Of a stretch of DNA of 36,327 bases, positions 1-36,327 are shown in pieces (position 1 is the stretch's first letter; the number at the start of each line of letters is the position of its first letter). The notes under the pieces were generated by a model. That model saw only the letters and a program-made list of their open reading frames with translations, was not told the origin of the DNA and ran no database searches. The stretch spans positions 1 through 36,327 of IMG/VR virus record IMGVR_UViG_3300029309_000122. One strand, 5' to 3'. The translations under genes were made by a program, and so were the position numbers. The DNA is from a virus.

Positions 1-700
1 CTTTCTCGAGTTCTGCCGGTGTACTAATCTGCTCGCTTGTAGGGCCGCCCAGGGCATCTTCGCTTATCTGGTCAGCTATAGCGGCAAACATTCTTATAAT
101 CTGTGGGTTATCGCCTAAGTATGTTCCGTCGGCTAACTCGATATTATCCATAATATCATCGCTGCCTAACAGACTTACAACTGCCGATCTCGCTCTCTCG
201 AGCTTTTGCGGCATTGCGTTGCCCCACTCTTGTTCGAGTTCTGCACGATTTTCGTTTACTATTTGCTGTGCAGTATACTCATTTTGTGATTGCGCTTGTG
301 TAAAGGTATCATTTAGAAAATCGACAACCTTGCTTGCCTGGCCGCTGCTTAATCCATTAGCCAAAGCTGTTTCTTTAAATGCGCTTTGTTCTTCATCCGT
401 GAATAAATCCGGAAAACTTATTTCATATCCCGATACATCCGCCGGCGATCCAAGCTTACGATAGACTTCTAGCCGCTCATCATCGGTGGCATGCTTGCCA
501 GGGATTGCTATTTTATCCGCTCCTATCATGCGCTGCGCGTGCATATAGGATTTTGCCAGGCCATTAACATCCTGGAAATTTGCAAATATAGGGTTGCCTT
601 TGAACTCGTCGCCTAATGTATCGGCAAAAGCGACTGGTGTTTCTTGTGCTACTGTTTCTTGAGATTGAGATTCCTCAATTACCTCTGCTGTTTCATTCAC
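1..700 (-). CDS. Capsid scaffolding protein, left copy, cut by the window edge (C-terminus missing)
   Basis: This is the variant copy of the complete scaffold gene at 35182-36003. It lacks the last ~40 codons because the window starts inside it. Translation starts at a GTG (698-700) behind AGGA in the AAGAAAGGATC leader and overlaps the end of the upstream Bbp19-like gene by 8 bases, so the two are translationally coupled. The product is acidic and mostly helical, with an N-terminal Glu/Gln-rich stretch, as expected for a head assembly scaffold that is absent from the mature virion. The role rests on its position between portal and major capsid genes. Confidence 0.8.
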   Translation of the reverse strand, partial: MNETAEVIEESQSQETVAQETPVAFADTLGDEFKGNPIFANFQDVNGLAKSYMHAQRMIGADKIAIPGKHATDDERLEVYRKLGSPADVSGYEISFPDLFTDEEQSAFKETALANGLSSGQASKVVDFLNDTFTQAQSQNEYTAQQIVNENRAELEQEWGNAMPQKLERARSAVVSLLGSDDIMDNIELADGTYLGDNPQIIRMFAAIADQISEDALGGPTSEQISTPAELEK

Positions 701-911
701 TGTTAAGATCCTTTCTTTCTTCTAACATTCGTAAAATTATGAGCATCGCATTGCGCTGCCCCTCATAGAACGCACTTTCATGGGGATCCCCCGGAACATG
801 CGTGCTTTTGTATAGACCGAACCTTTTTTTAAGATCGTCTAATACTTGTGCGCCATCATCTGTTGTAAACACGGCGCGATATATACGTTGTAAATCCTCT
901 ATCTCCATCAT
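693..911 (-). CDS. Bbp19-family small phage protein (left copy)
   Basis: This 72-residue protein has the signature of the Bbp19 family named from Bordetella phage BPP-1: an F-T-T-D-D-G-A-Q-VL-x-DL opening followed by an E-G-Q-R-N helix near residue 52. The function in the family is unknown. In BPP-1-like head modules the gene sits between portal and scaffold, exactly as here. It overlaps the portal stop by ATGA-type coupling (908-911) and the scaffold GTG start at its own end. The second copy at 35996-36214 differs by I4L and Y49F only. It is probably a head-assembly accessory, by position. Confidence 0.8.
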   Translation of the reverse strand: MMEIEDLQRIYRAVFTTDDGAQVLDDLKKRFGLYKSTHVPGDPHESAFYEGQRNAMLIILRMLEERKDLNSE

Positions 912-2518
912 TCAGCCTGGCCTTGCAGCGCTGATACTAGCGGCGCTACGTTACGCGCTTGCTCAGAGTTTTGCATTTCTTGCTGCGCTTCTTGTTGTGC
1001 AGCGGCTGCCTCTTGCTGTTGCTGGCGCATCTCGGCTACTTGCTGATCGGATAGAATAACTTGTGCCGGCAATCCGGTGACTTTTATAATGTATTTTACT
1101 AACCCATCATTATCGAGAAAGTCAGTAATGCCTGGTATGGCCTCTGACAATCCGGTCATTAGTTCAATTCCACGCACTAGATTTTGTAGATCCCCTATCT
1201 TTTGGGCCTTTGCCAGCGGTGATACGTACTCGATATCTATATCTTGTCCTTGCAGTTCTTCCGGTGCTGGCGGTAAAACACCCTGGGTAAGCAGCAATTC
1301 AAACGTCCTATCGATAAGAGGCTTGAGTAATTCGGATTGCAATCGACCAAGCACCGGCCCTAACAATCGCAAGCGCTCTTCTTGCATCTGCAATGTTTGT
1401 GTTGCTGTCATTGTTCTATCGGTTGACGCTAACAGCTGGTCAACATAAAAGATCCGGCGAATCTGATCTTGCCGCCTCTCCTCCTGGTTAAGCTGCAACA
1501 AGTTATTTGCATCGGTTTTCAAAGGCTCGATACGATCTCTTGATCCCGATCTATAGAAATTCAGTGCGCCTGGTGATGTTCTGACCGGCAAAACATAGCC
1601 ATCATCCGGAACCATTAGCGGCGGATCCAACTGCTTTTGTGCTGCACGAATACCAATCTCGGCCATTTTCGACACCATCATCGTATCGGCAAGGCTTGTG
1701 TGCGCCGGAGAGTGTCCGTAAACACTCGAGCTATCCTTAGTAAATCGTGGTGTTGCGATAGGCATACTATCGAAACCGCTTTCTTGCATCAGTGTTTTGC
1801 TGTCGAAACAGTAGTGAATAGACGCAAACGGCTTGTCTTTTGCTGCTTTTGCTAATCCTCCAGCATCTTGTCGTGGATAAATAGCGTTAATAATTGGATG
1901 TTTTTCTAATGGATCGTTCTCGAGCGACTTACGTATTTTCTCCGATAGGTTTTCTCTGCCAAACTTTTGCTCGGCTTGCCTGGCGGTCAACTCATACTTA
2001 CGATAGACAGTATCAACACGGCCCTCATGGTTCTCGGCGATGTAGATTTCTGCTATATGCCTGGTAGAAAACCGAATATCTTGGCCCATTTCTTTTTCGA
2101 TCGCCAGCGCTGCTGTTCCGAAAACTACTAGATCGTAATATAATTCATGTATTTCTTGCTGAAAGTTCGATCTTTCTAACTCCTGGTACATAATATCGGT
2201 GCATGTTTCTAACCATTCGTTCAACTCATCGACTTTCTGGAAATCTCTGTTTCGATACCGCATAGAAAACCACGGCACGCTAGGACTTGTAAGTGTGCCG
2301 TGTAAGTTTGCTGCTAGCAATTCGACCGCATGTTGCGCCGTGGAGTCGAATATTCTTTGATCTTTTCTCTCGCCCGGTGTGCGTTTGTTGATGATATCCG
2401 CTTTCCTGGGTAAGAAAAAATCGGCAACCTCTTGCCATCTATTCTCGATGTTGCTGCGCTGTGTCGCTAGTGTTTCATAGCGTTTGTGCAGCATTTGTAC
2501 TAACTTCGATGGTTCCAT
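908..2518 (-). CDS. Portal (head-tail connector) protein
   Basis: At 536 residues this matches the podoviral head-tail connector family (T7 gp8 / BPP-1 Bbp21 type). It forms the dodecameric ring at the capsid vertex through which DNA is packaged and ejected. The N-terminus has the typical R-Y-E-T-L-x-x-x-R segment followed by W-x-x-x-x-x-F-x-x-P-R (residues 13-37), then the conserved DSTA and L-x-x-L-T-S-P-x-x-PWF segment near residues 58-84. The C-terminus (about 480-525) is a Gln/Glu/Ala-rich helix, likely the barrel. The start at 2518 sits just behind the preceding small gene's stop. The extreme C-terminus varies by three residues between the two copies in the window. Confidence 0.93.
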   Translation of the reverse strand: MEPSKLVQMLHKRYETLATQRSNIENRWQEVADFFLPRKADIINKRTPGERKDQRIFDSTAQHAVELLAANLHGTLTSPSVPWFSMRYRNRDFQKVDELNEWLETCTDIMYQELERSNFQQEIHELYYDLVVFGTAALAIEKEMGQDIRFSTRHIAEIYIAENHEGRVDTVYRKYELTARQAEQKFGRENLSEKIRKSLENDPLEKHPIINAIYPRQDAGGLAKAAKDKPFASIHYCFDSKTLMQESGFDSMPIATPRFTKDSSSVYGHSPAHTSLADTMMVSKMAEIGIRAAQKQLDPPLMVPDDGYVLPVRTSPGALNFYRSGSRDRIEPLKTDANNLLQLNQEERRQDQIRRIFYVDQLLASTDRTMTATQTLQMQEERLRLLGPVLGRLQSELLKPLIDRTFELLLTQGVLPPAPEELQGQDIDIEYVSPLAKAQKIGDLQNLVRGIELMTGLSEAIPGITDFLDNDGLVKYIIKVTGLPAQVILSDQQVAEMRQQQQEAAAAQQEAQQEMQNSEQARNVAPLVSALQGQAE

Positions 2519-2520
2519 AT

Positions 2521-2793
2521 CTAACTCTTTTTATTGCGCTTGGCAAAGTTTCGTGCAGCCTCGACGCTGCCAAATCCCCAGGCTTTGAGCGCTAGTGCCT
2601 TGCGCGTTGGCTCGCCGTTTGGTTTCTTCATAGCGCCACGCATGCCGGCAAATCTAGCGGCAAAACTAACGCGGCGACCACTCGTTCCCGATTTCTGCGG
2701 TGATTTTAAATTGCTGCCCTCAGTGCGTTTGAAAAATTTTCGACCAGCCTCGTTTAATCCGCCCTTTGGATTCTGGTATTTCTTGGCGACCAT
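2521..2793 (-). CDS. DUF6321-like small basic protein of the head region
   Basis: This 90-residue, strongly basic protein carries a conserved block L-N-E-A-G-R-K-F-F-K-R-T-E-G near residues 14-27, then R-R-V-S-F-A-A-R-F-A-G-M and W-G-F-G-S-V-E-A-A-R. I recognise this as a family of uncharacterised phage proteins annotated DUF6321. The function is unknown. Its start overlaps the stop of the upstream 50-residue gene as TAATG, and it lies immediately ahead of the portal gene, so a role in head assembly or packaging is a positional guess. Confidence 0.75.
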   Translation of the reverse strand: MVAKKYQNPKGGLNEAGRKFFKRTEGSNLKSPQKSGTSGRRVSFAARFAGMRGAMKKPNGEPTRKALALKAWGFGSVEAARNFAKRNKKS

Positions 2794-2945
2794 TACGCTT
2801 TTTTCTTGTTTTTCTTGCTATCCGGAAAACCAGCTTGCATGTTTTTATAGGCTTTTGCTGTTATAGTAGACTCGCTTTTTGGCCTGGATGTACCAGCTTT
2901 TTTGCGTCTATTGATGTTGTAATATAAACCCTTTTTTGCAGCCAT
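2793..2945 (-). CDS. Very small Lys-rich phage protein (50 residues)
   Basis: This short ORF begins MAAKKGLYYNINRRKKAGTS and ends in a run of lysines. The same opening (KGLY-x-NI-x-R-R-K-x-AG-T-S-R) recurs in small proteins beside terminase and portal genes of many podoviruses. It is joined to both neighbours by TAATG stop-start overlaps (2943-2947 and 2791-2795), which strongly supports that it is translated. No function is known. Its charge would suit contact with DNA or with the acidic scaffold, but that is only a guess. Confidence 0.8.
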   Translation of the reverse strand: MAAKKGLYYNINRRKKAGTSRPKSESTITAKAYKNMQAGFPDSKKNKKKA

Positions 2946-3133
2946 TAGTAACCTCCGGTCATTAGTGTTTTGCGCTTCATAGCTCTAGGCTTTCCGCCTT
3001 TTGCACGACCCTCAAACCGCTGTTTCATACGCTCCATAGGGTCTATATCCATTGCCATAGATATGCCGGCCTTGCCTTGTGGTGACAAACGGCCCATCAT
3101 GCCAGCAATATTCTTAGTTCTCTTAACTCTCAA
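2945..3133 (-). CDS. Small basic Met/Gly-rich protein (62 residues)
   Basis: Unrecognised 62-residue basic protein beginning MRVKRTKNIAGMMGRLSPQG and rich in Met, Arg, Lys and Gly. It overlaps the upstream gene's stop by ATGA-like coupling (3130-3133), and its TAA shares bases with the ATG of the next gene. It belongs to the tight small-gene block between large terminase and portal. The composition looks disordered and DNA- or RNA-compatible. The translational coupling is the main evidence that it is real. Confidence 0.7.
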   Translation of the reverse strand: MRVKRTKNIAGMMGRLSPQGKAGISMAMDIDPMERMKQRFEGRAKGGKPRAMKRKTLMTGGY

Positions 3134-3711
3134 TTTATTAAACCTTTCAGTCTGCGCTTATCGCGCACCGGTGCATTGCTCAATAAACCTTGTGATGATG
3201 TTAATATTGTTCCTTTACGGCCTTTTTTGCCGCTTTCCATTGCCTCATCTTCTAATTCACCGGACGATGCTGGATCATCGGCAACTGTTGCTGGTGCTAC
3301 CGGTGGTTTTAATTCTGTGGTTGTACCGCTTGTTGTTGCGGATCCGCCGCCGCTAGCGCCGCCAGTCATTGTTGATCGTGTGCTTTTTTCCTCATATCCG
3401 CGTTCTTCTCTGACGGATCGACCGGTATTAGGATCGGTACGCTCTCCCATCGGATCACGCATATCAGCCATCGCTGCCATAGCTCTTTCATTTGCTGCAA
3501 CATTTTCTTGAAATCTTTTTTCACGACCAGCTTCGCTCATATCTATGCTTTGTCCTGGGCCAGCCAAAAACCTATCCAATCTTGTTGGCTCACTGAAACT
3601 TACACTTTTTTGAAAACTGTCTATCGCTGCACCGGTACGACGACCAAAATCTGTGCCTCTACCCTGGCTAACATTGCTAATAGCATTGAAAAAATCAGTA
3701 AAAAATCCCAT
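3130..3711 (-). CDS. Conserved head-region protein with C-terminal KGTILTSSQGL motif
   Basis: This 193-residue protein starts MGFFTDFFNAISNV, has a low-complexity middle (Gly/Ser/Thr and Pro-rich, residues ~105-150), and ends with a basic motif R-K-G-T-I-L-T-S-S-Q-G-L-L near residues 164-176. Short proteins with that C-terminal motif are common between the terminase and portal genes of T7-like podoviruses and have no assigned function. It begins about 8 bases after the large terminase stop. The length and disorder suggest a packaging or assembly accessory. Confidence 0.7.
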   Translation of the reverse strand: MGFFTDFFNAISNVSQGRGTDFGRRTGAAIDSFQKSVSFSEPTRLDRFLAGPGQSIDMSEAGREKRFQENVAANERAMAAMADMRDPMGERTDPNTGRSVREERGYEEKSTRSTMTGGASGGGSATTSGTTTELKPPVAPATVADDPASSGELEDEAMESGKKGRKGTILTSSQGLLSNAPVRDKRRLKGLIN

Positions 3712-3719
3712 GATATCTC

Positions 3720-4988
3720 CTAAAAAACGCGGTAATCATTCATTGCTGTTTGCTGCATAGGCGCAAATTGACGTTTATCCTCGCGTAATCCTATAGCGCT
3801 GTAGCGAAAAGCATCCGCTGAGTGCGATGACCAGTCGTGTTTTATTGTTGTCGAAAAGGATCGTGTGCGCTCGTTATACACACGATGATACTGTCGTAAT
3901 GCCTCTAGGCCGTGTTTGCAGTTATCCCGGTCAAACCAGGCGCGCTCGATAAGCAGCTGCGCTGCGTGTATGCCATCATCAATAGGGAGTTTTGGCACAA
4001 CCCTAAAATTTATTCCTAGATCCCAGGCAACCTCACGTCTGCTTTTGCCGGATCCTAACTCTCTTACTTCTATATCGTGCGGTGCATAGTGACTATCATA
4101 GAGATACTCACGTTCTTGCAGCACTCGAGCATAGTGCGGTAATCCCTCGCCTCTTGCCTCATAATAATCAATGTAATGTACGGCCCGGCCTACGACCTGG
4201 ACAAACCAAATCGCTGTGCTATCGCCGACCCCCAAATCCCAAAACGTGTCCACACGAACACTGGAATCATAAGGTACTTTTGATATGCGCCCATCCTGGA
4301 ACGCTTTTTGTAGCTCTTTTCCAAAGATAGATCCGGGTACGTTAGCAACCCAGGAACATTCGTATTCCTGGTTATACTGATCCTCCGACATGCCGATCCG
4401 CGCCGACTCCAGTTCGGTATCTGGTAATATCCCGGTTTTACTCGCTGGGTACGTGGCAGCGAACCAATCCTTAGATGCGGTGGCCGCCTCGTATAGTTCG
4501 AAAAAGGCATTGTGTCCTCTCGGTGTACCAATGAATAAAGCTTTTCCCTCACGATCCGATAAGGCTGGTCGTATGACTTCCGGAAATAAGTTCTCCGGCA
4601 TATCCGCCATTTCGTCCAAACACGCCATATCAAGGTATATTCCACGCAGACTTGCCGGATTTTCGGAACCAAGCAGCTGTATTCTTGCACCATTCGGCAG
4701 ATCGCAGCGCAGTTCTGTTTCGTGAAAACGCGCCATCGGTATGTTGACTGCGAACTGTTTTAGATAATCCCAGGCAACTTGTTTGGCCTGGCGATAGGTT
4801 GGCGCTATATAGGCATATCGTGGGTTTGGTTTGGCGCATAAGATAGCCTCACGCAACAAATGATTAATCGCCATCACTGTCTTGCCGGCTCTCCGGTGCA
4901 TCACCACTACCGCCCATCGATGTTTGTCTAGCTGATCGTGTAGTTCCTTTTGCACTGTGCGCGGTGCGTATGGGATTTTTATTTCCAT
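3720..4988 (-). CDS. terL: Terminase large subunit (DNA-packaging ATPase and nuclease)
   Basis: This protein drives DNA into the prohead and cuts the concatemer. With the chosen ATG at 4988 it has 422 residues. The ATPase domain shows a Walker A variant H-R-R-A-G-K-T (residues 31-37) and Walker B with catalytic Glu in I-Y-L-D-M-A-C-L-D-E (117-126), followed by the coupling motif G-T-P-R-G. The RNase H-like nuclease begins with F-W-D-L-G-V-G-D-S near residue 245 and ends with H-S-A-D-A-F-R-Y. An upstream in-frame ATG (5060) would add 24 Cys-rich residues unlike the family, so I prefer the internal start, which has GAGAG at a fair distance. Its likely partner is the small terminase at 6385. Confidence 0.95.
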   Translation of the reverse strand: MEIKIPYAPRTVQKELHDQLDKHRWAVVVMHRRAGKTVMAINHLLREAILCAKPNPRYAYIAPTYRQAKQVAWDYLKQFAVNIPMARFHETELRCDLPNGARIQLLGSENPASLRGIYLDMACLDEMADMPENLFPEVIRPALSDREGKALFIGTPRGHNAFFELYEAATASKDWFAATYPASKTGILPDTELESARIGMSEDQYNQEYECSWVANVPGSIFGKELQKAFQDGRISKVPYDSSVRVDTFWDLGVGDSTAIWFVQVVGRAVHYIDYYEARGEGLPHYARVLQEREYLYDSHYAPHDIEVRELGSGKSRREVAWDLGINFRVVPKLPIDDGIHAAQLLIERAWFDRDNCKHGLEALRQYHRVYNERTRSFSTTIKHDWSSHSADAFRYSAIGLREDKRQFAPMQQTAMNDYRVF

Positions 4989-5142
4989 ATTTATACTCTC
5001 GCCGCAACTGCCGCAGCATGAAATCTCTATGCAGCCGCTTTCTCTCTTCGTTCTTGGCAAAGAACGCAGCTTTTTTTTGAAATAGCGTGTCGTCTATGCT
5101 TTTTTCTTCATCTTCGATGAAACAATCTTTTTCTGTAGATCT

Positions 5143-5439
5143 TTAGGTAGGGTCTTCTGTCCAGCCGTTAAGATCGATTTCTTCTTCGCTGGCATTGCAC
5201 TCTTGGATTTTCCGTAACCTCCAGGCATGTTTGTCCTCCTCAAATTTAATTAATGCGTTTAAATACCACTCCGCTTTGCGGAGATCCTCGACACCATTCT
5301 TATGCTTATAGCGCCACAGATACTGCACGATAGTTCCCTGGCAAAACGCGCCAAAGTCCTCACCCAACATCGATCGCAGCGCATCTATGCACTCTATATC
5401 GCCATCGGTGTAATGCTGCGGTCTGTTTACGTTATCCAT
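5143..5439 (-). CDS. DUF3310 protein (T7 gp1.7-like)
   Basis: This 98-residue protein has the DUF3310 pattern: V-N-R-P-Q-H-Y at residues 4-10, then IEC-I-D-A-L, then F-C-Q-G-T-I-x-x-YLWRYK-K-N-G-x-x-DL-x-K-A-x-WYL. In T7, gp1.7, a member of this group, has nucleotide (thymidylate) kinase activity; here only the family match is visible. The ATG at 5439 overlaps the upstream stop (AATGGATAA), which decides the start over a TTG 12 bases earlier. It sits in the leftward operon between the methyltransferase-like gene and the large terminase. Confidence 0.8.
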   Translation of the reverse strand: MDNVNRPQHYTDGDIECIDALRSMLGEDFGAFCQGTIVQYLWRYKHKNGVEDLRKAEWYLNALIKFEEDKHAWRLRKIQECNASEEEIDLNGWTEDPT

Positions 5440-5614
5440 TGCGATCAACAATCGTCTTTAATTTAGGCTTGCAATACGCGCTGTATGGACTGCCAGTGCC
5501 TTTCTTGTTGATTAAGGACATATGCCAGCTGCAATCTTGATAGTTGCCTATCTCGGCCTCTTCCATCACTTCTGATCCCTTTAATATAACCAGGATAAAC
5601 ACTACAGTTTTCAT
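5432..5614 (-). CDS. Small protein with hydrophobic N-terminus (60 residues)
   Basis: Unrecognised protein starting MKTVVFILVILKGSE, so residues 3-11 form a short hydrophobic stretch. The middle holds a C-S-W-H-M-S-L-I-N-K-K-G-T-G block. It starts at an ATG that overlaps the previous gene's TGA (ATGA at 5611-5614) and ends overlapping the DUF3310 start, so it is embedded in a coupled operon. The hydrophobic part is short for a transmembrane helix, so a signal peptide or a soluble fold are both possible. Confidence 0.7.
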   Translation of the reverse strand: MKTVVFILVILKGSEVMEEAEIGNYQDCSWHMSLINKKGTGSPYSAYCKPKLKTIVDRNG

Positions 5615-6147
5615 TGACGGCCTATAAATTCTGTTTGCTTTGTCTGCATGTACTTGGTGAATAAATACCAGCACACATTGTCTTTACCGGTGTGTTTGCT
5701 ATCCGGGATCCACTTGACACGACCCACAGACACTATCAACCGGCAATAGGTTATTAACTCTCTCGCTTGCTTAGTGTGCATCCAGTCGGCATCAAAAAGC
5801 AGCCATGTAGGTTTAAGCGACATGAAATACTCGATCATAGGATGCAGTAAATCACGTCGCCAGGGAGGGTTCGTAATTATAGCGTCAGCCTCTAATATCT
5901 TCATCTCGTCTAACTCCAGCGCATCATGCTGAAGTATATCGGATCTACGCGGCTCTATATCGCTCTTGTAGCAGCACATAAGGCCGGCTAGCTCCAACAT
6001 ATCAATTAACTGTCCATCGCCAGCACACGGCTCGCAAAACAGCTTTACATCCGCATTATCCAGGTGCAGCAGCAATGGTTTGATAGCTGACGGAGGTGTC
6101 GGATAGAAATCTCTCGGTATCCGGTCAAATTCACTACGTTTACCCAT
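5611..6147 (-). CDS. DNA N6-adenine methyltransferase-like protein
   Basis: This 178-residue protein looks like a class I SAM-dependent methyltransferase of the Dam-like phage type. Residues 13-20 (DFYPTPPS) open the fold, C-E-P-C-A-G-D-G-Q-L (38-47) is the SAM-binding motif I, and N-P-P-W (93-96) is the catalytic motif IV for exocyclic amino methylation. Such phage enzymes often mask their DNA from host restriction. No target-recognition domain is obvious at this length. A Shine-Dalgarno GAGGA lies 5 bases before the ATG. It is the first gene after the 6148-6384 spacer. Confidence 0.75.
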   Translation of the reverse strand: MGKRSEFDRIPRDFYPTPPSAIKPLLLHLDNADVKLFCEPCAGDGQLIDMLELAGLMCCYKSDIEPRRSDILQHDALELDEMKILEADAIITNPPWRRDLLHPMIEYFMSLKPTWLLFDADWMHTKQARELITYCRLIVSVGRVKWIPDSKHTGKDNVCWYLFTKYMQTKQTEFIGRQ

Positions 6148-6384
6148 GTAGTCCTCATTGTGAATGTCTGTGTCCGGATTGGGTTATATATGTGTATACA
6201 GCGCGCGGTGTGGTCGCCGGGGGTAGGGTCAGCCGGTATATGCTCAGATATGCAGCGTAACAGCCACCATCCCCCACGCTTTCCAATAAAATAACTACGA
6301 TCGCAGCATGTTATCCAAATGTTATCCAATCGTTGCTGACTCGCGCGTGCGAATGAACGCAGTGTCAGTATGGCCTAACGGAAA
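6148..6384. other. Intergenic spacer between the small terminase and the methyltransferase genes
   Basis: No convincing gene is seen on either strand here. One open minus frame (6045-6329) has an unnatural Cys/Trp/His-rich product and overlaps the methyltransferase. The notable content is a tandem 11-base repeat at 6309-6330 identical to the attP arm repeats (listed separately), plus a GC-rich patch near 6210-6230. It may hold a promoter for the gene set running from the methyltransferase to the scaffold, but no clear -35/-10 pair was found. Confidence 0.5.
6309..6330 (-). repeat. Inverted extra copy of the attP arm-type tandem repeat
   Basis: Read on the minus strand these bases are two adjacent copies of TTTGGATAACA (the first with A in place of the leading T). 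The same pair occurs at 15170-15191 and 15364-15385 on either side of the attP core. A match this long 9 kb from attP is unlikely by chance and points to a common DNA-binding protein, integrase or a small regulator. Confidence 0.85.
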
Positions 6385-6801
6385 TTACCCAGCTTTGATA
6401 TCAACATCGCCTTTCTCCCAGGACAATGTAATCGTGCCGCTCATCCCTGGTGCTGCCATATCCTCGGACTTATTCCGTATGCCCTTTGGCTGCAACTGTG
6501 TGTGCCGTTTCTGCAATGTATCTACCTTCAAGCGTCGCATCTGTACCTCTGCCATCATATGCTTTGGATCCACTGGTAAAGGTTTGTTGAGCACCTCGTC
6601 GATCTCTTCCTGGATGCGCTCTCCCTGGATAGCTTTTGCTTTGGTATACATCTCATGCGCGTCGTCATTCTTCTGAATGTATCGATACACTGTATCATCG
6701 CTTGGAAATCCATCGATCTTTGCAATCTCGCGCATTGATTTGCCGCTGAGTAAATGATCGCAGATCTTCTCCATTAATTCTATGTTCATAAGCCGTGACA
6801 T
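6385..6801 (-). CDS. Terminase small subunit candidate (Sf6 gp1-like)
   Basis: With the ATG at 6801 (behind AGGTGG, 5 bases away) the protein has 138 residues. The N-terminal part holds a helix-turn-helix: S-M-R-E-I-A-K-I-D-G-F-P-S-D-D-T-V-Y-R-Y-I, the pattern of Sf6-type small terminases that recognise the packaging site and form a ring. A helical segment rich in Glu/Lys/Arg follows (residues ~60-105), then a probable beta C-terminus that would contact the large subunit. The gene is separated from terL by three genes, which is unusual but seen in podoviruses. An upstream in-frame ATG would add 8 residues without a ribosome site. Confidence 0.75.
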   Translation of the reverse strand: MSRLMNIELMEKICDHLLSGKSMREIAKIDGFPSDDTVYRYIQKNDDAHEMYTKAKAIQGERIQEEIDEVLNKPLPVDPKHMMAEVQMRRLKVDTLQKRHTQLQPKGIRNKSEDMAAPGMSGTITLSWEKGDVDIKAG

Positions 6802-6920
6802 TGATCCACCTAATTGACCAGGCATAAACCGGTGGAGCGGCTTACACCTGGCAAAATATCAGAAAGTGATATGAAAAAACTAATCGCCTACATCTATTGT
6901 CTTGGCAGACACATGACACA

Positions 6921-6957
6921 ATATTAGCAGTAATATCGCAAGATCTTGGCAATTATA
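6921..6957 (-). promoter_or_regulatory. Candidate leftward promoter -10 with adjacent inverted repeat
   Basis: The minus strand carries a consensus TATAAT at 6952-6957 in the spacer ahead of the small terminase gene. Just downstream is an inverted repeat ATATTA-N4-TAATAT (6921-6936), placed where an operator would block initiation. No good -35 box is visible, so activation by a phage protein is possible. This could be the start of the packaging/head transcription unit. Confidence 0.4.
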
Positions 6958-6992
6958 GCTGAAAGCGTACTATATTTCGTGCTTTCGTGCAA

Positions 6993-7457
6993 TCAATTTG
7001 TTATGACTTTTTGCGTCAATCTTTCTGGCTGCATCTTCATGCGATACGCAAGCTTAACGATTGCATCCAGGTAATTTGCTTTGACGCGCTTTGGTGAGAT
7101 ACGATCTTTACTAACCTTGCTAAGCTTTTCCCATGCTGGCCCACGTTCTCGGATGTATCCATTACGCAGCACCGCAGAGTAATTAACGGCCCATATCAAC
7201 CGGCGCTGCTCTGTGTCGCAATAGGCCAGTGATATATCGAGTGCCAGGAAATAGTCGTCAATATCTCTAGGTGTTGCTTTTGGTGCTTTTGGTGAAAACG
7301 CTGCGCTATTGTACGCATGCCAGGATTGTTCGTACTCGGGCCAGCTGGCTAATTTTCTTTTGACAATCGCCGGAGGCAGTCTGCGCTCCGTTGCTGCGGC
7401 TTGCAAAAACAGCGACTCAAGCCAGGTTACATCGTATGGAATCTCCTTATGCAACAT
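6993..7457 (-). CDS. DUF6362-like protein, possible transcription regulator
   Basis: This 154-residue basic, helical protein resembles the DUF6362 family of phage proteins: an early R-R-L-P-P-A-I block (residues ~25-31), W-P-E-Y, a D-I-D-D-Y-F-L-A-L-D segment, a central R-R-L-I-W-A-V-N-Y-S-A, and a late S-K-x-x-I-S-P-K-R-V-K-A-N-Y-L-D-A-I resembling a DNA-binding helix pair. Its place directly before the putative packaging/head transcription start fits a late-gene activator or antiterminator, but this is positional inference. A 25-codon leader ORF and a perfect palindrome (7460-7471) lie just upstream. Confidence 0.6.
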   Translation of the reverse strand: MLHKEIPYDVTWLESLFLQAAATERRLPPAIVKRKLASWPEYEQSWHAYNSAAFSPKAPKATPRDIDDYFLALDISLAYCDTEQRRLIWAVNYSAVLRNGYIRERGPAWEKLSKVSKDRISPKRVKANYLDAIVKLAYRMKMQPERLTQKVITN

Positions 7458-7459
7458 AC

Positions 7460-7471
7460 GTGTAATTACAC
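7460..7471. promoter_or_regulatory. Perfect 12-bp palindrome GTGTAATTACAC
   Basis: A perfect dyad placed 3 bases before the ATG of the DUF6362-like gene and overlapping the stop codon of the 25-codon leader ORF. It could be an operator or could shape translation initiation. It is different from the GTAACA-type operators on the plus-strand side. Confidence 0.45.
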
Positions 7472-7543
7472 TGTAATATATACGTAATAATAACGTGTAG
7501 TTGCTCGGGCGCGGTAATTACCGAGGGTATCAATAATTTTCAT
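7466..7543 (-). CDS. Possible 25-residue leader peptide
   Basis: A tiny ORF reading MKIIDTLGNYRARATTRYYY and five further residues has a perfect ribosome-binding site (AAAGGAG, 8 bases before its ATG). It ends 8 bases before the start of the DUF6362-like gene, which itself lacks a clear Shine-Dalgarno sequence. This suggests translational coupling or attenuation through the leader. The size makes it tentative. Confidence 0.45.
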   Translation of the reverse strand: MKIIDTLGNYRARATTRYYYVYITV

Positions 7544-7560
7544 TTCGTCAACTCCTTTTT

Positions 7561-8394
7561 TTATCCAACACAATCGCCGTCATCCGCCTGGCAAAAATAA
7601 CCTTGCTGATCGAACACCCAATCGCTTTGTTTACTTACATAATTTTTAAGATTAGTTAGCGGCCGTTCTTTATTAAAAAAGCCATAATCACCCCGACTAG
7701 CGTATTCTTGTTCCTTGTTTTCCCACCATGCGTATCGTTGCGGATGTTCTCTTAACAGCATGACTTGATGTGCCTCTGACTTTAGAAAACATCCATCACA
7801 ATTTCCGTACATTGTCTTTCCGTTAATAACCGGCAGCTGTAATGAAAAATCTTGTTGTGACCAAAAGGCATCAATCGTTTTTTTTGTAACCTTTGCCGGA
7901 ACGAGCGGCCTCCAGGGAGTTATAATATTATCTATTTTTTTGTCTTTAAGTCTATGTGGTTCGTCGGCTCTTATACCAACAGCGTTGTGCCATTTTTTCC
8001 AGCCGAGGCTTTTTAAATATCGTTTGCTGGTGTGAATTTTAAGTTCTACTGTGCAAAACCGAATAAGAGCGTGTGGCAATATTCGCTTGTGCTTTATCAG
8101 CTGGTCAAATGGTTCTCCGTTACGACTGGCGCTATTGTGGTTTACTACTTGCACTCCTGGCTTTTCCTTGTAGAAATACTCCAGCCAGGTAATCGGAACA
8201 TTCCATTTTTCTGCACACTTTTGCACAAAATCATACGTCTGCGGCATCTCTCTGCCGGTGTTTTGAAACAATACCTTTGCTCTTTCTGGTATGCCGTTGT
8301 TTGCCTGGATGATTTCATGCAATAAATATGCAGACGTGCGGCCACCAGAAAAAGATATACTTACATTTCCATCCGGCAGCACGTAAGGGTTCAT
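7561..8394 (-). CDS. PAPS-reductase-family (PP-loop) protein
   Basis: With the ATG at 8394 (overlapping the upstream stop as ATGA) the product has 277 residues. It shows the adenine-nucleotide PP-loop S-F-S-G-G-R-T-S (residues 14-21), the family's F-Q-N-T-G-R-E-M-P motif after strand two, and R-x-C-T-x-x-L-K near the middle. Cysteines in N-C-D-G-C and a C-terminal C-x6-C could bind metal or an Fe-S cluster. Relatives include PAPS reductases and DndC-like DNA sulfur-modification proteins. Substrate cannot be told from sequence; many marine phages carry such genes, perhaps for sulfur metabolism or nucleic-acid modification. No other Dnd-type gene is present. Confidence 0.8.
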   Translation of the reverse strand: MNPYVLPDGNVSISFSGGRTSAYLLHEIIQANNGIPERAKVLFQNTGREMPQTYDFVQKCAEKWNVPITWLEYFYKEKPGVQVVNHNSASRNGEPFDQLIKHKRILPHALIRFCTVELKIHTSKRYLKSLGWKKWHNAVGIRADEPHRLKDKKIDNIITPWRPLVPAKVTKKTIDAFWSQQDFSLQLPVINGKTMYGNCDGCFLKSEAHQVMLLREHPQRYAWWENKEQEYASRGDYGFFNKERPLTNLKNYVSKQSDWVFDQQGYFCQADDGDCVG

Positions 8395-8507
8395 CGCATA
8401 AATACTTTTTTGCATTTAAGTAAAAAGCGCTGCCAAACGCTGCTATTGTGCCAGGCTAACAGCTGACCAAATCTACCGGTAAAATGCTTATCGATATTAC
8501 TTGTCAT
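8391..8507 (-). CDS. Possible small basic protein (38 residues)
   Basis: This short ORF starts MTSNIDKHFTGRFGQLLAWH. Its ATG lies inside the end of the upstream 71-residue gene, and its TGA overlaps the start of the PP-loop gene as ATGA. These overlaps fill what would otherwise be an 80-base gap and fit the operon's coupled style. There is no recognised family and the size makes it tentative. Confidence 0.5.
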   Translation of the reverse strand: MTSNIDKHFTGRFGQLLAWHNSSVWQRFLLKCKKVFMR

Positions 8508-8712
8508 ATCTTGTATCGCAACCAGATAGCCAATTAAAGGTTTCGTATTTTACGCGGATAATATCGTCAGCAATAGTATCGACGACATGTTTCTCCGTAT
8601 AACAATTTTTAGAATACTTGGGCGGAATGTCATGCAAATCCGCGATTTGCAGCAGCGTGTATCCCTGGTTAATTTTATAGTTAATGTAGTCTTTTGCTTC
8701 TTCATGCTCCAT
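8497..8712 (-). CDS. Small protein with HTH-like helix (71 residues)
   Basis: Starts MEHEEAKDYINYKINQGYTL behind a strong AAGGAGGAA ribosome site. Residues 18-30 (YTLLQIADLHDIP) resemble the first helices of a helix-turn-helix with a leucine/isoleucine core, but the recognition helix is not clear. It overlaps the end of the VRR-NUC gene by 11 bases. It may be a regulator or a small early protein of unknown role. Confidence 0.65.
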   Translation of the reverse strand: MEHEEAKDYINYKINQGYTLLQIADLHDIPPKYSKNCYTEKHVVDTIADDIIRVKYETFNWLSGCDTRYDK

Positions 8713-9097
8713 AAATATTCCTCCTTGCTTGAAATAAAAAACTGTCTGTTTGTGAATGATCCTTGAGCGTCACTACTGTGCCTAACACCTGGCGCACGTC
8801 ATCGAGCGTCTTGCATACAGCGGTGACACAACCAGCTGTTGATAATGCTTGCAGCGTTTTGTTTTGTGCTGCCGTTATGGTGTTCTTGCCTACTTTTAGT
8901 TCGATAAACACCGGCGGCTTACCTGGACAAAAGATCTCGAGATCCGGCCACCCGGTACACATGCCAGCTTTCTTCAACTTGACACGATGCGCCACATGGC
9001 TTTTGCCCTCGTTTGGTGAATGATGAAATATTGATCCGTCCGGTAAGGCAACACGCAGATAATCCGCAACCAGGTTTTGCAGCTGCGCTTCTGTCAT
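8702..9097 (-). CDS. VRR-NUC domain nuclease
   Basis: A compact 131-residue PD-(D/E)XK nuclease of the VRR-NUC family. The catalytic set is visible: H-H-S-P-N-E-G (25-31), G-W-P-D-L-E (49-54) with D52, then F-I-E-L-K (64-68) with E66 and K68. Stand-alone phage VRR-NUC proteins are thought to be structure-specific (Holliday-junction-like) nucleases, which would suit processing of recombination or packaging intermediates in a phage with its own exonuclease and annealing protein. Its ATG overlaps the upstream regulator's stop as ATGA (9094-9097). Confidence 0.85.
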   Translation of the reverse strand: MTEAQLQNLVADYLRVALPDGSIFHHSPNEGKSHVAHRVKLKKAGMCTGWPDLEIFCPGKPPVFIELKVGKNTITAAQNKTLQALSTAGCVTAVCKTLDDVRQVLGTVVTLKDHSQTDSFLFQARRNIYGA

Positions 9098-9315
9098 ACT
9101 TCGTCCTGGTAAAAATCATTTGGCTGCACTGCGCCATCCGTTGCGACTTTGATCCGGCGCATGTATTCCTTGTTTGGATGCACTGCTCGAGCGGCCCCTG
9201 GATGATTACGATCTAAGCACCAGCGATGCACAACACCAGCACCAGGCGCATCAAGCAACTCTGCCAGCTGCCGATACGTCAAACCTCTATTCTTGCGCCA
9301 TTCCTCAAGTTTCAA
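9094..9315 (-). CDS. Cro-like HTH regulator, divergent from the repressor
   Basis: This 73-residue protein has an XRE-type helix-turn-helix in its first half: L-T-Y-R-Q-L-A-E-L-L-D-A-P-G-A-G-V-V-H-R-W (residues 12-32). It starts at a TTG codon (9313-9315); no in-frame ATG precedes it. Being the first gene of the leftward operon, back to back with the repressor at 9531, it occupies the position of Cro in lambdoid-type switches. The spacer upstream holds ATCAATATT repeats and a dyad that may be its operators. Confidence 0.7.
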   Translation of the reverse strand: MKLEEWRKNRGLTYRQLAELLDAPGAGVVHRWCLDRNHPGAARAVHPNKEYMRRIKVATDGAVQPNDFYQDEV

Positions 9316-9365
9316 ATCAATATTCCTACAATCAAGATATCAATATTACGATCAATAATATTGAT
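9316..9365. promoter_or_regulatory. Operator-like repeats ATCAATATT and dyad in the divergent control region
   Basis: Two exact 9-base repeats ATCAATATT (9316-9324 and 9339-9347) are followed by a perfect interrupted dyad ATCAATA-A-TATTGAT (9351-9365). They sit directly in front of the leftward Cro-like gene and so could bind that regulator or the repressor. The motif differs from the GTAACA/TGTTAC operator near the repressor gene. Confidence 0.55.
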
Positions 9366-9478
9366 TTAACAGATTAAGTTACATTGCTCGATTTTGCAAG
9401 CGTTATATAATAACCAATGATGGTTGGCATAAATATGATTGACTTACTCAGAATTTATTAATACGTTAAATGTCTTAC

Positions 9479-9495
9479 GTAACACTTGTTGTTAC
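9479..9495. promoter_or_regulatory. Operator O1, GTAACA-N5-TGTTAC
   Basis: A 17-bp inverted repeat with 6-base arms, 35 bases ahead of the repressor ATG. The same arms and spacing recur at 10309-10325 (one mismatch) and 12589-12605. This is the expected placement for an autoregulatory operator of the HTH repressor. Confidence 0.7.
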
Positions 9496-9530
9496 AAAAT
9501 ACTTGATTTGCTACAGTTTGGAGGATAAAC

Positions 9531-10268
9531 ATGAACATACTAAATATACCATATTTCGATGACGATATGACAGAAGTACAAACAGTAAGCAATCTCAAAC
9601 AACTATCAAAAAGAGCCGGCATGTCCGGTGTGCAGATCGCAGAACAAATGGGCTTGCGCCCCGAAACTGTATCCAGGCACTTAAACGGCAAGCAGAATAT
9701 TAGCATCGAGGATGCGATAAAGTACGCAAAGATCCTGGGATGTTCGCCAGAAGAAATACTGTTTCAGCGCAGCATGTGTCCTATCATCGGAACGCTATCA
9801 ACAGCTGGTGTGCTTGATATGTTTGGACAAGACGAATCAAAGCAGCGTTTTCTTGCCGGGCCACTTAGTTTCCAACCCTATCATGCCGCATACTTTGCGC
9901 CCGGATGGTTTACAAAAAAGAAAACAGCAATTGCTATTGTTGATCGCCGGCCCATAGACAAGCGCTATGTTCACGATCAATCTGTCGGTCAAATTAGTAT
10001 CTGCATGGTTAAAAACTGCTGCAACAGTGGAAAAAATGTTGCCGTGTGTGGATACCCTTTTGAAAACAGCGATTTTAAAACGCATACAGTACGTCGTTTA
10101 ATCAACATGGTCGAGGCCATGCAATCTAAAGACAGTAAAAAGAAAGTGCAATATCCTACCTCTGAAACCGACTTTATGCCTAATTGTTCCTTACAATGGG
10201 CCACACCGGTTCGCTTTATGCTTTATGATCCGGCAGCGGAAGGTTTTGAAATTCTAAAAGATAATTGA
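9531..10268 (+). CDS. Phage repressor-like HTH protein (CI analogue)
   Basis: This 245-residue protein has an XRE helix-turn-helix near residues 20-65: L-K-Q-L-S-K-R-A-G-M-S-G-V-Q-I-A-E-Q-M-G-L followed by E-T-V-S-R-H-L-N-G, the classic recognition helix. The C-terminal half begins P-I-I-G-T-L-S-T-A-G like the linker of LexA/CI repressors, but I see no G-D-S-M serine motif or matching catalytic lysine, so self-cleavage on SOS induction looks doubtful. A strong GGAGG lies 6 bases before the ATG. It is divergent from the Cro-like gene and probably holds the lysogenic state. Confidence 0.8.
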   Translation: MNILNIPYFDDDMTEVQTVSNLKQLSKRAGMSGVQIAEQMGLRPETVSRHLNGKQNISIEDAIKYAKILGCSPEEILFQRSMCPIIGTLSTAGVLDMFGQDESKQRFLAGPLSFQPYHAAYFAPGWFTKKKTAIAIVDRRPIDKRYVHDQSVGQISICMVKNCCNSGKNVAVCGYPFENSDFKTHTVRRLINMVEAMQSKDSKKKVQYPTSETDFMPNCSLQWATPVRFMLYDPAAEGFEILKDN

Positions 10269-10308
10269 TGCAATCTGCAATATTATTGATTTTAGTTATT
10301 GACGCATA

Positions 10309-10325
10309 GTAACAATATTTGTTAT
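10309..10325. promoter_or_regulatory. Operator O2, GTAACA-N5-TGTTAT
   Basis: Second copy of the 17-bp operator, one mismatch in the right arm. It lies between a TTGACG -35-like box (10299-10304) and a TATCAC -10-like box (10323-10328, 18-base spacer), so binding here would block a promoter for the exonuclease operon. Confidence 0.7.
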
Positions 10326-10384
10326 CACTGTTAGACGCGCCGTGTTAATCCTTCAAGCGGCGCGTACCAACTTAGAGAGATAAC

Positions 10385-11290
10385 ATGCCGCTGCCCGAAC
10401 TTACACCCGACTATGCTTTGCGCTTTGACTACCATCACCATAGCAATCCTATGTCGCAGCCTCGAGGACGCAAGCTGTTCGACAAAGTTATCGTCCGGCC
10501 CATGCTTGATAAGCTTTGGAAAGAGGATCCGGATCGTGCTAGGCAATTAGATCCCAATCGTGCAGCATCACCACGGATGGTCGCCGGTACGTCAACACAA
10601 AAAGCTGTTGATAGCGTGCTAAATATCGATGATGCAGAACCCATGAAACTTGATGAAGCGCACTCCTGGGCCAAATCTGAGGGCCTAATTTTCGAGAATA
10701 GGCATTTTATCAGCGATTTTCTTGGAAATAGCGACGAAATGGAGGTCGAGCTTTACAAAGAGGAGATTCCGCTGGTCATCAACCATGCGCTCGAGGGATT
10801 GAAACAAGCCATGTCCAGGGAGAACCGATATGTCGGTGAGATTATTCTCCAGGACAAGCTGCCAGGATGCGAACTGCCGCACAACACTCGGCCGGACTAC
10901 GCTCGACGCGGCGATCTTAAAACAAAATGGAGCAGCGTAAAACGCAAATCATATCTACCTAATAATTTATCCGGGCCATTCGAGCAGAAAGCTGTGTACC
11001 AGGTCGCCGGCTTTTGGGCCTTGAATGGTCAGCAGCCGCCGTTCCTGGTCTACGCAAACTACAAAGATTTTAAAGTATTTGACCAGGACAATTCACCGGA
11101 GTTAAGCGACGAGAACTTAGCCAGGATAGTAAAAGAGATTGCCCGGCATCACCAGGTAACAGAGCAGCTACTTAAAAAAGCAGACAACCAGGAAGATTTG
11201 TTCAGCATGATCGACCCGGAATGGCACGACGGATTTGCCTGGACGCTGCAACCCGAACTTAAAGAACTAGCAAGGAGAGTATTTAGATGA
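10385..11290 (+). CDS. PD-(D/E)XK exonuclease of the phage recombination module
   Basis: This 301-residue protein carries the RecB/RecE-like PD-(D/E)XK signature: R-P-D-Y-A near residue 170 and G-D-L-K-T-K-W near 176-182, where D-x-K is the metal-binding core. A Gln-containing helix (E-Q-K-A-V-Y-Q-V-A-G-F-W) near residue 200 is the typical QxxxY motif of these nucleases. It would resect double-stranded ends to 3' single strands. Its end overlaps the start of the annealing-protein gene as ATGA (11287-11290), making an exonuclease-annealase pair as in RecET or Red. Confidence 0.82.
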   Translation: MPLPELTPDYALRFDYHHHSNPMSQPRGRKLFDKVIVRPMLDKLWKEDPDRARQLDPNRAASPRMVAGTSTQKAVDSVLNIDDAEPMKLDEAHSWAKSEGLIFENRHFISDFLGNSDEMEVELYKEEIPLVINHALEGLKQAMSRENRYVGEIILQDKLPGCELPHNTRPDYARRGDLKTKWSSVKRKSYLPNNLSGPFEQKAVYQVAGFWALNGQQPPFLVYANYKDFKVFDQDNSPELSDENLARIVKEIARHHQVTEQLLKKADNQEDLFSMIDPEWHDGFAWTLQPELKELARRVFR

Positions 11291-11994
11291 AAGATCAGCT
11301 GCAAGCAGCGATGCAAGAGATTGGAAAACTTAACGAAAGTGGTGTGGTTACGCGAGGTAATAAAAAGTATACAACAGTAGCAGTGCGTGTAGAGGTATTT
11401 AGAAAATACTTTCCGGACTACTCTATAAATACCAGGGTAACAGTTGACGACGGCAAGCGCGTAATCGTTATTGCTGAAGTATTTGCACCAGGATCAGACC
11501 GGCCAATATCCACCGGGATAGCAGAAGAGATACGCGGCAGCAGCAACGTAAATAAAACGTCAGCTGTCGAGAATGGCGAAACGTCAGCTATCGGCCGCGC
11601 GTTAGCTAACCTGGGATTGCATGGCGGAGAGTTTGCCAGCGACTTCGAGATCGAGGTTGCTGCGTTAAAAGATGCAACGATGGATATGAACGAGGCCATC
11701 GAGCAAGCCAGGGAAGAACAAGAACAAGAGGCTATGGAAGATTTGCAGCAAGCAAGCGATAGCTTTCCGGAAGAAGTTGAGGCAGAAAAAACTCCTGGCA
11801 AAAACGACGATATATTTCAAAAGTTCGTAGATCGCATGGTCGCAGACTTTAAGTTTTCAAAATCTATCGGGCAGATGAACGCAATTTTTGCAAAAGAGCA
11901 AGCAAACTATAAACGCTTAAAAGCAGAGGCCCCAGCAATGGCGCAAATTATTGAGGATAAATATGATGAAATGGAAAACAAGTTAAGGAAATAA
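11287..11994 (+). CDS. Single-strand annealing protein, Rad52/ERF-like candidate
   Basis: This 235-residue protein contains T-S-A-V-E-N-G-E-T-S-A-I-G-R-A-L-A-N-L-G near residues 91-110, a signature shared by ERF/Sak-type phage annealing proteins of the Rad52 superfamily. An acidic, Gln/Glu-rich linker follows (about 130-170) and then a basic helical tail. It would bind single strands made by the preceding exonuclease and anneal them. It is translationally coupled to that gene and is followed one base later by the SSB-like gene. The family call rests on the motif and on the neighbourhood. Confidence 0.7.
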   Translation: MKDQLQAAMQEIGKLNESGVVTRGNKKYTTVAVRVEVFRKYFPDYSINTRVTVDDGKRVIVIAEVFAPGSDRPISTGIAEEIRGSSNVNKTSAVENGETSAIGRALANLGLHGGEFASDFEIEVAALKDATMDMNEAIEQAREEQEQEAMEDLQQASDSFPEEVEAEKTPGKNDDIFQKFVDRMVADFKFSKSIGQMNAIFAKEQANYKRLKAEAPAMAQIIEDKYDEMENKLRK

Positions 11995-11995
11995 C

Positions 11996-12397
11996 ATGGA
12001 AAAAATTAAGATGGGCGGATCAAAGCCGCACTTTGGAAACAATCAATTTAGATTAGGCGGCGGATTGAAAAAAGATCACGACTATCAATGTGCTGGCTGG
12101 TTGCAGTTTCGTACCGGTAAAGGTGAAGATGGCCGGCAGCTGCCGCAGACGAACGAGCAACGCGCTGCTATCCAGGAGGCTTATCAAACACTGCTTGACC
12201 TGGCAATGAAATACGGCAATGGACAGTTGCAGCTAGGACTAAGCATAAAAGAAAAAGGAGAACCCGGCGGAGTATGGCCGGTGCTCGAGCGGCCCCTACT
12301 CTTCCTGGATATTCCGCAAGATCTACGACAAAACTATTCTAGACCTAACTTCGGTGATGATGATGACAGTAGTGAAACTGACCGCCCACAATTCTAA
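11996..12397 (+). CDS. SSB-like protein with acidic C-terminal tail
   Basis: Unrecognised 133-residue protein directly after the annealing protein. The body is rich in Gly and aromatic residues with beta-like segments. The end is G-D-D-D-D-S-S-E-T-D-R-P-Q-F, an acidic tail closing on Phe, as in bacterial and phage single-strand-binding proteins that recruit partners through such a tip. Together with its place in an exonuclease-annealase operon this suggests a single-strand DNA-binding protein. I do not see a canonical SSB sequence motif, so the function is inferred. Confidence 0.5.
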   Translation: MEKIKMGGSKPHFGNNQFRLGGGLKKDHDYQCAGWLQFRTGKGEDGRQLPQTNEQRAAIQEAYQTLLDLAMKYGNGQLQLGLSIKEKGEPGGVWPVLERPLLFLDIPQDLRQNYSRPNFGDDDDSSETDRPQF

Positions 12398-12575
12398 GGG
12401 ATTGTATACGCTATCAGAGGCTGGCAAGCTGCTGTTTCCAGGATTATCAGAGGCAGCTAGTTATCAGCGACTCCGGCGGATCCTGGCGCATGGTGACTAC
12501 GAGATCCACAAAAGCGGCCGCACCAGCTATATTGCTAGCCATGTCCTCGAGCGATTAGGCGCTAAGATTAACTAA
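12354..12575 (+). CDS. Small excisionase/AlpA-like winged-helix protein
   Basis: At most 73 residues, overlapping the end of the SSB-like gene by 44 bases. The start is uncertain: GTG at 12354 followed by three ATG codons. The recognisable part begins at Y-T-L-S-E-A-G-K-L-L-F (residues 18-28), followed by Q-R-L-R-R-I-L-A-H-G-D-Y-E-I and G-R-T-S-Y-I, the pattern of MerR-type HTH_17 excisionase-like domains. It could be the Xis that directs the integrase toward excision, or a transcription regulator. Xis proteins often lie apart from int, as here. Confidence 0.6.
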   Translation: MMMMTVVKLTAHNSKGLYTLSEAGKLLFPGLSEAASYQRLRRILAHGDYEIHKSGRTSYIASHVLERLGAKIN

Positions 12576-12588
12576 TAAAATATACTGT

Positions 12589-12605
12589 GTAACACTTTCT
12601 GTTAC
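12589..12605. promoter_or_regulatory. Operator O3, GTAACA-N5-TGTTAC
   Basis: Third copy of the 17-bp operator, identical in both arms to O1. It stands 100 bases before the 162-residue gene. Downstream is another inverted repeat, ATTGAC-N7-GTCAAT (12621-12639), which contains a TTGAC promoter-like box. The 130-base gap therefore looks like a separate repressor-controlled promoter region. Confidence 0.65.
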
Positions 12606-12704
12606 TTTTTACTTGCAATGATTGACGCACTGTGTCAATAATAATGAGTAAATGGATCAAGTGATTCGAAAACATTCCCCAAAAACAAACAGAAAGGACA
12701 CTGC

Positions 12705-13193
12705 ATGAGTGCATACGTTGTTAATCCATCTCACATAGGCCAGCTGGTCTTGTGGTACTTACAAAACAAAACACCGGGTCTTAACTCTATCAACCACCGG
12801 GGCAAAGATATCTTTCTCGATCCCAAAGATTTAGTGCTGCACCTGGCCACTGCTAATACAGATAGTGTCAAGTTTAGATACGCACAAGAGGATGTAGCAC
12901 AAGACGTTTATCTCTGCGGCGATGTTTGGAAGTACATGCGAAATATACGACACGCTGTCAAGATCAGCCACGCTGACGCATACAACATGGCCAAGTGTTT
13001 ACGATACCAATCTTGTGAGCACCCAGAGTACGTAGGATCCGCAGCAGAAAAGTTACTCGACACTATCCAGGACACTGCCGCATCACGACTTGCAGCTAGC
13101 GCAAAAGTTTCCTGGGAGTACAAGGACGACTACTCAGAGCATGGCCAGATCAGCTTGTCACAACTAGCAAAAAGACAGAAAGGAGTTGCTTAA
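12705..13193 (+). CDS. Conserved hypothetical protein (162 residues)
   Basis: Starts MSAYVVNPSHIGQLVLWYLQ behind an AAAGGACA ribosome site. Proteins with this MSAYVV-x-P-x-HI opening occur in phages and plasmids without assigned function. The middle contains several Tyr, His and Cys residues and the C-terminus is polar. It is the first gene after operator O3 and is followed by two short genes with almost no spacing, so the three likely form one unit controlled by the repressor. Confidence 0.65.
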   Translation: MSAYVVNPSHIGQLVLWYLQNKTPGLNSINHRGKDIFLDPKDLVLHLATANTDSVKFRYAQEDVAQDVYLCGDVWKYMRNIRHAVKISHADAYNMAKCLRYQSCEHPEYVGSAAEKLLDTIQDTAASRLAASAKVSWEYKDDYSEHGQISLSQLAKRQKGVA

Positions 13194-13436
13194 TTGTACG
13201 ATAAAAAATTCATAAAAAAACTTGAGGCTGGGATACCAGCCTCACTCAAGATGATGCGAAAAGTTATCAAGGACAAGACCGGACATGATCCCCATGTGCT
13301 AGGTCTTATCACCCTGGCAAAACGAGAACCAGATTTGTTTCCAGCTGCTGCACACGCAGACATCAAGATTGCCAACGAACACATTTGCAGCTGCATTTAC
13401 GACAACCTAAGTTTCAACAAAAAGAAAGGATCTTAA
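13194..13436 (+). CDS. Small hypothetical protein with TTG start (80 residues)
   Basis: Begins at a TTG that directly abuts the previous stop (TAATTG), with AAAGGAG about 8 bases before it, so initiation at TTG is well supported. The product starts YDKKFIKKLEAGIPASLKMM after the initiator. It is helical and basic at the N-terminus, with a Cys pair near the end. No family recognised. Confidence 0.6.
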   Translation: MYDKKFIKKLEAGIPASLKMMRKVIKDKTGHDPHVLGLITLAKREPDLFPAAAHADIKIANEHICSCIYDNLSFNKKKGS

Positions 13437-13610
13437 ATGAAATACACAATCGAACAGTTTGTAGAGTTTGCTAAGAATGAAATGTGGGAGTTGTGTTTCG
13501 CAACCGAGAAAGAGATCGACCAGGTTTGCGAGATCATGAACGACGAGGGATTAGCTGGTGATGATGTTTACACCATGTGGGAGGCTTTCAAAGATCCAAC
13601 AGCTTTCTAA
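13437..13610 (+). CDS. Small acidic protein (57 residues)
   Basis: An ORF starting MKYTIEQFVEFAKNEMWELC immediately follows the previous stop (TAAATG) with AAAGGA upstream. It is acidic, with Trp and Cys residues, and ends D-P-T-A-F. Last gene of the plus-strand operon, just before the intrinsic terminator. Acidic mini-proteins of phages are sometimes inhibitors or DNA mimics, but nothing specific is visible here. Confidence 0.65.
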   Translation: MKYTIEQFVEFAKNEMWELCFATEKEIDQVCEIMNDEGLAGDDVYTMWEAFKDPTAF

Positions 13611-13630
13611 CAAAAACCACATAGCAAACT

Positions 13631-13656
13631 AGGCCGCGCTTGCGGCCTTTTTTTTT
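13631..13656 (+). terminator. Intrinsic terminator of the plus-strand operon
   Basis: A perfect 7-bp GC-rich stem AGGCCGC / GCGGCCT with a GCTT loop is followed by nine T residues (13648-13656). It ends the rightward operon and abuts the stop of the convergent integrase gene. On the minus strand the T tract is poor, so it is mainly one-directional. Confidence 0.93.
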
Positions 13657-14884
13657 AGTAACGCAGCGCTGCTTGATCTTCTCTTGCAGTTTCTTCCGGA
13701 TCCTCTGCGTAATCCTCTAGCCAATGGCCGTATGTTTTTGTTGTGGTGACAGTGTTGCTGTGGCCCAGGTTGTTCGACACTTTCCAGATCCCATCCTTTG
13801 TGCCGCCTTTTAAGGCCAGCTGAGCGGAGGCATAGTAATGCCTTAGTTCGTGCCAGGTAATACGAGCAACACCGGCTGCAGCGGCTGCTTTGGCCAGCTT
13901 CTTGATGAACATCGAGGGATGTATTGTTAGACCGCGTGTGTCTTGCCAAATAAGATCCTCTTTCGGCGGCTTGCCCTGGCGCATGTATTCCTCTTGCAGC
14001 GCCTTTACAACTACCGGCGGAAACCGCAATCGCCTGGTTGACTTTACTGTTTTTGGTTCCGCAACATTTCTATATCTATCGATACCTTTGTTGACCGCGA
14101 CGGATCGCAAATCAAAATCAACGTCGCTCCAGGTCAGTGCTCTCTGTTCTCCCTGGCGCAATCCGGTTTGTGCTGCAAAGAAAGCAGCAAGTCGCCAGTT
14201 ACATTTTGTATAACCATGCAGCTGATTGCTATTGCCGGTCGGCAGCTGCTCAAGGATCCGCTCGACAACATCGCGTTGCACTCTGTCGATCTTATCTTTC
14301 CTGGCAGATTTTTTTCCGCCATTTTTCGGCCGGGTTTCCCGGAACATATTGTGATCGGCATATCCAGTCTTAACGCAGTACGATCCGAAATCAGTGTAGC
14401 TGGCCCAATAATTTTTTACAGTTTTATGCACTCGATTTTTTGTAGTTGCCGGAGTTATGATTGTGAATACAGTAGTCGGATCTCCAAAAAATTCTGCCGC
14501 AGTTTTATCGCCAACAGTTTGATTATTTATTTTGATGTTGAGAAGAAAGTTTATATCGCGCATCGAGTTTTCGAAACTATGCTCTCTGATAGTTCCGTTT
14601 GCCACGTCGTCAATCCTAGATTTTTTGTAGCAACAAATCTCACCGGTCGTCTTGCATTTCTCACACTCAAAAATGTTTCTGACTTTTTTTTCTGCGCGGC
14701 CGGACGAATACAATCTAAGATTGCTTGCAATCTCTTCAGCGTATTTAATAGCCTCTTGTTTTGTGTAGAAAAATTTTCTTTTGTGATTGTGTTTTCTGCC
14801 GTCAACGCACCAGGGTCTTTTACTTCGTGATGCCTTGTAATCGTACTGGCGAACAAGATTATTTACTAGCTCTGTATTTAACAT
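13655..14884 (-). CDS. int: Tyrosine-type phage integrase
   Basis: At 409 residues this matches phage tyrosine recombinases. The catalytic set is visible: Arg in T-G-L-R-Q-G-E (near residue 243), H-E-L-R-H-Y (near 345), L-G-H-S and the nucleophile Tyr in T-K-T-Y-G-H-W (near 384). The N-terminus (residues 1-60, basic, K-R-P-W-x-V-D-G-R) should bind arm sites. A cysteine cluster E-C-E-K-C-x6-C-C near 73-86 may form a small zinc-binding insertion. It catalyses recombination between the attP region just upstream and a host tRNA locus. The ribosome site is the GGGGGG run ahead of the ATG. Confidence 0.95.
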   Translation of the reverse strand: MLNTELVNNLVRQYDYKASRSKRPWCVDGRKHNHKRKFFYTKQEAIKYAEEIASNLRLYSSGRAEKKVRNIFECEKCKTTGEICCYKKSRIDDVANGTIREHSFENSMRDINFLLNIKINNQTVGDKTAAEFFGDPTTVFTIITPATTKNRVHKTVKNYWASYTDFGSYCVKTGYADHNMFRETRPKNGGKKSARKDKIDRVQRDVVERILEQLPTGNSNQLHGYTKCNWRLAAFFAAQTGLRQGEQRALTWSDVDFDLRSVAVNKGIDRYRNVAEPKTVKSTRRLRFPPVVVKALQEEYMRQGKPPKEDLIWQDTRGLTIHPSMFIKKLAKAAAAAGVARITWHELRHYYASAQLALKGGTKDGIWKVSNNLGHSNTVTTTKTYGHWLEDYAEDPEETAREDQAALRY

Positions 14885-14893
14885 TGCACCCCC

Positions 14894-15088
14894 CTATAAA
14901 TATATAGAGGGGTCAGTATCGACACACTGATTGATACCGCGCCGGATCAATTCAAGCTGCGCTTGTGACAATACTATTTTTTGATTCTTGTTTGTATGCA
15001 CGATCATGCTTGTTGTATTTGTTGTCAGATCGTACAGCTGCTTTAGTTGTTGCGATTTCTCACCGCTGCTCTCAATAACTTTTTCCAT
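14894..15088 (-). CDS. Small protein directly upstream of integrase
   Basis: Start chosen at the ATG 15086-15088 because a perfect GGAGG lies 6 bases before it; a GTG/ATG further upstream would not have one. The 64-residue product begins MEKVIESSGEKSQQLKQLYD and has no recognised fold. It ends 9 bases before the integrase ATG, so the two are co-transcribed, and it lies between attP and int where a regulator of integration or an excisionase could be encoded. Confidence 0.65.
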   Translation of the reverse strand: MEKVIESSGEKSQQLKQLYDLTTNTTSMIVHTNKNQKIVLSQAQLELIRRGINQCVDTDPSIYL

Positions 15089-15169
15089 ATTGAACCTCCA
15101 CATTCTTTTAGGAAACTTGATTGTAATTGCATTGATAATGACTCAATGAATCAAGATTGTAAAGTAATG

Positions 15170-15191
15170 TTTGGATAACATTTGGATAACA
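15170..15191 (+). repeat. Left arm-type tandem repeat of attP (TTTGGATAACA x2)
   Basis: Two head-to-tail exact copies of TTTGGATAACA, with a third degenerate unit (ATTGGCTAACA, 15192-15202). The same pair occurs on the other side of the core at 15364-15385 and inverted at 6309-6330. Tandem direct repeats flanking the core are typical integrase arm sites. Confidence 0.85.
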
Positions 15192-15235
15192 ATTGGCTAA
15201 CAAATAGCTAAGTTATTGTAATATATGGAAAGTTT

Positions 15236-15258
15236 TGGTGCGGGTGATAGGACTTGAA
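15236..15258 (-). other. attP core identical to a tRNA 3' end (probably tRNA-Leu)
   Basis: On the minus strand this segment reads from a T-loop (TTCAAGT) through a 3' T-stem strand (CCTAT) and an acceptor strand (CACCCGC) to ACCA. That is exactly the layout of a bacterial tRNA 3' end. The matching acceptor 5' strand would be GCGGGTG, common for tRNA-Leu. The tRNA resemblance stops upstream of the T-loop, so it is a fragment, as expected of an attP core that rebuilds the host tRNA on integration. Confidence 0.8.
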
Positions 15259-15281
15259 AATTCTCGCCAAGCGATATTTGG

Positions 15282-15348
15282 TGATAATATATGATATTTA
15301 ATGATAATTAATGATAATAAAAGTGATTCCAATTATCATATATTATCA
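15282..15348. repeat. Long AT-rich inverted repeat in attP
   Basis: Perfect 14-bp arms TGATAATATATGAT (15282-15295) and ATCATATATTATCA (15335-15348) with further ATGATAAT units between them. Could bind IHF or an excisionase, or act as a weak hairpin end for leftward transcripts. It has no T-tract suited to a strong terminator. Confidence 0.7.
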
Positions 15349-15363
15349 TTTGTTATCATCTAT

Positions 15364-15385
15364 TTTGGATAACATTTGGATAACA
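15364..15385 (+). repeat. Right arm-type tandem repeat of attP (TTTGGATAACA x2)
   Basis: Two exact tandem copies of the same 11-mer found at 15170-15191, in the same orientation, on the other side of the tRNA-like core. They abut the stop codon of the lysozyme gene. Confidence 0.85.
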
Positions 15386-15922
15386 CTACACCATATCGAG
15401 GGCAGTGTCTTTGACGTGTGCGTTCCTGGTTGTCCAGCCTCGACCATAGTGTTTGAACGTCGATAAACCCTCCAGGAAATCTTGCCGCAGATCGTGCATC
15501 TCATCGATGATTTGTTTAGAATCTTTCTGCTCTACAGCTGCCACTGTCTTAGGCCCAATCGCTCCATCTTTGGTTGCAGATACAATTCCTTGCAGCGCTT
15601 TTGCTGCCCTGGACACACCGCTGTTGACACAAAAATCAAACGTCGTCCAATCGACTCCACTTGGTAGATCGTCACCCTTTATGCGATCCCAATACAACTC
15701 TTTGTAGACCGGGTACACGTCCTCTTTATTGAGCGATTTCATAATCTCTCTAGTAGCTGGTTGACCGGTAAACTGTGCGTAAACTTTCGCTGTCACTCCC
15801 CAGTTAGTTGATCCTGGATTGCCGTACCCATCGCCGTGATTGCCTGGATCCCGATCGTCGTCCTGGTATCCGCCCTCGTTCTCGAGCAGCATCAACATGC
15901 AGCTTTCAAAATTCTTTTTCAT
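15386..15922 (-). CDS. Endolysin, glycoside hydrolase 108 type
   Basis: This 178-residue protein matches GH108 phage muramidases. The N-terminus carries E-N-E-G-G-Y (residues 14-19), where the first Glu is the catalytic acid. N-W-G-V-T and Y-W-D-R-I follow, then the F-D-F-C-V-N-S-G-V stretch near residue 95. The C-terminal part (about 105-165, D-G-A-I-G-P-K-T) is the peptidoglycan-binding_3 type domain. It cuts host cell wall glycan at the end of infection. No signal peptide is seen, so a holin should release it. It overlaps the holin-like gene's stop by 4 bases. Confidence 0.92.
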   Translation of the reverse strand: MKKNFESCMLMLLENEGGYQDDDRDPGNHGDGYGNPGSTNWGVTAKVYAQFTGQPATREIMKSLNKEDVYPVYKELYWDRIKGDDLPSGVDWTTFDFCVNSGVSRAAKALQGIVSATKDGAIGPKTVAAVEQKDSKQIIDEMHDLRQDFLEGLSTFKHYGRGWTTRNAHVKDTALDMV

Positions 15923-16281
15923 TTCTTTTTCCTCATGTTCATAAATTTAGACGCAGATCTGGTAGCAAAGCTGGCGCTAACAATTACACCGATTGTCAGC
16001 TGATACCACTCCGGCATTTCGCTTAGTGCCAGGAACCCATCCTTAACAATTTGTCTGCCCCACGACCCACAAAAGCTTAGCACCAGAGGAATGCTGAAGA
16101 GCAGAGTCAGCCATTCGTCTTTCCAGCTGCTTTGTGAGGCGCGCATTGCTGCAAGATCCCAATCGATCTCGCCGGTTGCCTCTTTCATTTTGATCTGTGC
16201 GTTTGCTTTTTGTATCGCCGTCTTGCCCTCGATCCAGCTAGATGCTAGGCCGGACACGGCGGTGACAATGCTGCCTATCAT
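15919..16281 (-). CDS. Holin-like membrane protein (3TM phage holin type)
   Basis: This 120-residue protein has two clear hydrophobic segments, W-L-T-L-L-F-S-I-P-L-V-L-S-F (about residues 57-70) and W-Y-Q-L-T-I-G-V-I-V-S-A-S-F (91-104), and a weaker N-terminal one (residues 1-15). The K-D-E-W pair before the first segment and P-E-W-Y before the second are typical of a widespread phage holin family next to GH108 lysozymes. Its last 4 bases overlap the lysozyme start (ATGA), supporting a joint lysis function. The C-terminus is basic (M-R-K-K-K). Confidence 0.75.
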   Translation of the reverse strand: MIGSIVTAVSGLASSWIEGKTAIQKANAQIKMKEATGEIDWDLAAMRASQSSWKDEWLTLLFSIPLVLSFCGSWGRQIVKDGFLALSEMPEWYQLTIGVIVSASFATRSASKFMNMRKKK

Positions 16282-16448
16282 GCCCCTACCTTTTTCATTG
16301 CTGCCTTGTGTGCCTGGCCGAATGTTAATTTATCAACTGCCATGCTTTTCGTCATAGATTGCATATGCTTTTTAGTATGATGTTTAGAGTGACGCTGCAT
16401 TGTTTTTTGCTGTCGCTTGGTCAGCTTGTCATAAAGTTTTTTACTCAT
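16278..16448 (-). CDS. Small His/Lys/Met-rich basic protein (56 residues)
   Basis: Reads MSKKLYDKLTKRQQKTMQRH and continues with S-K-H-H-T-K-K-H-M. Very basic, with five His. Both ends overlap neighbours (its ATG lies in the end of the upstream holin-like gene, its TGA in the ATGA start of the downstream one), so it is part of the coupled lysis cassette. Function unknown. Similar short basic proteins occur near lysis genes in marine podoviruses. Confidence 0.7.
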   Translation of the reverse strand: MSKKLYDKLTKRQQKTMQRHSKHHTKKHMQSMTKSMAVDKLTFGQAHKAAMKKVGA

Positions 16449-16650
16449 CTTTGCTCCTTGACTCTTGGTTGAGAAACACCGCCAGCGATCCGGTCATGGC
16501 CCCGGTTACAACTGATATAAGACTTGCTTGTTGTGTGGTTAGATCTGGCTGACTAAGCGCCCACTCGATGCAGCGGATATACACTCCGGTCATTATAATC
16601 ATCATTAACCTGGGAATAATCTTCCAGCGATCAAGGTTTTCCGGAGTCAT
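16441..16650 (-). CDS. Small two-helix membrane protein, possible second holin
   Basis: This 69-residue protein has hydrophobic stretches at about residues 12-32 (I-P-R-L-M-M-I-I-M-T-G-V-Y-I) and 41-60 (A-S-L-I-S-V-V-T-G-A-M-T-G-S-L-A-V-F). A short polar turn and an acidic/basic tail follow. The size, topology and place suit a class II holin or an antiholin partner of the 120-residue protein. Its ATG overlaps the upstream TGA (16647-16650). Confidence 0.65.
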   Translation of the reverse strand: MTPENLDRWKIIPRLMMIIMTGVYIRCIEWALSQPDLTTQQASLISVVTGAMTGSLAVFLNQESRSKDE

Positions 16651-16808
16651 TTACTTTTCTTGCGCTGGACAATCTTGCCAGCTGCCGACTTGGATAGCTT
16701 TGGTCTGCCCCTCTTCTTGGTTGATGTAGACGCAGTAGTATTCGTCAAGACTTCTACCGGCTGCGGTTTTCCGAACCCTTTTAACCAGGTCATAAGATAT
16801 GCGATCAT
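16647..16808 (-). CDS. Small protein with AT-hook-like RGRPK motif (53 residues)
   Basis: Begins MIAYLMTWLKGFGKPQPVEV behind AGGGAG (spacing 6). The C-terminal half is basic with K-K-R-G-R-P-K-L (residues 31-38), an AT-hook core that binds the minor groove in other proteins. The stop overlaps the next gene's start as ATGA. A different frame (16651-16905) would give a longer protein with a hydrophobic N-terminus, but it overlaps the upstream gene by 86 bases and has no ribosome site, so I prefer this one. Confidence 0.65.
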   Translation of the reverse strand: MIAYLMTWLKGFGKPQPVEVLTNTTASTSTKKRGRPKLSKSAAGKIVQRKKSK

Positions 16809-16819
16809 CGTGCGCTCCC

Positions 16820-17299
16820 TTAGTTTGAATAGGTGATATAGATAATGATAGCCACAACAACGACAATGCTGCCGCCGATAATGTAAGCAAAAATTTTAAG
16901 ATCATTTATTAATTCTTTGCGACGCTTTGCTTTTGCTGCTAGTCGTTTACGCTCCGCCTCATTATATTCTTTGATGCGTTTCTTTCGTTCATCTAATATG
17001 CCTTGAAAAACTCCATGTCCAAATCTGAGGTCAACAAGAGTCTTTACCTCTTGGAGCGATTCTTCAGCTAGCTTTGCATCTATTGTTTGTGTAGCAATAC
17101 TTGAAAGAGAAAACTGACCAGGAGCAACACGTTTGTTTTTTGCTCTGTCTAAACGCGCCTTGCCATCTAACAGCTGATCTATTTGACCGGCGATATCTCT
17201 TACATCTTTAGCTGTATTAATTCCCGACTTGATAGCATCCACGGCAGCTTTAATAGCGCTAGCCGCAGCGATTGCCTCGCCGACCCCAAACCCAAGCAT
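16820..17299 (-). CDS. Tail-anchored helical protein (159 residues)
   Basis: N-terminal Ala/Ile-rich amphipathic region (residues 1-25), long charged helices (about 45-130) rich in Lys/Glu/Arg with coiled-coil character, and a single C-terminal transmembrane helix (Y-I-I-G-G-S-I-V-V-V-V-A-I-I-I-Y, about 139-154). A strong GGGGGAG lies before the ATG. Position at the edge of the lysis cassette suggests a membrane-linked lysis or virion accessory role. It is not a typical inner-membrane spanin, which has its membrane helix at the N-terminus. Confidence 0.65.
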   Translation of the reverse strand: MLGFGVGEAIAAASAIKAAVDAIKSGINTAKDVRDIAGQIDQLLDGKARLDRAKNKRVAPGQFSLSSIATQTIDAKLAEESLQEVKTLVDLRFGHGVFQGILDERKKRIKEYNEAERKRLAAKAKRRKELINDLKIFAYIIGGSIVVVVAIIIYITYSN

Positions 17300-17315
17300 A
17301 GCTCCCCCGGTTAAT

Positions 17316-17474
17316 TTAATGTATTTGAAATAAAACTGTAATGAGCATTGTCATAACAGCACCCATGCCACCGACCAGCACCATCTCCAGCCGTTTTAAT
17401 CTGTAAAAGATTTCTTTAAACTGAATATGATTTTCAGTTTCAAGCTTAACTATTCGCTCTAATGCTTTTGTCAT
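17316..17474 (-). CDS. Small coiled-coil plus C-terminal membrane helix protein (XhlA-like)
   Basis: With the ATG at 17474, just after the upstream stop, it has 52 residues: M-T-K-A-L-E-R-I-V-K-L-E-T-E-N (heptad-like) then a hydrophobic stretch M-V-L-V-G-G-M-G-A-V-M-T-M-L-I-T-V-L-F. This is the layout of XhlA-type proteins that work with holins. An in-frame upstream start (17549) would overlap the tail gene by 74 bases and lacks a ribosome site. Confidence 0.55.
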   Translation of the reverse strand: MTKALERIVKLETENHIQFKEIFYRLKRLEMVLVGGMGAVMTMLITVLFQIH

Positions 17475-17475
17475 T

Positions 17476-17889
17476 TTAGCTTGGCTTTGTAGGCCAGGTA
17501 ACAGAGGACATATCAAGCGACCCATCGGCTGATAGCTTTGGTTTCGCACTTGCTGGCAAATCTCTTAGATTTTTTCTGTAGGTTTTCCAGGCAGATGACA
17601 TAGTAACATCGCTGTTACCCATCCAATCGGTTTCAGCGAGCAATCTATCTCGTTCAACTCTCAGCAATCGCATTGGCTCTGCATTAACAAGCTCTGTCTT
17701 TTTATCAGATACAGCTTTCCATGTAGTACCAAAGTCCTTTGGGTCTGAGCTTTCAATAGCAGAATTATTACTGTCAGCTCCAGTAACTTTTCGAAACATA
17801 GCGTTGAACTCTGCTTCACTTGTAGGCTCTCCTCTGAGTACCCACTCTGTTACTCCTAAACTTGTTAATGCTGTCGATATTGTTGTCAT
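17476..17889 (-). CDS. Tail fibre assembly chaperone-like protein
   Basis: This 137-residue protein contains R-D-R-L-L-A-E-T-D-W (about residues 81-90), then W-K-T-Y-R-K-N-L-R-D-L-P (about 101-112), the signature of the Phage_tail_APC / tail-fibre assembly chaperone family. Such proteins help tail-fibre trimers fold or attach, and the gene lies right after a block of fibre-like genes. A perfect AGGAG precedes the ATG. It may also be a virion component. Confidence 0.7.
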   Translation of the reverse strand: MTTISTALTSLGVTEWVLRGEPTSEAEFNAMFRKVTGADSNNSAIESSDPKDFGTTWKAVSDKKTELVNAEPMRLLRVERDRLLAETDWMGNSDVTMSSAWKTYRKNLRDLPASAKPKLSADGSLDMSSVTWPTKPS

Positions 17890-17898
17890 TGTTTTCTC

Positions 17899-18426
17899 CT
17901 ATTGTGCTATCTCTATCAGTGTATACATAGTACCCCCAACAGCTTTTCCAGACGTTGAATTTCCACTGTCATTGACTGTAAAAGTACCCGCGTTTGATGA
18001 CCTAAGTGCAAGTTGTATTTTGTATGTAATAGCCGAAGTAGATGAAGGAGTATCAACAAACTCAATAACATGAGTTTCAATATTTCCTGTACCACTAATA
18101 TTTCCATCTTCACTTGCTCGATGCGCCCAATTTGTAAGGTGTTTTACTTCAGTACTATCACGCATCAATCTTGCATCCATTCCTAAACCCGCTGTAATAT
18201 TTGATGCGTTAAATTTGAGGTGTACGAATATTTTAGATGTTGAAAACTTTGGTGTTATTGCTTGCGAAAATCCTGTTACATCTACAAACCCTGTAGCTTG
18301 ATTTTGTGTAACTGTTGTTCCGTTATGGTCTTCACTGGTTAAAAATTGCACGACATGACCAGCTGGCATAGCCACAGTTCCAGCCGTTGTCTTGCCCTGA
18401 ATTGTATCGACTTTGAGTGTACTCAT
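17899..18426 (-). CDS. Tail-fibre-tip-like protein 1 (STLKVDTIQGKT family)
   Basis: This 175-residue protein opens with S-T-L-K-V-D-T-I-Q-G-K-T and continues with A-M-P-A-G-H-V-V-Q-F, the shared N-terminus of a marine-phage fibre protein family. The remaining part is beta-rich with many Thr/Ser/Asn, ending T-L-I-E-I-A-Q. It is probably attached to the tail fibre and involved in receptor contact. It is a paralogue of the next gene upstream, with the same opening, the same I-A-Q ending and similar length, and starts with an ATGA overlap. Confidence 0.7.
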   Translation of the reverse strand: MSTLKVDTIQGKTTAGTVAMPAGHVVQFLTSEDHNGTTVTQNQATGFVDVTGFSQAITPKFSTSKIFVHLKFNASNITAGLGMDARLMRDSTEVKHLTNWAHRASEDGNISGTGNIETHVIEFVDTPSSTSAITYKIQLALRSSNAGTFTVNDSGNSTSGKAVGGTMYTLIEIAQ

Positions 18427-18932
18427 TGGGCTATCTCCATTAGTGTAATATGATTTGACCTATTATTGTGATTGCCATAAAAATTGTAACTACTAGAACT
18501 TGACCTATAGTATATTTGATACGTTATTGTTGATGTACTTGATACTGTGTCAGAAGTATTAATATTAAAGTGACTATAATGCCCTTGTGATGTACTAGGA
18601 CTTGATGGCACATTTCCAAATCCGTTGGTGGCATGTGCAGCAATAAAGTTACTTCCACCATCTTTTGAAATATTATAATAGCCTCCCTCATTATTGCTAT
18701 TAGTGTAAGGATTTAGCATAGCGTGAATAAGTATTACTGAGTTATTAAATTTAGGTGTTATTGCAAGGGCAAAATCAGAACCCATAGAAGCAAAAGATGT
18801 GCTTGAACTATAAATATGGTCTGATGTAAAACTTCCACTTTTAACAACTTGCACCACATGACCAGCTGGCATCTGAACAGTACCGCTTGCGGTCACTCCT
18901 TCAATTTTATCGGTTTTTAATGTTGAGGTCAT
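18423..18932 (-). CDS. Tail-fibre-tip-like protein 2, paralogue of the next gene
   Basis: This 169-residue protein opens S-T-L-K-T-D-K-I-E-G-V-T-A-S-G-T-V-Q-M-P and ends I-T-L-M-E-I-A-Q, a clear paralogue of the 175-residue protein. The middle is very rich in Ser, Tyr and Asn (S-S-S-S-Y-N-F-Y-G-N-H-N-N-R-S-N near the end) and diverges strongly, as in receptor-binding domains. Its base composition is more AT-rich than the neighbours, which suggests exchange of this host-range module. Confidence 0.7.
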   Translation of the reverse strand: MTSTLKTDKIEGVTASGTVQMPAGHVVQVVKSGSFTSDHIYSSSTSFASMGSDFALAITPKFNNSVILIHAMLNPYTNSNNEGGYYNISKDGGSNFIAAHATNGFGNVPSSPSTSQGHYSHFNINTSDTVSSTSTITYQIYYRSSSSSYNFYGNHNNRSNHITLMEIAQ

Positions 18933-18933
18933 A

Positions 18934-19191
18934 TTACTTTACCTGTTTTGCTAAATGGTCAGCGTATGCTTTCTTTACTGCATCTGTGTGAAATTGTGCT
19001 ACCATTGCTTTGACATCTGCACTTTCATTTGTACTGTCACTATTTGGTGCTACAACATGGCGATGATAACTTCTTGATATTTCTTTACCGTCTTCTTTTA
19101 TTACTGTTGCTGTTCGCACTTGTATCATTTTGAAGTCTGCTATTGAAACAACTTCTATTTTGTCCTGTACTATTTCTTTTGTAATTGCCAT
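18934..19191 (-). CDS. Small conserved tail-region protein (85 residues)
   Basis: Starts MAITKEIVQDKIEVVSIADF behind GGAG. A short beta-strand-rich N-terminus is followed by a helical C-terminus (V-K-K-A-Y-A-D-H-L-A-K-Q-V). The K-I-E-V-V-x-x-x-x-x-I-Q-V-R-T-A-T-V-I pattern recurs in small proteins of marine phages near the tail-fibre genes. Function unknown; may be a fibre chaperone or linking protein. Confidence 0.6.
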   Translation of the reverse strand: MAITKEIVQDKIEVVSIADFKMIQVRTATVIKEDGKEISRSYHRHVVAPNSDSTNESADVKAMVAQFHTDAVKKAYADHLAKQVK

Positions 19192-19204
19192 TTTTATCTC
19201 CTAC

Positions 19205-19816
19205 CTATGTCGTAAAATATGTTACTGAAGCTCTAAATTCACATGAACTATCTATGTGTGTGTGTGTTACTGGGTTAGTTGATGATGAAGTTGAACTTGA
19301 AATACCTTGAAGCTCCCCTTGCTGACTTGTCTGAGCAAAAATACTTACAAAACTCATGGCTGTTCCCCAACTATCCCACAGTGAAACAGACCCACTCGCT
19401 TCAACAGAGGTGTTTGAAAACCCATCTGCAACAGCAAAAGGAAAGCTAGTTACATGGGCAGTACCACTCCCACTATTAGTATTTGTAACTGCAATATACA
19501 TATTAACAGTAACCATTCTTCCAACTTTGGTATAATTACCCTCAGTAGTTACAGTACACGCAGTGCCACCAAGGGTAAGACCGGGAGTCCATGTTCCCTC
19601 TTCATAGTCATCAAGTCGATTTGATGCTGTATCAGAAGTTGCACCAAAAACTATGCCTTGTGAGGTTGATGCTGGAAATAAGTTACCAGAAGAATTAAGA
19701 GTCCACTTACTAGCGTTTGCTATCTTAAATCCAATCTGGTCATTAGTTGTTAAATCAATCCCACTATCATTATCGCCAGTTTGATTGACTATTTCATCTA
19801 CTTCTATCTTGCTCAT
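19205..19816 (-). CDS. Tail-fibre-like protein with DYEEGTWTP motif
   Basis: With the ATG at 19816 (TAATG overlap with the upstream gene) it has 203 residues: M-S-K-I-E-V-D-E-I at the N-terminus, then G-I-V-F, R-L-D-D-Y-E-E-G-T-W-T-P (about 68-79), G-N-Y-T-K-V-G-R-M-V-T-V-N near 95-107. The D-Y-E-E-G-T-W-T-P signature is common in tail-fibre or receptor-binding proteins of marine phages. The rest is predicted beta with Ser/Thr-rich stretches. Confidence 0.75.
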   Translation of the reverse strand: MSKIEVDEIVNQTGDNDSGIDLTTNDQIGFKIANASKWTLNSSGNLFPASTSQGIVFGATSDTASNRLDDYEEGTWTPGLTLGGTACTVTTEGNYTKVGRMVTVNMYIAVTNTNSGSGTAHVTSFPFAVADGFSNTSVEASGSVSLWDSWGTAMSFVSIFAQTSQQGELQGISSSTSSSTNPVTHTHIDSSCEFRASVTYFTT

Positions 19817-20001
19817 TAGACTATCACCCACGTTCCAGACACAGTAACAGTAACCCCAGATGCTATGGTGATTGGCCCTGGAGATACAGCGTTGTTACTT
19901 GCGTCTACTGTTAATGAATTATTTATTGTGTTTTCTACTTGGCGAATAACTGGCTCATAGCTAGTGCCATCACCTTGTTTTCCTATGCTATATTCTGACA
20001 T
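19816..20001 (-). CDS. Small tail-fibre-like protein (61 residues)
   Basis: MSEYSIGKQGDGTSYEPVIR start, then an S-P-G-P-I-T-I-A-S-G-V-T-V-T-V-S-G-T-W-V-I-V ending in beta repeats of the kind seen at the ends of phage fibre proteins. It is linked to both neighbours by TAATG overlaps. It may be a separate subunit or a fibre adaptor. Confidence 0.65.
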   Translation of the reverse strand: MSEYSIGKQGDGTSYEPVIRQVENTINNSLTVDASNNAVSPGPITIASGVTVTVSGTWVIV

Positions 20002-20360
20002 TAGGTAATCTCCATGATGCTCATTGTGACGCTCACCTTATCGCTGACCGATGCATCGACTTGGATTTTATCACCAGTTTCTAGAACTTGTTTGCCACCG
20101 ACCAAGCATTGTTTGCTCTCACCTACAGCAATCGGCACATCTTTCTGCAAAAACGTCGTTGTGTTTGTAGCTGATCGACCGCCCCCTGATGTAATTGAAA
20201 CCTTTTTTACACTAAATGTTACTTGTGCCGTATGTACGTTAGCAACCATCAATCCGATGACTACTGTAGTCGTACTTGCTGGTGTTGTGTATAAGTCCTC
20301 TGGTGTTCCAGCACTAGCTGGCATGACATCGTGACTTACCGATTTAAATGTGTTTGGCAT
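20001..20360 (-). CDS. Beta-rich tail-region structural protein (119 residues)
   Basis: Starts MPNTFKSVSHDVMPASAGTP behind GGAG. It has a Thr/Ser/Val-rich beta pattern with regular strands (V-V-I-G-L-M-V-A-N, Q-V-T-F-S-V-K-K-V). Comparable small proteins follow tail fibres in many marine phages, probably virion components. No enzymatic motif. Similarity to phage decoration or fibre subunits is by composition only. Confidence 0.6.
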   Translation of the reverse strand: MPNTFKSVSHDVMPASAGTPEDLYTTPASTTTVVIGLMVANVHTAQVTFSVKKVSITSGGGRSATNTTTFLQKDVPIAVGESKQCLVGGKQVLETGDKIQVDASVSDKVSVTMSIMEIT

Positions 20361-20375
20361 GTATTTTCTCCTTTA

Positions 20376-21938
20376 CTACGAAAGTGCCAGTGCTAATGCG
20401 GTTGCTTCGTCTGTTGTTGCTGCACCAATATCGCTCGCTACTTCTGATGCACTCCTACCCTCAATCGATGTACCATTTACTCTTAAAAAATCATCGTCAG
20501 CGACACCCGACGTAAATGTTGCGACGTTACCACTGGATATGCCCGATGTTGGTAGTTGTGATGTCAGTGCTATAGTTCCAGCAGTTGCTGGCAGAACTAT
20601 TGATATGTTGCCCGAAAAATCTGCGTGTGCTGGCGCAGTCAGCTGTGCGTAGTGTGCATTAGAACTTTCGCAATAAAAACGTACATAAGATTGCACACCG
20701 CCATTCTTGATAGATATAGCACCTTGCGAAATATCTACACCAGTTGTTCCGTCAATTTGCACAACTCCAGTGCCGTTTGGTGTCAGCGCAATATTACGAT
20801 TGCTTGTTGATACAAGAGCATGCGTTACAACATCGAGATCACCACCAAGCTGCGGTGACGTATCACTAGCTATAGCAGTTAGCGATGCTTGGGTCGTTAT
20901 CTGCCAGGCTGATCCAGTATAGACTTTCAGTGCGTTGGCAGTTGTATCGAAAAACAAATCACCAGTAGAAATCGCATCCCCATCGTTATCGGTCGATGGC
21001 TCACTTGACTTTGCGCCATAATATGTATCATCAAAGTTATCCGCGCTAGTCGCTGCTGCTGCTGCACTCGCAGCTGCTGCCGTTGCCGATGACGCTGCTT
21101 CAGACGCTTTTGTCGTCGCCGTATCCTTGTGGCCGGATGCTGTCGATGCACTCGAGGCCGCTGCCGTTGCGCTGCTTGCCGCTGCCGTTGCACTACTGGC
21201 CGCCGCTGTTTGCGCTGTTGTGGCACTTGCCGCATCTACTAAGAGATCATACTTAGCGCTGTTCGCATTAGTTGTAAGAGGTTGTGAACCGGAACTGGTA
21301 TGCGCTGCGTTGACTATAAATATATTGTTTGTGCTCGTATCTTTGACAATATCACGCTGAACATAGGCAGTGCTTGCCGCCCAATTCCCCTGGAACTCAC
21401 CTATTTCTTGTGCGATGCTTAATTCACCGGTTGTATCAAAAGCTATTAATTTACTCGCTCGATCCGTTGCTGACGTTGTAAACTCGGTCGAGGTCATTGT
21501 ATTTGTACGCGATAGCTTGAGTGACCGGCCTAATTCTTCGTCATGCTGCTGCACCATACGGACAAGCTTGTCCATGTTGTTTTCCAGGGTTTCTGCCGGA
21601 AACGGATCGTTAGCCACTAGATCCATTGTCTGTGTGTTTGCTAGTTCTGATCGTATAACAACTGTTTCCCCGGAGGCTGGCCTAAAGTCACTTGTCGAGT
21701 GATGAGCGTCCGACGCATTGCCAGTGTTAAATTTAAATAAAATAGTGCCGCCGCTTGATACTCCAGCACCAGTTACAATGTAATGCGTGTTAAGTGTCTT
21801 TACTGTTTCAACACCGGTAGAGGATCTAATAATAACTGTAAGATCCGCGTCTGCAAAAATCTTGAAATCATATGCAAAAGAGTGAGTCGATCCGTTTCCC
21901 GAATAACTCTTCGAGATCGTCGTTGTACTGATTGTCAT
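20376..21938 (-). CDS. Tail fibre protein with T7-type N-terminal attachment domain
   Basis: This 520-residue protein has an N-terminal domain (about 1-145) like T7 gp17: S-G-N-G-S-T-H-S-F-A-Y-D-F-K-I then Y-I-V-T-G-A, and the D-P-F-P-A-E-T-L-E-N-N-M-D-K-L helix that docks to the tail. A long Ala/Ser/Thr coiled-coil (about 235-300, built from repeated A-A-A-S-S-A-T units) forms the shaft, followed by a G-D-L-F-F-D-T-T-A-N-A-L-K-V-Y segment and a C-terminal beta region. The smaller fibre-like proteins downstream may form the tip. Confidence 0.88.
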   Translation of the reverse strand: MTISTTTISKSYSGNGSTHSFAYDFKIFADADLTVIIRSSTGVETVKTLNTHYIVTGAGVSSGGTILFKFNTGNASDAHHSTSDFRPASGETVVIRSELANTQTMDLVANDPFPAETLENNMDKLVRMVQQHDEELGRSLKLSRTNTMTSTEFTTSATDRASKLIAFDTTGELSIAQEIGEFQGNWAASTAYVQRDIVKDTSTNNIFIVNAAHTSSGSQPLTTNANSAKYDLLVDAASATTAQTAAASSATAAASSATAAASSASTASGHKDTATTKASEAASSATAAAASAAAAATSADNFDDTYYGAKSSEPSTDNDGDAISTGDLFFDTTANALKVYTGSAWQITTQASLTAIASDTSPQLGGDLDVVTHALVSTSNRNIALTPNGTGVVQIDGTTGVDISQGAISIKNGGVQSYVRFYCESSNAHYAQLTAPAHADFSGNISIVLPATAGTIALTSQLPTSGISSGNVATFTSGVADDDFLRVNGTSIEGRSASEVASDIGAATTDEATALALALS

Positions 21939-21942
21939 GTAT

Positions 21943-24408
21943 TTACCTCGTTAGATTGTCAAATCTTGGGCCGCGTCGTGGCTCCGTTCTTCCTGGCCTC
22001 CACCAATAGGAATTTCCATATAACTTTTTCTGACGTTTTTCTAAGCGCCGCCGTTTTGCTTTTATCTTAGGATCTGTCATTGTTGATAGCTGATCCCAAA
22101 CTAATCGCTCCATAGCTAACCGGCCATACCATAGTGATGCACCAGGTATGTATCGCTTTGTAAAATTTACGGCCTCCGCTGCAAAGTTTGTATCTTCGCC
22201 CTGGGCCAGCTGCAACACGTTTCCGACAGTTAAATTATTAAGATCATTAGCAAAACCTACTACCGGCCCAGCAATCGCTGTCGCTAATCCCTGGCCAAAC
22301 CGATTGACGTTAGAGAATAGAAAGTCGCCATATAATCCAAACCCACCAGATGCCATAAGAGCATGGCCCCAAAACTTAGGATCGTCCATTGGTCGAGGAT
22401 CCCGGCCTTTTGCTAGTTCTTTCATTTGTATACCAAAGGCTGCCAACACAGTGCCGGCAATAATAAACTGTGCTAGGTATCCAGCTTTTTTATTGTTCTT
22501 TAACTCTGCAACACCACGAAAGATATGTGTGTTCATAATCGTTACACCGAAGTTTTTATACATAGCAAAAGATCGTAATATCTCACCGCCTATTTCGCCT
22601 GGCTGCGTATTGCCTAACAACACTCCCCGAGAACGCAGCGATCCAGTAGGAACAGCAAATTCAGTTTCCGTGTTAATCATTTCCAATATTCTTGTGCCTA
22701 GTCGCTCCGCCTCTCCAGCATCAATATCAGTACGCTCAATCAGTTTTTGTACGTCAAAGAATGTTGCTCCCTCATACTCAAGCAATTCTGTCTGTCGTAT
22801 AACTTCCCAATCTGCTGGACTAAATCCATACCGCTCTAATGCACCGCGTACACCCTTATCTAACTGTGCAAAAGGTTTATTGACGTTATCAGCCAGTGTA
22901 CCTAGAAACTGTTGACCAAAGGCCCATCGACCAGCTTGTGTCCAGGGCGATAATAAAGATCCGCGCATTACCAGGTCGCTTATACGTCGTGTTATCTCCG
23001 GCCCACTAATCTCGCCTATATAGCGCATTTGTGCCGAGGCAATCGTTGTCCAATGATCTGCAATCAATCCTAATCGCGTTGCCAGTTTACCTCTGTCCTT
23101 TGCTTTCATCGGACTCATAAACTTTATGACCTGGTTTAGAGTGTTTACTTGGGGCAAGCCATTGAATTTTCGTGCAAGCGATTGGCTATTAAGATCTGTA
23201 ATCGCTGTAAAAAATGTTGCTCCTAACTGTGCAGCTGTAAGAATATTCCGTAATCCAGCAAATCCGTTTGCAATAAATCCATTTATAGGGGCATTAAGAG
23301 TTCCCATGTGCGCCCGGTACAGTGTGTCCATTTTTGCTTTAGCTTTGTTTGCTCTTGCATCTCCGACACCAGTTTCCATGACGCGCTTATCTAACGCTGT
23401 TTTAATTGCATTTATTGTTGTCAATGGATTTGGGCCTAGCACTTCCATCATAGCAATATCGCGCGATAACGACGTAATATGCGTAATCATTGTATCGAAA
23501 GCATTGACGTTGCCAAACTCTTGTTGGTACTCAAGCCAGCTATCGCCGTTTTTAAACTTTAAAAATCTATGATCTTGTCGCCGATTAGCCATCGACCGGC
23601 CTTGCATTACACCGCCAGGCTGTACTTTATTTAACCCATTTTGTGTGATTGTTGCGTATACTTCTTTTAATACTTCTTTTAGTCTTACTTCAGAAAAAGC
23701 TAAACCAGTTTGCTCGTCAATCATTCCCTCAATATCCAGCTTTGCGATCGTAAAATCTACCCACTCATCACGCGGTTTCTTTCGGATCCGAACAGCATCA
23801 TGTACTTGTGGCATACCCCAATTACGTAATTTAGGTATTGCGCCACCAGCTGCATTGAACCTTTTACGCAGCATATCTGTTGTTTGTGTCCAGGCATCCG
23901 CCATTTCTCTAGCTGCCGTATCTCCGGTGTTTTCACCAAACAACTCACGCACCATGTTTTTTTGTTTTGCTTTTTGCTGCGTTTCTCCAAATATATTTCT
24001 TTTGAACGAGGCAAGTATTTCGTCCATTCTTTTAAAGGCTATGCTTTTTATTGCGTCTGCTCTGCTTTCTACAGACGAAAACTTTTGATCGCGTACATGA
24101 CCAAGAAGATTTACTGCTGCATCCGCTGGATCTTGGCGGCCAAATGGTGTTTTATGTGTGTCCAGGATCTGCTCGATCTCTTGCCATTTACGTGCTTGCA
24201 GTAGTTTTTTTCTGCGTGTTTCGTATTTCTGTCGCCGGATAGTTGCTAGAGTGTCGGCTGCGGCTCGAGCATCCGCTGGAGCATTTGCCATATTTCCGCG
24301 ATACTCCCCGGCAAGCTGGTCAAACATTGTATTGATTTCGTTTGCATCTTCTTCCCTAATCAATCCCTCTCGAACACCATCATTTATGCAGTTTTGAAAC
24401 GTACTCAT
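21943..24408 (-). CDS. Internal virion / DNA-ejection protein with hydrophobic C-terminal part (821 residues)
   Basis: ATG chosen at 24408, overlapping the upstream stop as ATGA. The first half is helical and charged. Residues around 640-720 contain membrane-like stretches (Y-L-A-Q-F-I-I-A-G-T-V-L-A-A-F-G, then G-P-V-V-G-F). The C-terminus shows Y-I-P-G-A-S-L-W-Y-G-R-L-A-M-E-R-L-V-W-D-Q-L and ends with Y-W-W-R-P-G, a pattern I know from the C-termini of large ejected proteins of podoviruses. It probably enters the host envelope with the DNA and helps form the trans-envelope channel. Confidence 0.75.
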   Translation of the reverse strand: MSTFQNCINDGVREGLIREEDANEINTMFDQLAGEYRGNMANAPADARAAADTLATIRRQKYETRRKKLLQARKWQEIEQILDTHKTPFGRQDPADAAVNLLGHVRDQKFSSVESRADAIKSIAFKRMDEILASFKRNIFGETQQKAKQKNMVRELFGENTGDTAAREMADAWTQTTDMLRKRFNAAGGAIPKLRNWGMPQVHDAVRIRKKPRDEWVDFTIAKLDIEGMIDEQTGLAFSEVRLKEVLKEVYATITQNGLNKVQPGGVMQGRSMANRRQDHRFLKFKNGDSWLEYQQEFGNVNAFDTMITHITSLSRDIAMMEVLGPNPLTTINAIKTALDKRVMETGVGDARANKAKAKMDTLYRAHMGTLNAPINGFIANGFAGLRNILTAAQLGATFFTAITDLNSQSLARKFNGLPQVNTLNQVIKFMSPMKAKDRGKLATRLGLIADHWTTIASAQMRYIGEISGPEITRRISDLVMRGSLLSPWTQAGRWAFGQQFLGTLADNVNKPFAQLDKGVRGALERYGFSPADWEVIRQTELLEYEGATFFDVQKLIERTDIDAGEAERLGTRILEMINTETEFAVPTGSLRSRGVLLGNTQPGEIGGEILRSFAMYKNFGVTIMNTHIFRGVAELKNNKKAGYLAQFIIAGTVLAAFGIQMKELAKGRDPRPMDDPKFWGHALMASGGFGLYGDFLFSNVNRFGQGLATAIAGPVVGFANDLNNLTVGNVLQLAQGEDTNFAAEAVNFTKRYIPGASLWYGRLAMERLVWDQLSTMTDPKIKAKRRRLEKRQKKLYGNSYWWRPGRTEPRRGPRFDNLTR

Positions 24409-27400
24409 TTTACGCAATACCCCATCCGCTCGATCATCTTTTCTTCATAATCGATTTCATCTTTTATCTGTCGCATTGTTTGATTGACAACTGTGATATT
24501 GCCGGCAGCATCCGTCACAGAGTCGACCGGAACTTCATAATCTAGCTGCTGGTCTGTAACTTCTTCGCTATCTCTAAGACTTGCTGTTTGGCTCTCGGTG
24601 AGTTCGCTCTCTGGATCCCTCGTTCCTCCGCCGCGTCGTAGTCGAATATCAGTGCCTTTGATGACTTCTCTTGTGTCTTCGATGAGGACTTTGCCGTCGT
24701 CGATTTGGCCGTTGTTGTCGATTCTTGTGTAGCCATCAGCTTTCCCTTGTTGTTTTAGCGTGTCGTATGTTTTACTAGGATTATCACCAACTTTGCGAAC
24801 ATAGTCTGGATTGATAAGTCGCCCGGTTTTAACAAACCGCATAAACATTCTACTACGTGCATTATTATAAGTAACAGACATATCAACTAAATCAACAGAA
24901 TATCCCTTTTCTTTGAGCTTTTTTATAAGCTCTTCTATTGATCCAGGACTGCCGCCGACTTTTGGTATTACGACATTATCACCAAACTCTAACGCAAGAT
25001 TAAGCACTCGCTCTGCAATATCGCTGCTTTCTTCATGTACTGCGTTTGCTCCTATACCGCCCTCATACTCCGGTAATAATTTTTTTGCCTCGTCACTATC
25101 AATAATAGCTGCGTTCATCTTACGTGCTATGGGATTTGCTAGCGTTGATTTGCCGGCAGCTGGTGGCCCTAATACAATAGCAGCACGTTTATTTTGATTT
25201 ATATACTGACCTTGTGGAAGATCTAAACCATCGTCTTTCCAAGCCATATTTCTTGCGCCACGATACAAAGCAGCTATTGCATCAGCATAACCTTGTATTT
25301 GTTCTCCAACGTCAACACCCATTTTTTTAAGAGATGTTGTATTAAATACCCTTGATGTTTCCCAAGACTCTGTTCCATAGGTCGGATTTACTTTAGGATC
25401 GCTGGTTTCTGGAATACGGCTTGCCTCTTCCATCGCTTTTGTTACAGCTGGATGCGCGTCTATTGTAGCCTCGTCTGCGCCCTCTTCTAATATCCGACCA
25501 AGATCATTTCGTAATTCATCGTCAGATTGGAAAGCCTCGCGCGGTGTTTTAGGCGGTGGCTCCTGGAACATATCCGCTGCAAGCTGATCCATTTGCTGAT
25601 TGGATCCTGGGCCGGCTGCAACGTCAAATGTTTCTAGGTTTTGCTCAACTGCGCTTGCTGGTACTTCGCCGTTCTGCGGCGGAGCATCGATAGCGCGTCC
25701 TGGATTGCTAGGGATTTCCCCAAAGAAATCGCCTCGACCAACTGCTCCTCGGACAGACTCGACAAAGCTGTCTGTAGCCGCTGCATATTTTCCATCTCTT
25801 TTGGCGGCTCTGGCGGCAGCTGTGAGGTCGTCGCTGAGTTGTCCTCTTCTGTTTGCGAGCGTTTGGATGAGGTCGATTGCCTCTGCATCTTTCTGGATTT
25901 TTTGCTCATTCGCGCTCCTTACCAGCTTATTGCCAGCTGACTCAAACTTTGTTTGGTTACGTACTATAGTATTAAATGCGCTTTTATCACGCTGCAATAT
26001 TTTTATTGCGTTATCAAGAACCTTTGCTCTTTCAAAATATAAGCTTTCTTCTTCTATCTTGTCGCCAAACAAACTCTCCTGGTTGACCTTTTCTGTACCG
26101 CTATCCATAACTTGCCTGGTAACAGCCTCTGTCTGAACATCGTTTTCCGGCTTTACTTTGGCAATAACATTCATTGCAGCGCGCTGCATTGTGGCATCAT
26201 CCGGGATCATTCGGCCCACTACGCTAGCTTGTTGTGGTGAAACAAGACCATTCTTGAATAATCCAAAAGCCTCGTCGTCCTCGATGTTGACTATGTTACG
26301 TGCCATGCGTACCAGGGCAGATCGCGGCGGCAACTCACCAAACAGTTTTTTATCGCCACGTAAAACCTTTACAGCATCAAGTACAGTACCGGTTCCCTCG
26401 GCAATATTTTTCATAGCAGCAACGACCATTGCTTGCTCTCTCGATATGCCGTCTTTTTCACGCAAGACAGATCCAAGAAGAAATACATCCTGGCTAGGAT
26501 CCTGGCTTTTTATGCGTTTTGCTAATCCTAATCGCTGGTGTCCATCTGCTATAAAGAACTTACCATCAGCTTGCTCGTATACGACCACAGTGCCAGCTTT
26601 AACCGGATCCCACTTTTTAACGTCTTTTAACCTTTCTGTTACACCAAACTCATCGCCGCCCTCTTTAAACTGAAACGCTTTTGCATCCACGTTAAGTTCA
26701 TCTACCTCAAACCTGGATACAACATCATTTATTGTTGCTCTCGGCTTTACTTTGGGTTGTGCCTCTAACTGTGTTTCTAAATCTTTTTTTTGTTCGTTAA
26801 GAACTGTTAGTATTTGTTTTGCATCATCTAAGTTTTTCTTAGACTCAAGCGCGTCCATTTTTTCGTAAGCAGCAGCAAAATCATCGTTGGTAAGCTCTCT
26901 AGTTTTTTTTAACTTATCTAACTCTAATAAGATCGCCTCTTCTTCTTCTTTAAATTGTTGTTGAAATAGATCTCTTGCCTCTTCTATTTGTGTAATTTCT
27001 TTGTTTAATTCGTCTAAATTTGCTGCACCCTGGCCAGGATTTGCTTGTTTTTGTATCTCAGCTTTTGTTACACCGCTTGCCGGCTGGTCATCTATACCAG
27101 GTAACACACCCTCATTTACGGCTTCGTCAACAACATCCATCCTATTCAAATGCTCATCAACATCATTGATAGGCTTGTTTGCAAACGTATTTTCGATCTC
27201 ATCGACCATATCTGCCGCTGTATCGGCCGTTTGACTAACTCTTTGACCGACAGACTGATGAGCGCTTTTTATAGCCTCATAGCCTTTTTTTGCCTGGCTA
27301 GCTGTTAGCTTTACTGTGTCACCACCAACCTTAAAAACTAAAGGAAATGCAGCAGATAACGCTGCCGCAGAACTTACGTTAATAACAAAGTCCTCCCAGG

Positions 27401-28058
27401 TATAAGGCAAATCAAGTGTCTTATACCAATCCGCTACCTCGGTTTGTATTAAGGCTTCACTTGTACCGCCTATCACTGCCTCACGAAACATCAAACCTAA
27501 CAGCGTTTTAATACCAGGCATGATTGCGCCGGTTCCTATTGTCGATTGTATTATTGGATCATCAAAGGATCCATACGCTGCACCAGCAAATTGCCCTAGA
27601 TATTTTTTCCAATCAGTAGATCGCGCTGCGATTTCGTTATTTTCTTCTGCCCTATCTTGCGCCATCTTAATAGCGCGATCCATAATAAAATCGTGACTTA
27701 ACTGCTCAAACTCTACACCTAAAGTTTCTGTATTATTTTTTGCAAAATCTAATATTTTTTTTACATCATGCTGATATTTAAATGTGTTTGTGCCGCGTGT
27801 TGCACCACCACTAAATATGCCTTTGTTTAGATGCCTAGCTGGATTAAAAAACTCTTCGCCAGTCTTGTTCTGTATTTCATCTAAAAACGGCTGCCAGGCA
27901 TCTTGCAGCATAACTGCTCGAGAGTTGCTATTACCGGTCGCTCTTTGACTAATATCAGCCGCCTTGAAATTTTCGGACAACGACGATTGCGGAGTTGTTA
28001 CACCAGTCAACGAGTCAAGATACGATCGACTTCTATATTTCTGAAATATCGCGCTCAT
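24405..28058 (-). CDS. Polyvalent internal virion protein with ParB-like and zeta-toxin-like domains (1217 residues)
   Basis: Large ejection-type protein. Residues 1-430 are helical, with an Ala/Leu-rich stretch near 220 and coiled-coil runs (E-E-E-A-I-L-L-E-L-D-K-L). A ParB/Srx-like domain lies at about 439-560: F-F-I-A-D-G-H-Q-R-L-G-L-A near 504 is its signature. A disordered linker follows. Near 960-1110 is a P-loop kinase domain of zeta-toxin type: G-P-P-A-A-G-K-S-T-L, then I-I-D-S-D-E-A-K-K-L-L-P-E-Y and R-S-R-M-F-M-R-F-V-K-T-G-R. It lies between other virion genes and is coupled by ATGA overlaps at both ends, so both domains are probably delivered into the host at ejection. Confidence 0.82.
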   Translation of the reverse strand: MSAIFQKYRSRSYLDSLTGVTTPQSSLSENFKAADISQRATGNSNSRAVMLQDAWQPFLDEIQNKTGEEFFNPARHLNKGIFSGGATRGTNTFKYQHDVKKILDFAKNNTETLGVEFEQLSHDFIMDRAIKMAQDRAEENNEIAARSTDWKKYLGQFAGAAYGSFDDPIIQSTIGTGAIMPGIKTLLGLMFREAVIGGTSEALIQTEVADWYKTLDLPYTWEDFVINVSSAAALSAAFPLVFKVGGDTVKLTASQAKKGYEAIKSAHQSVGQRVSQTADTAADMVDEIENTFANKPINDVDEHLNRMDVVDEAVNEGVLPGIDDQPASGVTKAEIQKQANPGQGAANLDELNKEITQIEEARDLFQQQFKEEEEAILLELDKLKKTRELTNDDFAAAYEKMDALESKKNLDDAKQILTVLNEQKKDLETQLEAQPKVKPRATINDVVSRFEVDELNVDAKAFQFKEGGDEFGVTERLKDVKKWDPVKAGTVVVYEQADGKFFIADGHQRLGLAKRIKSQDPSQDVFLLGSVLREKDGISREQAMVVAAMKNIAEGTGTVLDAVKVLRGDKKLFGELPPRSALVRMARNIVNIEDDEAFGLFKNGLVSPQQASVVGRMIPDDATMQRAAMNVIAKVKPENDVQTEAVTRQVMDSGTEKVNQESLFGDKIEEESLYFERAKVLDNAIKILQRDKSAFNTIVRNQTKFESAGNKLVRSANEQKIQKDAEAIDLIQTLANRRGQLSDDLTAAARAAKRDGKYAAATDSFVESVRGAVGRGDFFGEIPSNPGRAIDAPPQNGEVPASAVEQNLETFDVAAGPGSNQQMDQLAADMFQEPPPKTPREAFQSDDELRNDLGRILEEGADEATIDAHPAVTKAMEEASRIPETSDPKVNPTYGTESWETSRVFNTTSLKKMGVDVGEQIQGYADAIAALYRGARNMAWKDDGLDLPQGQYINQNKRAAIVLGPPAAGKSTLANPIARKMNAAIIDSDEAKKLLPEYEGGIGANAVHEESSDIAERVLNLALEFGDNVVIPKVGGSPGSIEELIKKLKEKGYSVDLVDMSVTYNNARSRMFMRFVKTGRLINPDYVRKVGDNPSKTYDTLKQQGKADGYTRIDNNGQIDDGKVLIEDTREVIKGTDIRLRRGGGTRDPESELTESQTASLRDSEEVTDQQLDYEVPVDSVTDAAGNITVVNQTMRQIKDEIDYEEKMIERMGYCVK

Positions 28059-30349
28059 TCTTTTATTCTGCCGGTAAAGAAACCACGCTTGACCTCTTCT
28101 GTAAAAGCGTTTGGAAACTCTAGTTGCATCTTATAAAGATTAATTATAAATGGGTCGCCGCTTGGGTATCGCACGATACCATTCCTAGACTCATCCATAA
28201 TGTAGTATTCATCAGCATTAAAATATTTAAGAACATAGTCATCGTTTCTGTTTCGTATATCGAATATAAGCTCTTCAGATAATTTAAAGTCTGGATTGTC
28301 CGGGTTTTCACCGGCAATCATATTCATCGCGTTGACAATATCTGTGCTTAGATTATCCAAGAAATTTTCAACCTCGTCAGGTGTCATCTCTGGCGGCAAC
28401 AATGTCTTTTGCCCTCGTACTTCTCTTATGCCCCCTCGATCACCCTCTGCGCCTACTACTGTATTCAACGACTCTAGAAATAAATCTTCATCATATTCCA
28501 TAATACCACGGCCCTTGTAATGGGCCTTTGCCAGTGTAAACATTGCGGCCAAATCATTCGGATCCATTCGCCCAAAAATATTCTGTCCGTCATCATCAGT
28601 TATAAAAGCAGTGAAAACCTCTTCTGGAGATGTCATACCATCGGTTGATGGCAACTTTAATCCAGCGTCAAACTCTTCCATACCTTTCATAATTGCAAGG
28701 GCCGCGTCATTTTTTCCGGCATTTACTAATGATCCCAGGGCCGCCATGTCATGTCCGTCTTTCTCGCCCATTTGTGTGAATACGGCAGCGGCTGCACCGC
28801 CCCAGGCTTTTTGAAAATTTGCTACAAAAGCAAGCTTTGTGTTTGGATTAAGATCTTTTTTCTTGATAATTCTCTTAAAACTATCAACTTCGTTTTTTGT
28901 TAAATACTGTGGCTCCGATAAATTGTAATGCTCCTCAACAGTAACTGCATTGACATTCCTTAATGCAACTAAGTTTGGGTCAAAATTACCCTCCTCATCG
29001 AATAGATTTTCGACCGGCTCTTCAATAACTCCGTTTTCTCGCCCCCACTGCAATGCGTCGTTTTTAAGTGCCGTAATCATTTTATTACGTCTACTTTTAA
29101 GAAATTTATTTGCAGCTTGTTCCGCTTCAGTATCAAGGCCAGCACCACCAAACGTCGGTGTACCCTCTTCCATATCTTGAATAACTCGATTTAAATCATC
29201 AATATCCGCTGTTCTTACTGTTGCCGCAACTGTGCTAACAAGCTGTAGCTCGTTTCTTTTATTCTTAAATGACTCAGAAACACTTGGATCTTTTGCAATA
29301 ACATCGTCCATACTTCTTAAAAGATTACTTACGGCCTGGCTATCCACTTGGCCTTGCATTTCCATTTGAGATAGCAAATCATCTGTTTGTGATGTAAGCA
29401 GTGTTTTTAAACTTGTTTGCTGTGACTTCTTAGCTTTTTCCTCAAACCCTGGGCCGTATATCGCCGCAATATCTGTTGCTGACGTTTTAATAACACTTGC
29501 TAAATCATCGTCGTCTAGCTGCGTAAGTCTTTTGTAAAGCTCCTCACCACCCTCTAACCCACGCGCGGCCAGGGAGTCGCCCTCGCCGGTCATAGGATTA
29601 GTATCGAGCAACTCTCCTTTTCTGCCGTCACGAATAGCGTTACGTATAGCCGTGAGTGTTGTAATTTCGGATCCGCGCTGGTCTGCAATGAACTTAGTTA
29701 GTGCATTACGTGTCGCGCCTAACTCCATTGCTTTTATTGTTTCGTTTACTTTCGTTGTGCTTGCGCCAGTTTGTGAAACATACCCATTCGTAAATATTTT
29801 AATATCACTTGTTATCCTGGCACGATCATAAGCATCAAGCGTATAGTCACTTAACTGCCTCTCGCCCTGGACAAGTTTTGTGCTAAAGTTATTGCCGCTT
29901 GCTATTTGTATCTGTCGATCGACCTGGTTGCGTAGCTGAAACCTATGCTTTAGTTCTAGCTGGCTAAATCGTGTATTAAAATAGTTTTGGCTATAATTAT
30001 CTTTGCCGACTTTCTTGCGTATCTCTTCTTTTACAGCATTAGATCCGGACATCCATCGTGGATTATCTCCGTCAAGTATATTGTTGTAATCGCGTGTTTT
30101 TTCTAAATCGTTTCGTAACTTAAATAACGCCTCTTCCGCTGCAATATCAGCCTCGGCAAGCAAATTGTTTCGTACTGTTTTATAGCGCTCTTTTGCGTAT
30201 TCTCCTACCTCATCAGCAAACGCACTGAAAGGACTAGCTTTTGCTAACTCTGTTTGCGCTGCAAGCTGTACGTTTTTACGCGCAGTTATTGATCGTCCAG
30301 GAGCCTCGCTAGTTGCCCTGGATTGCGCGGTGTATAATGGTATTCGCAT
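28055..30349 (-). CDS. Internal virion protein B-like ejection protein (764 residues)
   Basis: MRIPLYTAQSRATSEAPGRS start with AGGTGA upstream. The whole protein is helical and charged with repeated A-E-x-A-L-F-K-L-R-type segments, and no enzymatic motif is visible. N-terminal R-I-P-L-Y and P-F-S-A-F-A-D-E-V are typical of the second internal core protein of T7-like phages with this tail module. Its size and position (after core A, before the giant core protein) match T7 gp15. It probably builds the internal core and the ejection tube. Confidence 0.75.
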   Translation of the reverse strand: MRIPLYTAQSRATSEAPGRSITARKNVQLAAQTELAKASPFSAFADEVGEYAKERYKTVRNNLLAEADIAAEEALFKLRNDLEKTRDYNNILDGDNPRWMSGSNAVKEEIRKKVGKDNYSQNYFNTRFSQLELKHRFQLRNQVDRQIQIASGNNFSTKLVQGERQLSDYTLDAYDRARITSDIKIFTNGYVSQTGASTTKVNETIKAMELGATRNALTKFIADQRGSEITTLTAIRNAIRDGRKGELLDTNPMTGEGDSLAARGLEGGEELYKRLTQLDDDDLASVIKTSATDIAAIYGPGFEEKAKKSQQTSLKTLLTSQTDDLLSQMEMQGQVDSQAVSNLLRSMDDVIAKDPSVSESFKNKRNELQLVSTVAATVRTADIDDLNRVIQDMEEGTPTFGGAGLDTEAEQAANKFLKSRRNKMITALKNDALQWGRENGVIEEPVENLFDEEGNFDPNLVALRNVNAVTVEEHYNLSEPQYLTKNEVDSFKRIIKKKDLNPNTKLAFVANFQKAWGGAAAAVFTQMGEKDGHDMAALGSLVNAGKNDAALAIMKGMEEFDAGLKLPSTDGMTSPEEVFTAFITDDDGQNIFGRMDPNDLAAMFTLAKAHYKGRGIMEYDEDLFLESLNTVVGAEGDRGGIREVRGQKTLLPPEMTPDEVENFLDNLSTDIVNAMNMIAGENPDNPDFKLSEELIFDIRNRNDDYVLKYFNADEYYIMDESRNGIVRYPSGDPFIINLYKMQLEFPNAFTEEVKRGFFTGRIKE

Positions 30350-30356
30350 TTATCAC

Positions 30357-30872
30357 CTATGATGCTAGTGTTCGTGCCGCAGATCCAAAACTCTTAATAA
30401 GACTTGCAGTGCCTTGCGCGCGTAAACTTGCAGCGGCCGATCCGCCCTCCATACGTGCAAGTTGTGCATTTAACCTGGCATTTTCTTGCGCGTCATCAAT
30501 CTGCATGTTTGTTACGTCGTTATTAAACTTGTCAGTATCGAGTTCGAATTTCATTTCCCTGGCATTTTTTCTTAGAACAGAGATCGGTGTACCCTCAGAT
30601 ATATCGATCCCACCATAGGCATAGTTTGCTTTTACTTCGCCCTGGACTGCCTTGAAGCTTTGCTTTTTACGATCGTTACTTACACCAAAGTTTGCGTTGA
30701 CGAACTGCCGCTGCTTTTCCAACAAATCAATATCGCGCTCTATAATATTAGCGTTGAAGTTTGCAGCTTGCTGTGCAGCTGCCGCTGCGTTATCGGCTGC
30801 ATTTTTGTCGTTTATACCACCAAGAATATTCGATCCGGCAGATATTAAATTAAATACTGTTAAGAAATCCAA
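30357..30872 (-). CDS. Internal virion protein A-like core protein (171 residues)
   Basis: Ala/Asn/Gln-rich helical protein with a hydrophobic N-terminal stretch (F-L-T-V-F-N-L-I-S-A-G-S-N-I-L-G-G-I), then A-A-D-N-A-A-A-A-A-Q-Q-A, and a G-G-I-D-I-S-E-G-T-P segment near residue 88. This corresponds to T7 gp14, the first ejected protein, which inserts into the outer membrane. The start is a TTG behind AGGTAA, as no ATG is available near the end of TTPB. Confidence 0.75.
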   Translation of the reverse strand: MDFLTVFNLISAGSNILGGINDKNAADNAAAAAQQAANFNANIIERDIDLLEKQRQFVNANFGVSNDRKKQSFKAVQGEVKANYAYGGIDISEGTPISVLRKNAREMKFELDTDKFNNDVTNMQIDDAQENARLNAQLARMEGGSAAASLRAQGTASLIKSFGSAARTLAS

Positions 30873-30880
30873 TGTTTTAC

Positions 30881-32887
30881 CTATACATCAAAAGTGTTCA
30901 TACGCGCATACAATGCCAGGACAGTGAGAGGCAGCGGCTGGCTTTGCTTAACAAAAATACGATCGTCTTCCTCAAAACCACCGGCAAACTCAATATCCTT
31001 ATCACCGGTAAATAGACTAACCGCTTGATCCATTGCCATGCTGCTATCCCGGAAAGGCACACGATCGGCATCGCTCGAGGACGAACCAACCTCTAGTCCA
31101 ACTGTTCTAAATAAACGCAGCGTTATGTGATGAATACGTTTAGGCTTTCCTTGACTTGTGCCATCTACGGATCCGCTTTCTAGTCTTAGTGTCTGTAGAT
31201 TAGACGTGTATCCTAATCCTACCGCTGCTGTTGTTGCCGATACATCTAAAGAAATAGTACCGCTGCTAACTGTTTTATCGGCATGCGACCCACCATTACC
31301 AAGAATACTAACTGTTTGGCCCTCCAGGTGATGCAATGCCCCTAGTGATGTTACAGCGCTGCCGCTATAGGTCAGACCGCTATCAACAAAAAAAGCTGAC
31401 GTTGCTGACGTTCCAAAATCAAATAGCTTTAGACGCTCGACATAGCGCTTTGTTTGTGAGTTGATAGTTCTCTTAACTATCATGTATAACTCGTCTTCAC
31501 CGGTATCTGTTGGCAATGTGGCTATGCTTTCGACCACGGCATTACCGGTACTAAACGCACCTCCTATTGTGTGCTTATGCCAGGCAACAACTTGTTCTTC
31601 CCGGCGATATGTAAGACCTAGCAAAACACCATCGGATCGTAAGGCCCACACCACACTGTCCGGCTCTTGCTGATAGGCAAACTCTGTGATGCCGCCCTCA
31701 GTAATGTGCTCTGCTAATATCGTCATATCCGGGGCCGTATAGCCGCTGGTATCGACATCGCCTACAAATCGAAACTCACGTACCTTTCTATTGCCGCGTT
31801 GCAGAAATAAGGTAACGTCTGCAACTTGCACCGGATCCGCGTTAGCTGATCCATAATTACTGTACTTACGAATAAGTGTTGTTGTCGGTGTTATAGGGCC
31901 ATCATTCGTCGTACTAACGACATATTCACCGCCGGACGTACCTACTGTTAGAACGCGCGTCGCTGTCATAAATCGTATTGCGTTTACCTGGTTGCTGGCG
32001 ATCGTATATATCAGCGCATCATCAGCATTGCTACCAGCTGTAAAATTATTAAAATCTGCTGTTTTAGAAAACCATATTGTCTGTGGGTTATTGTTCGTAT
32101 TAGCAAAAACAAGACGCTGCTCAAAAAACGTAACGACGCTTGGAAAGTTATCGCTAGAATTATTTAGGTTAGGACTAGGCGAACCGGTAATCGATGGTGT
32201 TGCAAACGTCCATGTTGTGTGTGCTGTCCTGGTTAAAGTTCGTATCGCATAACTTGGATGAACGATATACATCAAATCAGCGCTCTGTGCAAAACGCAGC
32301 CTGGGTAAATCAGCCTCCCCATAGGGAGTCGCTACCTCAAATATCTCGTTGATGTTACCGGCGCTAGCATATGCTGTAAAACTTGTTGTGTTAATCGCAT
32401 TACCGAATAAATCGGTTAGCGTAAATGTGTTTGTCGTGACGTTAGCGACTTTGTAATTACGTGTATTTAGCTCTGTCATTCCAACGATAGAGTCGATAAA
32501 TACCTCATCGCCGTTGCTGTATCCATGCGAGTTTGATGTTATAACACCTGGATTAGCTTGCGTTATGGCACTGATTGTCTTTGTGGTTGCCGACAATACT
32601 TGCTGGCCGTTACGAAACACACGCATAATCTGCTCACCAAACTCGAGAATATACGTATCGCTTGTCTTAAACTGAAAAGGTATTAGCCGCGTCTTTACGC
32701 TGCTTGCTTTTACTTCTCCTAGAAACTCTGTACCTGGTCGCCGCGCAACACCGCCATGCGGCATAGACACCATGTTTGTTAGATCCGATAGACCCTCTCT
32801 ATATTTGTCAATATTTACTCGACCCTCTAGCCTGGGAGAAAGTTCTCCAGCCGTAAAGGATTGTATAGCTGGCGCTGATCGTGCCAT
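30881..32887 (-). CDS. Tail tubular protein B (nozzle)
   Basis: This 668-residue protein has the family N-terminus: Q-S-F-T-A-G-E-L-S-P-R-L-E-G-R (residues 9-23) then G-G-V-A-R-R-P-G-T-E-F (45-55). The rest is beta-rich with Thr/Ser/Gly, repeated beta-propeller-like segments, and V-W-A-L-R-S-D-G-V-L-L-G-L-T-Y-R-R-E-E-Q-V-V-A-W-H near 410-435. In T7-like phages (gp12) it makes the tail nozzle beneath TTPA. The ATG overlaps the TTPA stop as TAATG, with GAGGT before it. Confidence 0.93.
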   Translation of the reverse strand: MARSAPAIQSFTAGELSPRLEGRVNIDKYREGLSDLTNMVSMPHGGVARRPGTEFLGEVKASSVKTRLIPFQFKTSDTYILEFGEQIMRVFRNGQQVLSATTKTISAITQANPGVITSNSHGYSNGDEVFIDSIVGMTELNTRNYKVANVTTNTFTLTDLFGNAINTTSFTAYASAGNINEIFEVATPYGEADLPRLRFAQSADLMYIVHPSYAIRTLTRTAHTTWTFATPSITGSPSPNLNNSSDNFPSVVTFFEQRLVFANTNNNPQTIWFSKTADFNNFTAGSNADDALIYTIASNQVNAIRFMTATRVLTVGTSGGEYVVSTTNDGPITPTTTLIRKYSNYGSANADPVQVADVTLFLQRGNRKVREFRFVGDVDTSGYTAPDMTILAEHITEGGITEFAYQQEPDSVVWALRSDGVLLGLTYRREEQVVAWHKHTIGGAFSTGNAVVESIATLPTDTGEDELYMIVKRTINSQTKRYVERLKLFDFGTSATSAFFVDSGLTYSGSAVTSLGALHHLEGQTVSILGNGGSHADKTVSSGTISLDVSATTAAVGLGYTSNLQTLRLESGSVDGTSQGKPKRIHHITLRLFRTVGLEVGSSSSDADRVPFRDSSMAMDQAVSLFTGDKDIEFAGGFEEDDRIFVKQSQPLPLTVLALYARMNTFDV

Positions 32888-33492
32888 TATAACCTCGATT
32901 CAATAAGATCACTTGCCTCAATACGCTGTGGCGCTCCCTCTGTTGCATCGATAAATCTTGCCTCACGCAATCGCTCGTCATATAAGGCTTTTTGCAGCTG
33001 CACTACTGTTGTTGATCCGGTCAACGCATAGGCTATAGAATAGGCAAGTCGTGCTGATAATGTGCCTATTAATCCGGCATCATACTCGTTTGGATCCTCA
33101 GATCGCGCTACAAACTTAATCTTTGCTGTATCTTCGTCTGTTAGCAGCTTTCGGCCCTCTATCACAAAGACGCTGCCGCCGGTATTGTTTGTAAGATTAT
33201 CAAAAGGATATGTTGACGTGCCATTGCTAAACTCAAGAACACGCAAGCAAAAAGGATCTACCGGTAATGTATACGCATTACTATATCCGTAAGTAGGGCC
33301 GGTCGTGTCTTTCGCAAGATCGGCCCTCTTAATTAAACAGTTCCAGGGATGAGCGCGGAATGTTTCATTCCGGACGTTTGTATAGACTTGACTAATAACA
33401 CGCGCTGCTTTGGAGTTCTCATCCAGCGCTGTTATATTGGTCGCTCCAATCGCGTTTAGCGCATTATTAGCTATTTCTACTACACTCGACAT
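32887..33492 (-). CDS. Tail tubular protein A (adaptor)
   Basis: This 201-residue protein shows the TTPA pattern: I-A-N-N-A-L-N-A-I-G (residues 7-16), then V-I-S-Q-V-Y-x-x-V-R-N-E-T-F-R-A-H-P-W-N-C (32-52), L-A-K-D, Y-T-L-P-V-D, and a late L-S-A-R-L-A-Y-S-I-A-Y. In T7 (gp11) it joins the portal ring to the nozzle. It directly precedes TTPB, the usual order. A GGGGTG ribosome site lies before the ATG. Confidence 0.92.
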   Translation of the reverse strand: MSSVVEIANNALNAIGATNITALDENSKAARVISQVYTNVRNETFRAHPWNCLIKRADLAKDTTGPTYGYSNAYTLPVDPFCLRVLEFSNGTSTYPFDNLTNNTGGSVFVIEGRKLLTDEDTAKIKFVARSEDPNEYDAGLIGTLSARLAYSIAYALTGSTTVVQLQKALYDERLREARFIDATEGAPQRIEASDLIESRL

Positions 33493-33511
33493 AGATCACC
33501 CCTGGTTAAAT

Positions 33512-34015
33512 TTAGGTTACGACGTACTCAATCATAAAGGAGAGATCGCCGGCAGTGTCACCAGCTGCATCAAACGTCAGACCGATATTGTAATATCCGC
33601 CTGGATCGCTTGATTGTCCGGCATCTTCCCAAACTCTCTGACCCATTGTATTGATGTTTCTCGCCTCGAAAGCTACTTCTGTTCCGGTTGTAACCGCTGC
33701 ACGTAAATCAGTGATAGCGCTTGCATAAGCGTCATCATCGACCGCTGTTACGTTACCATCCGCAGAATATAATCCCACGTCGCAAGTATTGGTAGAACCA
33801 CTATCGAGATCGTCATTAAATAGTTTGATGCTTATAACACTTGCGTTTGTCGGAATTGGCGCAAGCATTACAGTATCACTAGCACTCAGATCGCCGGCAG
33901 CAAGAGCTACAGAACCCTGTATAACTCTCTTGATTCCGTGATGCTGTCGTGCATGATTCATAACCTGGGGATCAGCCTCAAAGTTACTAACTAAAGTTGA
34001 ATTTTTATTCGCCAT
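33512..34015 (-). CDS. Capsid decoration / cement-like protein candidate (167 residues)
   Basis: Located straight after the major capsid gene and before TTPA. The protein is Ala/Asp/Thr-rich with a predicted beta pattern (V-M-L-A-P-I-P-T-N-A-S-V-I-S-I-K-L-F) and an acidic C-terminal half. In BPP-1-like head modules this position is held by the cement protein Bbp16, so a similar outer-capsid role is plausible, but the family match is by context. It starts after GGGGG, 8 bases before the ATG. Confidence 0.65.
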   Translation of the reverse strand: MANKNSTLVSNFEADPQVMNHARQHHGIKRVIQGSVALAAGDLSASDTVMLAPIPTNASVISIKLFNDDLDSGSTNTCDVGLYSADGNVTAVDDDAYASAITDLRAAVTTGTEVAFEARNINTMGQRVWEDAGQSSDPGGYYNIGLTFDAAGDTAGDLSFMIEYVVT

Positions 34016-34027
34016 GATCTAGCCCCC

Positions 34028-35087
34028 TTATTCGTTACAAGCTATTTCAACGACCATTTCTTCTTGCATCCGGGATGCACCAAAGGTCGAGCAATAGTAG
34101 ATTTGTGTTGAATAGGATTTGTCTGGTCGAGGATCGATCTTCGCCGTCACGTCCTTACCAAGAGCCATTACTACACCCTCACGCGCATACGCATAGCATA
34201 GTCGTGATGTACCATCGTCTTTTAAACGATTGGATGTAATAAATTTAAATCCCATGAATGAATCAACAGTTCCGTTTACTAGCGCCTTTCGTACCATCTA
34301 CGGCTTTCGCCGCCGCTTTTGCGTTTGTGGTCTGGACTTTATCTTTACCCACAACTGAATGTTTGGGTATCCCCTGTCAAGTCTCTACACCTTCCTATTA
34401 CTAGGCTTGGCTCGGTATTACCATTTTAAAGGCTTCACCGAATTTAAGGGAGTTTCGTCTAAGTGTTTCCACTTAGATAGGCAAAGTGTTTACCGAGTTA
34501 AAATCCGCTGACGTTACTGAAGTTGTGTTGAGTAGATCCTCGATCTGCTCGGGAGATACAACGATATATCTCTCGATTGAGGGATCAACACTGTTTTGAT
34601 CCATTATCTTTTTAGCACTAATAAGCTTAGCGATTGTCAAACCGGCACTACCATGCGCGATTTTCTGACCACTAGGCAACGCTGTGCTAGTTCCACCGGA
34701 CACACCAGTTTTAGCTGTACCGCCTAAAGCACCAATGATTTCATCATCCATTGCTCTGCCGATAGCTGCCGCCGCTGCTTTGCCGTATGTTGACTCCGGA
34801 GAGATAAGCATACGAATTTTGTCCTGGTCATCGACGAGATCCGCATATTCATAGTCGGACATCGTGACCATTCGCCTAGCGTGGGGGGTATCCATAATCG
34901 GAGTGCTGGCATGCCTCGACGCTCTCTTCTGCGCCACTGCCGAACCGATTTGCTCGAAAAAGGCTTTTTCGCCGTTCACAGTTTCTTGTCGTACAGTGTT
35001 TCGCATTAATGAACCCATTTGCTGCGATAATAACTGTATGTTCTGAGAAAACTGATTAACGAAAGCCGTAGTGATTTGTGTACTCAT
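34028..35087 (-). CDS. Major capsid protein, split by a group I intron (exons 35087-34492 and 34289-34028)
   Basis: Exon 1 (596 bases, ATG at 35087 behind GGAGG) codes the N-terminal 198 residues plus two bases of codon 199. Exon 2 (262 bases) supplies the rest. Joined, they give 858 bases, 285 residues plus stop. The joint reads A-D-F-N-S-V-K-A-L-V-N-G-T-V-D-S-F-M-G-F-K, the expected conserved capsid segment. Without splicing, translation would stop after 204 residues with a wrong tail (N-T-L-P-I). The fold is presumably HK97-type as for other podoviral capsids of this size. It is the building block of the head, with the scaffold gene just upstream. Confidence 0.9.
34290..34491 (-). ncRNA. 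Group I self-splicing intron (202 nt) within the major capsid gene
   Basis: Intron positions are counted 5' to 3' on the minus strand. P1 pairs exon GGU plus intron 1-3 with 7-12 and places the U-G wobble at the 5' splice site. P10 pairs exon 2 AAAG with intron 6-9. P2 (15-22/27-34) has a GAAA loop; P4 is 51-55/76-80, P5 is 59-61/70-72, P6 plus P6a end in a GUAA loop, P7 is GACU (109-112)/AGUC (154-157), P8 is 124-131/137-145, and two hairpins form P9 (one with GAAA). The conserved P, Q, R and S elements are all present. The last intron base is G. It has no ORF, so no homing endonuclease. Confidence 0.93.
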
Positions 35088-35181
35088 AATAAGTACCTCC
35101 GTTAATTTAAGTTAAAATTGAAGCTGGGTTGTCTTATAAATAAGGCCCAAATAGATAGTTTGTCCTGGAGGGATCCTAAGA

Positions 35182-36003
35182 TTACCCCTCTAGTTCTGGA
35201 TATAGCTGCTCGTTAAGTTGCAGAACACGCTGTACGTAGGTTTCATGCTCTGGATGTTGACTACTCCAATAAGGTGAACCGGCAACCATCAACTCGCGTT
35301 TTTCTTTCTCGAGTTCTGCCGGTGTACTAATCTGCTCGCTTGTAGGGCCGCCCAGGGCATCTTCGCTTATCTGGTCAGCTAAAGCGGCAAACATTCTTAT
35401 AATCTGTGGGTTATCGCCCAGCAATGTTCCGTCGGCAAGCTCGATATCTTCCATTATATCGTCACTGCCTAACAGACTTACAACTGCCGATCTTGCTCTC
35501 TCGAGCTTTTGCGGCATTGCGTTGCCCCACTCTTGTTCGAGTTCTGCACGATTTTCGTTTACTATTTGCTGTGCAGTATACTCGTTTTGTGATTGCGCCT
35601 GTGTAAAGGTATCGTTTAGAAAATCGACAACCTTGCTAGCCTGGCCGCTGCTTAATCCATTAGCCAGCGCTGTTTCCTTAAATGCGCTTTGTTCTTCATC
35701 CGTGAATAAATCCGGAAAACTTATTTCGTATCCCGATACATCCGCCGGTGATCCAAGCTTACGATAGACTTCTAGCCGCTCTTCATCGGTGGCATGCTTG
35801 CCAGGAATTGCTATTTTATCCGCTCCTATCATGCGCTGCGCGTGCATATAGGATTTTGCCAGGCCGTTAACATCCTGAAAATTTGCAAATATAGGGTTGC
35901 CTCTAAACTCGTCGCCTAATGTATCGGCAAAAGCGACCGGTGTTTCTTGTGCTACTGTTTCTTGAGATTGAGATTCCTCAATTACCTCTGCTGTTTCATT
36001 CAC
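35182..36003 (-). CDS. Capsid scaffolding protein, complete copy
   Basis: This 273-residue acidic protein lies between the Bbp19-like and capsid genes, the usual scaffold position. The N-terminus is Glu/Gln-rich, followed by G-K-H-A-T-D-E-E-R-L-E-V-Y-R-K-L-G-S-P (about 69-87), a motif I associate with scaffold proteins of T7-like marine phages (G-x-P-x-x-x-x-GY). A long helical middle with N-E-Y-T-A-Q-Q-I-V-N-E-N follows, and a short C-terminal part that should contact the coat. It starts at GTG (36001-36003), coupled to the upstream gene by an 8-base overlap. Confidence 0.85.
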   Translation of the reverse strand: MNETAEVIEESQSQETVAQETPVAFADTLGDEFRGNPIFANFQDVNGLAKSYMHAQRMIGADKIAIPGKHATDEERLEVYRKLGSPADVSGYEISFPDLFTDEEQSAFKETALANGLSSGQASKVVDFLNDTFTQAQSQNEYTAQQIVNENRAELEQEWGNAMPQKLERARSAVVSLLGSDDIMEDIELADGTLLGDNPQIIRMFAALADQISEDALGGPTSEQISTPAELEKEKRELMVAGSPYWSSQHPEHETYVQRVLQLNEQLYPELEG

Positions 36004-36214
36004 TGTTAAGATCCTTTCTTTCTTCTAACATTCGTAAAATTATAAGCATCGCGTTGCGCTGCCCCTCAAAGAACGCACTTTCGTGGGGATCCCCCGGAAC
36101 ATGCGTGCTTTTGTATAGACCAAACCTTTTTTTAAGGTCGTCTAATACTTGTGCGCCATCATCTGTCGTAAACACGGCGCGATATATACGTTGTAAATCC
36201 TCTAACTCCATCAT
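35996..36214 (-). CDS. Bbp19-family small phage protein (right copy)
   Basis: Variant of the gene at 693-911, 72 residues, changed only at residues 4 (Leu for Ile) and 49 (Phe for Tyr). It is fully open, with the same overlaps to portal and scaffold, confirming that both variants are functional. The two conservative changes against many silent ones indicate purifying selection. Function as for the left copy: unknown, in the head module. Confidence 0.8.
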   Translation of the reverse strand: MMELEDLQRIYRAVFTTDDGAQVLDDLKKRFGLYKSTHVPGDPHESAFFEGQRNAMLIILRMLEERKDLNSE

Positions 36215-36327
36215 TCAGCCTGGCCTTGCGCGGCTTGCAAAGCTGATACGAGCGGCGCTACGTTACGCGCTTGCTCAGAGTTTTGCATTTCTTGCTGCGC
36301 TTCTTGTTGTGCAGCGGCTGCCTCTTG
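36211..36327 (-). CDS. Portal protein, right copy, C-terminal end only (cut by window edge)
   Basis: Only the last 38 codons are present. They encode the Gln/Glu/Ala-rich tail ending V-S-A-L-Q-A-A-Q-G-Q-A-E. The left copy lacks the A-A-Q insertion. It belongs to the related genome variant that supplied the right end of the window. Confidence 0.85.
   Translation of the reverse strand, partial: QEAAAAQQEAQQEMQNSEQARNVAPLVSALQAAQGQAE

Follow-up and report, generated by a model that had tools for sequence, protein, structure and literature searches.

A third, remote arm-type site, probably for the phage's own integrase, beside the packaging genes of marine temperate phages

The usual picture of a phage integrase is of a recombinase bound at att whose only further role, if any, is to regulate the gene that encodes it. 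Integrases of the lambda type bridge the DNA of arms and core, and Int of Tn916 reportedly binds the transfer origin oriT. IntS of prophage KplE1 represses its own gene (PMC2951348), and the excisionases Apl of phage 186 and Cox of P2-type phages have dual roles (PMC7498355). Such dual-role recombination proteins are the nearest precedents for the locus described here, which belongs to a family of marine temperate phages that keep a third copy of the attP arm word beside their packaging genes. In the literature searched, mostly outside subscription journals, we found no description of a phage integrase with an arm-type site at a distance from att.

The window, meaning the whole 36,327-nucleotide stretch analyzed here, covers positions 1 to 36,327 of IMG/VR record IMGVR_UViG_3300029309_000122. 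Its ends (1–1023 and 35304–36327) repeat each other at about 95–97% identity, so the record represents one phage genome of about 35.3 kb, circular or permuted, whose two end copies vary in sequence. The initial annotation had reported a 21-base inverted match between the attP arms and a distant spacer, and this was borne out exactly: 6309–6329 matches both arms, at 15171–15191 and 15365–15385 (Table 1). TTTGGATAACA occurs without mismatch at 15170, 15181, 15364, and 15375 on the plus strand and at 6309 on the minus strand, the copy at 6320 (minus strand) being ATTGGATAACA, one mismatch from the arm word. Elsewhere in the record, the 21-mer recurs at up to three mismatches only as a degenerate overlap at 15182. 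An unsupervised scan for tandem 9-mers (period 11–12) common to separate places returned just three places in the window, and the same type of scan returned none in 30 Markov resamples of it. The separation from attP, originally put at 9 kb, is approximately right and becomes 8.8–9.0 kb; the spacer does lie ahead of the methyltransferase gene, with the refinement that it spans 6148–6384 and has the small terminase gene on its other side; and a protein counted as 64 residues has 69 in its longest reading, 64 being the length from an inner ATG.

Table 1. Positions of the features discussed in the window, with the basis for each
Feature	Position	Strand	Basis or remark
Large terminase subunit	3720..5060	-	PF03237, PHROG 2
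DNA methyltransferase gene, directly downstream of spacer	5611..6147	-	PHROG 799 E=4e-33
Conserved spacer holding the remote site, small terminase gene to methyltransferase gene	6148..6384	-	Flanks 90-99% identical among relatives with different words
GACCCTACCCCC box, putative late-promoter or packaging element	6219..6230	-	92-96 bp from unit 2 start in 19 contigs
Remote site unit 2, TTTGGATAACA	6309..6319	-	Read towards methyltransferase gene; exact arm-word copy
Remote site unit 1, ATTGGATAACA	6320..6330	-	One mismatch to arm word; other tandem word at same place in relatives
Small terminase subunit, Sf6-type	6385..6825	-	PF20901 E=1.5e-19
Probable excisionase, 73-aa winged-helix-like protein	12354..12575	+	Recognition helix tracks second repeat set
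Tyrosine integrase, 409 aa	13655..14884	-	Pfam PF00589 E=1.7e-14, PHROG 1
Integrase residues 15-42, variable part of arm-binding domain	14759..14842	-	Tracks word
69-aa ORF (64 aa from inner ATG) between attP and int	14894..15103	-	100% identical between phages with different words
Promoter-like TTTACA-17-CATTAT, reading to 69-aa ORF and int	15135..15163	-	Consensus scan only
Integrase-proximal attP arm, tandem arm-type pair	15170..15191	+	Sequence match
Degenerate third arm unit beside integrase-proximal pair	15192-15202	+	
attP core, identical to tRNA 3' end (TTCAAGTCCTATCACCCGCACCA)	15236..15258	-	tRNA reading from sequence pattern
Second repeat set, ATGATAAT-type units phased at about 10 bp, probable excisionase sites	15278..15360	.	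Word changes with excisionase recognition helix
Endolysin-proximal attP arm, tandem arm-type pair	15364..15385	+	Sequence match

The window resembles lambda in its Int and attP, with an arm-binding domain, tandem arm pairs on both sides of the core and probable excisionase sites on one side. A Foldseek search with the integrase model matched lambda Int and Tn1549 Int, and the catalytic residues R243, H345–R348, H375, and Y385 are invariant in the alignment. The N-terminus is predicted at moderate confidence to comprise strands at residues 11–13, 25–27, and 37–39 and a helix at 42–60; three strands and a helix are the topology of the arm-binding domain (PMC8138268). The protein thus fits the arm-binding-domain tyrosine integrases of the lambda/Tn916 type, its reading of DNA being suggested by the covariation described below. 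The promoter-like site lies 7 bp from the integrase-proximal arm pair and is of the TTGACA type in relatives. The probable excisionase gave no PHROG match.

Comparison with the precedents brings out what is particular to this locus. KplE1 IntS is likewise a tyrosine integrase, regulating transcription from its own recombination region, and the adjacency of the window's integrase-proximal arm to the promoter-like site of int would recall such autoregulated integrases; IntS, however, regulates int itself and binds attL, whereas the site considered here is a separate one 9 kb off at the packaging/late genes. With Apl and Cox, a recombination protein likewise has one set of sites at att and another in a control region, in direct repeats one helical turn apart, but they are excisionases acting on early lytic/lysogenic promoters, while the present site follows the integrase and lies at packaging/late genes. 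Besides its att arms, Tn916 Int is reported to bind a DNA-processing site far from them, although Tn916 is a conjugative element without phage packaging.

Related loci were gathered from viral contigs as 19 stretches with the small terminase and nine with the integrase, with more added through alignments and patterns, and six full genomes were compared, the window and G001–G005. The nearest named phages by large terminase are Pelagibacter podoviruses. In Greip EXVC021P, HTVC203P, and Skadi this protein is about 55% identical and the late genes come in a similar order, but these phages differ in having no annotated integrase and no tandem word common to two places; the same scan found none in HTVC203P, Skadi-4, and Greip, which lack an integrase. 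In the region equivalent to int, integrase-less Pelagibacter relatives have a gene for a DnaA C-terminal domain (L088 7554–8087, L089 21925–22437, L090 29919–30440). A tandem TAAGGCAT pair stands in the spacer upstream of the terminase in HTVC203P and Skadi (L088 34899–34917, L089 30299–30317); it was rejected as a counterpart of the remote site, having no second place in either genome. A DNA search of named phages with the int–attP region gave no match, and alignments of the integrase and small terminase confirmed no integrated prophage or host in GTDB genomes. Among the full genomes, a group I intron (34320–34501, Rfam RF00028) divides the major capsid gene of the window (34028–35087); the gene is split in the same way in G001 and is uninterrupted in G003, G004, and G005. 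A PAPS-reductase-family gene (7561–8415 in the window) is also present in G001 and was not found in G002–G005.

The remote word is the genome's own attP arm word in all six full genomes, which together use four words: TTGGATAAC (window and G001), TTGTGCCAA (G002), TTGTGCTTR (G003 and G005), and TTGTGGCAA (G004). Each spacer's longest exact stretch in common with its own attP is 12–22 bp, against no more than 11 bp when full genomes that differ in word are compared. When attPs were shuffled among the six, all classes matched in 4 of 720 arrangements, a simple count over genomes that are not fully independent. The unsupervised scan recovered the two arms and the remote site in every full genome, the only extras being the duplicated contig end of G001 and one pair in G004. 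Lambda and Sf6, scanned as controls, had no tandem word common with the terminase region, a comparison of limited sensitivity because lambda's own arms fall below the scan threshold. The initial annotation had proposed checking whether related phages conserve the repeat at the same spots, and a site is present there in 6/6 full genomes and 19 spacers; the refuting case that it named, relatives with arms but without the 6.3-kb copy, was looked for and not found among the full genomes.

Aligned spacers are nearly identical except at the site itself, where each group has its own tandem 11–12-bp word within 22 bp (TTTGGATAACA, TTGCGGTGATA, TTGTGGCCCGA, TTGTGGCAATC, TTGCGACCGA, TTGTGCCAATC, TTGTGACCCA, or TTGTGCTTGA). 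In the window's clade, mean pairwise identity is 36% for the word core versus 90% and 99% for the flanks; conversely, two clades with different flanks carry the word TTGTGGCAA identically. For four word classes, remote and arm words lie on one and the same contig. The other two are joined across contigs and are therefore weaker. In the first, gene order is changed in L025 and L049, with the methyltransferase before the small terminase and an integrase about 40% identical to the window's; the remote word is TTGGCACTGA in L025 and L044 and a tandem TTGGCACTGA with TTGGCACCGA in one unit in L049, and L043 has TTGGCACGGA arms beside an integrase 100% identical to that of the L025 class. In the second, L050 and L051 (small terminase 47% identical, spacer region lacking the methyltransferase) have TTGCAACCCAAATTGCAACCCA upstream of the large terminase, and the attP arms of L076, from the same metagenome as L051, match this remote site exactly over 22 bp, beside an Int 25% identical to the window's. 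A single contig joining L050/L051 with the L076 class was sought and not found.

The word also follows the arm-binding domain. The integrases of L030 and L035 are 99% identical outside residues 15–42 and 52% identical inside, and their words differ; those of L034 and L023 are 67% identical outside and 86% inside, and their word is the same. A partial Mantel test of word against residues 15–42 gave 1 of 5000 permutations. The exceptions are L031 and L032, which have the same arm-binding domain and partly discordant arm words, the arms of L031 also differing from each other; these may be chimeric contigs or natural mosaics. This natural covariation of the word with the arms and the arm-binding domain identifies 6309–6330 as very probably a third, remote arm-type site of the phage's own Int, read through the N-terminal arm-binding domain, and integrase binding at the head/packaging operon is on the same sequence comparisons strongly supported.

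A second conserved element accompanies the site. The distance from the start of unit 2 to CCTACCCCC, which occurs once in the window, is 92–96 bp in 19/19 contigs, L050 and L051 included, and holds across small terminases down to 47% identity. In the contigs, the CCTACCCCC box is followed by a TATATA-like stretch (TATATAA at about 6185–6191 after the GACCCTACCCCC box in the window) and then by the first gene, and it stands upstream of the methyltransferase or the large terminase gene, depending on the phage. Its simplest reading is as a putative late promoter or packaging element; a sigma-70 scan of the spacer found no promoter.

We consider the best explanation of the whole, with a probability of roughly 0.5, to be that a remote Int site lies in a control element ahead of the packaging/late genes and restrains that unit. 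The element would run from the remote site through about 93 bp to GACCCTACCCCC, TATATAA, and the first gene. Abundant Int, whether at lysogeny establishment or from late read-through through attP into int, would hold down the terminase and head genes, and the late/packaging unit would fire when Int is low or engaged at attP. That bound Int restrains the unit is the step we would put at slightly under an even chance, and the remote site would be some 140–165 bp ahead of the presumed start, a long way for simple repression. In the circular genome int shares a strand with the late genes and lies past attP, at their far end. Read-through of late transcription could therefore return Int to the place where the unit begins, a loop that integration at attP would break. 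A changed arm-binding specificity would need to be matched at all three places, which would explain the concerted change of words. In this way binding might link lysogeny to late transcription, as the initial annotation had supposed.

The main rival to late-unit restraint is a block on the initiation of packaging, for which we see a minor but real chance. Int binding would block or time the start of packaging, the spacer with its GC-rich box being pac or cos, and Int about 93 bp off would keep terminase away until it is recruited to attP or excision is done; an integrated prophage would thereby not be packaged in place. Packaging in situ is a genuine danger when excision comes late, as P22 illustrates (PMC8575938). 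The site does lie between the small terminase and the remaining packaging genes and stays with the CCTACCCCC box rather than with one gene, and GC-rich GCGCG blocks stand on either side of the element; contig starts of full genomes, however, are scattered relative to the box. An Sf6-type small terminase would point to headful packaging and a pac inside the terminase gene, which would also argue against a pac in the spacer. The reported binding of oriT, a comparable DNA-processing site, by Tn916 Int would favor a packaging role, but Greip has the box upstream of its terminase gene without an Int site.

It is less likely that the remote pair is an architectural third arm, which by looping to the attP core and arms would tune integration or excision. 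The bridging of arm and core DNA by lambda-type Int lends this some plausibility, as do the inverted orientation relative to the arms and the 8–10 kb spacing to attP, both kept in 6/6 full genomes. That spacing nevertheless varies by about 2 kb, whereas the CCTACCCCC box stays at a distance from the pair that changes by no more than 4 bp, and the spacer has no core-type sequence, the attP core pattern being found at a single place in the record.

We also think it improbable that a protein other than Int, with the same changing specificity, binds all three places. Covariation points to a shared reader without naming it, and a 71-aa ORF (8497–8712) is variable too, at 55% identity to G002 and 85% to G001. 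Against this, the arm-binding domain of Int differs, along with the word, between integrases that are 99% identical elsewhere, and the other candidates do not track the word. The CI-like repressor was rejected as the reader since it is 67% identical to a same-word and a different-word genome alike, and the Cro-like protein since it is 97–99% identical to both kinds. The initial annotation had named the integrase or a small regulator as the binding protein: the integrase stands, the word covarying with the arms and the arm-binding domain, and the 64/69-residue protein falls, for its 100% identity between genomes with different words excludes it as the specificity factor.

The excisionase was likewise rejected as the reader of the remote site, because the window and L010 have the same arm word and different excisionase helices and second repeats; in this comparison, the excisionase is not the reader of the sites away from attP, as a dual-purpose excisionase of the Apl/Cox type would be. 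Together with the phased attP repeats it probably makes up another matched pair, one that changes specificity without following the integrase word, ..YQRLRRIL occurring with ATGATAAT, ..YHRLRRIL with ATGCAAAT, ..YMKLRRIL with TGTTATT, and ..YMRFRRIV with ACGTAAAACT.

Finally, it is very improbable that the remote pair is left over from a former attachment site or arose as a side effect of repeats recombining or being copied, and the earlier suggestion of a relic or recombination hot spot is contradicted, since, despite identical 21–22-bp stretches in some genomes, a sharp 22-bp replacement inside a conserved spacer is seen in every word class, renewed with each integrase specificity at a fixed place and distance from a conserved element, no core sequence lies there, and remote and arm copies within a genome have the 9-bp core in common and differ at their edges, which argues against plain copying.

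A distant copy that follows the integrase's word suggests that the enzyme that inserts these phages may also control the genes that make virus. If this is true, the integrase would be a regulator of packaging or late genes and would open a direct route to studying how excision and virion production are coordinated in temperate phages. Somewhat more tentatively, the integrase could act as a checkpoint, directly gating packaging or late expression through the co-evolving remote site: one and the same protein would then create, undo, and sense the physical state of the genome, be it integrated, excised, or circular. The genomes are in effect a natural set of matched pairs, in which the arm-binding domain goes with the 9-bp word and the excisionase helix with the phased repeat; the recognition code of each protein could be worked out from them.
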